Below, piece by piece: positions 1 through 64,000 of a stretch of DNA of 64,000 nt. Below the pieces are notes generated by a model. The model made no database searches. It was not told where the DNA came from and saw only the letters and a list, made by a program, of their open reading frames with translations. Every line of letters begins with the position of its first letter. The stretch's first letter is position 1. A program made the position numbers and the translations under genes. The stretch is from positions 1,984,001 to 2,048,000 of the forward strand of contig NZ_RAPV01000001.1 of assembly GCF_003610295.1 (NCBI RefSeq), written 5' to 3'. The DNA comes from Paraburkholderia sp. BL23I1N1 (GTDB taxonomy: Bacteria; Pseudomonadota; Gammaproteobacteria; Burkholderiales; Burkholderiaceae).

Positions 1-413
1 TCGGCATCATCTGGATGTTGCTGATCGCGACCGGCTATGCCTCGTCGATCGCGGACGCACCGCCGCTGTGGGTGATCGGTGGCTGCTATCTGTCGATGGG
101 TCTCGGCACGTTGTTCGGCGGCTGGCGGATTGTCCGCACGATGGGCCAGAAAATCACCAAGCTGAAGCCAGTGGGTGGCTTCTGCGCGGAGACTGGTGGT
201 GCGATCACACTATTTACGGCGTCGTGGATGGGTATTCCAGTGTCCACTACGCATACGATCACCGGCGCGATCGTCGGCGTTGGCGCGACGCAGAAGTTGA
301 GCGCGGTGCGCTGGGGCGTGGCCGGCAACATCGTGTGGGCGTGGATTCTGACCATTCCGGCCTCGGCGGCGCTCTCCGCGGCCGCCTGGTGGCTTGGCCA
401 CCGGTTCCTGTAA
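1..413 (+). CDS. inorganic phosphate transporter (PiT family), C-terminal part
   Basis: The gene enters from outside the window; its reading frame is open from base 3 to the stop at 411-413. The visible part is the C-terminal repeat of a PiT-type phosphate permease. It has hydrophobic helices and the family signature, a GGFCAETGGAITLF segment followed by GIPVSTTHTITGAIVGVG (the STTH loop). PiT proteins are inner-membrane symporters that take up phosphate, often as a metal-phosphate complex, driven by the proton or sodium gradient. The N-terminal half cannot be judged. The identification rests on the duplicated PiT signature and is fairly safe at family level; the exact subtype is not. Confidence 0.85.
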   Translation, partial: GIIWMLLIATGYASSIADAPPLWVIGGCYLSMGLGTLFGGWRIVRTMGQKITKLKPVGGFCAETGGAITLFTASWMGIPVSTTHTITGAIVGVGATQKLSAVRWGVAGNIVWAWILTIPASAALSAAAWWLGHRFL

Positions 414-520
414 ACGCGCGCGGACGGCGGGCGGCTGTCAAGCCGCCAAGCCGTTCGCGCTGTAAAGCGGTGACGGTGCCAAAGCGGTAATGCGGTAATG
501 CGGTAAAGCCGCTAAAGCTG

Positions 521-550
521 AAAAAGCTCGCCGCTCAGATCAGCGGCGAG
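521..550 (-). terminator. Rho-independent terminator overlapping the SDR stop codon
   Basis: Read on the minus strand, CTCGCCGCT pairs with AGCGGCGAG across a 6-base loop and is followed by CTTTTT. The left arm holds the last sense codons and the stop of the minus-strand SDR gene, so the terminator is embedded in the coding end. Confidence 0.7.
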
Positions 551-1341
551 TTGCCTCCATCCATCGGGACAATTGCGCCCGTCACATAGCTCGCGCGGCG
601 GCTCGCCAGAAACAGCGCGACGTCTGCGATTTCCTCCGGTTTGGCATAGCGTCCGAGCGGCACTTTAGCCTGCCCGCGTGCTAACGCGTCCGTGCTTTCG
701 ATGCCTTGTTGCGATGCTTCCAGTTTGACCGCTTCCTCGACGCGCTCGGTCAGCGTCGAACCCGGGTTGATCGCGTTGATACGGATGCCGTAGCGCGCGT
801 AGTAGTGGGCGAGGCCGACGGTGGCAAGCATCAGCGCGGCATTAGCGGCGCCACCCGCGATATGGATATCGCTCGCGATCTTGCCGCCCATGCCGATGAT
901 GTTGACGATCGTGCCGGGCGCGCTGTCGTCGCCGGCCTTCACGCGCTCGGCCATGCGCCGCAGCACTTCCTGTTGCGGGTAAATGTAGGGGAAATACTTT
1001 GCTTCCATGGTCGCGCGGAACGCATCGGCGTCCAGCGTTTCCGGGTCATAGCGACGGGCGGCACCCGCGCTGTTGATCAGCACGTCGATGGGGCCGACCG
1101 CAGTGGTGACTTCCTCGACAACGTCTGCTGCGCTGTGGGGTTCATGCAAGTCGGCGCGGGTCCGATGCACGTGCAGGCCTTCCTGCTTCAACTGCTCGTA
1201 AGCGCGCGCAAGATTGGCAGGGTCGCGCGAAACGATCGCGACCTTCGCACCCTCGAGGGCGAACGCCCGGGCGCAGGCGAGCCCGATCCCTTTGCTGCCG
1301 CCTGTGATCAGCACCACCTTGTCTTTCAGACCGAGATCCAT
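535..1341 (-). CDS. SDR-fold protein lacking the usual catalytic tetrad
   Basis: A 268-residue Rossmann-fold protein of the short-chain dehydrogenase/reductase family. The nucleotide-binding motif TGGSKGIG is near residues 13-20, and an NSAG motif (usually NNAG) is near 90. The C-terminal part NPGSTLTERVEEA and the ending YVTGAIVPMDGG are typical SDR features. The active-site positions are unusual. The Ser of NISS is Gly (about 150), the YxxxK motif reads GGAAN so Tyr is Gly (about 163) and Lys is Asn (about 167), and the Asn of the tetrad is Lys. A classical SDR reaction is therefore doubtful, although cofactor binding looks intact. The start is uncertain: GTG at 1350, ATG at 1347 or ATG at 1341; the last fits the family N-terminus best. 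It is a single gene with its own terminator. Confidence 0.8.
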   Translation of the reverse strand: MDLGLKDKVVLITGGSKGIGLACARAFALEGAKVAIVSRDPANLARAYEQLKQEGLHVHRTRADLHEPHSAADVVEEVTTAVGPIDVLINSAGAARRYDPETLDADAFRATMEAKYFPYIYPQQEVLRRMAERVKAGDDSAPGTIVNIIGMGGKIASDIHIAGGAANAALMLATVGLAHYYARYGIRINAINPGSTLTERVEEAVKLEASQQGIESTDALARGQAKVPLGRYAKPEEIADVALFLASRRASYVTGAIVPMDGGNSPLI

Positions 1342-1509
1342 CGTCATCACCCGCTGTCGGAAGAATATCGGTGACGATAGCAGATCGGCAGCTTGGCGGG
1401 GATGGGCTGGATTGAGGTGCGGAGCGCGGGCGGCGGCGCGCGATTAATGCGAGGCGGCACGGCAGCGGGTCATGAGCGACGAGCCACCGGCCCGCGCCGC
1501 ACCTCACGA

Positions 1510-2808
1510 TCAGAAATTGCCGTTGGCGAAGCGCGCGATCGGGTCGTCGGTGGTTTGGGTAGGAGCAGGGATGCCACGCGATGCCGTCGAGGCGCGCATG
1601 ATCTGCACGCCTGTGTTCCCATCGGCTTGCTGAGCTTGCTGGGCTTGGCGTGCGGCAACCGAAGCGGGGGGAGGCGGCTCAAATGCATCCGCAGCGGCGT
1701 CGATTGGATCCGGTGTGCGCACGGCAGCCGTCGGCGATTCGGCGCGCGCAGCCACCGGCTGCTGATTCGTCGCCTCTCCGGCGGCCTCATACGTACTCGC
1801 TTGCGCGACCGGAACAGGCGCTGGGGACACCGCACCTACCGCGCGCGCCTGCATCTGCGCGGCGCTCATGCCGGGTGGGGGCGGTTCGAACTGATCAGCT
1901 TGTCGCGTCGGCGCTGCCGCCGTAGCAGCCGCGGGCTGAGCGCTAGCAGTCAGCGGCGCACGAGTGGTCGCCGCGACCCGCGCCGTTTGCTGCGGAGCCG
2001 CCGGATTCGCGGCATAGCCCGAAGCTTGCGACGCAACAGGCGTTGCCACATAGTCCGGAGCTTGCGCCGCAGCAGGCGCTGCCACATAGCCCGAAGACCG
2101 CATCGCCGCAGAGTTCGCCGCGTAACCCGAAGAAGATTGCGTCGCCACCGCTGTGCCGGAATAAGCCGACACTGTCTGAGCCACCGGCGCTACACGTTCC
2201 GGTTGCGGCGCCGCAGCCTGATAGCTCGGTGTATCGAACGGCGCCGGTTTCGCAGCCGGCGCGGCCACGCGACGAATGCCGTCGAAACGCTTGGCCCAAT
2301 AGGGATTGGTCAGATAGTCGAGCCGTACGGTGCCGCCCGTGGACGGCGCGTTGACGAAGCGCAGCTTGCCCACATAAATGCCGACGTGCGAATGCGCCCG
2401 CCCGGTGGTGTTGAAGAAAATCAGATCGCCCGGCGCGATTTCATCCGGTTCGATCGATTCGCCACGGCCGCTCATGTCCGCGGTAGTACGAGGCAGATTC
2501 ACGGAAGCGGCACGGGATACCACGTAGCGAACTAATCCGCTGCAATCGAAGCCACTATCCGGCGTATTGCCACCCCAACGGTATGGAATACCGACCAGAC
2601 TCATCGCCTGGATCGAGATTTCCTCGCGGCCGACGCTGTGGTCGACGAAATTCGGAAAGCCCGGCGGCGGCGCGCGATAAGCGCCGTTCGTGACCACGAC
2701 CGACGAACCCGATTCGCGCGACGTCTTTTGCGGCGCGCCAGCGCAAGCGGCGAGCAGCAAGACGGTCAGCAGCAAGACGGTCAGCAGCGAGAAGGCGAGT
2801 CGGCGCAT
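1510..2808 (-). CDS. NlpC/P60 family lipoprotein (putative peptidoglycan endopeptidase)
   Basis: A 432-residue lipoprotein. The signal peptide ends in lipobox LLAAC, with the lipidated Cys at 22. The NlpC/P60 domain spans about residues 60-175, with catalytic Cys 89 in DSGFDCSGL and His 141 in HSHVGIYVG. Such enzymes cut the gamma-D-glutamyl-diamino acid bond in peptidoglycan stems, here presumably from the periplasmic side of a membrane. The C-terminal 250 residues are Ala/Pro/Gln-rich and low in complexity. They include short repeats of the type GYxAxPAAxQ between about 220 and 285, and two PPPP-containing patches. This tail may be a wall-spanning linker (inference). The signal peptide contains an exact 15-base tandem duplication. 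It is a single minus-strand gene. Confidence 0.87.
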   Translation of the reverse strand: MRRLAFSLLTVLLLTVLLLAACAGAPQKTSRESGSSVVVTNGAYRAPPPGFPNFVDHSVGREEISIQAMSLVGIPYRWGGNTPDSGFDCSGLVRYVVSRAASVNLPRTTADMSGRGESIEPDEIAPGDLIFFNTTGRAHSHVGIYVGKLRFVNAPSTGGTVRLDYLTNPYWAKRFDGIRRVAAPAAKPAPFDTPSYQAAAPQPERVAPVAQTVSAYSGTAVATQSSSGYAANSAAMRSSGYVAAPAAAQAPDYVATPVASQASGYAANPAAPQQTARVAATTRAPLTASAQPAAATAAAPTRQADQFEPPPPGMSAAQMQARAVGAVSPAPVPVAQASTYEAAGEATNQQPVAARAESPTAAVRTPDPIDAAADAFEPPPPASVAARQAQQAQQADGNTGVQIMRASTASRGIPAPTQTTDDPIARFANGNF

Positions 2809-2952
2809 GAAGACGAGGAGAGCGGTAAACGCTCGTTTAATGTCGAACGATCTCGGGATGGTAGCCCGTCGAACATGGCTCAGGCAAGAATTCTTGATAA
2901 ATTACTTGAAGTTTGCGCGCTAAGTGTTGCCCGTCGGGAACTCGTGCGGATT

Positions 2953-2990
2953 AAAAAAGCCGCGTCCGGGCTGACCCGGGCGCGGCTTCT
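2953..2990 (-). terminator. Rho-independent terminator of the PhoH gene
   Basis: On the minus strand a 14-bp stem (AAGCCGCG plus CCCGGG arms, one G-T pair, 4-base loop) is followed by a run of T. It lies 24 bases past the PhoH stop. Confidence 0.8.
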
Positions 2991-3013
2991 GGTTGAGGCT
3001 AAGGCGTTGAAAC

Positions 3014-4894
3014 TTAAAGAATTTCCGATGCGTAATCTGCGAGGCGCGAGCGCTCGCCGCGCGCCAGCGTCACGTGCCCGCTGTGCGCCCAGCCCTTGAA
3101 GCGGTCGACCACGTACGTGAGACCCGAGCTGCCTTCCGTCAGGTAAGGCGTATCGATCTGCGCGATATTGCCCAGACAGATGATCTTCGTGCCCGGACCC
3201 GCGCGCGTGACCAGCGTCTTCATCTGCTTCGGCGTCAGGTTTTGCGCCTCGTCGATGATCAGATACTTGTCGACGAACGTGCGGCCGCGCATGAAGTTCA
3301 TGCTCTTGACCTTCAGGCGCGAGCGGATCAACTCCTGCGTCGCGGCGCGGCCCCATTCGCCGGCGGCGTCGTCGGTTTTCTGCAGGACTTCGAGGTTGTC
3401 GTCGAATGCACCCATCCACGGCTGCATTTTTTCCTCTTCCGTACCCGGCAGGAAGCCGATGTCTTCACCGACCGGCACCGTTGCGCGCGTCACGATGATC
3501 TCGTTGTAGCGCTTGTCGTCGAGCACCTGCGCCAAGCCGGCCGCGAGCGCGACCAGCGTCTTGCCGGTCCCGGCCTGACCCAGCAGCGTGACGAAGTCGA
3601 TCTCCGGATTCATCAACAGGTTCAGCGCGAAGTTCTGCTCGCGATTGCGCGCCGTGATGCCCCACACGTTGTTCTTATGGTGGCCGTAGTCGCGCAAGGT
3701 TTGCAGCAACGCCGTCTTGCCGTTCAGCTCGCGCACCAGCGCATGAAACGCCGGTTCGCCGTTCTGCGGCTCCAGATAGACGAACTCGTTCACCAGCATC
3801 GAGGCGCACAGCGGACCCGTCACACGGTAATACGTGGTGCCGGTTTTGGTGTCCTGCCAGCTCTCCATGCCCTTCGCGTGCTTGGTCCAGAAATCCTGCG
3901 GCAGCGCGCGGATGCCCGAGTACAGCAGATCGCTGTCTTCGAGCACCTGGTCGTTGAAGTAATCTTCCGCGGGCAGACCGAGCGCATGCGCCTTGATCCG
4001 CATGTTGATGTCTTTCGACACCAGCACGACCTGGCGATCCATCCGGTCGCGCTGCAGCGCGCGCACCACGCCGAGAATCTGGTTGTCGGCCTTGCCTTCC
4101 GGCAGACCTTCGACCGGCTCGATAGCGTTGAGCTTGGTCTGGAAATACAGGCGCCCGGACGCCTCACGACTGCCCAGACGCGCCAGCGAAATGCCGTCCG
4201 AGATGTTGCCGGCGTTTGCCACCAACGCGTCCAGCGTGCGGCTCACCTGGCGAGCGTTACGCGCGACTTCGGACATGCCCTTCTTGTGGTTGTCCAGTTC
4301 TTCCAACGTCATCATTGGCAGATAGACGTCGTGTTCCTCGAAACGGAACAGGCAGCTTGGATCGTGCATCAGCACGTTCGTGTCCAGCACGAAAAGCTTC
4401 TGCATTTCGAGCGGGTCGGTGGACGCACCGCGCTTCTTGCTGGTGCCGCGCGTGCTGGGTGCTACGGCTGCGGGCGTGCTTGCGGCCGGCTCTTTCGCGC
4501 TTGGCGCGCGCGCAACGACCGGCTGCGATTTGCCAGCGGGCGTGGGAACAGCGGCCGTCTCGACTTGCGGACGGGCAGCGGGAACCGGTTGCAGCAAGGC
4601 GGCGGTCTGTTTGGTCTTGCGGCCGGGCGTCGCTGTGCGACGCGCCGGTTCAGCTTGCTCGGCGGATGCAGAAGCAGCAGTGGAAGCCGGCACGGGCCGC
4701 AAAGTGGTTGCGGCATTGGCGGCATGCGCCATCGGTGTGGCGACGTTCGTGCGACCGTAATCGGCCGACTCTGCTGATTCCCCTCCGACTGCCTGTTTCT
4801 TCGCGGCGGAGCGCGCCGGCGTGGCGGCTTTGGCCTTGTATTCGTCAGGCGGCAGGAGATTGCCGAGCTTGCTGGGGGGGGTAGGCAAAGGCAT
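3014..4894 (-). CDS. PIN domain-PhoH family ATPase
   Basis: A 626-residue two-domain protein. The first ~165 residues are Ala/Pro/Lys-rich and probably disordered. A PIN nuclease domain follows (LFVLDTNVLMHD, first catalytic Asp about 171; LEELD acidic site). The C-terminal part is a PhoH-type P-loop ATPase with Walker A GQAGTGKT (Lys about 445) and Walker B LIIDEAQNLTP. PIN-PhoH proteins are thought to act as nucleic-acid helicase/ribonuclease modules; the in vivo role is poorly defined. The start is ATG at 4894, because GAGGG sits just upstream and the family sequence begins there. An open frame extends further to 5077 but lacks a comparable ribosome site. Confidence 0.88.
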   Translation of the reverse strand: MPLPTPPSKLGNLLPPDEYKAKAATPARSAAKKQAVGGESAESADYGRTNVATPMAHAANAATTLRPVPASTAASASAEQAEPARRTATPGRKTKQTAALLQPVPAARPQVETAAVPTPAGKSQPVVARAPSAKEPAASTPAAVAPSTRGTSKKRGASTDPLEMQKLFVLDTNVLMHDPSCLFRFEEHDVYLPMMTLEELDNHKKGMSEVARNARQVSRTLDALVANAGNISDGISLARLGSREASGRLYFQTKLNAIEPVEGLPEGKADNQILGVVRALQRDRMDRQVVLVSKDINMRIKAHALGLPAEDYFNDQVLEDSDLLYSGIRALPQDFWTKHAKGMESWQDTKTGTTYYRVTGPLCASMLVNEFVYLEPQNGEPAFHALVRELNGKTALLQTLRDYGHHKNNVWGITARNREQNFALNLLMNPEIDFVTLLGQAGTGKTLVALAAGLAQVLDDKRYNEIIVTRATVPVGEDIGFLPGTEEEKMQPWMGAFDDNLEVLQKTDDAAGEWGRAATQELIRSRLKVKSMNFMRGRTFVDKYLIIDEAQNLTPKQMKTLVTRAGPGTKIICLGNIAQIDTPYLTEGSSGLTYVVDRFKGWAHSGHVTLARGERSRLADYASEIL

Positions 4895-5078
4895 GGTTTC
4901 CCTCGAAATAATCGGGTCACATTTCGTGCGCCGCCTGTCGCATTCTGCCGGTGCCGGTGAGGCGCACGCAGTTTGCGTCCGGAGGCGCGCATTCGGTCTA
5001 GAGATGCCGGTTCGCCTGGTCTTCGATCGGCTCCTTAACGGAAGCACGTAGCCGAGTGAACGAACGGCTGCGCGCAAT

Positions 5079-5117
5079 TAAAAAAGCCGCCGCCCCGGCG
5101 TACGGGGCAAGCGGCTC
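5079..5117 (-). terminator. Rho-independent terminator of the peroxiredoxin gene
   Basis: On the minus strand AGCCGC and GCCCCG arms form a GC-rich stem with a short AA bulge, followed by TTTTTT. It lies about 125 bases past the peroxiredoxin stop. Confidence 0.7.
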
Positions 5118-5240
5118 GCCTTCGGTTATCGCGTTGCGCCTCACGACTCCAACGGAACCGACAAAACGGCCGTCAAGTCTGGCGCAGTTGCGAAAAGTGT
5201 GGGGTGGACAGGCACTCATTGGAACCCAATATAACGCGCC

Positions 5241-5702
5241 TCAAAGCGCTTGTACAGCCTCCAGAATGTCGTCGACGTGCCCTGGCACTTTCACGCCACG
5301 CCACTCCTGGCGCAGCACGCCATCGGCGTCGATCAGGAACGTGGAGCGTTCGATCCCACGTACTTCTTTGCCATACATTTTCTTCAATTTCATGACGCCG
5401 AAGAGCGCACACAAGGTTTCTTCAGGGTCCGAGATCAACGGGAACGGCAATTCGAGCTTTGCCTTGAAATTGTCATGGGAGCGCAGGCTGTCGCGCGACA
5501 CGCCAAGAATTTCCGCACCGGCTTTTTTGAACTTCGGATACAGATCGCGGAACTGCAGACCTTCGGTCGTGCAGCCCGGCGTGTTGTCCTTCGGATAGAA
5601 ATACAGCACCACCTTCTTGCCCGCCAGCTTGGACAGCGTGATATCGCCACCGGTAGCGGGAGCGGTAAAGTCGGGGACGGGTTGGTCGACTGCGATGGGC
5701 AC
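5241..5702 (-). CDS. bcp: thioredoxin-dependent peroxiredoxin (BCP/PrxQ type)
   Basis: A 153-residue thiol peroxidase that reduces hydrogen peroxide and organic hydroperoxides with electrons from thioredoxin. Peroxidatic Cys 44 lies in YFYPKDNTPGCTTEG. The +5 Cys seen in E. coli BCP is absent; Cys 98 (EETLCALFG) is the likely resolving Cys, as in the variant BCP subclass. The start is assigned to GTG at 5702, preceded by GGAG at a good distance, which gives the usual family length. An in-frame ATG at 5756 would add 18 residues that match nothing in the family. It lies 159 bases downstream of arnD on the same strand and may have its own promoter. Confidence 0.87.
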   Translation of the reverse strand: MPIAVDQPVPDFTAPATGGDITLSKLAGKKVVLYFYPKDNTPGCTTEGLQFRDLYPKFKKAGAEILGVSRDSLRSHDNFKAKLELPFPLISDPEETLCALFGVMKLKKMYGKEVRGIERSTFLIDADGVLRQEWRGVKVPGHVDDILEAVQAL

Positions 5703-5721
5703 GAGGTTCTCCGGTTGTTGT

Positions 5722-5773
5722 GGCCGCCGCCGCAGTATTTGCATTTGCTTTTGCAACTGCTGTGGCGGCGGCC
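5722..5773. repeat. long inverted repeat in the peroxiredoxin leader
   Basis: GGCCGCCGCC(G)CAG on the left is matched by CTG(CTGT)GGCGGCGGCC on the right, around an AT-richer core that itself contains TTGCA/TGCAA half-sites. It spans the region just 5' of the GTG start. Function unknown. Confidence 0.55.
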
Positions 5774-5861
5774 TGGCATCGAGGCTTTGGGGAGGGCGAA
5801 TGGCGCGTGGTGATCGCTCGCGCGGTGCTCGGGTCGCCGGGGCCGGCTGCAGCTTGGCCAG

Positions 5862-6755
5862 TCAGGGCTGGACAATCAACTCGCCGGAGCGGCCTGGAAT
5901 TTCGCCCCACGTAACAGGGTACGATGGCAGCGTGCTGCGGTCTAGCGTGGCGTAGTAATCACCCATGGTCGCGAAGGTATGGCCTTGCGCGCGCCAGCCT
6001 TCCAGCAGCTGTTCGAAAATCGGCGCGAGCTTTTGTCCTTCGAGTTCCGCGTGCAGCGTGAACACCTGATCGTGCGGATTGTTCTCGGTGTGCTTCAGCA
6101 TCCATGCCGCGACGTTGTGCTCGTCGACACCATCCACGCCGAGCACTTCGTCGAGCGTGGGCAGCGTGGTGGGCATCTGCACGTGCGACAGCTGCTTGCC
6201 GCCGACCACCGGCAGATACGGCGAGTGGCCGCGCCCGTCGGACGCGTAGTGCATACCCCACGCGTCGATCTGCTCGAACGCATGGCCGTTCATCTGCCAG
6301 CCTGCCGCGCCGTGCGTGACGGGCGGCGCGCCGAAGATCGCGACGAAGCGGTTGAAGCTCTTCTGCATCTGCTTCTCGGTCCACTCGCGGTCCTGCGAAC
6401 GCACGTTGTCCTGCCAGTAAACGTGATCCCACGTGTGGATGCCGCATTCGAAGCCGGCCTCATGAATCGCGCGCATTTCGGCGGCGGTTTTCACACCGAT
6501 GTCCGGTCCGGGCAGCAGCACGCCGTACATCAATTGCCTGATGCCGTAATGTTCGACCACCGACGTGCGCGACACCTTTTTCAGAAAGCCCGGCCGCAAC
6601 ACGCGACGCATCGCCCAACCGGTGTGGTCGGGCCCGAGGCTGAAGAGAAAAGTGGCGCGCGCCTTGAAGCGGTCGAAAATGCGAGCGAGATTCGGCACGC
6701 CTTCGCGAGTGCCGCGCAGCGTGTCGACGTCGATCTTCAGGACGATACGAGCCAA
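5862..6755 (-). CDS. arnD: 4-deoxy-4-formamido-L-arabinose-phosphoundecaprenol deformylase
   Basis: A 297-residue NodB-fold polysaccharide deacetylase, the length of E. coli ArnD. It carries the metal-site motif LKIDVDT at the N-terminus, GIHTWDHVYWQD near residues 105-117 (the His of the NodB H-x-x-x-H motif), and the ArnD-typical DGRGHSPYLP. It removes the formyl group from undecaprenyl-phosphate-Ara4FN at the inner membrane, which makes the pathway irreversible and yields the Ara4N donor for lipid A. It is the last gene of the arn run, 10 bases after the decarboxylase gene. Confidence 0.92.
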   Translation of the reverse strand: MARIVLKIDVDTLRGTREGVPNLARIFDRFKARATFLFSLGPDHTGWAMRRVLRPGFLKKVSRTSVVEHYGIRQLMYGVLLPGPDIGVKTAAEMRAIHEAGFECGIHTWDHVYWQDNVRSQDREWTEKQMQKSFNRFVAIFGAPPVTHGAAGWQMNGHAFEQIDAWGMHYASDGRGHSPYLPVVGGKQLSHVQMPTTLPTLDEVLGVDGVDEHNVAAWMLKHTENNPHDQVFTLHAELEGQKLAPIFEQLLEGWRAQGHTFATMGDYYATLDRSTLPSYPVTWGEIPGRSGELIVQP

Positions 6756-6765
6756 GGATCAGGCC

Positions 6766-7812
6766 TTATTGTTGTTCGACGAGGGCGCGAGCTTCGGCAA
6801 CGTGGCCGCGATACGCTTCGAAAATCTTGCGCAGCGCTTCGTCGAAGGTCGACTTCGGCGCCCAGCCGAGTTCCTGCATCGTGTTGTCGATCTTCGGCAC
6901 ACGGTTTTGCACGTCCTGATAGCCCGCGCCGTAGTACGCGCCCGAGGACGTTTCGACCAGTTGCACCTGCTTCGCGAGTTCGGCGTATTCCGGGAATTCG
7001 GCGGCCAGTGCCAGCATCTTGTGCGCGAGCTCGCGCACCGAGAAGTTGTTGGTCGGGTTGCCGATGTTGTAGATCTTGCCCGTGGCCACACCGTCCCTGT
7101 TCTCGATGATCTTCATCAGCGCGCCGATGCCGTCGTCGATATCCGTGAACGCGCGCTTTTGCGCACCGCCGTCCACCAGGCTGATGTTCTCGCCGCGCAC
7201 GATATGGCCGAGGAACTGCGTGACCACGCGCGAGCTGCCTTCCTTCGGTGTATAGATCGAATCGAGGCCCGGGCCGATCCAGTTGAACGGACGGAACAGC
7301 GTGAAGTTGAGGCCTTCCATGCCGTAACCCCAGATCACGCGGTCCATCAACTGCTTGGAGCACGCGTAGATCCAGCGCGGCTTGTTGATCGGGCCGTACG
7401 TCAGTTGCGACTCTTCCGGATCGAACTGCTCGTCCGTGCACATGCCGTAGACCTCGGAGGTCGACGGAAACACGAGGTGCTTGCCGTATTTGGCGGCCGA
7501 ACGCACGATCGGCAGGTTCGCTTCGAAATCCAGTTCGAACACGCGCAGCGGCTGCTTCACGTACGTGGCGGGCGTGGCGATCGCGACCAGCGGCAGGATC
7601 ACATCGCACTTCTTGATGTGATATTCGACCCACTCCTTGTTGATCGTGATGTCGCCTTCGAAGAAGTGCATCCGCTCATGGTTGATCAGGTCACCCAGAC
7701 GTTCGGTCTGCATGTCCATCCCGAAAACTTCCCAATCGGTCGTTTCGAGAATGCGTTTGGACAGGTGATGGCCGATGAAGCCGTTCACACCCAGAATCAG
7801 GACTTTTTTCAT
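6766..7812 (-). CDS. arnA: UDP-glucuronate C4-decarboxylase (ArnA C-terminal half as a separate protein)
   Basis: A 348-residue extended SDR matching the C-terminal domain of E. coli ArnA. It has the Rossmann motif GVNGFIGHH at residues 8-16, the STSEVYG segment and the YACSK catalytic motif. It oxidises and decarboxylates UDP-glucuronate to UDP-4-keto-pentose (UDP-Ara4O), the substrate of ArnB. In enterobacteria this activity is fused to the formyltransferase. Here the two halves are separate genes overlapping by 4 bases (ATGA, 7809-7812), so translation is probably coupled. The frame is intact. Confidence 0.9.
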   Translation of the reverse strand: MKKVLILGVNGFIGHHLSKRILETTDWEVFGMDMQTERLGDLINHERMHFFEGDITINKEWVEYHIKKCDVILPLVAIATPATYVKQPLRVFELDFEANLPIVRSAAKYGKHLVFPSTSEVYGMCTDEQFDPEESQLTYGPINKPRWIYACSKQLMDRVIWGYGMEGLNFTLFRPFNWIGPGLDSIYTPKEGSSRVVTQFLGHIVRGENISLVDGGAQKRAFTDIDDGIGALMKIIENRDGVATGKIYNIGNPTNNFSVRELAHKMLALAAEFPEYAELAKQVQLVETSSGAYYGAGYQDVQNRVPKIDNTMQELGWAPKSTFDEALRKIFEAYRGHVAEARALVEQQ

Positions 7813-8756
7813 GAGTAACGGGGAGTTTCGAGGGGAGTTTGGATGAGCCGGGCGAATTCGGCCGGGGCGACAACGGTTTCGTTGCCGTCATGCTGATGCC
7901 GCAATTCGTGGATGGCGATCGCGCGGCCGTCGCCGCATATCGCAAAAACGGCATTATCGCTTACGTGCAGGCCCGGCGGCAAATCCGAGCGAAGCGCGCC
8001 GGGCGCGGCCAGACGCGCACGGGCGACGATGAAGCGGTGGCCGGCGATCTCGGCAAACGCGCCGGGATAGGGCGGGGCTACCGCGCGGATCAGGTTGTAG
8101 ACCTGCTGCGCGGGCTGCGTCCAATCGATCCGGCCGTCTTCCGGCTTGCGGCCGCCGTAATAGCTGCCGTGCGACAGATCGTTCGGCAGATGCGGCGCTT
8201 CGCCCGCGAGCAGAGCAGGGAGCACACGCCACAGGGTTTGTTCGGCGGCCACCGTGACCTTGTCGAACACTTGCGCGGCGGTGTCGTCGGGCAGGATCGG
8301 CACCGGCGTTTGCGCGATGATCGCGCCCGCATCGGGCTTGGCGGCCATTTCGTGGAGCGTCGCGCCGGTTTCGGTTTCGCCGTGGATCACCGCCCAGTTG
8401 GTCGGCACGCGGCCGCGGTACTTCGGCAGAAGCGAGCCGTGCATGTTGTAAGCGCCCCGTGGGGCGAGCGCCAGCAGGTCGACCGGCAACATATGGCGGT
8501 AGTAGAACGAGAAGATGAAGTCCGGGCGCGCGGCGCTCACCGCGGCGCGCAATTCCGCGCTTTTCGGATCGGCCGGCGTGACGACCGGAATACCGTGCTC
8601 GGCCGCAACCGAGGCGACGCTGCCGAACCAGATGTTTTCGGTCGGGCTGTCCTCGTGCGTAACGACCAGCGCCACGTCGACACCGCGTGCGAGCAGCACC
8701 TGCAGGCAGCGCACGCCGACGTTGTGATACGCGAATACGACGGCGCGCGGCTTCAT
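7809..8756 (-). CDS. arnA: UDP-Ara4N formyltransferase (ArnA N-terminal half as a separate protein)
   Basis: A 315-residue 10-formyl-tetrahydrofolate-dependent formyltransferase. The catalytic Asn and His are in AYNMHGSLLPKYRGR, and the Asp is in KPDAGAII. The C-terminal OB-like domain (SYYGGRKPEDGRIDW onward) is present. It formylates UDP-L-Ara4N before transfer to undecaprenyl phosphate. The 315 and 348 residues of the two half-genes together equal the size of the fused E. coli ArnA (about 660). It overlaps arnC upstream by 4 bases (8753-8756) and the decarboxylase downstream by 4 bases. Confidence 0.9.
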   Translation of the reverse strand: MKPRAVVFAYHNVGVRCLQVLLARGVDVALVVTHEDSPTENIWFGSVASVAAEHGIPVVTPADPKSAELRAAVSAARPDFIFSFYYRHMLPVDLLALAPRGAYNMHGSLLPKYRGRVPTNWAVIHGETETGATLHEMAAKPDAGAIIAQTPVPILPDDTAAQVFDKVTVAAEQTLWRVLPALLAGEAPHLPNDLSHGSYYGGRKPEDGRIDWTQPAQQVYNLIRAVAPPYPGAFAEIAGHRFIVARARLAAPGALRSDLPPGLHVSDNAVFAICGDGRAIAIHELRHQHDGNETVVAPAEFARLIQTPLETPRYS

Positions 8757-9796
8757 GGATTTGGGCCCTGATCGACCAGCGGCGCCGCTTGCACCGCCTG
8801 CACCAGCGCCTGACGCGGCGCTTCGCTCACGGTGGTGCCGTCGCGCTGCTCGAGAATCGTCTGCACCAGGTAACGCGGACGCGCGCGCACCTGCTGGTAA
8901 ATCCGGCCGATGTATTCACCCAGCAGGCCCAGCGCGAAGATGATCACGCCGAGCAGGAAGAAGGTGATAGCGAACAGCGTGAACACACCTTGCACTTCCG
9001 CGCCGATGATGAAGCGGCGAATCAGCAGCAGCACGAACAGCGCCGCGGACCCGAGCGACAGGATCACGCCGATGAACGACAGCCACTGCAGCGGCACGAC
9101 CGAGAAGCCGGTGACCAGGTCGAAATTCAGGCGGATCAGGCTGTACAGCGAGTACTTCGATTCGCCGGCAAAACGCTCTTCGTGCGCGACTTCGATCTCG
9201 ACCGGATTCTGCGCGAAGGTGTACGCGAGCGCCGGAATGAAGGTGTTGATCTCGCCGCAGCGATTGATCGTGTCGATGATGTGCCGGCTGTACGCGCGCA
9301 GCATGCAGCCCTGGTCGGTCATCTTGATGCGCGTGATGCGCTCGCGCAGACGGTTCATCGCGCGCGAGGCCTTGCGGCGCCACAAGCTGTCCTGGCGTTG
9401 CAGACGGATCGTGCCGACGTAGTCGAAACCTTCGCGCATCTTGTTGACCAGCTTGCCGATTTCTTCCGGCGGATTCTGCAGGTCGGCGTCGAGCGTGATG
9501 ACGATCTCGCCGCGCGATTGCTCGAAGCCCGCCAGAATCGCCATGTGCTGGCCGTAGTTGCCGTTCAGCAGGATCACGCGGGTCGTGTCGGGCCGCGCGC
9601 GGAACTGCTCGGCGAGCAGGGCGGCGGATTTGTCGCGGCTGCCGTCGTTGATGAAGATCACTTCATAACCGGTGCCGAGCGCATCGAGCGCCGGGTAGAG
9701 GCGCGTGAACAGCTCGGCCAGCCCGGCTTCTTCGTTGTACACCGGAATGATGATCGACACTTCCGGTGCGACGGCGCGATGTTCCGAATAACTCAT
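8753..9796 (-). CDS. arnC: undecaprenyl-phosphate 4-deoxy-4-formamido-L-arabinose transferase
   Basis: A 347-residue family 2 glycosyltransferase. The N-terminal catalytic domain begins VSIIIPVYNEE and has the nucleotide-binding INDGSRDKS and the DADLQNPPEE motif. Two transmembrane helices lie in the last third (LSFIGVILSLGSAALFVLLL and a second ending LGEYIGRIY). It moves Ara4FN from UDP to undecaprenyl phosphate on the cytoplasmic face. It starts 6 bases after the arnB stop. The ~25-residue C-terminal tail beyond the membrane segment is longer than in E. coli. Confidence 0.92.
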   Translation of the reverse strand: MSYSEHRAVAPEVSIIIPVYNEEAGLAELFTRLYPALDALGTGYEVIFINDGSRDKSAALLAEQFRARPDTTRVILLNGNYGQHMAILAGFEQSRGEIVITLDADLQNPPEEIGKLVNKMREGFDYVGTIRLQRQDSLWRRKASRAMNRLRERITRIKMTDQGCMLRAYSRHIIDTINRCGEINTFIPALAYTFAQNPVEIEVAHEERFAGESKYSLYSLIRLNFDLVTGFSVVPLQWLSFIGVILSLGSAALFVLLLIRRFIIGAEVQGVFTLFAITFFLLGVIIFALGLLGEYIGRIYQQVRARPRYLVQTILEQRDGTTVSEAPRQALVQAVQAAPLVDQGPNP

Positions 9797-9802
9797 TTCC
9801 GC

Positions 9803-10954
9803 TTATTTTCCGTATTGTTCGCAAATTTCATTGACCGCGCGGCAGACCCGCTCCACGTCGCCCTCGTTCATCAGCGTGAACAGTGGCAGCGTGACGTTGG
9901 TGGCGCCGAAGCGCTCCGCGTGCGGAAACATCCCTTCCTTGAAGCCGCGCGCACGGTACAGCGAGAACAGGTGAATCGCAGGATAGTGCACGCCCGAGCC
10001 GATGCCACGCTCTTTCAGCGCGCCCATGAAACCGGCGCGGTCGATCGACAGTTTTTCGAGCGGCAGCGTGATCTGGAACATGTGCCAGTTGCTGTTTTCG
10101 AAGTCCGCAAACGGCAGGCCGATGCCCAGCTTGACCGCCGCGCCGCCTTCGAGCCCTGCGAAATAGGCGCGCACGAGCTTTTTGCGCTGCGCGAGGAAAC
10201 GCTCCAGATGCGGCAGTTGACCGAGGCCGACGCGTGCGGCGACGTCCGTCAGGTTGTACTTGCCGCCCAGCACGTCGCAGTCCATGCCGTCGAAGCCGGT
10301 GCGGGTAATACCTTGCAGGCGGTACTTCTGCGCGAGGATCGCCTCTTCTTCGTTGTTCAGCACCAGCGCGCCGCCTTCGATCGAAGTCAGATTCTTGTTC
10401 GCGTGGAAGCTGAACGAAACCATGTCGCCGAGTCGGCCGATACGCTCGCCTTTCCACGTCGCGCCGAACGCCTGTGCGGCGTCTTCGATCACGCGCAGCT
10501 TGTGGGCGCGGGCGATGGCGTACAGCCGGTCCATGTCGACCGGCAGGCCCGACAGGTACACCGGAATGATCGCCTTGGTGCGTGGCGTGATGGCCTTTTC
10601 CAGCAGGTCCAGGTCAATGTTGCGGGTCACCGGATCGATGTCGGCGAACACCGGCGTCGCGCCGACTTCGTAGACCACATTGCTGGTCGCGACCCATGAG
10701 GCGGGGGTGGTGATGACTTCATCGCCTTCGCCCACACCGGCAATCCGCAAGCCGATTTCGAGCGTTGCGGTGCCGGAATTGAACGTGCGCACCGGACGGC
10801 CGCCGCAGAATTCGGACAACGCCGCTTCGAACTTCTGGTTCTGCGGGCCGGTCGTGATCCAGCCTGAGCGGAGCACGTCGGCGACGCCCTGAATCGTTTC
10901 TTCATCGATCTCAGGTTTGACAAACGGCAAAAACGGGACTGGTGACTGGCTCAT
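9803..10954 (-). CDS. arnB: UDP-4-amino-4-deoxy-L-arabinose--oxoglutarate aminotransferase
   Basis: A 383-residue DegT/DnrJ/EryC1-type aminotransferase. The PLP-binding Lys is about 187 in FSFHANKNLTSIEGG, and VIEDAAQAFGA carries the PLP-pyridine Asp. It transaminates UDP-Ara4O with glutamate to UDP-Ara4N. ATG 10954 is preferred over the extended frame to 11050 because the family begins with a short N-terminus followed by PFLPFVKPEI. About 256 bases separate it from the small membrane gene upstream, enough for a separate promoter. Confidence 0.9.
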   Translation of the reverse strand: MSQSPVPFLPFVKPEIDEETIQGVADVLRSGWITTGPQNQKFEAALSEFCGGRPVRTFNSGTATLEIGLRIAGVGEGDEVITTPASWVATSNVVYEVGATPVFADIDPVTRNIDLDLLEKAITPRTKAIIPVYLSGLPVDMDRLYAIARAHKLRVIEDAAQAFGATWKGERIGRLGDMVSFSFHANKNLTSIEGGALVLNNEEEAILAQKYRLQGITRTGFDGMDCDVLGGKYNLTDVAARVGLGQLPHLERFLAQRKKLVRAYFAGLEGGAAVKLGIGLPFADFENSNWHMFQITLPLEKLSIDRAGFMGALKERGIGSGVHYPAIHLFSLYRARGFKEGMFPHAERFGATNVTLPLFTLMNEGDVERVCRAVNEICEQYGK

Positions 10955-11210
10955 GAATGCTTCGCTCGATTGAAAGGGGGCAACCCGAAGGGCGCGAAGT
11001 AGATCACAAACGACGCGCAAACCCAAGGCCACGACTAAAAAAGGGCGCAACCGCCAAGCTTACCGCGGCCAACCTTACGTTTTACTTAGCAGGCAGCGGT
11101 GCCTGGCTTACCGCTGCTTTACCGCCTGCATTTTCGCAGCGCCCGCAACGGCGCCGGCAATAAACGGTAATAAATCGGGCCCGGCAAAGCGCGGCCGGGG
11201 GCATGACAGC

Positions 11211-11582
11211 CTAGCTTCGCGCCAGGACGACCACGCCGATCAGGATGACGCCGATCCCTACCAGCTTCTGCACGGACATCACTTCGCCGAATAGATACCA
11301 CGCCGCGAACGCGTTGACGACGTATCCGAGCGACAGCATCGGATAGGCAATTGACACGTCCACCCGCGAGAGTCCGACCACCCACACGCCCACGCTGATC
11401 ACATAACAGGCGAGCCCGCCGATGATCGGCGGCTGCGTCGCGAGGCGAAAGGCGATGGGCAGGATGTTCGCACGGGTGAATTCGAAGTGTCCAACGGCAT
11501 TCGTTCCGGCTTTGAGCAGCAACTGCGCGCCGGCGTTCAACGTGACGCCGGCGAGGATACAAAAGAGCGAAATCGGGTTCAT
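11211..11582 (-). CDS. four-helix EamA/SMR-like membrane protein, putative Ara4N-lipid flippase subunit
   Basis: A 123-residue protein, almost all of it in four predicted membrane helices, with SMR-like features near the N-terminus (LNAGAQLLLKAG) and in helix 3 (YPMLSLGYVVNAFAAW). Size and context fit ArnE/ArnF, the two small proteins proposed to flip undecaprenyl-phosphate-Ara4N to the periplasmic face. Only one such gene is present between arnT and arnB, so a homodimer is likely (inference). It lies 42 bases after the arnT stop. A general small multidrug transporter cannot be excluded by sequence alone. Confidence 0.75.
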   Translation of the reverse strand: MNPISLFCILAGVTLNAGAQLLLKAGTNAVGHFEFTRANILPIAFRLATQPPIIGGLACYVISVGVWVVGLSRVDVSIAYPMLSLGYVVNAFAAWYLFGEVMSVQKLVGIGVILIGVVVLARS

Positions 11583-11624
11583 CGACTGGTCAGATCCTGA
11601 TATGAGGTCAGTGTTGTGGTTTTT

Positions 11625-13361
11625 CTACTGGGGCGCCGATGCGGCCTGCGCCGGTGCGCCCTGTGCTGCCGCGTCGGACGCGGCCACGGGTTTCATCACC
11701 ACCACCCGGCGCGAGTCGCGCGCGATCACCTGCATCGGCAGCCCCTCTTTGAGCAGTTTGTCGTAAGTCGGCGGCGGGATCAGCGCGAGCGCGTAGCGGT
11801 CGGCCTTCCAGCGCTCGATCCACGCGTCGACGGTCGGCACCCATTTCTGCGGTTCGACGGACACGCCGAACGCCAGTTCGTCAGCATGTTCGACCATGAT
11901 CATCGTATGGTCGACGTAGAACGGCATCGTGTGGTCGAGCACGCCGACCGAGTAGAGCGGCGTATCGGCCGGCAACTTCGCGATCTCGGCCTTGATCGCG
12001 GGCGCGAGTGGCGCACCGGAGCTTAGCCGCCCGAACACGTCGTGGCCCGTGCCGGCAATCGTGCCGAGCAGCAGCCACGCCGCGCCAAAGCTCGCGACGG
12101 CGCCAGGCACGCCGGCGCGGCTGCGTCGGTTCAGCCATAGGGCGACCAGTGTGATCACGAAGGCGACACCGAGGGCCGCCAGCACCCAGGTGCGGTATTC
12201 CACGTAGAGTTCAGTCGGGTTGCGTGCGTTGCCGAAGCGCGACATGAACAGCGCGGCAAAAGCGGCCACAACGAGAAACAGCGCATAGCCGGCGAGATGG
12301 CGGCGAAACTGGTCGCGCGTGACGAGCGGCAGGTACATGCCGATGATCAGCGCGATCGGCGGGGCGATCGGCAGCGTGTAGGACAGGAGCTTCGAGTGGG
12401 ACGCGCTGAAGAACAGGAAGATGAAGGCGGTCCACACCAGCATCAGCGTGACCGGCGCAAAGCCGTTCGGCTGGCGCGGCAGGCGCCACGCGTGGCGCAC
12501 GCTCTGGAAGGTGACTGACAACCACGGCAGGAAGCCGACCAGCAGCACCGGCACGAAGTAATAGAACGGGCCCGGGCGGTTCTGTTCCGGCGTCAGATAG
12601 CGCTTGAACTGTTGAACGATGAAGAAGAAGTTCAGGAATTCCGGATTGCGCTGCTGCACCAGCACGAACCACGGCGTGACGATCACGAAAAACACGATCA
12701 GGCCGCCGATCAGATGCAGACGTTTCCACACGGCCCAGTCGCGCGCGATCACGGTGTACAGCACTAGCACCGCGCCCGGCAGAATCAGGCCGACGAGACC
12801 CTTGGACAGCACCGCCAGCGCCATCGCTCCCCAGCACACCCACATCCATGCCCGCACGCTGGCGGTCGGCAGGTTGGGGCGCTGCGCGAGCAGCAGCGCG
12901 CAGAGCGTCAGCTCCATCCAGAACGACAGGCCCATGTCGAGCGTGTTGAAGTGGCCCATCAGGTTCCAGTACGGCGACGTGGCCAGCACAATCGCCGCGA
13001 ATACGCCGGTTGCCGCGTTGAACACGCGCGCGCCGGTGAAGCCGATCAGCAGCACGCCGGCAAAGCCCGTCAGCGCGGTGTAGAGCCGCGCCTGCCATTC
13101 GCCGATGCCGAACCACGCGAACGTGAGCGCGTTCGCCCAGGTTTGCAGCGGCGGCTTCTCGAAATACTTGTAGCCGTTGTAGCGCGGCGTGATCCAGTCG
13201 CCGGTGACGAACATTTCGCGCGCCATTTCGGCGTAGCGGCCTTCGTCGCTCGGCAGCAGATGGCGCCAGCCGAGCGGCACGAACCAGATCACGGCGAGGG
13301 CCAGCACCAGCAGCAGGATCGTGGTGCGATTGAGCGGTAGCCTCGTCGGCGTATCGTTCAT
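11625..13361 (-). CDS. arnT: lipid A 4-amino-4-deoxy-L-arabinose transferase
   Basis: A 578-residue GT-C fold glycosyltransferase of family 39/83 with about 12 membrane helices. The catalytic first periplasmic loop has PSDEGRYAEMAREM, and YKYFEKPPLQTW is an ArnT hallmark. It transfers Ara4N from undecaprenyl phosphate to lipid A phosphates at the periplasmic face, lowering surface negative charge and giving polymyxin resistance. In Burkholderia cenocepacia this modification is reported to be essential. ATG at 13361 is chosen with AAGG upstream; the frame opens earlier only with a TTG. It is the first gene of the arn run. Confidence 0.9.
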   Translation of the reverse strand: MNDTPTRLPLNRTTILLLVLALAVIWFVPLGWRHLLPSDEGRYAEMAREMFVTGDWITPRYNGYKYFEKPPLQTWANALTFAWFGIGEWQARLYTALTGFAGVLLIGFTGARVFNAATGVFAAIVLATSPYWNLMGHFNTLDMGLSFWMELTLCALLLAQRPNLPTASVRAWMWVCWGAMALAVLSKGLVGLILPGAVLVLYTVIARDWAVWKRLHLIGGLIVFFVIVTPWFVLVQQRNPEFLNFFFIVQQFKRYLTPEQNRPGPFYYFVPVLLVGFLPWLSVTFQSVRHAWRLPRQPNGFAPVTLMLVWTAFIFLFFSASHSKLLSYTLPIAPPIALIIGMYLPLVTRDQFRRHLAGYALFLVVAAFAALFMSRFGNARNPTELYVEYRTWVLAALGVAFVITLVALWLNRRSRAGVPGAVASFGAAWLLLGTIAGTGHDVFGRLSSGAPLAPAIKAEIAKLPADTPLYSVGVLDHTMPFYVDHTMIMVEHADELAFGVSVEPQKWVPTVDAWIERWKADRYALALIPPPTYDKLLKEGLPMQVIARDSRRVVVMKPVAASDAAAQGAPAQAASAPQ

Positions 13362-13591
13362 GGTTTTCAACCTTTTTGGCAACGCCGCGTCGGCGGCGAG
13401 GCGGTGTTATTTGGGAAGGGCGCTTGTCGGCGTGGCGCCATTGGCGCGCAGTGTACGTTATCAGCCGTGATGCGGCGAGAGGTGGGGCCGGTCCGGCAGC
13501 CTCGCACACAGCGCACGCCGCGGATGCCACGTATGGCCTCCAGCGTCTGCACGCCGGCTAGCGACAGCTTCGCGGCACCGGCGCGGCGCCA

Positions 13592-13966
13592 CTAGGCTTC
13601 GATCAGCAACGCGGCCGCGACCTTGCGGCCCTCGGCCATCAGAATGTTGTAGGTGCGGCAGGCGGCCTTGAAGTCCATCGTTTCGACGCCGATGCGTTTG
13701 GCGGTGAGTGCGGCGGTCAGCCGCGGATGCGGGAAGCGCAGCCGTTCGCCGCTGCCGAACACGACCACTTCGGGCGCCGCGTCCACCAGCATGGCGAAGT
13801 GTTCGGCGCTCAACTGGTCGAAAGAGGAGACGGGCCAGGCGATGACGGGCGCGTCCGGCAGCATGAGAATGCTGCCGGCGTGGCGCACCAGATTGATTTC
13901 GACGTAGCCGGCGCCGTAGCCGGTGACGGTGTTGAGGGCGCCGCTGGAATCCTGATGTAATTTCAA
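13592..13966 (-). CDS. Mth938-like domain protein
   Basis: A 124-residue protein of the Mth938/DUF498 family (related to mitochondrial NDUFAF3). Visible features are the conserved block VVVFGSGERLRFPHPRL and the C-terminal KAACRTYNILMAEGRKVAAALL. The biochemical role is not established; in bacteria it is often a stand-alone gene. It sits 230 bases upstream of arnT on the same strand. Whether it shares a transcript with arn cannot be told from sequence. Confidence 0.85.
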   Translation of the reverse strand: MKLHQDSSGALNTVTGYGAGYVEINLVRHAGSILMLPDAPVIAWPVSSFDQLSAEHFAMLVDAAPEVVVFGSGERLRFPHPRLTAALTAKRIGVETMDFKAACRTYNILMAEGRKVAAALLIEA

Positions 13967-14526
13967 ATTCGTTTTCCGAAGTCGTCGTGAGACATCATGC
14001 GCGTTGGCGGCCTGACCGGGCAGAGCGGAAGCCGGGCGGTTTGACGCGAGTGGGACACATGATTGGCACAGAAGCGGCCGAAAAGGCTTGCCGTTGCGGT
14101 TGGTGCATTGCGGAAGTCGGCCAAAATCCGCTAAATTATAACTTTTTAGCCGCCTTGCGGCGCCCCTCGCTCAAGTGCCGCCTCATGTGCTGTCATAAGC
14201 CGCCCTGAGGGCACTGGCGCGGTCCTCCGGCTACCTGCCTTGGTTCTGCCCGCGTATTGCGGGATTTTCGTCGGCTTTTCGACTGTTTTACCTGCTTTGG
14301 GTCTGCTTTTTGTCTGATTTTGGACTGTTCGGCTGCTGCACCGGCGCAATCCGCCGGACGCGCGCCTGAGCAGCCCGGCAAGCCGGCCCAATCCGCGCCT
14401 GGCGTCCCGCTCCGCGTCTGGCGGGCGTGCCGCGTCATAATCCCCCGTATCGGCGGACTTGCCTGGGTCGCGGTTTTTTCGCCCCCGCTTGTTCGCCAAG
14501 CCCATCAACAGGATGAAGTGCCCGCC
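13967..14526. other. intergenic region between Mth938 gene and aminotransferase gene
   Basis: 560 bases between divergent genes. A possible plus-strand promoter lies at 14108-14137 (TTGCGG, 18 bases, TAAATT), embedded in the only AT-rich patch (about 14120-14150). A small inverted repeat (CCCGCGTATTGCGGG) lies around 14247-14263. No convincing extra gene was seen; the open frames here lack family resemblance. Confidence 0.4.
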
Positions 14527-15765
14527 GTGAAACCGATTCTCAAATCCAACAAGTTGTTGAATGTCTGCTATGACATTCGCGGGCCTGTCCTCGAACACGC
14601 GAAGCGGCTCGAAGAAGAGGGCCACCGCATCATCAAGCTGAACATCGGCAATCTCGCGGCGTTCGGCTTCGACGCGCCGGACGAAATCATTCAGGACATG
14701 ATCCTGAATCTGCCGGGCTCGTCCGGCTACTCGGATTCCAAGGGTGTGTTCGCCGCGCGCAAGGCAATCATGCATTACACGCAGCAAAAGGGCGTGCATG
14801 GCGTCGAACTGGACGACATCTACATCGGCAATGGCGCCTCCGAGCTGATCGTGATGGCGCTGCAGGGCCTCCTGAACGACGGCGACGAAGTGTTGCTGCC
14901 CGCGCCGGATTACCCGCTGTGGACCGCCGGCGTTAGCCTCTCGGGCGGCACGCCGGTGCACTACATCTGCGATGAATCGAACAGCTGGATGCCCGATCTG
15001 GACGACATCCGCGCGAAAATCACGCCAAATACGCGTGCGCTCGTCGTCATCAATCCGAACAACCCGACCGGCGCGCTGTACTCGGACGAACTGCTGCTTG
15101 GCCTGATCGAGATCGCCCGCCAGCACGGCCTCGTGATCTTCGCTGACGAGGTCTACGACAAGATCGTCTATGACGGCAAGAAGCACACGTCGATGGCCGC
15201 GCTCTCCGAAGACGTGCTCACCGTCACGTTCAACAGCCTCTCGAAGAGCTACCGTTCGTGCGGCTACCGTGCCGGCTGGATGTTCATCTCGGGCCTGACC
15301 GGCGAGAACCGCCGCCATGCCAAAGACTATTTCGAAGGGCTCGGCATTCTGGCCTCCATGCGCCTGTGCCCGAACGTGCCCGGCCAGTACGCGATCCAGA
15401 CCGCGCTGGGCGGCTATCAGAGCATTAACGACCTGATCGTGCCGAGCGGGCGCCTGTACAAACAGCGCGAACTCGCGTATGACATGCTCACAGCGATTCC
15501 CGGCGTGAGCTGCGTGAAGCCCGAGGCGGCGCTGTATATGTTCCCGCGCCTCGATCCGAAGATTTATCCGATTCAGGACGACCAGCAGTTCATCCTCGAC
15601 CTTCTGCTGGAAGAGCGCGTGCTGCTGGTTCAAGGCACCGGTTTCAACTGGAAGACGCCGGACCACTTCCGCGTCGTGTTCCTGCCGAACGTGGACGATC
15701 TCGCGGATTCGATCAACCGGATCGCGCGCTTTCTGGACGGTTACCGCAAGCGCCACACGGCTTGA
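14527..15765 (+). CDS. alaA: PLP-dependent aminotransferase (AlaA/AspC-like, glutamate-pyruvate type)
   Basis: A 412-residue class I aminotransferase. The PLP Lys is about 240 in FNSLSKSYRSCGYRAGW, with INPNNPTGALY (Asn contact) and FADEVYDKIVYDG (Asp contact). It closely resembles E. coli AlaA, which makes alanine from pyruvate and glutamate; substrate preference here is inferred. The start is GTG 14527, since the family sequence begins with KPILKSNKLLNVCYDIRGP. The frame is open back to 14257, but that part does not look like the family. It is followed by hom and thrC on the same strand. Confidence 0.88.
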   Translation: MKPILKSNKLLNVCYDIRGPVLEHAKRLEEEGHRIIKLNIGNLAAFGFDAPDEIIQDMILNLPGSSGYSDSKGVFAARKAIMHYTQQKGVHGVELDDIYIGNGASELIVMALQGLLNDGDEVLLPAPDYPLWTAGVSLSGGTPVHYICDESNSWMPDLDDIRAKITPNTRALVVINPNNPTGALYSDELLLGLIEIARQHGLVIFADEVYDKIVYDGKKHTSMAALSEDVLTVTFNSLSKSYRSCGYRAGWMFISGLTGENRRHAKDYFEGLGILASMRLCPNVPGQYAIQTALGGYQSINDLIVPSGRLYKQRELAYDMLTAIPGVSCVKPEAALYMFPRLDPKIYPIQDDQQFILDLLLEERVLLVQGTGFNWKTPDHFRVVFLPNVDDLADSINRIARFLDGYRKRHTA

Positions 15766-15768
15766 GAC

Positions 15769-15797
15769 GGCCGGCGCGCCCGGTGCGCGCCGCGGCC
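15769..15797 (+). terminator. possible terminator or attenuating hairpin between aminotransferase and hom
   Basis: An imperfect GC-rich stem (GGCCGGCGCGC with GCGCGCC-GC-GGCC) directly after the stop codon. Only a weak T-rich stretch follows, so termination may be partial. Confidence 0.4.
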
Positions 15798-15850
15798 GGC
15801 CCCAGTTTCCTCAGTTTCCTTTTAATCACTTACTCGAAAACACACGCTGC

Positions 15851-17181
<1,331 letters not shown>

Positions 17182-17189
17182 GCCGAACT

Positions 17190-18641
17190 ATGAACTACCT
17201 CTCTACGCGCGGCGCCGGAGCCGGCGAGCGCCATACCTTTTCCGAGATTCTGCTGGGCGGCTTGGCGAAAGACGGCGGCCTGTACCTGCCGGCGCAATAT
17301 CCGCGCGTCACGGTTGACGAGCTGACGCGCTGGCGCACGCTGCCGTACGCGGACCTCGCCTTCGAGATCCTGTCGAAGTTCAGCGACGACATTCCCGCCG
17401 AGGACCTGCGCGCGCTGACGCGCAAGACCTACACGGCCGAGACGTATTGCAATGTGCGCAACGACGAAAGCGCTGCGCAGATCACGCCGTTGAAAACGCT
17501 GGGCGTCGAGAATGGCGCGCCGCTGTCGCTGCTGGAACTGTCGAACGGTCCGACGCTTGCGTTCAAGGACATGGCGATGCAGTTGATCGGCAACCTGTTC
17601 GAATACGCGCTGGCACGTCACGGCGAGACGCTGAACATTCTTGGCGCGACCTCGGGCGACACGGGTAGCGCGGCGGAATATGCGATGCGCGGCAAGAAGG
17701 GCATTAGCGTATTCATGCTTTCGCCGCACAAGAAGATGAGCGCGTTCCAGACTGCGCAGATGTACAGCCTGCAGGACCCGAATATTTTCAACATCGCGGT
17801 CGAGGGTGTGTTCGACGATGCCCAGGACATTGTGAAGGCGGTTTCGAACGACCACGCGTTCAAGGCGAAGTACAAGATCGGCACGGTCAACTCGATCAAC
17901 TGGGCGCGCGTCGTAGCCCAGGTGGTGTACTACTTCAAGGGCTACTTCGCCGCGACGAAGTCGAACGACGAGCGCGTCTCGTTCACGGTGCCGTCGGGCA
18001 ATTTCGGCAATGTGTGTGCGGGTCATATTGCACGCATGATGGGTTTGCCGATCGAGAAGCTGGTGGTCGCAACGAACGAAAACGACGTGCTCGACGAGTT
18101 TTTCCGCACGGGCATTTACCGAGTGCGCAAGGCGGCTGAGACTTACCACACGAGCAGCCCGAGCATGGACATTTCGAAGGCTTCGAATTTCGAGCGGTTC
18201 GTATTCGACCTGCTGGGCCGCGACCCGGCGCGGGTGCTGCAACTATTCCGCGACGTTGAAGAGAAGGGCGGTTTCGACCTTGCCGCGAGCGGCGATTTTG
18301 CGCGCGTGGCGGAATTCGGATTCGTGTCGGGGCGCAGCAGCCACGAGGACCGTGTGGACGCGATCCGCGACGTCTTCGAGCGATACGACGCGATGATCGA
18401 CACGCACACGGCTGACGGCCTGAAGGTAGCGCGCGAGCATTTGCAGGCGGGCATCCCGATGATCGTGCTGGAGACGGCGCAGCCAATCAAGTTCGGCGAG
18501 ACGATCCGCGAGGCGCTGGAGCGCGAACCGGAGCGCCCAGCCGCGTTTGCGGGACTGGAGTCGCTTCCGCAGCGGTTTGAAGTGTTGCCGGCGGACGTCC
18601 AGCGCGTGAAGGACTTCATCGCGGCAAACACGGGCGAATAA
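17190..18641 (+). CDS. thrC: threonine synthase
   Basis: A 483-residue PLP enzyme that converts O-phosphohomoserine to threonine. The PLP Lys is about 126 in GPTLAFKDMAMQ; the phosphate-binding loop is ATSGDTGSAAEYAM. The N-terminal segment YLSTRGAG and the total length match the long bacterial class (ThrC type 2). It begins 8 bases after the hom stop, so the two are co-transcribed. This operon position supports a functional hom in the natural strain. Confidence 0.95.
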   Translation: MNYLSTRGAGAGERHTFSEILLGGLAKDGGLYLPAQYPRVTVDELTRWRTLPYADLAFEILSKFSDDIPAEDLRALTRKTYTAETYCNVRNDESAAQITPLKTLGVENGAPLSLLELSNGPTLAFKDMAMQLIGNLFEYALARHGETLNILGATSGDTGSAAEYAMRGKKGISVFMLSPHKKMSAFQTAQMYSLQDPNIFNIAVEGVFDDAQDIVKAVSNDHAFKAKYKIGTVNSINWARVVAQVVYYFKGYFAATKSNDERVSFTVPSGNFGNVCAGHIARMMGLPIEKLVVATNENDVLDEFFRTGIYRVRKAAETYHTSSPSMDISKASNFERFVFDLLGRDPARVLQLFRDVEEKGGFDLAASGDFARVAEFGFVSGRSSHEDRVDAIRDVFERYDAMIDTHTADGLKVAREHLQAGIPMIVLETAQPIKFGETIREALEREPERPAAFAGLESLPQRFEVLPADVQRVKDFIAANTGE

Positions 18642-18645
18642 CACC

Positions 18646-18680
18646 GTAGCTCGAGCGCGACTCTGTCGCGCTCGAGCTAC
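18646..18680. repeat. perfect 15-bp inverted repeat downstream of thrC
   Basis: GTAGCTCGAGCGCGA, a 5-base loop, then the exact reverse complement. It starts five bases after the thrC stop. No T tract follows, so it is a strong hairpin but not a textbook terminator; it may protect the 3' end of the mRNA or bind a protein. Confidence 0.7.
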
Positions 18681-18829
18681 GAACGAGGCACAAAAGAAGT
18701 ACCGCCACGGCGCGCGCAGCGCCGCCGGAGGTATGACTGCTGTGTCACTCGCGCCGAATGTGCGAGGGCACGGATTCCAGATGCACCACTACCGTGGCTG
18801 TGCGGGGGACCCGCTTAAGAGTTAGTGGT

Positions 18830-18965
18830 GTGAAGCGGCTTTCTTTTGCCTACTTTTCTTTGCGGCAGGCCCAAAGAAAGTAAGTGCCTGCCCCGCACAG
18901 GGGCGACGCGAATAGACCACTAACAAATCAAGGAAAGGCCACCGCCGCAGGCATAAAAAAACCAC
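18830..18965. repeat. candidate dispersed Burkholderia intergenic repeat
   Basis: The stretch has a pair of imperfect inverted arms (TACTTTTCTTTG at 18851-18862 and CAAAGAAAGTA at 18872-18882), nested with GGCAGGC/GCCTGCC arms. An ACCACTAACAAATCAAGG tract follows at about 18917-18934. From memory, very similar segments occur in many intergenic positions of Burkholderia and Paraburkholderia genomes; this was not checked. No protein gene is evident. Confidence 0.5.
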
Positions 18966-19062
18966 CGCCAAAGGCAAAAAACCACCATAACTCCCGGCCG
19001 CCACCGGCCATCCCCATCGACCGCTACAATATTCCTTTAACCTGCGGCTTCGAGACCAGAAG

Positions 19063-20343
19063 ATGTCCACCCCCACCCCCACGCCCCGCGCTGCGATGCC
19101 TCCGATGCTCTCCACCGCCGAAGCATTGGCGACCTTGCTCAGCGCAGCGAGCCCCATCACCGGCACGGAATCAATCCCCACGCTGGAAGCGCTCAACCGC
19201 GTGCTATCGGCCGACGTCATCTCACCGCTCGACGTCCCTCCAATGAACACCAGTTCAATGGACGGTTACGCGATCCGCACTGCAGATCTAACAGCGGACG
19301 ACAACCACCGCCTGCCAGTCTCACAACGCATTCCAGCCGGCCACGCGCCCGAGCCATTAAAACCCGGCACAGCAGCCCGCATCTTCACAGGCGCAACAGT
19401 GCCACCAGGCGCCGACGCCATCGTGATGCAGGAACAAACCGAAGCCTCCGGCAACGAAGTCACCATCCTCCACAGCCCGGCGCCTGGTGAATGGATCACG
19501 GCCCAGGGCGCGGACATCCAGAGCGGCTCGATCATCCTTCCAGCGGGCACACGCCTGACGCCACAAGCGCTAGGGCTCGCCGCCTCAGTCGGCTGCGCCC
19601 AACTCCAGGTACGCCGCCGCGTAAAAGTCGCCGTATTCTTCACCGGCGACGAACTAAGCATGCCTGGCGAGCCGCTGAAACCCGGCGCGATCTACAACTC
19701 GAACCGCTTCACGCTGCGCGGGCTGCTGGAAAACCTGGGCTGCGACGTCACCGACTACGGCATCGTCCCCGACAAGCTCGACGCGACCCGCGCAACGCTG
19801 CGCGAAGCCGCGCAAGCGCACGACCTGATCCTCACCTGCGGCGGCGTGTCGGTCGGCGAAGAGGATCATGTCAAGCCGGCCGTCGAGGCGGAAGGGCGCC
19901 TGTCGATGTGGCAGATCGCAATGAAACCGGGCAAGCCGCTCGCATTCGGCGCCGTGCGCCGGGCAGCGCAGCAGACAGATACAGCCAAGGCTACGTCTGC
20001 CGAAACCTTTTTTATCGGCCTGCCGGGCAATCCGGTCTCCAGCTTCGCGACCTTTTTGCTGTTCGTTCGCCCGTTCGTCCTGCTACTGGCCGGCGTGCGG
20101 ACGGTGGCGCCGCGCGCGCTGTCGCTGCGCGCCGATTTCTCGCAGAAGAAGGCCGACCGTCGCAACGAGTTCCTGCGCGCGCGCATCAACGCGGCCGGCG
20201 GCCTCGATCTGTTTCCGAACCAAAGCTCGGCCGTCCTGACATCGACCGTCTGGGGCGACGGGCTGATCGACAACCCGCCGAACCATGCCATCAGCGTAGG
20301 CGAGACCGTGCGTTTCATCCCCTTTTCCGAATTGCTGAACTGA
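19063..20343 (+). CDS. moeA: molybdopterin molybdenumtransferase
   Basis: A 426-residue MoeA protein that inserts molybdate into adenylylated molybdopterin to form Mo-cofactor. Recognisable parts are PPMNTSSMDGYAI near residues 63-75, RIFTGATVPPGADAIVMQE, the MPT-binding GDEL and GGVSVGEEDH motifs, and LPGNPVSSF. The C-terminal domain IV ends at VRFIPFSELLN. A ~20-residue Thr/Pro-rich N-terminus precedes the domain. It is the first gene of moeA-moaD-moaE, with 26 bases before moaD. Confidence 0.93.
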   Translation: MSTPTPTPRAAMPPMLSTAEALATLLSAASPITGTESIPTLEALNRVLSADVISPLDVPPMNTSSMDGYAIRTADLTADDNHRLPVSQRIPAGHAPEPLKPGTAARIFTGATVPPGADAIVMQEQTEASGNEVTILHSPAPGEWITAQGADIQSGSIILPAGTRLTPQALGLAASVGCAQLQVRRRVKVAVFFTGDELSMPGEPLKPGAIYNSNRFTLRGLLENLGCDVTDYGIVPDKLDATRATLREAAQAHDLILTCGGVSVGEEDHVKPAVEAEGRLSMWQIAMKPGKPLAFGAVRRAAQQTDTAKATSAETFFIGLPGNPVSSFATFLLFVRPFVLLLAGVRTVAPRALSLRADFSQKKADRRNEFLRARINAAGGLDLFPNQSSAVLTSTVWGDGLIDNPPNHAISVGETVRFIPFSELLN

Positions 20344-20369
20344 GGCCGGCACCAGCCGGCGGCCTTCCG

Positions 20370-20627
20370 ATGAAGATTCAACTCCGATATTTTGCAAGCG
20401 TGCGCGAAGCGCTCGAAACCGCCGACGAAACGGTCGATCTGCCCGACGGCATCGCGACTGTCGGCGACGTGCGCGCCTGGTTGCGCGTGCGCGGCGGCAT
20501 CTGGGCCGACACCCTCGCCGAGGGCCGCGCGCTGCGCATGGCCTGCAATCACGTGATGACCGATGCCGGCACGCGCATCACAGAAAATTGCGAAGTCGCT
20601 TTCTTTCCGCCCGTCACCGGCGGGTGA
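20370..20627 (+). CDS. moaD: molybdopterin synthase sulfur carrier subunit
   Basis: An 85-residue ubiquitin-fold protein ending in the diagnostic Gly-Gly (FFPPVTGG), which carries the thiocarboxylate sulfur to MoaE. It begins KIQLRYFASVREAL, typical of MoaD. The ATG at 20370 follows moeA by 26 bases. The gene lies inside a much longer open frame that has no other family resemblance, so the short start is chosen by homology. Confidence 0.92.
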   Translation: MKIQLRYFASVREALETADETVDLPDGIATVGDVRAWLRVRGGIWADTLAEGRALRMACNHVMTDAGTRITENCEVAFFPPVTGG

Positions 20628-20704
20628 GCCGTCCGGCAGGCCCGGATGACCGCCCCGAAACTTCGCTAAACCACGCTAACGCGCCAGCCACACAGGAGTC
20701 AGAC

Positions 20705-21181
20705 ATGCCCGTTCGCGTCCAGACGGAAGACTTCGACCTCACCGCCGAGGTCGCCGCGTTGCGCGCACGCAATCCGAAGATCGGCGCGGTGGCCTGTTTT
20801 GTCGGCACCGTGCGCGATCTGAACGACGGCAGCGCGGTCGAAACCATGGAGCTCGAGCACTATTCGGGCATGACGGAAAAGTCGCTGGAAGCGATCGTCG
20901 TGAGCGCGCGCGAGCGTTGGCCGGGGATCGAAGTGCTGATCGTGCATCGGGTCGGCAAGCTTTATCCGCTCGACCAGATCGTGCTGGTGGCGACCACTGC
21001 CGCCCATCGGGGCGACGCCTTCGCGTCGTGTGAGTTCGTGATGGACTACCTGAAGACCCAGGCGCCGTTCTGGAAGAAAGAGAAAACCGAAGAAGGCGAG
21101 CGCTGGGTCGACGCCCGTGTCACCGACGACGCGGCGCTGGCTCGTTGGGGTGTCGAATCGGGAAATCGGTCTGAGGACTAG
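20705..21181 (+). CDS. moaE: molybdopterin synthase catalytic subunit
   Basis: A 158-residue MoaE. Characteristic segments are GAVACFVGTVRD, LELEHYSGMTEK (here MELEHYSGM), HRVGKLYPLD and the active-site region KTQAPFWKKE (the catalytic Lys). With MoaD it converts cPMP to molybdopterin. ATG 20705 is supported by AGGAG at a good distance. It is the last gene of the moe/moa run. Confidence 0.94.
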   Translation: MPVRVQTEDFDLTAEVAALRARNPKIGAVACFVGTVRDLNDGSAVETMELEHYSGMTEKSLEAIVVSARERWPGIEVLIVHRVGKLYPLDQIVLVATTAAHRGDAFASCEFVMDYLKTQAPFWKKEKTEEGERWVDARVTDDAALARWGVESGNRSED

Positions 21182-21353
21182 CGCGCACCGTTTGTGCGTT
21201 GGTCTTCCAGCGGGGGAACAGGGTCCGGCAGGGCACCTCGATGCTTCTTCAGGCTTGTTGCCCCTGAACGGCGCCAATGCGACCGTTAAACGGCGGTTCA
21301 GCACCTGTTGAGCTGTTGAGCAGACCCGGGTGCCTCTGCAGCAGGCGCATCAC

Positions 21354-21899
21354 TCACTCGTCCCGCGTCTTACCGATGATCCGTGTCGGAAACGGCTCGC
21401 CGCGCGGGTGCCTGGCGTCGTGGGCATCATCGTCGCCAGACGCACGCCGTTTCGGCGCGACGCGCTCCAGCAACGCCTGCTGTTCCGCCGGAATCTTGTA
21501 ATCCCAGCCGAAGCGGCTCAACTGCAAACTCTGCGCGATACGCAGCGCCGGTTCCATGAAGCGGACCGCCGCCGCCGGCTGATAGCGCGACTCCACCGTA
21601 TCCAGAAACAGATACAGCCAGCGGCTGAAATGTTGCGGCTCGACGCCCTCGAGCGGCTGATGGGCCTGTTGCACATTGCCGCGGTATTGCTTCGCGCCCA
21701 GCACCAGACTGCCCCAGAACGTGCACATCTTGGGCAAGTGGTCGTCCCAGCGGCCCGCCAGCGTTGCGTCGAACACCGGACCAAGCAGCGGATCGGCGCG
21801 AACACGGTCGTAAAAACCGTAGACGAGCTCGCGAATATTCGCCTCAGTAGGTTCGGCCGCGCGCTCGACAACCGGTGCGGCAGGAAAAGACGGATTCAT
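21354..21899 (-). CDS. group III truncated hemoglobin-like protein
   Basis: A 181-residue protein whose first ~135 residues resemble a group III (P-type) truncated globin: IRELVYGFYDRVRADPLLGPVF, WDDHLPKMCTFWGSLVL and the heme-pocket region HFSRWLYLFLDTVE. The last ~35 residues are charged and probably disordered. Truncated globins bind O2 or NO. Divergence from an NsrR-like NO-sensing repressor suggests a role in NO handling (inference). The start is ATG 21899 with short intergenic DNA to the regulator. Confidence 0.82.
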   Translation of the reverse strand: MNPSFPAAPVVERAAEPTEANIRELVYGFYDRVRADPLLGPVFDATLAGRWDDHLPKMCTFWGSLVLGAKQYRGNVQQAHQPLEGVEPQHFSRWLYLFLDTVESRYQPAAAVRFMEPALRIAQSLQLSRFGWDYKIPAEQQALLERVAPKRRASGDDDAHDARHPRGEPFPTRIIGKTRDE

Positions 21900-22202
21900 G
21901 CAAATTCCAGATTGTGCGGTTATTCAAAGTGATTCGCCACGCATCGCCACAGACCGTCAGGAATGGCCTCAAACCGCGCTCAAACAAAAGGAAGTAGGCC
22001 ACGATTGCCCCGCTTTTCGTATTAATGGCCTATGCGGGAAACGTTACCATTACTGCCGAGAGACAAACACCGACTGTCAGCGCAAAATAATAAATATGCG
22101 CAACGCCTGCATCTTATGGCGAAGCGTCGGCCCCCGGCAACCCTTGCATCGACGCGGTTATCTCCCGGATCGCGACTTGCGCTCATCGTGACACCTGCAC
22201 TT
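21900..22202. other. 303-base divergent control region, globin / NsrR-like
   Basis: Contains an AT-rich segment at 22080-22101 where GCGCA and TGCGC flank AAATAATAAATA, and a TAGGCC/GGCCTA inverted pair at 21995-22000 and 22027-22032. No clear match to the E. coli NsrR consensus was found. Confidence 0.35.
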
Positions 22203-22700
22203 ATGAGACTGACCGACTATACGGATTACGCAGTGCGCGTCCTGCTGTACCTTGCTGTCCGCCGCGAAGGCCTATCGACCATCCAGGACATTTCGGACGC
22301 GTACGGCATATCCAAGAACCATTTGATGAAGGTGGTGCAGCAACTCGGCGAACTCGGCTGGGTTGAGACCGTGCGCGGGCGTAACGGCGGCCTGCGGCTT
22401 GCCGAGCAAACCAGCGCGTTGACCGTGGGCGAGATCGTGCGGGCCACGGAAAGCGACTTTGCACTGGTGGGCTGTTTCCCGGACGCCCAAGGTGAACGCC
22501 GCGCCTGTGTCATCGCACCGCACTGCCGCCTGCGCGGCGCGCTCGAGGCGGCGCGCAACGCGTTCCTTGCCGAGCTCGACCGCTACACCATCGGCGAAGT
22601 TGCCGAGCCGCACGGTCCGCTGGCTGCGGTGCTTGGCCTAAGCGCCGTCATCCCGATCGTGCCGGTCGCGCCGGCTGGCGGCGCGGCGCCGTTCTCCTGA
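22203..22700 (+). CDS. nsrR: Rrf2-family regulator, NsrR type
   Basis: A 165-residue winged-helix regulator very like NsrR, the NO-sensing [Fe-S] repressor. It begins MRLTDYTDYAVRVLLYLA, and the recognition helix region is ISKNHLMKVVQQL. Three Cys at about 91, 102 and 108 match the NsrR ligand set, though the first two are 5 residues further apart than in E. coli. The C-terminal ~25 residues are an extra Pro/Ala-rich tail. ATG 22203 is chosen by homology; the frame is open further upstream. It is divergent from the truncated globin gene. Confidence 0.85.
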   Translation: MRLTDYTDYAVRVLLYLAVRREGLSTIQDISDAYGISKNHLMKVVQQLGELGWVETVRGRNGGLRLAEQTSALTVGEIVRATESDFALVGCFPDAQGERRACVIAPHCRLRGALEAARNAFLAELDRYTIGEVAEPHGPLAAVLGLSAVIPIVPVAPAGGAAPFS

Positions 22701-22762
22701 AACCGGGCCGCAAGTTCTCGCGCGTCAAATGTTAAATAGTTGTTGGTGGTTGCAAAAAAACG

Positions 22763-22791
22763 CTTGAAACCTGCGTAAAACGCCTCAATTT
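22763..22791 (+). promoter_or_regulatory. candidate heat-shock (sigma-32) promoter of clpB
   Basis: CTTGAAA at 22763-22769, a 13-base spacer, then CCTCAATTT, close to the sigma-32 consensus CTTGAAA-N13-CCCCATNT. It lies 30-60 bases before the clpB start. Confidence 0.6.
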
Positions 22792-22819
22792 GGTGGTAAT
22801 TGAAATTGGAGGTCTCTTG

Positions 22820-25417
22820 ATGAGAATCGACAAACTTACCACTAAATTCCAGGAAGCACTGGCCGACGCGCAGAGTCTCGCCGTCGGTCACGACAATCAA
22901 TACATCGAACCGGTTCACGTCCTGTCTGCGCTCGTCGCCCAGCAGGACGGTTCGGCACGCTCGCTGCTCTCGCGTGCCGGCGTGCACGTCCAGGCGCTGC
23001 AAACCGCGCTGGACGACGCCATCACCCGCCTGCCGCAAGTGCAGGGCACCGACGGCAACGTGCAGATCGGCCGCGAACTGACCGGCTTGCTGAACCAGGC
23101 CGACAAGGAAGCACAGAAACTCAACGACACGTTCATCGCGAGCGAGATGTTCCTGCTCGCGGTCGCTGACGATAAAGGCGAGGCCGGCCGTCTCGCGCGC
23201 CAGCACGGTTTGTCGCGCAAGTCGTTGGAAAGCGCGATTGCGGCGGTGCGCGGCGGCTCGCAAGTGCACAGCCAGGACGCCGAAAGCCAGCGTGAAGCGC
23301 TGAAAAAGTACACCGTCGATCTGACCGAGCGCGCGCGGGCGGGCAAGCTCGACCCCGTGATCGGCCGCGACGACGAAATTCGCCGCTCGATCCAGATCCT
23401 GCAGCGCCGCACCAAGAACAATCCGGTGCTGATCGGCGAGCCGGGCGTGGGTAAGACCGCGATCGTCGAAGGCCTCGCGCAGCGGATCGTCAACGGCGAA
23501 GTGCCGGAAACGCTCAAGGGCAAACGCGTGCTGTCTTTGGACATGGCGGCGTTGCTGGCCGGCGCGAAATACCGCGGCGAGTTCGAAGAACGCCTGAAAG
23601 CCGTGCTGAACGACATCGCGAAAGACGAAGGCCAGACCATCGTCTTCATTGACGAAATTCATACCATGGTCGGCGCGGGCAAGGCCGAAGGCGCGATGGA
23701 CGCGGGCAATATGCTCAAGCCGGCGCTCTCGCGCGGCGAATTGCATTGCGTCGGCGCCACCACGCTCGACGAATATCGCAAGTACATCGAAAAGGACGCC
23801 GCGCTCGAACGCCGCTTCCAGAAGGTGCTGGTCGACGAACCGTCGGTCGAGGCAACCATCGCGATTCTGCGCGGTTTGCAGGAGAAGTACGAACTGCATC
23901 ACGGCGTCGATATCACCGACCCGGCGATCGTCGCCGCAGCCGAGTTGTCGCATCGCTACATCACTGACCGTTTCCTGCCGGACAAGGCCATCGATCTGAT
24001 CGACGAAGCCGCTTCGAAGATCAAGATGGAAATCGATTCGAAGCCGGAAGAGATGGATCGGCTCGACCGTCGGTTGATCCAGTTGAAGATCGAGCGCGAG
24101 GCCGTGAAGAAGGAAAAGGACGAAGCGTCGCAAAAGCGTTTGCAACTGATCGAAGAAGAAATCGAGCGGTTGGACCGCGAATATTCGGACCTCGAAGAAA
24201 TCTGGACCGCGGAAAAAGCGGCGGTGCAGGGCAGCGCGCAGTTGAAGGAAGACATCGAGAAAACGCGCGCGGAAATCACGCGCTTGCAGCGTGAAGGCAA
24301 GCTCGAGAAAGTCGCCGAGTTGCAGTACGGCAAGCTGCCGGGTCTCGAAGCGCAGTTGAAGGAAGTGACCCAGGCCGAAGCGAACGAGCAGAACAACCCG
24401 ACCCGGCCGCGTCTGTTGCGCACGCAGGTGGGCGCGGAGGAAATCGCGGAAGTCGTTTCGCGTTCCACCGGCATTCCGGTGTCGCGCATGATGCAGGGCG
24501 AGCGCGAAAAGCTGCTGCAGATCGAAGAGAAACTGCACGACCGCGTGGTCGGTCAGGACGAAGCGATCACCGCGGTGGCCGATGCGATCCGCCGTTCGCG
24601 CGCGGGTCTGGCGGATCCGAACCGGCCATATGGTTCGTTCCTCTTCCTCGGGCCGACCGGCGTGGGCAAGACCGAGCTGTGCAAGGCGCTGGCGTCGTTC
24701 CTGTTCGATTCGGAAGATCATCTGATCCGCATCGACATGAGCGAATTCATGGAGAAGCATAGCGTTGCACGTTTGATCGGCGCGCCGCCGGGCTACGTCG
24801 GTTATGAAGAAGGGGGTTACCTGACCGAAGCCGTACGCCGCAAGCCGTACAGCGTGATCCTGCTCGACGAAATCGAGAAGGCGCATCCCGATGTGTTCAA
24901 CGTTCTGCTGCAGGTGCTCGACGACGGCCGTATGACCGATGGGCAAGGGCGCACCGTGGACTTCAAGAATACGGTGATCGTGATGACGTCGAACCTCGGA
25001 TCGCAGGTGATTCAGGCGATGGTCGGCGAGCCGCAGGAAGCGGTGAAGGACGCGGTCTGGGAAGAGGTGAAACTGCACTTCCGGCCCGAGTTCCTGAACC
25101 GGATCGACGACGTCGTGGTGTTCCATGCGCTCGACCGTTCGAACATCCAGTCGATCGCGCGGATTCAGTTGCAGCGTCTGCATGAACGGCTTGCCAAGCT
25201 CGACATGCAACTGGTGGTGTCGGACGCGGCGCTCGAGCACGTCGGCAAGGTCGGCTACGATCCGCTGTTCGGGGCGCGGCCGTTGAAGCGCGCAATCCAG
25301 CAGGAGATCGAGAACCCGGTCGCCAAGCTGATTCTGGCCGGCAAGTTTGGTCCGAAGGACGTGATTCCGGTCGAAGTGGAAGACGGCAAGCTGGTATTCG
25401 ATCGCGTCGTGCACTAA
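22820..25417 (+). CDS. clpB: ATP-dependent disaggregase ClpB
   Basis: An 865-residue Hsp100 protein. Domains in order: N-terminal double Clp repeat (1-145), first AAA+ module with Walker A GEPGVGKT near 206, coiled-coil middle domain (about 400-520, rich in Glu/Lys), and second AAA+ module with Walker A GPTGVGKT. The C-terminal D2-small domain ends at DRVVH. It works with DnaK to dissolve protein aggregates. ATG 22820 is marked by GGAGG 8 bases upstream. A sigma-32-like promoter precedes it and a strong bidirectional terminator follows. Confidence 0.97.
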
Positions 25418-25475
25418 GCGAAACGCGTTGGGCTACTCAGGGAACGGCAGGGGTTGGGCCGTTCCAGCCAATGGT

Positions 25476-25513
25476 AAAAAGCGGCAACGAAGGTGACTTC
25501 GTTGCCGCTTTTT
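25476..25513. terminator. bidirectional terminator between clpB and yidB-like gene
   Basis: AAAAAGCGGCAACGAAG, a GTGA loop, and the exact complement ending in seven T. It is perfect over 17 bp and works for clpB on plus and the convergent minus-strand gene. Confidence 0.9.
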
Positions 25514-25557
25514 TTCGACTTTTTTGCTTGTTACAACGCGGTGACGCGTGAAGCCGC

Positions 25558-25986
25558 TTACGCGTTGCCCTTGCCGAACAGCGCCGACAGGCCGCCGAGC
25601 GCGCCCAGCACGGTCGTCGAATTCAGTTTGCCGTCGGCGGGGACTTCGCCTTCAGGTGTCGCGGCGTTGACGACGTGCGGCAGAATCTGCGACAGCAAGC
25701 CGGTGACCTGGTCCGGCTGCACGCCGGCCTTGGCGGCGAGGTTGGTGACGGCGTCCGAGCCCAGTACGCTGTGCAGCGCATCCGGCGTGATCGCCTGGTT
25801 CTCGCCATTGCCGACCCACGACGACACGACGTCGCCGAGGCCCTTTTGCTTGAAGTTGTCGATCAGGCCGTTCAGGCCGCCAGGCTGGCTGTTGACGAAC
25901 TCCAGTGCAGCGGAAACGAGGGCTTGCTGGCCACCGCCTTCAGGCGATTTGCCAATCAGGGAACCGATAGTGTCAAGTAGGCTCAT
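25558..25986 (-). CDS. YidB family protein (DUF937)
   Basis: A 142-residue soluble alpha-helical protein of the YidB family, recognisable by SLLDTIGSLIG at the N-terminus, GLGDVVSSWVGNGENQAI in the middle, and PHVVNAATPEGEVP with a Gly/Leu-rich end (GALGGLSALFGKG). Function is unknown. It is a single gene convergent with clpB, sharing its terminator. Confidence 0.85.
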   Translation of the reverse strand: MSLLDTIGSLIGKSPEGGGQQALVSAALEFVNSQPGGLNGLIDNFKQKGLGDVVSSWVGNGENQAITPDALHSVLGSDAVTNLAAKAGVQPDQVTGLLSQILPHVVNAATPEGEVPADGKLNSTTVLGALGGLSALFGKGNA

Positions 25987-26174
25987 GACAGTCTCTCTTG
26001 AATGCCGACCCGTATTTTGACGAGCCAGCGGGTGAAAACGCCGCGCGGTTGCGCGGCGCCGATGGGAGGACGGCGGACGGGAGCGGGACGGCGCCTATGC
26101 GCTCATCGCGCGCGTATCGCACGTTCATCGCACGTGACGGGCGCCGCAGCCATGCTCCCGGCGCTCTACCCAGT

Positions 26175-26783
26175 TTACGCGCCGGCAGAGGCTGCCGCAG
26201 CCGAGGCAGCCTTGCTCTTCTTCGCCTTCTTCTTCGAAGCCTTGGTGCCGGACGCATCGGCCGGCGCGCTGGCAGCGGGCGTCGTGGCCGTTGCCGTTGC
26301 AGCCGGCGCGGAAGCCGCCGCCGCGTCGGACGCCGCTGCCTTGCTCTTCTTCTTCGACTTCGAAGCCTTGGTGCCCGATGCCTCAGCAGGCGCAGCCGGT
26401 GCCATGGTTGTCGTCGTGGCCGGGGTAGTCGCTGCGGGAGCGGCCGCCGGCGCCGCCTTGGTGCTCGCGGTGCTGCCGGACTTCGAAGTGGCCTTGGCGC
26501 CTGTAGGCGGCGTGGACGAGCCGTTGATCGTCAGACCGGCTGCCTCGAGATTGGTCACCGATTTGGTGCCGATACCTTTGACGCGGGTGGCGAGATCGTC
26601 GGCATCCTTGAACGGGCCGTTCTTGGTGCGCTCGTCGATGATCGCTTTCGCGTGCACCGGGCCGATACCCTTGACCGATTCGAGCGCCGCCTGATCGGCG
26701 GAATTCACTTCGACGGCCGCCGCAAATCCGGCCGACAGCGACAAAGCCAAAGCAACGCAAAGCATCAAAAGCTTCTTCAGCAT
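26175..26783 (-). CDS. secreted helix-hairpin-helix (ComEA-like) protein with a Lys/Ala-rich tail
   Basis: A 202-residue protein. The signal peptide (LLMLCVALALSLSAGFAAA) is followed by a ComEA-type HhH pair: VNSADQAALESVKGIGPVHAKAII and VKGIGTKSVTNLEAAG. The rest (about 95-202) is an Ala/Pro/Thr linker with two copies of ASGTKASKxKxK ending in Lys/Ser/Ala clusters, like a histone H1 tail. Function is likely periplasmic DNA binding, as in natural transformation, but this is inference. The start is placed at ATG 26783 with GGAG 8 bases upstream; a GTG three codons earlier is also in frame. Confidence 0.8.
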   Translation of the reverse strand: MLKKLLMLCVALALSLSAGFAAAVEVNSADQAALESVKGIGPVHAKAIIDERTKNGPFKDADDLATRVKGIGTKSVTNLEAAGLTINGSSTPPTGAKATSKSGSTASTKAAPAAAPAATTPATTTTMAPAAPAEASGTKASKSKKKSKAAASDAAAASAPAATATATTPAASAPADASGTKASKKKAKKSKAASAAAASAGA

Positions 26784-27093
26784 GGGAAGCACTCCATTGA
26801 GGGCAAAAAAGTTAGCCGCAAAGGGAAAACTCGGGACGACGCAGCCTGTCAGCAGGCGCTGCGCTTAAGCATAGAACAAATTGCGCGCCCTTATTTGCGA
26901 ACGCCGACGATTTATACCGATCGATTCATGACAAGTAAATCGGGATGAACAATATTTGAAGATTTTGCCTGGTGATTAAGCGGTTATGAGTTTATCGATC
27001 AATGCGGTTCACTGTAAAAACGACCGTATGGATAAATGACAGCGTCTTCCACTTGACTTAGAGTGCACCCGAAGTCCTAACCTGAGTTCCGTC
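26784..27093. other. 310-base AT-richer intergenic region
   Basis: Lower GC than its neighbours, especially 26870-27050. It holds the likely promoter of the HhH gene at its left edge and the MerR-type promoter/operator at 27053-27083. No gene is seen. Confidence 0.5.
27053..27083 (+). promoter_or_regulatory. MerR-type promoter with palindromic operator
   Basis: TTGACT (-35, 27053-27058), a 19-base spacer, and TAACCT (-10, 27078-27083). The dyad ACTTAGAGTGCACCCGAAGT covers 27056-27075. The long spacer with a central dyad is the MerR-family hallmark, and the dyad resembles the NmlR/AdhR operator class. Confidence 0.75.
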
Positions 27094-27603
27094 ATGTCGA
27101 AAATGTCAAAAGCACTCGCCATCGGCGAGGTCGCCGGAGCGATCGGCGTCTCCACCCACACGCTGCGCTACTACGAACAGGCTGGCCTGATCCGGGCGGT
27201 CGGGCGTACGCAGGCGGGGCATCGCCTGTATTCGCCGGCCGATCTCGACTGGCTGCAGTTCGTGATGCGTCTGAAGGCGACCGGCATGCCGATCGCCGGA
27301 ATGCAGGCGTTCGCGGCGCTGCGGGCAGAAGGTGACCCTACGATAGGTGAACGCCGCGACATGCTGGTGGCGCATCGGGATGCGGTTTTGGCGCGGATCG
27401 CCGAGTTGCAGAGCAACCTCGGCGCGATCACCGACAAGATCGCTTATTACGAGGCTGCCGGGCGGCAATCCGACGGGCGGCAACCCGGCGCGAGTATTCA
27501 GACACGACAGATCGACGAACCCCAATCGCTTTCGCATTCGGAGAAGGACTCACCATGGAACACGCACAAAACGATCGCTACACCCGAGGCTGGAACAAAC
27601 TGA
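27094..27603 (+). CDS. MerR family regulator (AdhR/NmlR-like)
   Basis: A 169-residue MerR-type regulator with an N-terminal winged helix (AIGEVAGAIGVSTHTLRYYEQAGLI) and a dimerising helix (about 85-120). No metal-binding Cys is seen in the C-terminal part, which fits the aldehyde or organic-electrophile sensor branch rather than metal sensors. The last ~50 residues are not conserved-looking, and the final 49 bases overlap the next gene. The start may be ATG 27094 or 27106; the predicted transcription start at about 27090 makes the leader extremely short. It likely controls itself and the downstream gene. Confidence 0.82.
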   Translation: MSKMSKALAIGEVAGAIGVSTHTLRYYEQAGLIRAVGRTQAGHRLYSPADLDWLQFVMRLKATGMPIAGMQAFAALRAEGDPTIGERRDMLVAHRDAVLARIAELQSNLGAITDKIAYYEAAGRQSDGRQPGASIQTRQIDEPQSLSHSEKDSPWNTHKTIATPEAGTN

Positions 27604-27965
27604 AGGAAATCGACGGCTCGACCGGCGAGCAGGTGATCGCCGCGCTTGCGCCGATCGCGCCGGATTTCGGGCGCCTGCTGATCGAATTCGGCTTCGGCGA
27701 TATTTACAGCCGGCCGCAACTCGATCTGCGCGCGAGAGAGATCGCGACGATTGCATCGCTGGCGACACTCGGTTGCGCGCAACCGCAGTTGAAGGTGCAT
27801 ATCGAGGCGGCCTTGAACGTCGGCTGTACGCGCGAGGAGATCGTCGAAGTGTTCATGCAGATGGCGCTCTACGCGGGTTTCCCGGCGGCGCTGAACGCGC
27901 TGTTCGCGGCGCGGGAGATTTTCGAGCGGCATGATCAGGCGTTGGAAGAGGCGCAAGGAGCCTGA
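27555..27965 (+). CDS. carboxymuconolactone decarboxylase family protein
   Basis: A 136-residue CMD/AhpD-fold protein. The core RAREIATIASLATLGCAQPQLKVHIEAALNVGCTREEI has a single Cys in the region where AhpD has CxxC, so it belongs to the gamma-carboxymuconolactone decarboxylase-like branch and not to active AhpD. It is preceded by GAAGGA and overlaps the MerR gene by 49 bases. In Bacillus subtilis an AdhR-type MerR regulator also controls a CMD-family gene (yraC), which suggests a role in electrophile stress. The reaction is not known. Confidence 0.82.
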   Translation: MEHAQNDRYTRGWNKLKEIDGSTGEQVIAALAPIAPDFGRLLIEFGFGDIYSRPQLDLRAREIATIASLATLGCAQPQLKVHIEAALNVGCTREEIVEVFMQMALYAGFPAALNALFAAREIFERHDQALEEAQGA

Positions 27966-27983
27966 GACAAAAGAGAGGGGCAG

Positions 27984-28010
27984 GCGGCTGCCGGATGCAG
28001 CCGCTTTTTT
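27984..28010 (+). terminator. Rho-independent terminator after the CMD gene
   Basis: GCGGCTGC, a 5-base loop, GCAGCCGC, then TTTTTT; 19 bases past the stop. Confidence 0.88.
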
Positions 28011-28182
28011 ATGAAGTCCAAGATGCAACTAACGGTCGGGTTTTGCCTGCCACTTCGACAACGCGCTACCGGTGCGGCCAGGTAACCCAGCTAGCAAAAA
28101 CGGGCCATGCTTCTACAGTCGCACACGCCGGGTCCTGCAATCCGATCGAACAACCTCGGCAACCTCGGCACCCTCTGCCTCT

Positions 28183-28222
28183 GCAACCCGGCAACCCGGC
28201 AACCCGGCAACCCGGCAACCCC
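28183..28222. repeat. 8-bp tandem repeat (GCAACCCG), about five copies
   Basis: Four exact units and a fifth with one change (last base), 30 bases from the end of the MATE gene. Two looser related units (CGGCAACCT) precede it near 28152-28170. Confidence 0.8.
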
Positions 28223-28251
28223 AGCGTGCCGATTGACCACAACATCCCCCC

Positions 28252-29631
28252 TCAAACCGCCGAATCCACCCTGACCGCCGCCTCGGCGCGCAAATACCGC
28301 TTGCTCACGCCGCGCCAATACAGCAGCAAGCCAATACCGGCAATCGCCAGACTGACCGTATTGGCGACCCAGAAGCCGCGCGCGCCGGTCAGCCACTCCG
28401 GCGTAGTGCCGGTTACATTGAAGCCGAGCAGATATCCGCCGCCGAGCCCCACGCCCCACAGCGCGACCGCATAGATAACGGTCGGCACAACGGCCACCTT
28501 GTACGCGCGCAGGACGAATGCGGTGGTGATCTGCAACGCATCGAACAGGTGATAGCACACGACGATCAACACCAATGGCATCGCCGCCGCCGCAACCTGC
28601 GCATTCGGCGTATACCCTTCGATCACATAAGGCCGCAGCACCAGCACGATCACGCCGTAACAGCAGGCGATCGCCACGGCCATCATGATGCCGTGCCGCG
28701 ACAGCGTGCGCGCCGCTTCCGGGCGATGCGCGCCGAGCGCCTGCGCGACCAGCGTCGACGAAGCGATCCCGATGGCCAGCGGCGTCATATAGAGCACCGC
28801 GCCGATGTTGCCGGCGATCTGGTGTCCGGCGAGCGTCGTCGTACCGAAGCGGGCAATGAAGAGCGCCATGAACGTGTACGAGGTGACTTCGATCAGGTAC
28901 GACAGACCCATCGGAATGCCGAGGCGCAACTGCGCCGCCTGCCGGCGCCAGACCGGCCAGCAGAAGTGCGCAAAGATCGCGAACGGCTTGAACACGTAAA
29001 CGCGTGTCAGCAGCACCATCCCAACCACGGCCAATCCCCAGTTGATCGCGGTGCTGGCCAGCGCGCACCCCGGGCCGCCGAGCGCCGGCACGCCGAGTCC
29101 GCCAAAGATGAACCATGTGTTGAGCGGAACCTTGAGCAGCAGCGCGCCAATCTGCAGGATCATCACGAGCCGCGGCTTGCCGACCGCATTGGTGATCGAG
29201 CTGTAGACGCGAAAGGCGAGGCCGGCCGGCAAGCCGAACGCCAGAATCTGCAGATAGGTAACCGTGCGCTCATGCAGCGCTTCGGGCACGCGAGCCACTT
29301 GCAGTACCGGCCCTGGGAAATAGAGAATCAGAAAGCCGATCACGGTCAACGCGAGCGCGAGCCACAAGGCCTGGCGCACCTCTTCGCCGATCTCGATGTA
29401 CCGGCGTGCGCCGTGGAGTTGCGCGGTGATCGGTTGCAGCGCGGTGAGAATGCCGGTCAGGCCGATGTAGACGGAAATATAGATCGACGAGCCGAGGCCG
29501 AGCGCGGCGAGATCGACTGCCGAATAGCGGCCGACCATCGCCGTGTCGATCACGCCGAACGCGATGATCGCCAGTTGGCCGATCAGCACCGGCCAGGCGA
29601 GTGCGGCGATTTTCCGTACGTCGGCGAACAT
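28252..29631 (-). CDS. MATE family efflux transporter (NorM-like)
   Basis: A 459-residue integral membrane protein with twelve predicted helices. Helix 1 contains AWPVLIGQLAIIAFGVIDTAMVGRYS, the MATE/NorM start. Repeat 2 begins near RLGIPMGLSYLIEVTSYTFMALFIARFG. MATE pumps export cationic compounds using sodium or proton gradients. The gene begins two bases after the stop of the GT39-like gene, so they form an operon. That pairing suggests the substrate could be a lipid-linked glycan, but a generic multidrug role is the default. Confidence 0.88.
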   Translation of the reverse strand: MFADVRKIAALAWPVLIGQLAIIAFGVIDTAMVGRYSAVDLAALGLGSSIYISVYIGLTGILTALQPITAQLHGARRYIEIGEEVRQALWLALALTVIGFLILYFPGPVLQVARVPEALHERTVTYLQILAFGLPAGLAFRVYSSITNAVGKPRLVMILQIGALLLKVPLNTWFIFGGLGVPALGGPGCALASTAINWGLAVVGMVLLTRVYVFKPFAIFAHFCWPVWRRQAAQLRLGIPMGLSYLIEVTSYTFMALFIARFGTTTLAGHQIAGNIGAVLYMTPLAIGIASSTLVAQALGAHRPEAARTLSRHGIMMAVAIACCYGVIVLVLRPYVIEGYTPNAQVAAAAMPLVLIVVCYHLFDALQITTAFVLRAYKVAVVPTVIYAVALWGVGLGGGYLLGFNVTGTTPEWLTGARGFWVANTVSLAIAGIGLLLYWRGVSKRYLRAEAAVRVDSAV

Positions 29632-29633
29632 GA

Positions 29634-31391
29634 TCAGTCTGGCTTCTTATGCCAGTTGCGGCGCTTGACGACCGGCGGCTTCGGACGGTCGATCCGCACA
29701 TACAGACGGAAGCGTTCGTCGCGGTCGGCCACGCGGCGGCCTTCCCACACCAGCTTCCACATGAAGTCCGACATCGCGCTCGGGTCGCCGAAGTCCTGGG
29801 TGTCCTGACGCAGGATCACGTCGCAATCGTCGTTGAACGAGAAATGCATGTCGCCGAAATAGGCGAAAGTCGCGATCTGCGCATTACCGAGGCGCACCGG
29901 CGAGATGCAGGTGTAGTCCTCCGGCAGATGGCTTGCGATCTGTTCCGCGACGTCCTTATAAGTCCGGCTGTAGTTGACGACCGGCAGCCACAGCGTCATC
30001 AGCAGCACCCACATCAGGGTCGTGCCGGCGCTCGAGAGCACCACGCTGCGCCACAGGACTTTGGGATGACGGGCCAGACGCCATTGCACCAGAACGAACC
30101 AGCAGATCGTCACGGCGACCGCGCATACGAACGACAAAATTTTGAATTGCGGCGCAAAACCCGGAGCGAGACGCGCGAGGTTTCGCGCGAGCGGATGCGG
30201 GAAGCCGGTCAGCCCGGCTATGTACACCAGCCAGACGAAGCTGCCGAGGATCGTGAAGCTCAACAGTGCGAACCAGTCGATTGCATTGATCGCGCCGCGT
30301 TTGAGCGTGGGCAGCGCGAAGGTGGCCAATACTGCAAGCGCCGGCAGCAACAGCATGTAAAGCCGGTTCGACTGATGGCTCTGCAGCACGACCAGAACAA
30401 GCAGCGGCCCGATCACCGATAGTGGAATCGCCACGTGCGGCGCGCGCCGCAGGCCCGACCAGCTGAACCATGCCCAGAGCGCCAGCGGCCAGGCCGGCCA
30501 TGTGAAGAGCGGCAGATTCTTGAGCGCGTAGGCGGTCACCGAGCCGGGCGGCCCGGCGAACGACGACAGGCTGACGTGCACCCATTGGTTCAGATACCAG
30601 ACGGCGTCATCGGGATAGGCGGCGAGCGCGGCAATCGGCCACGCGACTGAAAGCACGAGTGCCACCGGCAAACCGGCCAGCAGCAGCCAGCGCGAACGCG
30701 CTTCGCGGACGATCAGCGCCATCGCCAGGGTGCCGAGCAACAGCGCGCCGACCAGCACCGGGCTACTGGAGAGCGCAACGAGGCCGAGCGCCAGACCCCA
30801 GATCAGCGCGCCCTGGATCGGCTTGTCGATCATCCGCACAAGCCCATAAACGAGCATGGCGATGCCGAAGAACTGCGCCACCTGCGGCGTGGTTTCGTGG
30901 CCGCGTTCGGCAAGGCCGAAGCAGGCGAGCAGGATCAGCAACGCGCCGTCGGCGAGAGTGCGGCCGTAGTCGCGCGGCTCCGGCTCCCCGCCGAATGCAT
31001 ATTTGAACGGCTGCACTTCGGCGCGCCGGCCGAGCAGGTAGGCCGCATACCAGACGAACGCGCAGGCCGCGCAAAACAGCAGGCCCGTGAACACGCGGGA
31101 GGCGTTGCTCGCGTCGACCCATGGCGCGAGCGCGCGGATCGCGCTGGCGCCGAGCCAGTAACCGAGCGGACCGTCTTCCGTCATGTACTTGCCGACCAGA
31201 TTCGGCAGCAGCCAGTCGTGCGCGCTGCCGTTGGCCATCGTCCACATGACGCCGAAGCCGGCTGCGTCCTCGTTCTTCCACGGATCCCGGCCGAACAGGC
31301 CGAAGAACGCGTAGACGATACAGATGGTCAGCAGCAGCCAGCGCGGCAACGCACTGGTCGCGGAGGCAGTGAGGCGAACGACAGGTCTCAT
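29634..31391 (-). CDS. membrane glycosyltransferase of the ArnT/GT39 type
   Basis: A 585-residue GT-C-like membrane protein with about twelve helices. The first loop carries FGRDPWKNEDAAGFGVMWTM, where an Asp/Glu motif sits as in ArnT and protein mannosyltransferases, and MTEDGPLGYWLGA. A soluble C-terminal domain (about 490-585) follows. It probably transfers a sugar from an undecaprenyl-phosphate donor at the periplasmic face; acceptor unknown. ATG 31391 is chosen because the upstream 28 residues lack membrane or family character. It is co-transcribed with the MATE gene and similar in length to arnT in this window. Confidence 0.75.
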   Translation of the reverse strand: MRPVVRLTASATSALPRWLLLTICIVYAFFGLFGRDPWKNEDAAGFGVMWTMANGSAHDWLLPNLVGKYMTEDGPLGYWLGASAIRALAPWVDASNASRVFTGLLFCAACAFVWYAAYLLGRRAEVQPFKYAFGGEPEPRDYGRTLADGALLILLACFGLAERGHETTPQVAQFFGIAMLVYGLVRMIDKPIQGALIWGLALGLVALSSSPVLVGALLLGTLAMALIVREARSRWLLLAGLPVALVLSVAWPIAALAAYPDDAVWYLNQWVHVSLSSFAGPPGSVTAYALKNLPLFTWPAWPLALWAWFSWSGLRRAPHVAIPLSVIGPLLVLVVLQSHQSNRLYMLLLPALAVLATFALPTLKRGAINAIDWFALLSFTILGSFVWLVYIAGLTGFPHPLARNLARLAPGFAPQFKILSFVCAVAVTICWFVLVQWRLARHPKVLWRSVVLSSAGTTLMWVLLMTLWLPVVNYSRTYKDVAEQIASHLPEDYTCISPVRLGNAQIATFAYFGDMHFSFNDDCDVILRQDTQDFGDPSAMSDFMWKLVWEGRRVADRDERFRLYVRIDRPKPPVVKRRNWHKKPD

Positions 31392-31595
31392 GCGGTGTGT
31401 GGATATCGGATAAGCGGTGCAGCCGGGACCGGACGGCATGCCCGGCGGGAATGGCCAATTTGGAGCATCCGGCATTGTAGTCGTGCCGTGCGATGCGCGT
31501 CACGACCGGTAACGGCTCGCAACGTGAATGGGATGCCGGTAACACGGCGCGGAAACGGGTAATACTTCGCACCCGTGCGTCCGGAATAGGGCGAC

Positions 31596-31625
31596 AAAAA
31601 AGGGCAGCTTGCGCTGCCCTTTTTT
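31596..31625. terminator. terminator after rpmE2
   Basis: AAAAAAGGGCAGC, a TTGC loop, GCTGCCCTTTTTT: a symmetric hairpin, functional in both directions. It follows the minus-strand L31 gene. Confidence 0.88.
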
Positions 31626-31668
31626 GCTGCTGCTTCGTTGCGGGCCAAGGCCGGCGACGAAGCGCGTT

Positions 31669-31935
31669 TTACTTCGCTGCTGCCTTGCCGGTAGCGCGCG
31701 TGCCGAACTTCTTGTTGAACTTCTCGACGCGGCCTGCCGTGTCCATGATCTTTTGTTGGCCGGTGTAGAACGGATGCGATTCCGACGACACTTCGATCTT
31801 GGCGAGCGGGTAGGTCTTGCCGTTGAATTCAGCGGTTTCACGCGTCAGGATGGTCGAGCGCGTGACAAATTTGAAGTCGATCGACATGTCGACGAACAGG
31901 ACTTCGCGGTAATCCGGGTGAATGCCTTCTTTCAT
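31669..31935 (-). CDS. rpmE2: 50S ribosomal protein L31 type B
   Basis: An 88-residue L31 protein beginning [16 protein letters not shown], with [21 protein letters not shown]. The CxxC zinc ligands of type A L31 are absent, so this is the zinc-independent type B paralogue. In many bacteria type B replaces type A under zinc limitation under Zur control; no Zur box was identified here. The C-terminal [10 protein letters not shown] tail is a short basic extension. It has its own strong terminator. Confidence 0.94.
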
Positions 31936-32178
31936 GGTCTTTCCTTTAATCTGGCGGTAGCCAACCCGCGTGCAGCCGCTTTTGAAGCGGACAGCATCTA
32001 GGCGCGAGCCACTTGCCTATGGTCGAAAAACGGCGATTATGCCAGAAAATCAGTCGCTTGACGACCTTTCTACAGCCTTTTTGGCAGTGTTTTGTGTTCC
32101 GTTCTCAACCGTTTTGCCGATTCATTTCCCTTGCGCGTGCGGTACGGCGCCCTCGCTGTGCCCCTTATGCGGCGGGCA

Positions 32179-33012
32179 TCAGCCCGGGGCGAACGCCAAT
32201 CCGACCCGCGCGGGATCCTGTCGGTAATACCGCGCCAGCAGGCGATATAGCTCGGGATACTGCGCCTCGAAGGCCTGCGGCTGAACGAACAATGCTTCGC
32301 TGCAAACGGCAAAAAATTCCGATGGATGGTCTGCCGCGTACGGATCGATCAGCGAATCGCGCTCGAAACGTGCCCAGCGCCTCTCCGGCACCGCGTCCAC
32401 TTTCGTGCAGAAGTGGTCGTAGGCATGGTCGAACACGTCGGCCCATGCCTGTGAATCGAGCGGTGCATGCCAGCGGCGCATGAGCGGGGGATGGCCGTCC
32501 GCCTCGCCGGTCAGCATGTCGATCTTGTGCGCGAATTCGTGAATCACGACGTTATAGGCGTCCGTGCCGCCGGTCATCTGCGCGTCTTCCCACGACAGCA
32601 CCACCGGACCGCCTTCCCATGCTTCGCCGCTCGCGTCCTGCTCGACCTCGTGCACCACGCCGTCTTCGTCCTCGACCGTCTTGCGGATCACGAACTCGCC
32701 CGGATAGACGATCACACCGACCCAGCCGCGATACAGGTCGAGGCTCAGGTTCAGCACGGGCAAACAGGCTTGCGCGGCGATCGCCACGGTCATGGCGTCG
32801 GTCAACTCGAGGTCGTGCGCGGTCGAAAATTCCTTTTGCGCGATGAACAGGCTGGCGAGCTCGTGCAGACGCTCGCGATCCGGCGCCTCGAGGTGGGCGA
32901 GGAACGGCAAGCCGTCGAGCGTGGTCTGCCAGAGGGTGTCCTCGATCGCGTAGTCGCGCAGTGCGCGGTCGCGGCGGCGCGTGCCGAGCCATTGTGTGAG
33001 TTTCGAGAGCAT
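32179..33012 (-). CDS. mtfA: zinc-dependent peptidase MtfA (DUF980)
   Basis: A 277-residue M90-family protein with zinc-binding HEFAHKID (His 158, Glu 159, His 162) and the downstream HPSEFFAVCSEALF helix (third ligand Glu). In E. coli MtfA binds Mlc, relieving repression of the glucose PTS, and has aminopeptidase activity. Burkholderiales often lack Mlc, so the role here may differ. It starts 15 bases after the MFS stop on the same strand, so it may be read from that transcript. Confidence 0.9.
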   Translation of the reverse strand: MLSKLTQWLGTRRRDRALRDYAIEDTLWQTTLDGLPFLAHLEAPDRERLHELASLFIAQKEFSTAHDLELTDAMTVAIAAQACLPVLNLSLDLYRGWVGVIVYPGEFVIRKTVEDEDGVVHEVEQDASGEAWEGGPVVLSWEDAQMTGGTDAYNVVIHEFAHKIDMLTGEADGHPPLMRRWHAPLDSQAWADVFDHAYDHFCTKVDAVPERRWARFERDSLIDPYAADHPSEFFAVCSEALFVQPQAFEAQYPELYRLLARYYRQDPARVGLAFAPG

Positions 33013-33027
33013 GGCCTGATGAAACCC

Positions 33028-34584
33028 TTAGTCGATCTGTTTTTGCCATGCGGCGAAAATGCCGCCGCAAATTGCGATGCCGAGCAGAAAGTAAAAGCCG
33101 TCCAGCGAGCTCAGGAAGCTGGCCTGCTGCGCAACGGTCCGGCTGATTTGCACAATCGCAAGCGAATGCGCCTCGGACGGCGAGCGGCCGGCGGCGCTGA
33201 AACCGCTGGTCAGCGCCGCGAGCGAACTCTGGAACAACGGATTGTACGGATTCACGAACTCCGCGAGGCGGGCTTGATGCAGCGCCTGCCGATGCTGTTC
33301 GACGATGATCACCGAGGCCGTCGCGAACGAGATCGTCAATTGCCGCACGATGTTTTTCAGCCGGTAACCGTGCGTGAATTCGTCAATGGCGAAGATTCTA
33401 AACGTCAAATTGGCGACCGGCAGCACGATGAACAGCAATAGCAAGCCGCGCAGCAGCATGGGTACGATCAACGCGGCCTGGTCCACGCCGGGCGACATGC
33501 GCGTCATCCACGCGGCGGCGAACGCGGCCACCGCGAAGCCCGGCACGATGATCCACTTTTTGCGCGGCAGGAGCTTCGCGTAGCGCAGGTAGACGAACAG
33601 CGCGCTCGCCGACATCAATGATGTCACGCCGACCAGCCGCCCGGCATTCTCGACCGGATAGTCGAGACCGCTCTCGAGAAAGCGTGAAGTCAGATAGCTG
33701 AAAACGGTCGAGATGTAGTAGTAGAACATGTACAGCACCAGCCCGACCTGAAACATCTTTTCGCGCAGCGCATGCAGGCGTACCAGCGGTGCCGGATGGT
33801 GCCATTGCTGGTACGCGAACCAGCCGAGCGCGACGATGCCCGCGACCGTCAGCAGAATCAGCCCCGGCGAGGCGCTGAACAGCTGGAACCGTACTTGTTG
33901 CATGACGATTTGCAGCGCGCCTTGCGCGAACGCGAAGATCAGATAAGGCCAGAAGTGCGCCGCGCCGCGTTCTTCCGGCAAGCGGTTGCCGGTGTCGGGC
34001 AGCGCGAGCAGGGCGAGGATGGCAAACAGCACGCCCACCGGCGCGGTGCAGGCAAATAGCGCACGCCAGTCGAAATGCGCGACCAGTTGGCCGCCGATCA
34101 GCGGCGCGAGCGCACTGCTCAGCACGATCAGCAGCAGAAAAGCACGGGTTGCCGCCGGCCGCTGCTGTGGCGTGAAACTCATCTGAATCAGGATGCGGCA
34201 GGTGCCCATCATCGGGCCGATAAAGTAACCCTGAAAGCCGCGCGCGAACGCGAGTTCGATCGACGACTCGCACAACGTGGCGGCGATCGCGCCAACCGAA
34301 TAGAGCAGCATGCAGCCGGCCACGTAGCGCCGGTAACCGAAACGTTCGACCCACCATTGCTGCTGCAGGATGCCGAGCACGGCCGCTACTGCATAGGCGC
34401 TCGACGCCCACACCAGTTCATCCGGCGACGCGTTGATGCCGCCTGCGATGTAGCTGGTGAAAAACGAAAAGATCGCGTTGTCGAAGTAGTCGAGGCCGGT
34501 GACCACGGCCAGCACCCACGGGAAAAAATCGCCGCGCAGTTTCTCGACGCTGAACAGCGGTGCGCGAGAGGACGTGGCGTTCAT
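33028..34584 (-). CDS. MFS transporter, DHA2 (14-helix drug/proton) type
   Basis: A 518-residue membrane protein with about fourteen helices. Motif-like pieces are GYRRYVAGCMLLYSVGAIAATL (helices 2-3), the GPMMGTCRILIQMSF region and DWRALFACTAPVGVLFAILALLAL. Similarity is to drug exporters of the EmrB/QacA kind. Its start overlaps the stop of the MerR regulator by 4 bases (ATGA, 34581-34584), so the regulator and pump are translationally coupled. Substrate unknown. Confidence 0.87.
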   Translation of the reverse strand: MNATSSRAPLFSVEKLRGDFFPWVLAVVTGLDYFDNAIFSFFTSYIAGGINASPDELVWASSAYAVAAVLGILQQQWWVERFGYRRYVAGCMLLYSVGAIAATLCESSIELAFARGFQGYFIGPMMGTCRILIQMSFTPQQRPAATRAFLLLIVLSSALAPLIGGQLVAHFDWRALFACTAPVGVLFAILALLALPDTGNRLPEERGAAHFWPYLIFAFAQGALQIVMQQVRFQLFSASPGLILLTVAGIVALGWFAYQQWHHPAPLVRLHALREKMFQVGLVLYMFYYYISTVFSYLTSRFLESGLDYPVENAGRLVGVTSLMSASALFVYLRYAKLLPRKKWIIVPGFAVAAFAAAWMTRMSPGVDQAALIVPMLLRGLLLLFIVLPVANLTFRIFAIDEFTHGYRLKNIVRQLTISFATASVIIVEQHRQALHQARLAEFVNPYNPLFQSSLAALTSGFSAAGRSPSEAHSLAIVQISRTVAQQASFLSSLDGFYFLLGIAICGGIFAAWQKQID

Positions 34585-35129
34585 GCGGATTCGTCCGGAT
34601 CGGCGGCGTCGGCTGCCGCGTCATCTTGCGTCTTCCTGCGTTTCGAGGACGGATCGGCCGCCTTGATGCGCGCGTTGCGTCGTTGCTCGAGCAGGGTGTC
34701 GGCGTTTTCTCCCGCAAGGCGGCGTTCGAGATAGTCGAGATCGGGTGTCAACTCGGTCCGCAGCTTCTGTGCTTCCTTGAGTTCGCGACGCATCGCTTCG
34801 ATGCGTGTATCGAGGGCGTTGACCTGTTGCGTGAGGGCGTCGCGAATCTGTTGCAGCGATTCGTGCGAGTAGCGGTGGCCGCCGTCGACTGCTTCGAGCG
34901 GGCGCTTGAGCATTTCGGTGATGCCGTGCAACGAGAAACCGAGTGAGCGCAAACGCAGAATGCGGCCGAAGCGTTTGAGGTCTTCTTCGTCGTACAGCCG
35001 GTAGCGGCCCTCGCTGCGGTTGGGTGAGACGAGGCCGCGCTCCTCGTAGTATTTCAGCGTACGCGGTGTGACACCGAGGCGCTCGGCGGCGTCTCGCACG
35101 GTCAGCAGGGTGGGCGATTCCTTCGGCAT
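34581..35129 (-). CDS. MerR family regulator of the MFS operon
   Basis: A 182-residue MerR protein. The winged helix contains TVRDAAERLGVTPRTLKYYEERGLVSP, and a long dimerising coiled coil (about 75-125, QIRDALTQQVNALDTRIEAMRRELKEAQKL) follows. The last ~50 residues are charged and low in complexity (RRKTQDDAAADAADPDES). The recognition helix resembles LiuR/PmtR-type MerR regulators, whose operators are ACGT-rich palindromes; such a palindrome lies in its own promoter. Confidence 0.86.
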   Translation of the reverse strand: MPKESPTLLTVRDAAERLGVTPRTLKYYEERGLVSPNRSEGRYRLYDEEDLKRFGRILRLRSLGFSLHGITEMLKRPLEAVDGGHRYSHESLQQIRDALTQQVNALDTRIEAMRRELKEAQKLRTELTPDLDYLERRLAGENADTLLEQRRNARIKAADPSSKRRKTQDDAAADAADPDESA

Positions 35130-35159
35130 AGGGGATGGCAGGCTGAACGGATTGAACGC

Positions 35160-35189
35160 ATTATACTGAAACGTGTACGTTCACGTACA
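35160..35189 (-). promoter_or_regulatory. promoter and palindromic operator of the MerR-MFS-mtfA run
   Basis: A perfect 16-base palindrome TGTACGTTCACGTACA at 35174-35189 sits just upstream of a minus-strand TATAAT (35160-35165). No good -35 is visible, as expected for an activator-dependent or spacer-altered MerR promoter. Confidence 0.75.
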
Positions 35190-35254
35190 GGTTGTAACGG
35201 TCACCGGTATCTGAATGGGGTGGCGGTTGTTTGTCGTTGCAGATGCTGCGGACG

Positions 35255-35287
35255 AAAAAAAGCCGCTCGTTTGCAGCGAGCGGCTTT
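35255..35287 (-). terminator. Rho-independent terminator of rho
   Basis: On the minus strand AAAGCCGCTCG pairs with CGAGCGGCTTT and is followed by TTTT. It lies 50 bases past the rho stop. A similar stem with AAAG on the other side could also serve the plus strand. Confidence 0.8.
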
Positions 35288-35336
35288 CTTATGCGGTGCG
35301 GTTTGTTGCTCCTGGAGCAGCCACGCGGCCCAAGCC

Positions 35337-36605
35337 TTAGCTGCCGCCGCCACGACGCATCATGTCGAAGAACTCGGAGTTGCTCTTCGTCTGGCGAATC
35401 TTGTCGAGCAGGAATTCCATCGATTCGACTTCGTCCATGTCGTGAATGAACTTGCGCAGCACCCAGATCTTTTGCAGGACTTCGGGCTTGATCAGCAGTT
35501 CTTCACGGCGCGTGCCGGACTTGTTCAGGTTGATCGACGGATAGACGCGCTTTTCAGCAAGGCGACGCTCCAGGTGCACTTCCATGTTGCCGGTGCCCTT
35601 GAATTCTTCGTAGATCACGTCGTCCATGCGGCTGCCGGTTTCGATCAGCGCCGTGCCGATGATGGTGAGCGATCCGCCTTCCTCGATATTGCGTGCCGCG
35701 CCGAAGAAGCGCTTCGGACGTTGCAGCGCGTTGGCGTCCACACCACCCGTCAGCACCTTGCCCGAGGCCGGCACGACGGTGTTGTACGCACGCGCGAGAC
35801 GCGTGATCGAGTCGAGCAGAATCACCACGTCGTTCTTCATTTCGACGAGGCGCTTGGCTTTTTCGATCACCATTTCGGCGACCTGGACGTGGCGCGCAGC
35901 CGGTTCGTCGAACGTGGAGGCGATCACTTCGCCGGCCACCGAACGCTGCATTTCGGTCACTTCTTCCGGGCGTTCGTCGATCAGCAGCACGAACAGCACG
36001 ACATCAGGGTGGTTTTGCTTAATGGCGTGCGCAATGTGCTGCAGCATCACGGTCTTGCCGGACTTCGGCGATGCAACCAGCAGGCCGCGCTGGCCCTTGC
36101 CGATCGGCGCGATCATGTCGATGATGCGCCCCGTGACGTTTTCTTCGCCACGCATTTCACGTTCGAGCAGCAGCACCTTGTTCGGGTGCAGCGGCGTCAG
36201 GTTTTCGAACATGATCTTGTGCTTCGAGGCTTCCGGCGGCTGGCCGTTGACCTTGTCCACCTTCACCAGCGCGAAATAGCGTTCGCCGTCTTTCGGCGTA
36301 CGCACTTCGCCTTCGATCGTGTCGCCCGTGTGCAGGTTGAAGCGGCGGATTTGCGACGGGCTGATGTAAATATCATCCGTGCTGGCGAGATACGAGGTTT
36401 CCGGCGAACGCAGGAAGCCGAAGCCGTCCGGCAGCACTTCGAGCGTGCCATCGCCGAAGATCGTGTCGCCCGTTTTGGCTCGTTTTTTTAGAATGGCAAA
36501 CATCAGTTCCTGCTTGCGCAGGCGGTTTGCACTTTCGATCTCGAGGCCATTGGCCATCTCGATCAATTCGGACACGTGCAGAGTCTTAAGCTCGGATAAA
36601 TGCAT
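35337..36605 (-). CDS. rho: transcription termination factor Rho
   Basis: A 422-residue Rho hexameric helicase. The N-terminal helical domain ([18 protein letters not shown]) and OB-fold RNA-binding domain ([24 protein letters not shown]) are followed by the ATPase core with Walker A ASPKSGKT, Walker [12 protein letters not shown] and the Q-loop [10 protein letters not shown]. It ends transcription at C-rich unstructured RNA. It is one of the most securely identified genes in the window. Confidence 0.97.
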
Positions 36606-36841
36606 ACGGAGAACCCGCAGGAGAAGGTGCGACGAAATGAAATCTGGGAGGAGAGTGAGCGGAACCGCTCAAGGACTTACACGTCTTTTCGACGTTTTGC
36701 GGATTCTAGCATAGCACACGCCAATTTCCGCCAGTGCGGCGGCATGGCATCTTTCTTATCAAGCGTGTTGTCGCCGGACAACACGCCTAAGACAGCGCGC
36801 CTGAAGATCTCAAAGGACCTGGAGCGCACCGATGCGTTGCT

Positions 36842-37168
36842 TTACAGATTGCCGTCGAGGAACGCGGTGAGCTGCGACTTCGACAGGGCGCCGACTTTCT
36901 GCGCGGCGACCGCGCCATTCTTGAACAGGATCAGCGTGGGGATGCCGCGCACGCCGAACTTGACCGGCGTCGATTGATGTTCGTCGACGTTGATCTTGGC
37001 GATTTGCAGGCGATCGGCGTAATCCTTGGCGACTTCGTCGAGGATCGGCGCGATCATCTTGCACGGACCGCACCATTCAGCCCAGAAATCGAGCAGCACG
37101 GGTTTATCGGATTTCACGACGTCCTGTTCGAACGATGCGTCGCTAATATGCTTGATTGATTCGCTCAT
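36842..37168 (-). CDS. trxA: thioredoxin 1
   Basis: A 108-residue thioredoxin with active site WAEWCGPCK and the cis-Pro GIPTLI. It donates electrons to ribonucleotide reductase, methionine sulfoxide reductases and the peroxiredoxin encoded in this window. ATG 37168 is chosen because the conserved start is [12 protein letters not shown]; 16 extra upstream codons are open but not conserved. The trxA-rho order is typical of the group. Confidence 0.95.
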
Positions 37169-37623
37169 TGTATGAATACCTCTATCGGTTCGAGGCCCGC
37201 CTGAATTGCTCGCCACGATACGTCAAAATCTAGGGAAACTTCCGTTCGCTTTGCCGCAATCGGAGCCTTGCCGGCGCACGCCTGAAAAGGTCGAAAAATC
37301 CTTTCCGGAATGTGCGGAAAGCTCGCGTTTGCGGGTCATCCGTACGGCAGTTTAGCTTAATTCGCTATGCGTTGCCGGTGGTGATAGTACTCATCAAGGG
37401 CAGTAGGGCCAATGGCTGCCGGTGAAGTGCCACTACGCCTGCACCACGTTTTAACAACCGCGACGCAGCTTATCTGGTGGCTGGCAGCGCAAACTCAAGC
37501 ACCCCAAACCCGTATCGCCGGGTGCCGCATCCTATATGGTGCGAAACGCCTGAATCGGCGCGTCGATGTCGGTTTGACCGTATTAACAGTCGCGCGACGC
37601 GCCAAGCGATGATAGAATGTTTC
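37169..37623. other. 455-base intergenic region trxA / SRP RNA
   Basis: Holds the divergent trxA promoter and, at the right end, the promoter of the 4.5S RNA gene. A small hairpin CTTTCCG/CGGAAAG lies at 37301-37321. A TTGACC at 37574-37579 is too far from the -10 TAGAAT to be its -35. No protein gene is supported. Confidence 0.5.
37613..37618 (+). promoter_or_regulatory. -10 element of the 4.5S RNA gene
   Basis: TAGAAT 6 bases before the predicted RNA start. No strong -35 is seen at 17 bases, so the assignment is tentative. Confidence 0.45.
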
Positions 37624-37723
37624 GTGACGGGCCTCCTCGCATGGAGGGATGGTCAACCTGGTCAGGTCGGGAACGAAGCAGCCACAGCCGTTTTCCACCA
37701 GTGCCGAGGGTCAGGCTCGTCAC
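37624..37723 (+). ncRNA. ffs: signal recognition particle 4.5S RNA
   Basis: The diagnostic apical domain is present: GGTCAACCTGGTCAGG, GGGAACGAAGCAGCC (the GGAA tetraloop side) and CACAGC. The ends GTGACGGGCCTCCTCG and CGAGGGTCAGGCTCGTCAC pair to close the long hairpin, giving about 100 nt, right for the short bacterial SRP RNA. It binds Ffh and directs membrane proteins to FtsY. The exact ends are inferred from the pairing. A T-rich stretch after 37725 (CTCTTTTCTGTTTTTC) is a likely terminator. It lies 230 bases upstream of dnaX. Confidence 0.93.
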
Positions 37724-37952
37724 CTTCCTCTTTTCTGTTTTTCATTCACGTCTCATCAGTCGCATCCCCCCATCTGGTCTTGTCTTGCGCGTTGTCACGC
37801 AGACGCTGCATTGGCGTCGCAGTGGTATTTTCCGCGCGCTTCATCTATTTTTTTCTATCGGTCCGTTAGCCTGTTTCAATGAAGCGGCAACACGCGTTCG
37901 CGCGCCGTCTCGATTCGGTTTTGCGCGCCATCGTTACTGATACAATTTCCAG

Positions 37953-40715
<2,763 letters not shown>

Positions 40716-40778
40716 TTCGCCGCGCCCCCGTGGCGCACCCGATTTCCGGATTTCACGCTATCAAGAAGGAGCATGTCC

Positions 40779-41105
40779 ATGATGAAAGGCCAACTCGCCG
40801 GGCTGATGAAGCAGGCCCAGCAGATGCAGGAAAACATGAAGAAGATGCAGGAGCAGCTTGCATTGATCGAAGTCGAAGGACAGTCGGGCGCCGGTCTCGT
40901 CAAGGTGACGATGACCTGCAAGAACGACGTGCGCCGCGTTTCGATCGATCCGAGCCTGCTTGCCGACGACAAGGACATGCTGGAAGACCTGGTCGCCGCT
41001 GCGTTCAACGACGCTGTGCGCAAGGCCGAAGCTACCGCTCAGGAAAAGATGGGCGGTATGACCTCGGGTCTGCCGCTGCCGCCGGGCTTCAAGCTGCCGT
41101 TCTGA
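40779..41105 (+). CDS. ybaB: YbaB/EbfC family nucleoid-associated protein
   Basis: A 108-residue DNA-binding protein: [27 protein letters not shown] (helical N-terminus), the conserved [15 protein letters not shown] strand pair and the [15 protein letters not shown] helix. It has the usual C-terminal [17 protein letters not shown]. The start is ATG 40779, 7 bases after GGAG; the ATG at 40773 is too close to the ribosome site. The dnaX-ybaB-recR order is highly conserved. Its exact role is unclear, though it binds DNA in several species. Confidence 0.93.
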
Positions 41106-41364
41106 GCGGCGTCGCTGCAAGAACAGACTTGCGCCGCTGCTCTGAGCGCGGCGTGAGTTGAATACGCGAGTCGCGCTTGTTCAGATGCTCGCTCCGGCTC
41201 GCGCAAGTTGGCATCGATGCAGTGCAGTTCGTTCGGTGAGCGCCGGGCCGATTCATTATCAAGCTGACTCAAGCTGACAGAAGTAACCGAAGCAGAAGCA
41301 ACCGCAACGCCACCCGCGTACCGGACCCTACCAGGCAACACCCACTTCGACACCGCCGATCCGC

Positions 41365-41961
41365 ATGAAACAACCTTCCGCCTTGTCGGCGCTCGTCGAA
41401 GCGCTGCGCGTGCTGCCCGGGGTCGGGCCTAAATCGGCGCAACGCATGGCGTACCACCTGATGCAGCACGACCGCGACGGCGCCGAAAAACTCGGGCGCT
41501 CGTTGCTGTTCGCGACTGAACATCTGCAGCACTGCGAGAAGTGCAATACCTTTACCGAAGCGCAGATCTGCGAGGTCTGCCTCGATGAGGAGCGCGATCC
41601 GGCGTTGTTATGTGTCGTCGAGACGCCCGCCGACCAGATCATGCTCGAACAGACCATGACCTATCGCGGCCTTTATTTCGTGCTGATGGGGCGGCTCAGT
41701 CCGCTCGACGGCATCGGCCCGAAGGAGATTCATTTCGACCGGCTGGTCAAGCGCGCGTCGGATGGAATCGTCAAGGAAGTTGTGCTCGCAACCAATTTCA
41801 CCAATGAAGGCGAGGCCACCGCGCATTACCTCGGGCAGACGCTCAAGGCGCGCGGTCTTGTCGTGACGCGCCTCGCGCGCGGCGTGCCGGTGGGCGGCGA
41901 ACTCGAGTACGTCGACGCCGGCACGATCGCCCGCGCGATGCTCGACCGGCGCTCGATGTAG
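41365..41961 (+). CDS. recR: recombination mediator RecR
   Basis: A 198-residue RecR with HhH motif [16 protein letters not shown] near residues 17-32 and a four-Cys zinc finger ([16 protein letters not shown]). The Toprim domain ([33 protein letters not shown]) and the C-terminal ATP-like segment are also present. With RecF and RecO it loads RecA onto gapped DNA. 260 bases separate it from ybaB; that stretch contains no gene. Confidence 0.96.
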
Positions 41962-42076
41962 CACGGTCACTGACAGCGCCAGATCGTCACGCCTGCCATG
42001 CCTGAGCTAACCGCGCGGGACCGAGTTGCAACGCTTCGCGACGCGCCCGGGCAAGAACAGAACACAGAGGAGACAC

Positions 42077-43303
42077 ATGAGCGTCAATCCTGACCCTGGC
42101 GCCACACCCAAAGGCCCGCTTGCCGGCGTCAGGGTGCTCGAGCTCGGCACGCTGATCGCCGGCCCATTCGCCGCGCGCTTTCTCGGCGAGTTCGGCGCCG
42201 ACGTCATCAAGATCGAAGATCCCAAAGGCGGCGATCCGCTGCGCAAATGGCGCAAGCTCTATCCGGAAGTCGGTGGCACGTCCTTATGGTGGGCCGTGCA
42301 GGCGCGCAACAAGAAATCCGTCACGATCAATCTGAAAGCCGAGGAAGGCAAGGAGATCGTGCGGCGTCTGGCGAAAGAAGCCGATATCGTCGTCGAAAAT
42401 TTCCGGCCGGGTTTGCTGGAGAAGCTCGGCCTCGGTTATGACGTCCTGTCGGCGGAGAACCCTGGGCTCGTGATGGTGCGTCTGTCCGGCTACGGCCAGA
42501 CCGGGCCGTATCGCGACCGGCCTGGATTCGGCGCGATTGCCGAATCGATGGGCGGTTTGCGCCACATCACCGGCTATCCGGATTTGCCGCCGCCACGTAT
42601 TGGTATTTCGATCGGCGATTCGATTGCCGCGCTGCACGGCGTGATCGGCGCATTGATGGCGCTGCATCACAAGCAGGTGAACGGCGGCAAAGGGCAGGTG
42701 GTCGACGTCGCGCTGTACGAGGCGGTCTTCAACATGATGGAGAGCGTGGTGCCGGAGTACGGCGTGTACGGCATGGTGCGCGAGCGCACCGGCGCGTCGC
42801 TGCCGGGCATCGTGCCGTCGAACACGTATCCTTGCCGCGACGGCAGCATCGTCATTGGCGGCAATAGCGATCCGATCTTCAAGCGCCTGATGGTCGCTAT
42901 CGAACGCGAGGACCTGGCGAACGATCCAGGCTTGGCGCACAACGACGGCCGCGTGCCGCGTACCCAGGAAATCGACGGCGCGATCGCCGCGTGGCTCGCC
43001 ACGCGCACCATCGACGAAGCGCTCACCGTGCTGAACGCCGCCGACGTGCCGGTCGGCCGCATTTACAGCGTCGCGGACATGTTCACCGATCCGCAATACA
43101 TGGCGCGCCAGATGATCCAGCGCTTCAAATGGCAGGACGGTCAGGAAATCACGCTGCCGTCGGTCACGCCGAAGCTCTCGGAAACCCCCGGCGAAACGCG
43201 CTGGTTAGGCCCGGAACTGGGTGAACATACCGACGAAGTCCTGCAATCGCTAGGTTACGATTCTGACCAGATTGCAAGGTTGCACGCGCAACAGATTGTG
43301 TAA
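42077..43303 (+). CDS. CaiB/BaiF family CoA transferase (family III)
   Basis: A 408-residue class III CoA-transferase. Features: LAGVRVLELGTLIAGPFAARFLGEFGADVIKIE at the N-terminus, NFRPGLLEKLGLGYDVL and VRLSGYGQTGPYRDRPGFGAIAESMGGL. Members form interlocked dimers and use an Asp to carry CoA between acids; the specific acids cannot be told. ATG 42077 is chosen with GAGGAG-like sequence upstream over the open ATG at 42026. It ends at a shared terminator with a convergent oxidoreductase. Confidence 0.9.
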   Translation: MSVNPDPGATPKGPLAGVRVLELGTLIAGPFAARFLGEFGADVIKIEDPKGGDPLRKWRKLYPEVGGTSLWWAVQARNKKSVTINLKAEEGKEIVRRLAKEADIVVENFRPGLLEKLGLGYDVLSAENPGLVMVRLSGYGQTGPYRDRPGFGAIAESMGGLRHITGYPDLPPPRIGISIGDSIAALHGVIGALMALHHKQVNGGKGQVVDVALYEAVFNMMESVVPEYGVYGMVRERTGASLPGIVPSNTYPCRDGSIVIGGNSDPIFKRLMVAIEREDLANDPGLAHNDGRVPRTQEIDGAIAAWLATRTIDEALTVLNAADVPVGRIYSVADMFTDPQYMARQMIQRFKWQDGQEITLPSVTPKLSETPGETRWLGPELGEHTDEVLQSLGYDSDQIARLHAQQIV

Positions 43304-43336
43304 GTGAGCGCAGGGCTCGGCAAGCCAGGGTGCAGC

Positions 43337-43378
43337 AAAAACGGCGCGTGGTTCTAAAACCGCGCGCCGTTTCGATTT
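43337..43378. terminator. bidirectional terminator between CoA transferase and oxidoreductase genes
   Basis: AAACGGCGCGTGGTT, a CTAA loop, AACCGCGCGCCGTTT (one G-T pair), flanked by A and T runs. Confidence 0.85.
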
Positions 43379-43420
43379 GACGCTCAATGAAGCGAAGGTC
43401 GAGCGCGCGACGGCTCACGG

Positions 43421-44395
43421 CTAAGGCGTAATCACCACCTTCCCGATTACCCGGCGTTCCGCCATATCGCGCAGCGCACGGCCGGTGTCGTCGAGCGAAT
43501 AACGTTCCGAAACGTAGGGCTTAAGCTTGCCTTCGCCGATCCATCCAGTCATCTGGTCGAACGCAGCGTGATTGTGCTGCGGCTCGCGTTTCGCAAAGTC
43601 GCCCCAGAACACGCCGACCAGACTTGCACCCTTGAGCAGCGTCAGGTTGAGCGGCAGCTTCGGAATCTCGCCGTTTGCAAAGCCGACCACCAGATAACGC
43701 CCGCGCCAACCGATGCTGCGAAACGCCGGTTCCGCATACACGCCGCCAACCGGGTCGTAGATCACGTCCGGACCCTTGCCGTCGGTCAGCGCCTTGATGC
43801 GCTCGCGCAGGTCTTCGGTGCTGTAATTAATCGTGGCGTCCGCGCCGTGCTTCACGCAGGTGGCGAGCTTCTCGTCGGTCGATGCCGCTGCAATCACGCG
43901 TGCGCCGAGCGCCTTGCCGATCTCGACCGCGGCGAGCCCGACGCCGCCCGCCGCGCCCAACACGAGCATCGTCTCGCCGGCCTTCAACTGACCGCGATCG
44001 ACCACCGCATGATGCGAAGTGCCATAGGCAAGCGTGAACGCCGCGGCCAGCTCGAAATCGACGCCGTCCGCCAGCGGCACGCACGCCGTGACCGGTGCCA
44101 GTGCCTGCTCGGCAAACCCGCCTGAGCCGGTGAATGCGACCACGCGCGAGCCCGGTTTGAATTGCGTCACGCCGGCGCCGACTGCGCGCACGACGCCCGC
44201 GACTTCCGAGCCGGGGGTAAAGGGCAGGGGCGGTTTGAACTGGTATTTGTTCTCGATGATCAACACATCGGGAAAGTTGACGGCCGCGGCTTTGACGTCG
44301 ATCACGACGTGGCCCGGCGGCGCCTCGAGATCCGGCAGATTTTCGACGACCAGGCTCTCCGGCGGCCCGTACTGATTACAGCGAATCGCGCGCAT
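43421..44395 (-). CDS. NADPH:quinone oxidoreductase-like, MDR superfamily
   Basis: A 324-residue medium-chain dehydrogenase/reductase without the zinc ligands of alcohol dehydrogenases. [19 protein letters not shown] is followed by the nucleotide motif [21 protein letters not shown]. It resembles QOR/QorA and enoyl reductase-like members that reduce quinones or alpha,beta-unsaturated carbonyls with NADPH. The start is ATG 44395, with GGAG upstream, rather than the open frame to 44560. It is convergent with the CoA transferase. Confidence 0.88.
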
Positions 44396-44622
44396 CGTGT
44401 CTCCATATCGATCAGGGTCCCTCAAGGGCACTTCCTCCAGGGCGTCGCAACTATTCTGAGTGTAAAACAATCCGCACGACCGTGCGTTTTTATTACTCGA
44501 AGCCGGGTGCCTGCGCGGTCGATACCCGTCGGCGCGGAGCCCGGCGCGTGCGCTTTGCATGTGATGCGCGCACCGCCTGCTGTGTCGTTCGCGTGCCTTC
44601 TTTCCTCGGTTACAATCGCCGC

Positions 44623-45381
44623 ATGCGAATCCTAATCAGCAATGACGACGGCTATCTGGCGCCCGGCCTTGCCGCGCTTTACGAAGCGCTCAAGCCGATC
44701 GCGGACGTCACCGTGATGGCGCCCGAGCAGAACTGCAGCGGCGCGTCCAATTCCTTGACGCTGTCGCGTCCGCTTTCGGTCCTGCGTTCGGCGAACGGTT
44801 TTTACTACGTCAACGGCACGCCAACCGATTCGGTGCACATCGCACTGACCGGTATGCTGGACCACACGCCCGACCTCGTCGTCTCCGGCATCAACAACGG
44901 CCAGAACATGGGTGAGGACACGCTCTATTCGGGCACCGTCGCCGCCGCCACCGAAGGCATCATGTTCGGTGTGCCGGCCATCGCCTTCTCGCTGGTCGAC
45001 AAAGACTGGGTGCATCTCGAAGATGCCGCGCGTGTGGCCGCCGAGATCGTCGCGCATTACCTCGCGCAACCGTTGCCGGGGCATCCGCTCCTGAACGTCA
45101 ATATTCCGAACCTGCCGTATGAGCAACTCGGCGGCTGGCATATCACGCGTCTCGGCAAGCGGCATCCGTCGCAGCCGGTGATCCGCCAGACCAACCCGCG
45201 CGGCGAACCGATCTACTGGATCGGCCCGTCGGGGAGCGCGCGCGATGCGAGCGAAGGCACCGATTTCCACGCTGTCGCCAACGGCCAGGTGTCGATCACG
45301 CCGCTGCAGCTCGACCTGACCCACACGCAAATGCTGCCCGCAGCGCGCGACTGGGCGCGTGCCGGCAGCCGCGCTTCATGA
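44623..45381 (+). CDS. surE: 5'/3'-nucleotidase SurE
   Basis: A 252-residue metal-dependent phosphatase. The N-terminus [14 protein letters not shown] holds the metal-binding Asp pair. [24 protein letters not shown] is the SurE signature. It hydrolyses nucleoside monophosphates and is linked to stationary-phase survival. The start ATG 44623 begins the conserved block; the frame is open to 44482 but that part is not conserved. It overlaps pcm by 4 bases (45378-45381), and surE-pcm-nlpD-rpoS is a conserved stationary-phase block. Confidence 0.95.
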
Positions 45382-46397
45382 CCAGCGAGCGCGCAAAGCG
45401 CTTTCCGCTCGGCCTCGAAGACCTGGTGCGCGAACCGCGCCGAACAGAAGGGCGTCCGGGCGACGTGCGCGCGGCAGCACTCGCCGCGAGCGCGGCGCTG
45501 AACGCGCGCCAGCAACCGGCAAAGAATTCGCCGCCTGGTTCCGCGGGGAAGACCCCAGCGAAGTCGCCGGCGAGGGCACAGACTCAAGCTCAGGCGACTT
45601 CGCACACAAAGCCGCAAGCCAAACCCCGCGCAACTGCCATCGCGCAAGGTGCGGCAGTGCGCGCCGCGCCAAAACTTGCGCCGCTAAACAAACCCGCCGC
45701 CAAACTCAACGAGCGGACTTCTGTGCCGAACGTCGCGTTGAACGGTGCTTTGGCGCTGACTTCGGAACGGGTTCGCGAACGGATGGTCGAACGCCTGCGT
45801 GCGAACGGTGTGACCGATCAGCGCGTGTTGAACGCGATGTCGGTGGTGCCGCGCCACATGTTCGTCGACCCGGGCCTCGCGGCTCAGGCCTATGAAGATG
45901 CCGCGCTGCCGATCGGTCATCACCAGACGATTTCCAAGCCTTCGGTGGTCGCGCGGATGATCGAACTGGCGGCAGCCGGCCGCGCGTTGAACAACGTGCT
46001 CGAAATCGGCACCGGTTGCGGCTATCAGGCTGCGGTACTGAGCCAGGTGGCGCGGGATGTTTATTCGATCGAACGCATCAAGCCGCTGTCCGAACGCGCG
46101 AAGACAAACTTGCGTCCGCTGCGCATTCCGAACATCCGGTTGCACTATGGCGATGGCCGCCTGGGGCTGCCGTCGGCGGCGCCGTTCGATGCGATCGTGA
46201 TCGCCGCGGCCGGGCTCGACGTACCGCAAGCATTACTTGAACAACTCGCGATCGGCGGCCGTCTGGTCGCGCCGGTCGGCTCGCAGGAAGGCCAGAACCA
46301 GGTGCTGACCCTGGTCGAGCGCCTCGGGCCCGCGCAGTGGCGCGAGTCGCGGCTTGATCGCGTTTTCTTTGTACCCTTAAAATCCGGAGTGATTTGA
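45378..46397 (+). CDS. pcm: protein-L-isoaspartate O-methyltransferase
   Basis: A 339-residue protein whose last ~210 residues are [26 protein letters not shown] motif [19 protein letters not shown] and [15 protein letters not shown]. It repairs damaged aspartyl residues. The first ~125 residues are an Ala/Lys/Pro-rich low-complexity extension not found in E. coli Pcm (208 aa), perhaps a flexible tether. The start overlaps surE (ATGA). The extension is in frame with no alternative start having a better ribosome site. Confidence 0.9.
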
Positions 46398-46402
46398 CAC
46401 CG

Positions 46403-47341
46403 ATGAGTATGTTGCGCGCGATGCAAAGAACCAGACTGAATATGCCCATGACCGTAACCCAGCGTAGCGTGTGCGTGCTCGCCTTGTCCCTGTTGATGTC
46501 GGCTTGTGCGACCCGCCTCGATCAGGCGCCGGTCGTCGACCGCTCCGGCAGTGGCGCGCTCGGCACGCAAGCCGCGCAGCAGCCGGCCGTGCCGCTCGGA
46601 CCGCCGCCGCCGGGCTACTATCGCGTGAAGCCGGGCGATACGCTGTACCGGATCGCGTTGGAGAACGGCCAGAACTACCGCGACATTTCGACGTGGAACA
46701 ATCTCACCAATCCGAATCAGATTGAAGTCGATCAGTTGCTGCGCGTCGTGCCGCCTGGCGCGAACACTGCTGCCCTGACGCCGGGCGTGTCGACGGCACC
46801 GATCGGCGGCGGTGGCGCAGTGCAGAGCGCGCCGCTTGGCAGCACGCCGTCATCGGCCGGTGCCGCAGCGGGTGTCGCGGCGTCGCCGATCTATGGTTCG
46901 GGTGCGAACAACGCGTCGCTGACGCCACCGGCCAATCCGGGTGCCGCGAGCGACTCGAGTGCCGGCGCCTCCGGCAACATTGTGTTTGCATGGCCGGTGC
47001 GGGGGGCGCTGCTCGGCACGTTCAACGATTCGACCAACAAGGGTATTAATATCGGCGGCGCGGCTGGCGATCCGGTCAAGGCTTCGGCGGATGGACGCGT
47101 GGTTTACGCTGGAAATGGGCTGCGTGGTTACGGTAATCTCATTATCATCAAGCATGATGCAACTTATCTCACGGCGTATGCACACAACCGCGCTTTGATG
47201 GTAAAAGAAGGGGATGCGGTGACCAAAGGGCAGAAGATCGCCGAGATGGGCAATAGCGATTCCGACCGCGTGATGTTGCATTTCGAAGTTCGCCGGCAGG
47301 GTAAACCTGTCGACCCACTGAAGTATTTGCCGCCGCAATAA
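46403..47341 (+). CDS. nlpD: NlpD-type LysM/M23 lipoprotein, amidase activator
   Basis: A 312-residue outer-membrane lipoprotein. The lipobox is LLMSAC (Cys about 35), LysM is near 72-115 (YYRVKPGDTLYRIALENGQNYRDI), and a Gly/Ala/Ser linker and degenerate M23 domain (about 190-312) follow. The zinc-site His and Asp are replaced by Asn (NKGINIGG), so it is probably inactive as a peptidase and, like E. coli NlpD, activates an amidase such as AmiC for daughter-cell separation. ATG 46403 is preferred over the TTG at 46394 that overlaps the pcm stop; ATGs further in are possible. The rpoS promoter in many bacteria lies inside nlpD. Confidence 0.9.
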   Translation: MSMLRAMQRTRLNMPMTVTQRSVCVLALSLLMSACATRLDQAPVVDRSGSGALGTQAAQQPAVPLGPPPPGYYRVKPGDTLYRIALENGQNYRDISTWNNLTNPNQIEVDQLLRVVPPGANTAALTPGVSTAPIGGGGAVQSAPLGSTPSSAGAAAGVAASPIYGSGANNASLTPPANPGAASDSSAGASGNIVFAWPVRGALLGTFNDSTNKGINIGGAAGDPVKASADGRVVYAGNGLRGYGNLIIIKHDATYLTAYAHNRALMVKEGDAVTKGQKIAEMGNSDSDRVMLHFEVRRQGKPVDPLKYLPPQ

Positions 47342-47352
47342 GCGATACGACC

Positions 47353-48432
47353 ATGCCGAAATCGAAGCGCCGCCTGCCGCAAGCCGAGTCTGAGACGATT
47401 AGCCGCGTCACGTCCGCTTCGGTGGAGGATAGCGGCGCTTCGGATGCGGAAGAAGAGATCGTGGAGGAGCGCGATCTCGACGAACGCCAGGGCGCGGAAG
47501 AAGTCGGCGAGGGTCGCGAAAGCGCGAGCGAAGCGCCGCCCGACGTAGACGATTTCCGTGCGCTGCTGCAAGCCGAGCTGACGGCCGACACGATTCAGCA
47601 TTACCTGAACCGCATCAGCGTCAAGCCGCTTCTGACCGTCGAGGAAGAGCAGAAGTATTCGCGTCTGGCGAAGGCCGGCGAGTTCGACGCGCGGCAAGTG
47701 ATGATCGAGCGCAATTTGCGGCTTGTCGTCAGCATCGCGAAGGGTTACCTGAACCGCGGCGTGCCGCTGCTCGATCTGATCGAAGAGGGCAACCTCGGCC
47801 TGATGCACGCCATCGAGAAATTCGATCCCACACGCGGCTTCCGTTTCTCGACGTATGCCACCTGGTGGATTCGCCAGAGCATCGAACGCGCGATCATGAA
47901 CCAGGCGCGCACGGTGCGTTTGCCGGTGCACGTGATCCGTGAGCTCAATCAGGTGCTGCGCGCGAAGCGCCATCTGGAAAAGAATTCGATGAATTCCGGG
48001 GAAGCCGCCGAGCGCCGCGACGCCAGCATCGACGACATCGCGTATCTGACCGGCAAGACCACCGACGAAGTCACCGACATTCTCGCGCTGAACGAACACA
48101 CCGCATCGCTCGACGCGCCGCTCGATCTTGACCCGGCGAGCAGCCTGCTCGATCTGCTGTCCGACGATCAAAGCCAGTCGCCGGATGCCGAAGTGCAGCA
48201 TCGTGAACTGGAAACGCTTACACGTGCCTGGCTCGCGCGGCTGTCCGACAAGCATCGCCACGTGATCGAGCGCCGCTTCGGGCTGAATCATATCGAGCCC
48301 GCCACGCTCGAAGAGCTGGCCGACGAAATGGGCCTCACGCGCGAGCGTGTCCGCCAGATCCAACAGGAAGCGCTGGTGCGGTTAAAGCGCTTCTTTGCCT
48401 CCAACGGTGTTCGCAAGGACGCCGTTCTATAA
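47353..48432 (+). CDS. rpoS: RNA polymerase sigma factor RpoS
   Basis: A 359-residue sigma factor. An acidic N-terminus (about 1-65, many Glu/Asp) precedes the sigma-70 regions: 1.2 ([17 protein letters not shown]), 2 ([58 protein letters not shown]), 3 and 4 ([41 protein letters not shown]). It directs the stationary-phase and general stress response. It starts 11 bases after nlpD and has no obvious strong ribosome site, so translation may be regulated. Confidence 0.96.
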
Positions 48433-48436
48433 GCTG

Positions 48437-49213
48437 ATGACACCGATTCTTGTTTTCGACATCGAGACGATTCCCGATGTCGCCGGCATTCGCCGCCTCG
48501 AAGATTTGCCCGCTACGCTGAGCGACGCCGAAGTCGCCGAGCACGCTTTTGCGGCGCGCCGGGAAAAGACCGGTAGCGATTTCCTGCCGCACCACCTGCA
48601 GCGCATCGCGGCGATTTCCTGCGTGTTCCGCGACAACAACGGTTTCCGTGTGCGCTCGCTCGGCACGCTGGAAGACGGCGAGGCGGCGCTCGTGCAGTCG
48701 TTTTATCGCGTGATCGAGAAGTACACGCCGCAGCTCGTGTCATGGAACGGCGGCGGGTTCGACTTGCCGGTGCTGAACTACCGCGCGCTGGTCAACGGTA
48801 TTCCGGCGTCCCGTTTCTGGGACCTCGGCGAGGACGACCGCGAGTTCAAGTGGAACAACTATATCAGCCGCTATCACGCGCGTCACACCGATCTGATGGA
48901 CGTGCTGGCGATGTATCAGGCGCGCGCCAACGCGCCGCTCGACGCGCTCGCGAAGATGTGCGGGTTCCCCGGCAAGATGGGCATGGACGGCAGCCAGGTG
49001 TGGCACGCGTACCAGGAAGGGCGCATTGAGGAAATCCGCAATTATTGCGAGACCGACGTCGTCAATACGTACCTGCTGTATTGCCGCTTCCAGCTGATCC
49101 GCGGCGCGTTCTCGGCCGAGGAGTATGCTGACGAGATCAACCTGGTCAAGAATGCATTAGCGCTGGAAGCGGCGCCACAATGGGCTGAGTATCTGGCCGC
49201 GTTCGATCAATAG
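48437..49213 (+). CDS. 3'-5' exonuclease, DnaQ/PolB-like
   Basis: A 258-residue RNase H-fold exonuclease of the predicted 3'-5' exonuclease / PolB-exonuclease-like family. ExoI motif FDIETIPDV, ExoII region SWNGGGFDLPVL, ExoIII YCETDVVNTYLLYCRF with Asp. It probably trims DNA or RNA ends; the physiological substrate is unknown. ATG 48437 begins the conserved TPILVFDIET block and lies 4 bases after the rpoS stop, so it may be co-transcribed with rpoS. Confidence 0.88.
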   Translation: MTPILVFDIETIPDVAGIRRLEDLPATLSDAEVAEHAFAARREKTGSDFLPHHLQRIAAISCVFRDNNGFRVRSLGTLEDGEAALVQSFYRVIEKYTPQLVSWNGGGFDLPVLNYRALVNGIPASRFWDLGEDDREFKWNNYISRYHARHTDLMDVLAMYQARANAPLDALAKMCGFPGKMGMDGSQVWHAYQEGRIEEIRNYCETDVVNTYLLYCRFQLIRGAFSAEEYADEINLVKNALALEAAPQWAEYLAAFDQ

Positions 49214-49368
49214 ACCGCAATAATCTGATGGCGAAGGGATTCGCGGCACGCGAATCGATTATGGGGCGGGTGAGCAGGCGCTAGCGGCCGCAGCCGCTCC
49301 AAATCATTGGCAACGACGAGGCTTCGTCTACAATCTCGCCTTTCCCCAAGTTTGTCAGGAAGTCGCAG

Positions 49369-50787
49369 GTGTCCCGAACTGCCCCCCAACGCCGCTCGCC
49401 TAAGCGCCAGAAGGCGCCCGCTCCGGTCAAAGCGCGCGTCATCACCGGCAATGAGCCGATCATCGAAATCGTTTCGCTCGATATGGAAGCGCGCGGCGTA
49501 GGCCGCATCGAGAGCGAAGACGGCACGCCCGGCAAGGTGGTTTTTGTCGAAGGCGCGTTGCCCGGCGAGCGTGTCAGCTACTCGACGCATCGCAGCAAGT
49601 CGAAATTCGAGCAGGCCGAGGTTGTCCAGGTGTTCCGCGAAAGCGTGCTTCGCACCAAACCGAAATGCAGCTACTTCGATATCTGCGGCGGCTGTTCGAT
49701 GCAGCATCTCGACATCCGCGCCCAGATCTCGGTCAAGCAGCGTGTGCTCGAAGACGATTTCCAGCATCTGGCGAAGCTGCGCCCGGAGACGATATTCCGG
49801 CCGATTCACGGACCGGCGTGGGGCTACCGCTATCGCGCGCGTCTGGCTGTGCGCTATCTGCCGGAAAAGGGTGGCATGCGGATCGGCTTCTACGAGAAGA
49901 AGAGCAGCCAAATCGCCGATATGAAGACCTGCGAGGTGCTGCCGCCGCACATTTCGGCGATGCTGATGCCGCTGCGCTTCATGATCCGCAAGCTGTCGAT
50001 TTACGATCGTATGCCGCAGATCGAACTCGCGGTCGGCTCGTCGGTCACCGCGCTGGTGCTGCGCAATCTCGCGCCGCTCACCGCCGCCGACGAACAGGTG
50101 CTGCGCGATTTCGCCGACGAACACAAGATCCAATGGTGGTTGCAGCCGGGCGGTCCTGAGACGGTTTCGCCGTTCTATCCGCTCGACGTGCAACTCGACT
50201 ACACGCTGCCGGAATTCAACATCCGGATGCCGTTCAAGCCGACCGATTTCACCCAGGTGAATCACGCAATCAATCGCGTGCTGGTGAGCCGCGCGCTGCG
50301 TTTGCTGGCGCCGGCCAGCACCGACCGCGTGCTCGATCTGTTTTGCGGGATCGGCAATTTCACGCTGCCGCTCGCCCGGATTTCGAAGGAAGTGGTGGGG
50401 ATCGAGGGTAGTGACGTGCTGACTTCGCGCGCGCTGGCCAATGCCGAGGTGAACGGTGTGGCGGGCCACACGTCGTTTGCCTGCCGCAACCTGTTCGAAG
50501 TCACCGCCGACGACATGCGCGCGCTCGGCCATTTCGACAAATTCCTCGTCGACCCGCCGCGCGAAGGCGCGCTGGCGGTCGCCAAGGCGCTTTCGGAGAT
50601 CGCACAGAGCGGCAATGGGCCGCTACCCAGGCGTATTGTCTACGTGTCGTGCAATCCGGCGACGCTCGCACGCGATTCGGGCGTGCTAGTGCATGAAGCC
50701 GGCTACCGGCTGGTGGGGGCGGGCGTGGTGAACATGTTCCCGCACACTTCGCACGTGGAGTCGATTGCGTTGTTCGAGCGGGACTAA
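49369..50787 (+). CDS. rlmD: 23S rRNA (uracil(1939)-C(5))-methyltransferase
   Basis: A 472-residue RlmD/RumA. An N-terminal TRAM domain (PIIEIVSLDMEARGVGRI, GERVSYS), a [4Fe-4S] motif (KCSYFDICGGCSMQHL plus a later Cys) and a SAM-dependent methyltransferase domain (DLFCGIGNFTLPLA, VDPPREG, catalytic Cys in YVSCNPATLARD). It uses GTG 49369, preceded by AGGA, and has a basic N-terminus rich in Arg/Lys/Pro. It ends at a strong bidirectional terminator shared with bamD. Confidence 0.94.
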   Translation: MSRTAPQRRSPKRQKAPAPVKARVITGNEPIIEIVSLDMEARGVGRIESEDGTPGKVVFVEGALPGERVSYSTHRSKSKFEQAEVVQVFRESVLRTKPKCSYFDICGGCSMQHLDIRAQISVKQRVLEDDFQHLAKLRPETIFRPIHGPAWGYRYRARLAVRYLPEKGGMRIGFYEKKSSQIADMKTCEVLPPHISAMLMPLRFMIRKLSIYDRMPQIELAVGSSVTALVLRNLAPLTAADEQVLRDFADEHKIQWWLQPGGPETVSPFYPLDVQLDYTLPEFNIRMPFKPTDFTQVNHAINRVLVSRALRLLAPASTDRVLDLFCGIGNFTLPLARISKEVVGIEGSDVLTSRALANAEVNGVAGHTSFACRNLFEVTADDMRALGHFDKFLVDPPREGALAVAKALSEIAQSGNGPLPRRIVYVSCNPATLARDSGVLVHEAGYRLVGAGVVNMFPHTSHVESIALFERD

Positions 50788-50833
50788 GGGCGCCTGATGC
50801 GAGCCTGTGGTGCATGGGCTGACGGCGCTCCAC

Positions 50834-50873
50834 AAACAGAAACGCCACGACCGAAGTCGTGGCGTTTCTGTTT
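50834..50873. terminator. bidirectional terminator between rlmD and bamD
   Basis: AAACAGAAACGCCACGAC, a CGAA loop and the exact 18-base complement ending CTGTTT. Perfect symmetry serves both convergent genes. Confidence 0.9.
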
Positions 50874-50904
50874 GAAGCTTCAGGTTAAAGCGTCTGGTCG
50901 AGGC

Positions 50905-51765
50905 TTAGAACTGCCACCAGGACTTTTCCTTACCCGGCCTTGCATGGCCGGTGATGTACGGGCTGTCGGGAAAGGTGCCTGCCAGAATGCGCTTCGTGTC
51001 GTCGGCCAGTTGCGGCTGATTCAGCTTCTCGTACGACAGCATCATGATGTGCAGTGCGTCTTCGATAGCCGGCGCGTTCTTGTATTCCTTCAACGCCAGT
51101 TGCGCGCGGTTGATCGCGGCGACGTAGGCGCCACGGCGATAGTAGTAATCCGCCGCGTGGACTTCGTGCGACGCCAGCGCATTCACGATATAGCGCATGC
51201 GTTGCGCGGCGTCCGGCGCATACTTGCTGTTCGGGTACCTGTCGACCACGACTTTGAACGCGTCATACGACTCGCGCAGCGACTTCGGATCGCGCTCGCT
51301 CATGTCCTGGCCGGAGAATCGGCCGAACAGACCGAGGTCGTCGTTGAAGTGGATCATGCCCTTCAGGTAGTACGCGTAGGCGATGTCCGGGTGATCCGGA
51401 TGCAGCTGGATGAAGCGGTCGATCGCCTGGTCGGCGGCGGCGTTTTCGTTATCTTTCCAGTTGCAATACGCGACGTTGATCTGCGCCTGCTGGGCAAAGT
51501 GACCGAACGGGTCGCGGCCTTCGAGCATCTCGAAATACTTGGCGCACTTGCCGAAATCACCACCGGACAGAGCGTCGTTCGCCTCCGTATATAATTTGTT
51601 GTTGTTCCACGTAGCCGTCTCGTCGGTCTTTTCCGGCAGGCCGTGACAAGCCGCAACAACGGCGACGGCTGCGGCACATGCAATGTATCCGGCCACTTTC
51701 CGGGCCGCCTTCTTGATGGCCGCCAAATTGATCGCCGCTTTAGTGATGGTGTTCAAGGCTCGCAT
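50905..51765 (-). CDS. bamD: outer membrane protein assembly factor BamD
   Basis: A 286-residue lipoprotein with an unusually long n-region before lipobox VVAAC (Cys about 40) and TPR-like repeats ([69 protein letters not shown]). It is part of the Bam complex that folds outer-membrane beta-barrels. ATG 51765 is chosen as the most likely start; the frame is open further but upstream sequence is not lipoprotein-like. It is divergent from rluD with about 38 bases between starts. Confidence 0.93.
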
Positions 51766-51803
51766 TTTCCAGTCTAGCTTTACGTCCAGGTGACCCAGAC
51801 TCA

Positions 51804-53090
51804 ATGACCCGCTCAAATACTCCAGGTGCCGCACACGGCGCCGGGAATAGCAACAAAGATTATAGCGTAAGCGCTGACCCCTCCGACGCGTTGAGCGTCG
51901 ATTCACTCGACGACGATCTCGGCAGCGACGCGCTTGCTCTCTCCGGCCCGCAAAGCACGGTGCCGACGGTGGCGAGCCGGGTGGCGGACGAGACGCCGCG
52001 CCACGTCGTCGTGCCCGACGAAATGGCCGGCGAACGCCTCGACAAGGTGCTCGCCCGTGTCTTTCCGGAGTTTTCACGTAACCGGCTGCAAAGCTGGATC
52101 GAGTCGGAGCGCGTGCGCATCGACGGCAAGCCGGCAAAAATCCGTCAGCCGGTGCCGCTTGGCGCGACGATCGAGCTCGTGCCCGATCTGCTGCCGGAAC
52201 AACTCGCGTTCACGCCCGAGCCGGTGCCGCTTGAGATCGTCTACGAGGACGACACGCTGGTGGTCATCAACAAGCCGGCCGGCATGGTCGTGCATCCGGC
52301 GGCCGGCAACTGGAGCGGCACGGTCCTGAACGGCCTGCTTTACCGCTATGGCGACGCCGCCGCGGGCCTGCCGCGTGCCGGTATCGTCCATCGGCTCGAC
52401 AAGGAAACGTCCGGTCTGATGGTGGTGGCGCGCACGCTCGAGGCGCAGACCGATCTGGTGCGCCAGCTCCAGGCGCGCACGGTGAAGCGCCGTTATCTCG
52501 CGCTGGTGTGGGGCAACATGCCTGAAGAAGGCACGATCGACGCGCCGATCGGCCGCGATCCGCGCGAACGCACCCGCATGGCGGTAGTGACGAGCGCGTC
52601 GGGCAAGGCGGCGCGCACGCATTTTCGTCGCGTGGACACGGCGATCTGGCAGCGTCAGCCGGTCACCGCGATTCATTGCGATCTGGAGACTGGCCGCACC
52701 CATCAGATTCGCGTGCATTGCGCGCATATCGGCCATCCGCTGCTCGGCGATCCGATCTATGGGCGCGCGCGCGGCAAGCGCTCGGTGACGCCGTTGCCGG
52801 ACGGTTTCGCGCGTCAGGCGCTGCATGCATGGCGCCTCGGCCTGATCCATCCGCAAACCGGCCGCACCATGCAGTGGCGCGCCAATGCACCGGAAGACAT
52901 GCAGGTGCTCTCGGCGGCGCTCGGTCTCGGGCGTGACGATGCGGGCGAGTTCGACGAGACGTACTATGAGGAAGACGACTACGACGCCTCCGCGGACGAC
53001 TACGCTGACGAAGACGAAACACACGGCGGCGGCGATCACGACGATCAGGACGAAGGCGACGACGAACACGACGAGGACGGTCACGCATGA
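51804..53090 (+). CDS. rluD: 23S rRNA pseudouridine synthase RluD, with acidic tail
   Basis: A 428-residue pseudouridine synthase. S4 domain ([32 protein letters not shown]) followed by the catalytic domain with Asp about 199 in [15 protein letters not shown]. It modifies uridines 1911, 1915 and 1917 of 23S rRNA in E. coli. An Asp/Glu/His-rich tail of about 50 residues (from [11 protein letters not shown] onward) is not in E. coli RluD. The N-terminal ~65 residues are also an extension. It overlaps pgeF by 4 bases. Confidence 0.92.
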
Positions 53091-53944
53091 GCTTGCCCGA
53101 GCTGAGCTTTGCCGATGTTGTGCAACCGGCATGGAACGTGTCACCGCGGGTGCGCGCGCTCGTCACCACGCGCAACGGCGGCGTGAGCGAGCCGCCGTTC
53201 GGCCGCTGGCAGGACGGCATGGACCAGCCCGGCGGTCTGAATCTGGGGATGAAAGCCGGTGACGATCCTGTCGCGGTCGCAACCAATCGTGCCCGGCTAT
53301 TAAGTCTGGCAGGTGTAGGCGAGACCGCCTGGCTCGAGCAGATTCACGGCGCCGGCATAGTGCGTGCTGAAGATGCGCTCGCGCAGTCTCGCGCAAGCGG
53401 TACGCCGACACGAGCGGACGCCAGCGTTACCGATCGGCCCGGCACCGTGTGTGTCGTGATGGTCGCCGACTGCATGCCGGTGCTGTTGTGCGACGAAGCG
53501 GGACGCGCGGTCGGTGCGGCCCATGCCGGCTGGCGTGGCCTCGCAGCCGGCATTGTCGAACAGACCGCGCAGTGCGTTGCCGATCTCGCTGGCGTCGCGG
53601 CCTCGTCGTTGCACGCCTATCTCGGCCCGGCGATCGGACCGGACGCTTTCGAGGTAGGGGCAGACGTGCGTGACGCCTTCATGAATGGCGTGGACGGCGC
53701 ACAACGCGAGGCCACCGCAAACGCATTCGTTACGCATCCGCACAACCCCGGCAAATATCTCGCCGATCTCGCTGCGCTGGCGCGCTTGCGCTTGCAGCGG
53801 CTCGGCGTGACGCGCATTGTCGGCGGCGATCTGTGTACGGTCACGCAACGTGAGCGTTTCTATTCCTATCGCCGCGATCGCGAGACCGGCCGCATGGCCG
53901 CGCTGATCTGGCTGGACGATCAGGCGCAGACGATCGCGGATTAA
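53087..53944 (+). CDS. pgeF: peptidoglycan editing factor PgeF (YfiH, laccase-fold)
   Basis: A 285-residue multicopper-oxidase-like fold protein: [22 protein letters not shown] (His ligand), [31 protein letters not shown] and [12 protein letters not shown]. In E. coli it removes wrong amino acids from UDP-MurNAc. The rluD-pgeF pair is conserved. It overlaps rluD (ATGA, 53087-53090). Confidence 0.91.
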
Positions 53945-54390
53945 GCGAGCCGGGATGGCGCCCACCACGGTGGGCGTGACGTCGCCCTGGAGCACGCGCA
54001 TGAGGGTTTGTTCGGAGGCGTGGCACGCTTTTTTGCTGCGCTGCCGGAATTCGTCACACGTGTGTAGATCTGCGGCAAAAGTGTCCGCATGCGAACACAT
54101 AAAACGCCATAAACTCGTGCAACACGGGAGCTTTTTCCTCCTGTGTCTACACCATTGAACCCTTGTCTCAAAAGCGCGATCTGCTACACAGGGAAAACGA
54201 TAATTAAAAAACTATCGCACTGCGGCAAAATCGGGAACAAGCATTGACATGCCTTGCGATGGGGAGCAAGAATGTTCCTCACAGTTCCTCGTACATGGGA
54301 CAGGGCGTGACAGGGTCGCGAGCAATCGCCCACGTGCGCATGAACCTGCCTCTCAACCCGTCCGCAAGGACTTACCGGTCAAAAGCAGGT
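53945..54390. other. 446-base control region upstream of phaC
   Basis: Contains a 9-bp hairpin at 54122-54146 (ACACGGGAG/CTCCTGTGT). TGCGGCAAAA occurs twice, at 54071-54080 and 54221-54230, exactly 150 bases apart. A promoter TTGACA at 54244-54249 is followed by an 18-base spacer and AAGAAT (54268-54273), like the Ralstonia eutropha phaC promoter layout. The TGC-rich repeats are candidate PhaR sites. An open frame from 54244 leads into phaC but is not conserved-looking. Confidence 0.55.
54244..54273 (+). promoter_or_regulatory. promoter of the phaCAB-phaR locus
   Basis: TTGACA, 18 bases, AAGAAT. It resembles the known R. eutropha phaC promoter (TTGACA-N18-AACAAT, from memory). Inside the spacer CTTGC and GCAAG form a short dyad. 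Confidence 0.65.
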
Positions 54391-56325
54391 ATGGCAGCAT
54401 CACATTCCTCAGCTTCCCCCAGCACGGACTCCTCAACGGAGCACACGCAGCAGGCCGGTACGAGCGGTGCAACACCGGCCGCAGGCATGCAGCAGTTATT
54501 CGACGCCTGGATGAGCGCATGGCGTTCGCTCGGCACGCCGCCTGGCGGCAATGGCACGCATTTCCCGATTCCGCAAATGCCTCAGATGCCGCCCATGGGT
54601 ATCCCCGCAATGCCGCAAATGGGCTTGCCGCAGATGCCGTCGTTCCCCGGCATGCCTGACTTCAGCAAACTGGCTGCGGGATCCCTGCCGTCATTGCCTT
54701 CATTCGCCGGACTCAATATTCCGGGCGCCGCGATTCCCTCGGAGCGTCTGCAAAAGCTGCAAGCCGATTATTCGCGCGAGGCGATGGAGTTGATCCAGCA
54801 GGCGGCCACCTCCACGGCGAAAGCCCCCGAACTCAAAGATCGCCGCTTCAGTTCGGACGCGTGGAGCGCGACGCCGGCCTACGCATTTACCGCTGCGTGG
54901 TATCTGTTGAACGCACGCTATCTGCAGGAAATGGTCGACGCGCTCGAAACGGAACCGAAGATGCGCGAGCGCATCCGTTTCGCTGTTCAGCAATGGACCG
55001 CGGCGGCATCGCCCAGCAACTTTTTCGCATTGAATCCGGAAGCGCAAAAGACCTTGCTGGATAGCCAGGGTGAGAGCTTGCGGCAGGGCGTGATGAATCT
55101 GCTGGGCGACTTGCAGCGCGGCAAGATTTCCCAGACGGACGAATCACGTTTCGTGGTCGGCGAAAATCTCGCGACCACCGAAGGCTCGGTGGTGTTCGAG
55201 AACGACCTGATTCAGTTGATCCAGTACAAGCCGCGCACGGCTACCGTGCGTGAGCGGCCGCTGCTGATCGTGCCGCCTTGCATCAACAAGTTCTACATTC
55301 TTGATCTGCAACCGGAGAACTCGCTGGTCGCGCACGGGCTCGATTCGGGTCATCAGGTGTTCCTGATTTCGTGGCGCAGCGCGGATGCATCGGTCGCGGG
55401 CAAGACGTGGGACGACTACATCGGCGAGGGCGTCCTCAAAGCGATCGAGACGGTCAGCAAGATCAGCGGCCGCGAGCAGATCAACACACTGGGTTTCTGC
55501 GTGGGCGGCACGATGCTGGCCACGGCGCTGGCGGTGGCGGCAGCGCGCGGCCAGCATCCGGCCGCGTCGATGACCTTGCTCACGGCAATGCTCGATTTCT
55601 CGGACACGGGCGTGCTCGACGTGTTCGTCGACGAGGCGCATGTGCAGATGCGCGAGCAGACCATTGGCGGCAAGAACGGCAGCGCGCCGGGATTGATGCG
55701 CGGCATCGAATTCGCCAACACCTTTTCGTTCCTGCGGCCGAACGATCTGGTGTGGAACTACGTTGTAGACAATTATCTCAAGGGTCGCACACCGGTGCCG
55801 TTCGATCTGCTGTACTGGAACAGCGATTCGACCAGCTTGCCGGGCCCGATGTACGTCTGGTATCTGCGCAACACGTATCTTGAGAATCGTCTGCGCGAGC
55901 CGGGTGCATTGACCACCTGCGGCGAGCCGGTCGACCTCTCGAAGATCGACGTGCCCACTTTCATCTACGGTTCGCGCGAGGACCATATCGTGCCTTGGCA
56001 AACCGCCTATGCGTCGGCGCCGCTGCTTACCGGGCCGCTGAAGTTCGTGCTCGGCGCGTCGGGTCATATCGCGGGGGTGATCAATCCCCCGGCGAAGAAA
56101 AAACGCAGTTACTGGACACTGGAAGGCGACGTCAAGGCGTTGCCGGAAAGCACGGACGAATGGCTCGATCAGGCAACCGAAGTGCCTGGCAGCTGGTGGC
56201 CCGAATGGACCACGTGGCTCGATCAGTTCGGCGGCAAGAAAGTGAAGCCGCGCGCCTGCGCCGGTTCCGCCGAATTCCCGGTGATCGAGCCGGCGCCCGG
56301 GCGTTATGTGCGGCAACGGGAGTAG
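54391..56325 (+). CDS. phaC: class I poly(3-hydroxyalkanoate) synthase
   Basis: A 644-residue PHA synthase. The N-terminal part has a Met/Pro/Gln repeat (PQMPQMPPMG, AMPQMGLPQMP, about 60-90). The alpha/beta-hydrolase core has the lipase-like box GFCVGG with nucleophile Cys about 370, and GASGHIAGVINPP holds the catalytic His. It polymerises (R)-3-hydroxyacyl-CoA into granules. The start is placed at ATG 54391 because upstream residues look like leader rather than protein; ATG 54340 or 54244 are in frame and cannot be ruled out. It is the first gene of phaC-phaA-phaB-phaR. Confidence 0.92.
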   Translation: MAASHSSASPSTDSSTEHTQQAGTSGATPAAGMQQLFDAWMSAWRSLGTPPGGNGTHFPIPQMPQMPPMGIPAMPQMGLPQMPSFPGMPDFSKLAAGSLPSLPSFAGLNIPGAAIPSERLQKLQADYSREAMELIQQAATSTAKAPELKDRRFSSDAWSATPAYAFTAAWYLLNARYLQEMVDALETEPKMRERIRFAVQQWTAAASPSNFFALNPEAQKTLLDSQGESLRQGVMNLLGDLQRGKISQTDESRFVVGENLATTEGSVVFENDLIQLIQYKPRTATVRERPLLIVPPCINKFYILDLQPENSLVAHGLDSGHQVFLISWRSADASVAGKTWDDYIGEGVLKAIETVSKISGREQINTLGFCVGGTMLATALAVAAARGQHPAASMTLLTAMLDFSDTGVLDVFVDEAHVQMREQTIGGKNGSAPGLMRGIEFANTFSFLRPNDLVWNYVVDNYLKGRTPVPFDLLYWNSDSTSLPGPMYVWYLRNTYLENRLREPGALTTCGEPVDLSKIDVPTFIYGSREDHIVPWQTAYASAPLLTGPLKFVLGASGHIAGVINPPAKKKRSYWTLEGDVKALPESTDEWLDQATEVPGSWWPEWTTWLDQFGGKKVKPRACAGSAEFPVIEPAPGRYVRQRE

Positions 56326-56460
56326 GCTTTAGCGTGCTTCAAGGCGCGGTGTGTTTGGCGGGTATGAATGCGCGTCCGGATCAGCAAGGGCGCATGAGCA
56401 ACAAGATTTTTTAACTTGACGGGCTACGGCGTATTTGGCCGATGTCCGGAGGACATGGAA

Positions 56461-57642
56461 ATGACTGATGTTGTGATCGTATCGGCCGCCCGTACGGCAG
56501 TAGGCAAATTCGGTGGGTCGCTGGCGAAGATCGCCGCGCCCGAACTCGGCGCCACAGTGATTCGCGCCGTGCTCGAACGGTCTGGTCTGAAGCCTGAGCA
56601 GGTCAGCGAAGTCATCCTGGGGCAGGTGCTGACGGCAGGCTCGGGTCAGAACCCGGCGCGTCAGTCGCTGATCAAGGCGGGTCTACCCACGGCCGTGCCC
56701 GGCATGACGATCAACGTGGTGTGCGGCTCGGGTCTGAAGTCCGTGATGCTGGCGGCCAACGCGATCATCGCGGGCGATGCGGACATCGTGATCGCCGGCG
56801 GTCAGGAAAACATGAGCGCCGCGCCGCACGTGCTGCCGGGCTCGCGCGACGGTTTCCGCATGGGCGACGCGAAGCTGATCGACTCGATGATCGTCGACGG
56901 TCTGTGGGACGTCTACAACCAGTACCACATGGGCGTGACGGCGGAAAACGTCGCCAAGGAATACGGCATTACGCGCGAGCAGCAGGATGCGTTCGCGGCG
57001 CTGTCGCAGAACAAGGCGGAAGCCGCGCAGAAGTCGGGTCGTTTCAACGACGAAATCGTGCCGGTGGAAATTCCGCAACGCAAGGGCGAGCCGCTGCGTT
57101 TCGCAACGGACGAGTTCGTGCGTCATGGCGTGACGGCTGAATCGCTGGCGGGTCTGAAGCCGGCTTTCTCGAAGGAAGGCACGGTTACGGCGGCCAACGC
57201 GTCGGGCCTGAACGACGGCGCGGCGGCAGTGCTGGTGATGTCGGCGAAGAAGGCTGAAGCGCTGGGTCTCACGCCGCTCGCGCGCGTCAAGGCTTACGCC
57301 ACCTCGGGTCTGGATCCGAAGGTGATGGGCATGGGCCCGGTGCCGGCCTCGCGCCGTTGTCTCGAACGCGCTGGCTGGACGCCGGCCGATCTGGACCTGA
57401 TGGAAATCAACGAAGCCTTTGCCGCACAGGCGTGCGCCGTGAATCAGCAAATGGGCTGGGACACGTCGAAGATCAACGTGAACGGCGGCGCGATCGCGAT
57501 CGGCCATCCGATCGGTGCGTCCGGAGCCCGGATTCTCGTCACGCTGCTGCACGAAATGCAGAAGCGCGATGCGAAGAAGGGTCTGGCGTCGCTGTGTATC
57601 GGCGGCGGCATGGGCGTAGCGCTGGCGCTCGAGCGCGCTTAA
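56461..57642 (+). CDS. phaA: acetyl-CoA acetyltransferase (beta-ketothiolase)
   Basis: A 393-residue thiolase, the exact length of R. eutropha PhaA. Cys 88 is in [13 protein letters not shown], the His base in [17 protein letters not shown] and the second Cys in SLCIGGGMG. It condenses two acetyl-CoA to acetoacetyl-CoA. GGAGGA precedes; ATG 56461 (9 bases away) is preferred over ATG 56455. It lies 135 bases after phaC. Confidence 0.94.
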
Positions 57643-57858
57643 CGGGCCTCGGGCCTGGAACCCAGGGCGGCCCGAATGGGCTCGTAGGTAAGATTTAACA
57701 GGCGGTAAGCAGGATTGCCGCGCGGCACCTCGCAGCAGGTGTCGTGCGGTGAGCAATGGCCTCGTCGGCCGGTCGCCCGGCGGCAGTGGAGATGAAGCAT
57801 CAGGCGAGGGAAGAGGCAGCCGGTCGGCGCCTCGAAAACGAAAAACGGAGTGTAGTGT

Positions 57859-58599
57859 ATGACACAGCGAATTGCGTACGTAACGGGCGGGATGGGCGGC
57901 ATCGGCACGAGCATTTGCCAACGGCTGCACAAAGAGGGTTTCAAGGTGGTTGCAGGATGTGGCCCGAACTCGCCGCGCCGCGTGAAGTGGCTCGAAGAGC
58001 AGAAGGCGCTCGGCTATGATTTCATTGCGTCCGAAGGCAACGTCGGCGATTGGGAATCGACCAAGCAGGCGTTCGACAAGGTCAAGGCCGAAGTTGGCGA
58101 GATCGACGTGCTGGTGAACAACGCCGGTATTACGCGCGACGTCGTGTTCCGCAAAATGACGCATGAAGACTGGACGGCGGTGATCGACACCAACCTGACC
58201 AGTCTGTTCAACGTCACCAAGCAGGTGATCGACGGCATGGTCGAACGCGGCTTCGGGCGAGTCATCAACATTTCGTCGGTGAACGGCCAGAAGGGGCAGT
58301 TCGGCCAGACCAACTACTCGACCGCGAAGGCCGGCATTCACGGCTTCACGATGTCGCTGGCGCAGGAAGTGGCCACTAAAGGCGTGACGGTGAACACCGT
58401 GTCGCCGGGCTACATCGGCACGGATATGGTCAAGTCAATCCGCCCGGACGTGCTGGAAAAGATCGTCGCGACGATTCCGGTGCGCCGTCTCGGCCAGCCG
58501 GACGAAATCGGCTCGATCGTGGCATGGCTCGCCTCGGACGAATCGGGTTTCTCCACGGGTGCTGATTTTTCGCTGAATGGCGGTTTGCATATGGGCTGA
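57859..58599 (+). CDS. phaB: acetoacetyl-CoA reductase
   Basis: A 246-residue SDR, the length of R. eutropha PhaB. It has TGGMGGIGT for NADPH, the NNAG motif, and catalytic Ser 140, Tyr 153, Lys 157 (NYSTAKAG). It makes (R)-3-hydroxybutyryl-CoA for PhaC. GGAG lies upstream of ATG 57859. The 216-base gap after phaA contains a GC-rich stem near 57650-57675 but no gene. Confidence 0.95.
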   Translation: MTQRIAYVTGGMGGIGTSICQRLHKEGFKVVAGCGPNSPRRVKWLEEQKALGYDFIASEGNVGDWESTKQAFDKVKAEVGEIDVLVNNAGITRDVVFRKMTHEDWTAVIDTNLTSLFNVTKQVIDGMVERGFGRVINISSVNGQKGQFGQTNYSTAKAGIHGFTMSLAQEVATKGVTVNTVSPGYIGTDMVKSIRPDVLEKIVATIPVRRLGQPDEIGSIVAWLASDESGFSTGADFSLNGGLHMG

Positions 58600-58733
58600 G
58601 TCATCGGCGCGCTGCTCACAAGGCGGCGTGCTTCTGCTCAGATGGTTCCGGCGGCGTCTCGACTGTGCGATTACCCGATTGCGCAGCCGGCATGACGCCG
58701 TTTCCGCGCTCAACTTGCGCTCAAAGGCGTTAC

Positions 58734-59351
58734 ATGACTACTACTACAAAGAAAACAGCCGAACGATTGATCAAGAAGTATCCGAATCGTCGACTCTACG
58801 ATACTGAGACGAGCACCTACATCACGCTGACGGATGTTAAGCAGCTCGTGCTGGATCAGGAGGATTTCAAGGTCATCGATGCGAAGAGCAACGAGGACCT
58901 GACGCGCGCCATCCTGTTGCAGATCATTCTCGAAGAAGAGAGCGGCGGCTTGCCGATGTTCTCGTCGTCGATGTTGTCGCAGATCATCCGTTTCTACGGT
59001 CATGCGATGCAGGGCATGATGGGCACGTATCTGGAGAAGAACATCCAGGCCTTCATCGACATTCAGGCGAAGCTCGCCGATCAGTCGAAGAATCTGTACG
59101 AAGGCAAGGCGATGAACCCCGAAGTCTGGTCCCAGTTCATGAACATGCAGGCGCCGATGATGCAGGGCATGATGACCAGCTATATCGAGCAGTCGAAGAA
59201 CATGTTCGTGCAGATGCAGGAGCAGATGCAGAACCAGGCGAAATCGATGTTCGCCACGTTCCCGTTCACGCCAGGTGGACCGGTGAATGCGGCTGGAGCG
59301 CCGGTCGCGCCGGCTAATCCGCAAAGCAATCCGGAGCCGGAGAAGAAGTAA
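58734..59351 (+). CDS. phaR: PHA synthesis repressor PhaR
   Basis: A 205-residue regulator. The N-terminal PHB_acc DNA/polymer-binding domain begins ERLIKKYPNRRLYDTETSTYITLTDVK. The PHB-binding repeat (MNPEVWSQFMNMQAPMMQGMMTSYIEQSKNMFVQMQ) is Met/Gln-rich, and a Pro/Ala/Asn tail follows. PhaR represses phasin and its own gene until it binds nascent PHA. ATG 58734 is chosen by homology. A GC-rich hairpin (CGCGTCCG/CGGACGCG at 59402-59422) follows without a T run. Confidence 0.93.
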   Translation: MTTTTKKTAERLIKKYPNRRLYDTETSTYITLTDVKQLVLDQEDFKVIDAKSNEDLTRAILLQIILEEESGGLPMFSSSMLSQIIRFYGHAMQGMMGTYLEKNIQAFIDIQAKLADQSKNLYEGKAMNPEVWSQFMNMQAPMMQGMMTSYIEQSKNMFVQMQEQMQNQAKSMFATFPFTPGGPVNAAGAPVAPANPQSNPEPEKK

Positions 59352-59523
59352 GCGCGTAGCGCCGTCGCCGACGTCGACTCGACGACAAGCGCGCTTCTTT
59401 GCGCGTCCGCCTCACGGACGCGACGGCCGGCTGTCCACATTGTGCTAAAGGGCGCCGGGCGCGATCGCGGCGGCCCGCGCGCCACGCGTCATGCGTCATG
59501 CACGAGCGGATGGCCGCGGGCAC

Positions 59524-59716
59524 GGTACAATTGCGGGTTGCGTTCGCTGTGTGGGGTGTGGTTCTCGTGATCCTGTTGCCTCTCAGTCCACGTTGCACCA
59601 TCCCTATTTAGCCTCGTCGTCACCGCTGTATGCCCGCCCCACATATGTCCCAGATCCTTTCCCACGCCGCGCCCACGCCTTCGATTCCGAGGGTCGGATT
59701 TGTCAGCCTTGGCTGA
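59524..59716 (+). repeat. partial duplicate of the rimO upstream region and start
   Basis: Similar to 60799-60996 in order and sequence: GGTACAAT, GGGTTGCG, a CCATCCCTATTT-like block, CGTCACCGCT and the first 23 codons. The 72 bases from the ATG are about 81% identical to the start of rimO, by my count. The resemblance stops at codon 24. Confidence 0.8.
59645..59716 (+). pseudogene. truncated rimO leader (23 codons then stop)
   Basis: ATG 59645 opens a 23-codon frame ending PTPSIPRVGFVSLG then TGA, matching 17 of the first 23 residues of RimO encoded at 60925. At codon 24 rimO has TGT (Cys) where this copy has TGA. Many of the differences are at third codon positions, as if the copy came from a related strain under coding constraint. 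It is either a remnant or a short leader peptide upstream of dus. Confidence 0.8.
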
Positions 59717-59755
59717 CCGCCGGATTCGCAAAAGCAGCTTAGGCGCCGTTCTCGC

Positions 59756-60808
59756 ATGAGCCGGCTGTTTCTTGCGCCCATGGAAGGGCTTGCGGATTAC
59801 GTGTTGCGCGACGTGCTGACCAGCACGGGCGGATTCGACGGCTGCGTGTCCGAATTCGTCAGGGTCACCGGTTCGGTGCTTCCCGAGCGTGTCTATGAAA
59901 GGGATACGCCTGAAGTCCTCCACGGCGGCCGTACACCCAGCGGTACGCCGATGGTGATCCAACTGCTCGGCAGCGATCCTGAATGGATGGCGCTGAACGC
60001 GGCCCAGGCGGCCAGTTTGTCGCCCCATGGACTCGATCTGAACTTCGGTTGTCCCGCCAAAATCGTCAATCGACACGGCGGCGGCGCGATGCTGCTGGCG
60101 CACCCTGATCAGTTGCACCGGATCGTTTCGTCCGTTCGCGCCGCGGTGCCAGCCGGTATCGCCGTGACAGCAAAAATGCGCCTCGGCGTGTCCGATACGT
60201 CGCTCGCGATCGACTGCGCCACGGCACTGGCCGAAGGCGGCGCGGCCTCCCTCGTGGTGCATGCAAGGACACGCGACCATGGCTACCGGCCGCCGGCCCA
60301 CTGGGAGTGGATCGCGCGTATCGACGCCGCCGTGCACGTGCCGGTCATTGCCAACGGAGAAGTCTGGACGGTGGCCGACTGGGAGCGGTGCCGGGCGGTC
60401 AGCGGCTGCGCGGACGTGATGATCGGGCGGGGCGCCGTGTCGGATCCATTTCTCGCCTTGCGCATACGCGGGCTGATGGACCGGACGCCTTCCGGCGAGG
60501 AATGGCCAGCCGTGCTGGGCCAGCTCGCCGGCTACCTGCGAAAGCTGCAAGCCCGTGTCGCGGCCCGTCATGAGCATGGACGCGTCAAAATGTGGCTCAG
60601 CTATCTCAAGCGGACCTGGCCGGAGGCTGCCGAACTGCATGCCGCCATCCGGCGCCTGCATGATTCGCGCGAAATTATCGAGGTGATCGAGCGCGCCCAG
60701 GAATTCAACGGCTTGATACCGGCAAATCAAAGCGCGGCCCCCGGCCTGCTTGATCCGGCAATGGCTCGCCACTTGACCGGCTGCACGCTCGGCGGCGCGG
60801 TACAATAA
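59756..60808 (+). CDS. dusC: tRNA-dihydrouridine synthase (DusC type)
   Basis: A 350-residue FMN-dependent Dus protein. It begins LFLAPMEGLADYVLRDVLT. Catalytic Cys 99 is in LDLNFGCPAKIVNRHGGGA, with VTAKMRLG and VVHARTRDHGYRPPAHW downstream. It reduces uridine to dihydrouridine in tRNA; DusC acts at position 16 in E. coli. It lies between two copies of the rimO 5' region. Its stop codon (CAATAA) overlaps TACAAT, the possible -10 of rimO. The ATG follows the rimO-like fragment by 39 bases. Confidence 0.88.
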   Translation: MSRLFLAPMEGLADYVLRDVLTSTGGFDGCVSEFVRVTGSVLPERVYERDTPEVLHGGRTPSGTPMVIQLLGSDPEWMALNAAQAASLSPHGLDLNFGCPAKIVNRHGGGAMLLAHPDQLHRIVSSVRAAVPAGIAVTAKMRLGVSDTSLAIDCATALAEGGAASLVVHARTRDHGYRPPAHWEWIARIDAAVHVPVIANGEVWTVADWERCRAVSGCADVMIGRGAVSDPFLALRIRGLMDRTPSGEEWPAVLGQLAGYLRKLQARVAARHEHGRVKMWLSYLKRTWPEAAELHAAIRRLHDSREIIEVIERAQEFNGLIPANQSAAPGLLDPAMARHLTGCTLGGAVQ

Positions 60809-60924
60809 AGGGTTGCGTGCGCGGGACGCTGTCCGGGCTCGGTCTTTATGACCATCGGACCCCTTAGCCTTGCCGCACCGTCCCCATTTGTCGCCATCGT
60901 CACCGCTATACGCCGGACCCACCT

Positions 60925-62316
60925 ATGTCGCAGACCATTTCCCCCGCCGTGCCGACCCCTTCGACTCCGAAAGTCGGTTTCGTCAGCCTCGGCTGTCCTA
61001 AAGCACTCGTCGACTCCGAACAGATCATCACGCAGTTGCGCGCCGAGGGCTACGAGATCTCCGGCACCTACGACGGCGCGGACCTTGTGGTCGTCAACAC
61101 CTGCGGTTTCATCGACGAAGCCGTGCAGGAAAGCCTCGACGCAATCGGTGAGGCGCTCAGCGAAAACGGCAAGGTGATCGTCACGGGCTGTCTTGGCGCC
61201 AAGCAGAGCGCGAGCGGCTCGAACCTGATCGAAGAGGTACATCCGAAGGTGCTGGCCGTCACCGGCCCGCACGCGCTTGGCGAAGTGATGCAGGCGGTGC
61301 ACAACCATCTGCCGAAGCCGCACGATCCGTTCATCGATCTGGTGCCGGCTGCCGGCGTGAAGCTCACGCCGCGCCACTACGCGTACCTCAAAATCTCCGA
61401 AGGCTGCAACCACCGCTGCACGTTCTGCATCATCCCGTCCATGCGCGGCGACCTCGTGTCGCGCCCGGTTGCCGAAGTGATGCTCGAAGCGGAAAACCTG
61501 TTCAAGTCCGGCGTGAAGGAGCTGCTGGTGATTTCGCAGGACACGAGTGCATATGGCGTCGACGTCAAGTACCGTACCGGTTTCTGGAACGGCAAGCCGA
61601 TCAAGACACGCATGACCGATCTGGTCGGCGCGCTCGGCGAACTCGCGGCGCAATACGGCGCATGGGTGCGTTTGCACTACGTGTATCCGTATCCGAGCGT
61701 CGATGAAGTCATTCCGATGATGGCCGAAGGTCCGTTCAAGGGCCACGTGTTGCCGTATCTCGACGTGCCGTTCCAGCACGCACATCCGGAAGTGTTGAAG
61801 CGCATGAAGCGTCCGGCCAACGCCGAGAAGGTGATGGAGCGCGTGAAGGCCTGGCGTGAAATCTGCCCCGATCTGACGATTCGCAGCACGTTCATCGCCG
61901 GCTTCCCGGGTGAGACCGAAGAGCAATTCCAGACACTGCTCGATTTCATCCGCGAGGCGGAGCTGGATCGGGTTGGCTGCTTTGCTTACTCGCCGGTCGA
62001 AGGCGCGAACGCCAACGAACTCGACGGCGCATTGCCCGACGAAGTGCGTGAAGAACGCCGCGCGCGTTTCATGCAAGTCGCCGAAGAAGTGTCGGCCAAA
62101 CGGATCGCGAAGAAGGTCGGCAAGACGCTGAAAGTGCTGGTCGACGAGATCAATGCCGACGGCGGCATCGGCCGCACGGCGGCGGACGCGCCCGAGATCG
62201 ACGGTGTCGTGTATATCGCGCCGGCTACCAAGGCGTCGAAGCGTTACAAGGTCGGCGATTTCGTTTCGGTGAAGATCACCGGCGCCGACGGCCACGACCT
62301 GTGGGGCGAGGTTTAA
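60925..62316 (+). CDS. rimO: ribosomal protein S12 methylthiotransferase
   Basis: A 463-residue radical-SAM methylthiotransferase. The N-terminal UPF0004 domain ([30 protein letters not shown]) binds one Fe-S cluster and radical-SAM Cys 161, 165 and 168 (GCNHRCTFC) bind the other; a C-terminal TRAM domain follows. It adds a methylthio group to Asp 88 of S12. It starts 116 bases after dus. The kinase gene begins four bases downstream. Confidence 0.95.
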
Positions 62317-62319
62317 GCG

Positions 62320-63285
62320 ATGACGGCGAGCATGGCCAGTACGCCGGACGGCCGGCCCCCGGCAAGCCGGCCCGCAGAGATTCTCGCTCTCGGCGAGGCG
62401 ATGATCGAGTTCAATCAGTCCGCTAAAGATCAGCCGAACTATCTGCAAGGCTTTGGCGGCGATACGTCGAACTTCTGTATCGCGGCAGCGCGGCAGGGCG
62501 CGAAGACGGGTTTCGTGTCGGCGGTCGGCAGCGACCATTTCGGGCATCTGTTAATCGACCTGTGGGAACGCGAGCAGGTCGACACGTCGCTCGTGCGCGT
62601 CGATCCGCACGCATCCACCGGCGTCTATTTCGTCTCGCACGGTCCCGCGGGTCACGCGTTCGACTATCTGCGCGCGGGATCGGCCGCGAGCCGCTACGCG
62701 CCACACGATTTGCCGCTCGATGCGATCGCCGCGGCCAAAGTCATCCATCTGTCCGGCATCAGCCTCGCGATCAGCCTGAGCGCCTGCGACGCAGCGCTAG
62801 CGGCGATCGAGCATGCGCGAGCCAACGGCGTGCGCGTCAGCTTCGATACCAACCTGCGCCTGAAGCTTTGGCCACTCGCAAGAGCACGCGCGGTGATGCT
62901 CGAAGCCATTCGTCAAACCGACATTTGCCTGCCGAGCTGGGATGACGTGACCGAACTCACCGGCTTGACCGGCCGCGACGAGATCGTCGATTTCCTGCTG
63001 TCGCACGGTCCGCGCGTCGTGGCGCTCAAGCTCGGCAAGGACGGCTCGTACATCGCCACGCCCGACGAGCGGCGCGTCGTGCCGGGCCATGCCGTCAACG
63101 CAGTCGATGCGACCGGCGCGGGAGACTGCTTCGGCGGCGCGTTCATCGCGCGCATCGTGGCGGGTGACGATCCTTTTCAGGCGGCGCGTTATGCGAACGT
63201 CGCCGCGGCACTGTCCACGCAAGGTTACGGCGCGGTCGCGCCGATCCCTTCGCGGGAGGCGGTCGAACACATCCTGGCCGGCTGA
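62320..63285 (+). CDS. kdgK: PfkB family sugar kinase, 2-dehydro-3-deoxygluconokinase-like
   Basis: A 321-residue ribokinase-fold enzyme. Signature regions are GGDTSNFCIAAARQGAKTGFVSAVGSD, FDTNLRLKLW and the C-terminal DATGAGDCFGGAF with the catalytic Asp. Resemblance to KDG kinases (which make 2-keto-3-deoxy-6-phosphogluconate in the Entner-Doudoroff branch) is strongest, but substrate is inferred. It begins four bases after the rimO stop, so they are probably co-transcribed. An N-terminal ~18-residue Pro-rich extension is present. Confidence 0.85.
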   Translation: MTASMASTPDGRPPASRPAEILALGEAMIEFNQSAKDQPNYLQGFGGDTSNFCIAAARQGAKTGFVSAVGSDHFGHLLIDLWEREQVDTSLVRVDPHASTGVYFVSHGPAGHAFDYLRAGSAASRYAPHDLPLDAIAAAKVIHLSGISLAISLSACDAALAAIEHARANGVRVSFDTNLRLKLWPLARARAVMLEAIRQTDICLPSWDDVTELTGLTGRDEIVDFLLSHGPRVVALKLGKDGSYIATPDERRVVPGHAVNAVDATGAGDCFGGAFIARIVAGDDPFQAARYANVAAALSTQGYGAVAPIPSREAVEHILAG

Positions 63286-63360
63286 CGGCAAGGCGCCACG
63301 AGGCGTGCCCCGCAGACCGGCAAGGCAAGATCACCCTGAGACTAAAGAGAGGAGCGAGCG

Positions 63361-64000
63361 ATGCAACGGGACGTAGTGGTGGTAAGCGGTGTGCGTACGG
63401 CAATCGGCGGTTTTGGCGGCAGTCTGAAGGATTTTCCGCCGACGGATCTCGGCGCACGCGTCGTGCGTGAAGCGCTGGCGCGCGCGAACGTGTCGGGCGA
63501 CGAAGTCGGTCATGTGGTGTTCGGCAATGTCGTGCATACCGAACCGAAAGACATGTATCTGGCCCGCGTGGCGGCGATCAATGGCGGCGTCGCGCAGCAT
63601 GCGCCCGCGTTGACGGTCAACCGCCTGTGCGGCTCGGGCTTGCAGGCGATCGTCTCGGCCGCGCAAAGCGTGCTGCTTGGCGACGCCGACATCGCGATCG
63701 GCGGCGGCGCGGAAAACATGAGCCGCGCACCGTATTCCATGCCGGCTGCGCGCTTCGGTCAGCGCATGGGCGATGCGCGCCTCGTCGACATGATGGTCGG
63801 CGCGCTGAACGACCCGTTCCAGTCGATCCATATGGGCGTGACCGCCGAGAACGTCGCGCGCAAATACGAAATCTCGCGCGAAACACAAGATGCGCTCGCA
63901 CTCGAATCGCATCGCCGCGCGGCCAATGCGATTACGAGCGGCTACTTCAAGGATCAGATCCTGCCGATCACGATTCCGTCGAAGAAGGGTGACGTCGTGT
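63361..64000 (+). CDS. bktB: beta-ketothiolase BktB, N-terminal part
   Basis: The first 213 residues of a thiolase, cut by the window end. It begins QRDVVVVSGVRTAIGGFGGSLKD, with nucleophile Cys 90 in TVNRLCGSGLQAIVSAAQ. The sequence resembles R. eutropha BktB, which prefers longer and odd-chain acyl-CoA and supplies 3-hydroxyvalerate units to PHA, more than it resembles phaA in this window. The start ATG 63361 has GGAG upstream. The active-site His and second Cys lie beyond the window. Confidence 0.88.
   Translation, partial: MQRDVVVVSGVRTAIGGFGGSLKDFPPTDLGARVVREALARANVSGDEVGHVVFGNVVHTEPKDMYLARVAAINGGVAQHAPALTVNRLCGSGLQAIVSAAQSVLLGDADIAIGGGAENMSRAPYSMPAARFGQRMGDARLVDMMVGALNDPFQSIHMGVTAENVARKYEISRETQDALALESHRRAANAITSGYFKDQILPITIPSKKGDVV

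Follow-up and report, generated by a model that had tools for sequence, protein, structure and literature searches.

The window, a 64,000-nucleotide stretch of the genome of Paraburkholderia sp. BL23I1N1, encodes phaB, phaR, a relic of the 5' end of rimO, dus, rimO and a sugar-kinase-like gene, in that order (Table 1). The dus product belongs to the Dus superfamily by its Pfam Dus domain (210.2 bits, gathering score 20.4). It scores 272.2 bits with the NCBIfam DusC model, below the cut-off of 395, although DusC is still the best of the Dus models. The dus stop codon, TAA (60806-60808), overlaps the -10-like hexamer of rimO, TACAAT (60801-60806). The insert is bounded by two attachment-core-like copies that are alike in 9 of 11 bases; dus is the sole gene between the repeats and no recombinase is encoded in the insert. 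The spacer ahead of dus has the consensus CCGTAAGATTCGCAAAA across 15 loci of the window's own clade (clade A, 16 genomes) and 7 Caballeronia loci, and its divergence (0.190) is near-neutral. Judged from their translations, frames at 56416-57642 and 63361-64000 resemble acetyl-CoA acetyltransferase paralogues.

Table 1: Features of the dus-rimO locus, with positions counted from the first base of the window.
Feature	Position	Strand	Basis
phaR, PHA synthesis repressor, left neighbour	58665..59351	+	TIGR01848, 161.6 bits (cut-off 109.45)
Stranded promoter-like block of the old rimO leader (CGGTACAAT...), ahead of dus	59523..59543	+	One of 2 exact matches in the genome
Relic rimO untranslated leader	59544..59644	+	Alignment with leader ahead of rimO
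Relic rimO start, 23 codons and TGA (MSQILSHAAPTPSIPRVGFVSLG, stop)	59645..59716	+	Frame and alignment
Left attachment-core-like copy (CTTGGCTGACC)	59708..59718	+	Repeat end; core CTCGG.TGCCC at element junctions of relatives
39-nt spacer ahead of dus	59717..59755	+	Common to most Caballeronia dus loci
dus, DusC-like tRNA dihydrouridine synthase, 350 aa	59756..60808	+	PF01207, 210.2 bits
Promoter-like block and leader now ahead of rimO, of the type accompanying dus	60798..60924	+	Leader identities, leader tree
rimO, ribosomal protein S12 methylthiotransferase	60925..62316	+	TIGR01125, 559 bits (above cut-off of 356.95)
Right attachment-core-like copy (CTCGGCTGTCC), rimO codons 22-25	60988..60998	+	Repeat end; junctions of relatives

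A second rimO 5' end upstream of dus

The repeated unit consists of the rimO promoter block, the leader and the first 23 codons, with the second copy upstream of dus. Positions 59595-59718 and 60875-60998 align without gaps over 124 nt at 79% identity, and the promoter blocks (59519-59547 and 60794-60822) at 83%; the alignment of the leader part between these matching blocks is gapped. The two copies end at 59718 and 60998. The repeat has a local alignment score of 118, compared with a mean of 19.6 and a maximum of 31 in 500 shuffles; here, as in the tests of relic scores, dus-less loci, Cupriavidus leaders and blocks, the shuffles preserve single-base composition only. The repeat described in the earlier note is therefore real, and pairwise alignment, which might have reduced it to chance similarity, places it far above the shuffles. 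Counting by eye gives the same agreement as that note between the copies, with 58 of 72 coding bases and 17 of 23 residues alike. Of the 69 sense bases 13 differ, 7 of them at third positions. The upstream frame opens at ATG 59645 and is closed by the TGA (59714-59716) that had been noted.

In the 9.1-Mb genome the promoter-block sequence CGGTACAATNNNGGGTTGCGT occurs exactly twice, in the two repeat copies. One further match has two mismatches and three have three, and the control pattern, read backwards, has six matches with up to three mismatches. A generic promoter motif is rejected as the source of the block because there are only 2 exact genome copies. A sigma-70 consensus scan found no promoter in the block, and a search for consensus promoters and terminators gave nothing past shuffle level.

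Conservation of the relic

Across the 14 other clade-A loci, the 20 nucleotides at 59512-59531, which include TACAAT, are 89% identical to the window, and the next 20 (59532-59551) are 76% identical. Two other blocks (59672-59711 and 59732-59751) are equally well kept, at 89-91%, and the remaining blocks fall at 60-83%. A related promoter block lies ahead of dus in 38 of the 57 dus loci of the genus.

The earlier note suggested that the truncated rimO start persists as a leader peptide. We consider it very unlikely that the 23-codon frame works as a peptide controlling dus, a role that would be compatible with any account of its origin. In favour of such a role, the ATG and frame are retained in 15 of 16 clade-A loci and two insertions are multiples of three. 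Invariance of the stop in 13 of these loci arises partly by construction. Divergence in codons 11-23 is 0.117, below the 0.204 at four-fold sites (0 of 2,000 samples as low), and the consensus fold (-44.9) is lower than in all 100 column shuffles (-31.8, sd 3.7). Against it, pN/pS is 0.72 for the relic coding part and 0.24 for the real rimO start. These values come from 13 of the 16 clade-A loci and 12 rimO starts; for the pN/pS and block tests we left out L010, in which the junction is absent, and L017 and L018, which have in-frame insertions. Differences are spread over the three codon positions (0.122, 0.189 and 0.175) with no third-position excess, and the shifted frames give pN/pS of 1.11 and 0.60. 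Changes in codons 11-23 are mostly nonsynonymous (25, with 11 synonymous), the start is lost in L070 and L074, and L134 has an early stop. Two small hairpins in 59675-59717, one of them across the TGA, are paired in 97% of cells. Their covariation is no higher than in shuffles (159 of 500 as high), and Rfam gave no match up to E 1. Selection on a leader peptide is thus not supported by pN/pS and codon positions, and the coding part appears, from its pattern of substitution, to be a fossil with respect to its peptide. Codons 11-23 and the two hairpins, unlike the peptide, are nevertheless better kept than neutral sites.

Distribution of the dus-rimO gene order

Matches to dus (E 1e-30) occur in 57 of 144 genomes of the genus (54 of the 137 good ones), and RimO matches (E 1e-150) in 141. 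Downstream of dus, rimO is present on the same contig in 54 of the 57, with 85-359 bp between the matches in 49 and 1.0-3.3 kb in five. The other three are G130, which stops at a contig end, G006, with rimO on another contig, and G087, in which phage-like DNA follows the rimO start. Among the best 80 of 560 loci in a scan of named relatives, phaR-dus-rimO is found in Caballeronia, Cupriavidus and Pigmentiphaga and dus-rimO in Achromobacter and Schauerella; near-identical loci are from Paraburkholderia. The earlier note held that an arrangement shared by all Burkholderiales, with a conserved leader peptide of different origin, would speak against an insertion. The gene order is indeed widespread, and no such conserved peptide was seen.

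The fetched rimO loci leave out about 40 dus-less loci of the genus. In a relic scan of 34 dus-less loci with long enough gaps, L117 alone gave a coding-start match above its own shuffles (43, compared with 31), and most other matches above shuffle level fall on the promoter directly preceding the leader of the locus itself. The scan left out loci with no recognised leader, such as L113 of G076, and so missed real cases that were found afterwards. In dus-less loci such as L051, L094, L107, L110, L112 and L117, the interval between phaR and rimO holds varied small genes, some of them toxin-antitoxin-like by eye, and mostly no detected relic.

Affiliation of the stranded leaders

We scored the region ahead of dus against 143 rimO leaders, a panel drawn from the same loci, so that the counts for the sets are not independent. 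Scores of at least 42 were obtained for 45/57 genus loci, 8/9 Caballeronia loci, 3/19 Cupriavidus-type loci and 0/24 others, and for none in any set with the reverse complement as control. At this threshold no relic was detected in 12/57, 1/9 and 16/19 loci of the first three sets. The 45 relic-positive loci of the genus comprise 24 in which the match reaches the coding end and 21 in which it covers the promoter part only. A locus's own present leader scores at least 42 against its pre-dus region in 14/52 genus, 1/8 Caballeronia, 2/14 Cupriavidus-type and 0/3 other loci.

In Caballeronia, the relics of L133, L134 and L186 score 162-174 against the leader of the dus-less Caballeronia locus L206; those of L130, L136 and L191 score 76-84 and that of L129 only 47. 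None of the Caballeronia relics scores above 42 against the leaders of dus-bearing Caballeronia. The relic of C. mineralivorans (L132) fits another empty type, with scores of 101 to L207 and 109 to L104. The group-B relics of L030, L063, L067, L073 and L074 score 83-188 against genus-type leaders and 19-22 against their own, and the signature of the present group-B leader type occurs in 44 fetched loci, which are from groups or records with dus. In Cupriavidus pampae and C. pauculus, two copies of the genome's own leader type flank dus (84/92 and 74/84 aligned bases alike), and in C. plantarum that type is found upstream of dus only. These scores show native-type leaders stranded in relatives. 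The frequent fit of the pre-dus sequence to another, native leader in place of the genome's present one suggests that dus arrived together with a new rimO 5' end, which displaced the resident one and left it stranded.

Serine recombinase elements at rimO

G139 (L080) has another truncated rimO start downstream of dus, and from there about 3 kb of genes lead up to a rimO that has a different leader again. The last gene of this insert encodes a serine recombinase (PF00239, 54 bits; PHROG integrase, 131.7 bits) and starts 44 bp from rimO. Relatives of this recombinase occur in 20 of 144 genus genomes (E 1e-15), and the three closest copies, in G139, G076 (76%) and G006 (71-73%, broken), are beside rimO. 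In the family sample a relative is present in 7 of 299 genomes (E 1e-60); the two closest, in G216 and G395, again adjoin rimO, and in G379 a broken copy lies near that gene. The remaining matches in both samples are located elsewhere. A large serine recombinase is divergent from rimO and about 30-45 bp away in G139, G076, G216 and G395, and broken in G006. Both L067 and L080 carry, between dus and rimO, another truncated rimO start followed by other genes and a further type of leader, as would result from stacked arrivals.

Both junctions, a relic and an element-borne rimO start, were found in G076, G139, G006 and G395. The stranded start and the recombinase-rimO end are on different contigs in G076 and G006. 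In G395 they share a contig, with cores 85.1 kb apart, and the rimO start of its sister G379 is uninterrupted. The relics of all four genomes read VGFVSLGCP and then stop (the G395 frame was read by eye), and the stop comes directly after the core. It has the form CCGTA(A/G)G both in the four genomes and in the consensus of clade A and Caballeronia. The repeat in the window ends at the same bases as these element junctions, so that its break coincides with the attachment core of serine recombinase elements. The post-core consensus of clade A and Caballeronia, CCGTAAGAT, equals the G395 junction, a match that is weak alone because 6 of its 9 bases also fit rimO's own CCGAAAGCC. A truncated rimO fragment of this kind is also present in L143 (C. 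pauculus). A macro-domain-like frame follows the left core in G395 (L283, L286), and DarT and macro-domain genes are in the same position in G076.

Within clade A, the present-type rimO start of G087 (L126, L240, L241) breaks after GGCTGCCC into phage-like DNA, which has anti-repressor, tail-fibre and virion-protein matches among the 10 proteins scanned per library. RimO was not found elsewhere in this draft genome, which has only a 32% relative. No element with the window's dus was found; this gene is absent from G395, G216, G379 and G076, four genomes with such elements, which have paralogues at 30-35% only. No recombinase remains in the window, and dus is a presumed cargo of such elements. 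The imported stretch of Caballeronia seems to stop near codon 14, ahead of the core, which counts against entry by this route.

History of the locus in clade A

The present leader of clade A has a mean identity of 85-91% to dus-bearing Caballeronia, compared with 64-79% to three dus-less Paraburkholderia. Those three become the closer ones from about the rimO start onward, and the switch falls at about 60895-60960. In a leader tree built with 11 of 35 dus-less loci, chosen for their TACAAT leader, the clade-A relics join the group-B relics and 3 of the 11 dus-less leaders (97/74; 95/77), and the present leaders of clade A fall with Caballeronia in a group that includes one long dus-less branch (82/92). 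The SH-aLRT of 74-77 at splits of this tree, and the fact that only 3 of the 11 dus-less leaders join the relics, count against the insertion reading given below. The dus tree groups clade A with Caballeronia and Cupriavidus (97/100), and the phaB-phaR tree recovers clade A as a single clade within Paraburkholderia (99/87). Identity of dus to the window is 87.8% in Caballeronia versus 78.8-82.0% in other Paraburkholderia groups, and for phaB-phaR it is 84.5% versus 91.1-94.1%. The dus of the window's clade thus has a foreign affinity, against which counts an AU test in which monophyly of Paraburkholderia dus was not rejected (p 0.085). In Cupriavidus, dus of L140, L143 and L144 groups with Caballeronia and clade A, not with other Cupriavidus. 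The dus-less Caballeronia locus L206 is nested among dus-bearing Caballeronia and has a native leader; it may have lost dus precisely between the repeats, or may never have had it.

Origin of the dus insert

A stranded rimO start that breaks at an element insertion spot looks like an old insertion scar at which the front end of rimO was swapped. We consider it probable that an insertion at the rimO 5' end left the dus region as its scar, with the break at the place where serine recombinase elements of relatives attach. Besides dus, the incoming DNA would have brought, on its right, a promoter, a leader and initial codons that could take the place of those of rimO, and it would have joined the resident gene at the conserved codons VSLGCP, where elements attach in relatives. 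The resident promoter, leader and 23 codons would thereby have been cut off, to stay upstream of dus, closed by a stop, and rimO would run from the imported 5' end. The anatomy of the locus is in keeping with a new promoter and start for rimO, and the old rimO promoter probably serves dus. Any recombinase would since have been lost in the window, and dus pieces are likely to have spread later through ordinary homologous recombination as well. We infer the recombinase route of dus and its use of the promoter and, tentatively, the direction of its transfer. Entry of a dus piece at the rimO 5' end with stranding of a truncated start was the first reading in the earlier note. It is supported strongly in relatives and moderately in the window's clade, and the match of the break point to an attachment site is added here.

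More tentatively, with close to an even chance, the rimO 5' end may be a recurrent attachment site across the Burkholderiaceae, where each landing strands the prior start and the dus piece is a domesticated remnant. Large serine recombinase elements, and perhaps phages, would bring a replacement rimO promoter and N-terminus, rows of relics would record the order of arrival, and the dus piece, flanked by direct repeats, would move or be lost by ordinary recombination.

No recombinase would be needed if homologous recombination within rimO, with a left end that lacks homology (homology-facilitated illegitimate recombination, HFIR), had brought in dus along with its rimO leader, and relic-bearing pieces had then spread by recombination through the short, conserved VGFVSLG stretch. 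The homology shared by unlike leaders begins near codon 16, so that junctions would cluster there, the insert has no recombinase, and the Caballeronia breakpoint lies upstream of the core. The insert joins rimO on its right and breaks at a conserved core on its left. Separate lineages break within a base or two of the element core, which makes this route rather doubtful. A single old insertion in the ancestor of the genus, followed by many losses of dus and, in clade A, by later exchange of dus and leader in place, would account for the clustering of group-A and group-B relics, the phaR-dus-rimO order in Cupriavidus and Caballeronia and the nested position of L206. It is unlikely, as the Caballeronia relics are Caballeronia-native and at least that insertion was separate. 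Local tandem duplication of dus, leader and rimO start with loss of the first dus would need no foreign DNA; the earlier note had raised a tandem duplication that later took in dus. Both clade-A copies are of genus type, which leaves room for it there, and C. pampae and C. pauculus have one leader type twice around dus. As a general account it is rejected on the mismatched leader types before and after dus in relatives (Caballeronia and group B), and the foreign affinity of dus and a clade-A relic that is not sister to its own present leader make it highly improbable.

Relationship to known systems

We found no mention of the dus-rimO arrangement in the literature searched. That rimO is a prophage target is already known from a table in PMC9658991, in which one row gives a serine-integrase prophage, J1_pp_2, in rimO of Variovorax boronicumulans J1. 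Like the elements of relatives described here, it has rimO as a serine integrase target in Burkholderiales; its listed repeat, GTCGCCGGTCTTGGCG, differs from the core found here, and its entry makes no link to dus. As described in PMC8409611, IMEVchUSA3 is an integrative element at the 5' end of dusA, and SXT is found at prfC. Elements of the IMEVchUSA3 type are about 30 kb, with an integrase and 21-bp repeats, whereas the window has one 1-kb gene and no integrase, and dus is the target in dusA elements but a passenger in the window.

At this locus a minor peculiarity of sequence leads to a site in a conserved translation gene that mobile DNA targets. Resident and incoming rimO starts can be told apart from the scars, so that donor type, break point and arrival order can be read. 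A passenger gene can gain an existing promoter while the host gene survives, and the locus offers a small, countable system for the domestication and renewed spread of element remnants.

With homology at one end only, HFIR would be able to link foreign DNA to the resident gene (PMC3240628), but its products usually have a deletion of similar size, whereas the window keeps the resident DNA and breaks at one place. In hotspots that recombine at flanking core genes, variable genes lie between two core genes, as here, but a double crossover in both flanks would give no truncated rimO start (PMC5635113). Arrays of T6SS immunity genes and orphan 3' ends of Rhs genes reflect successive arrivals with orphan pieces in a row, as here (PMC5361080); the window is the mirror image of the Rhs orphans, in that the pieces left behind are orphan 5' ends of a housekeeping gene.
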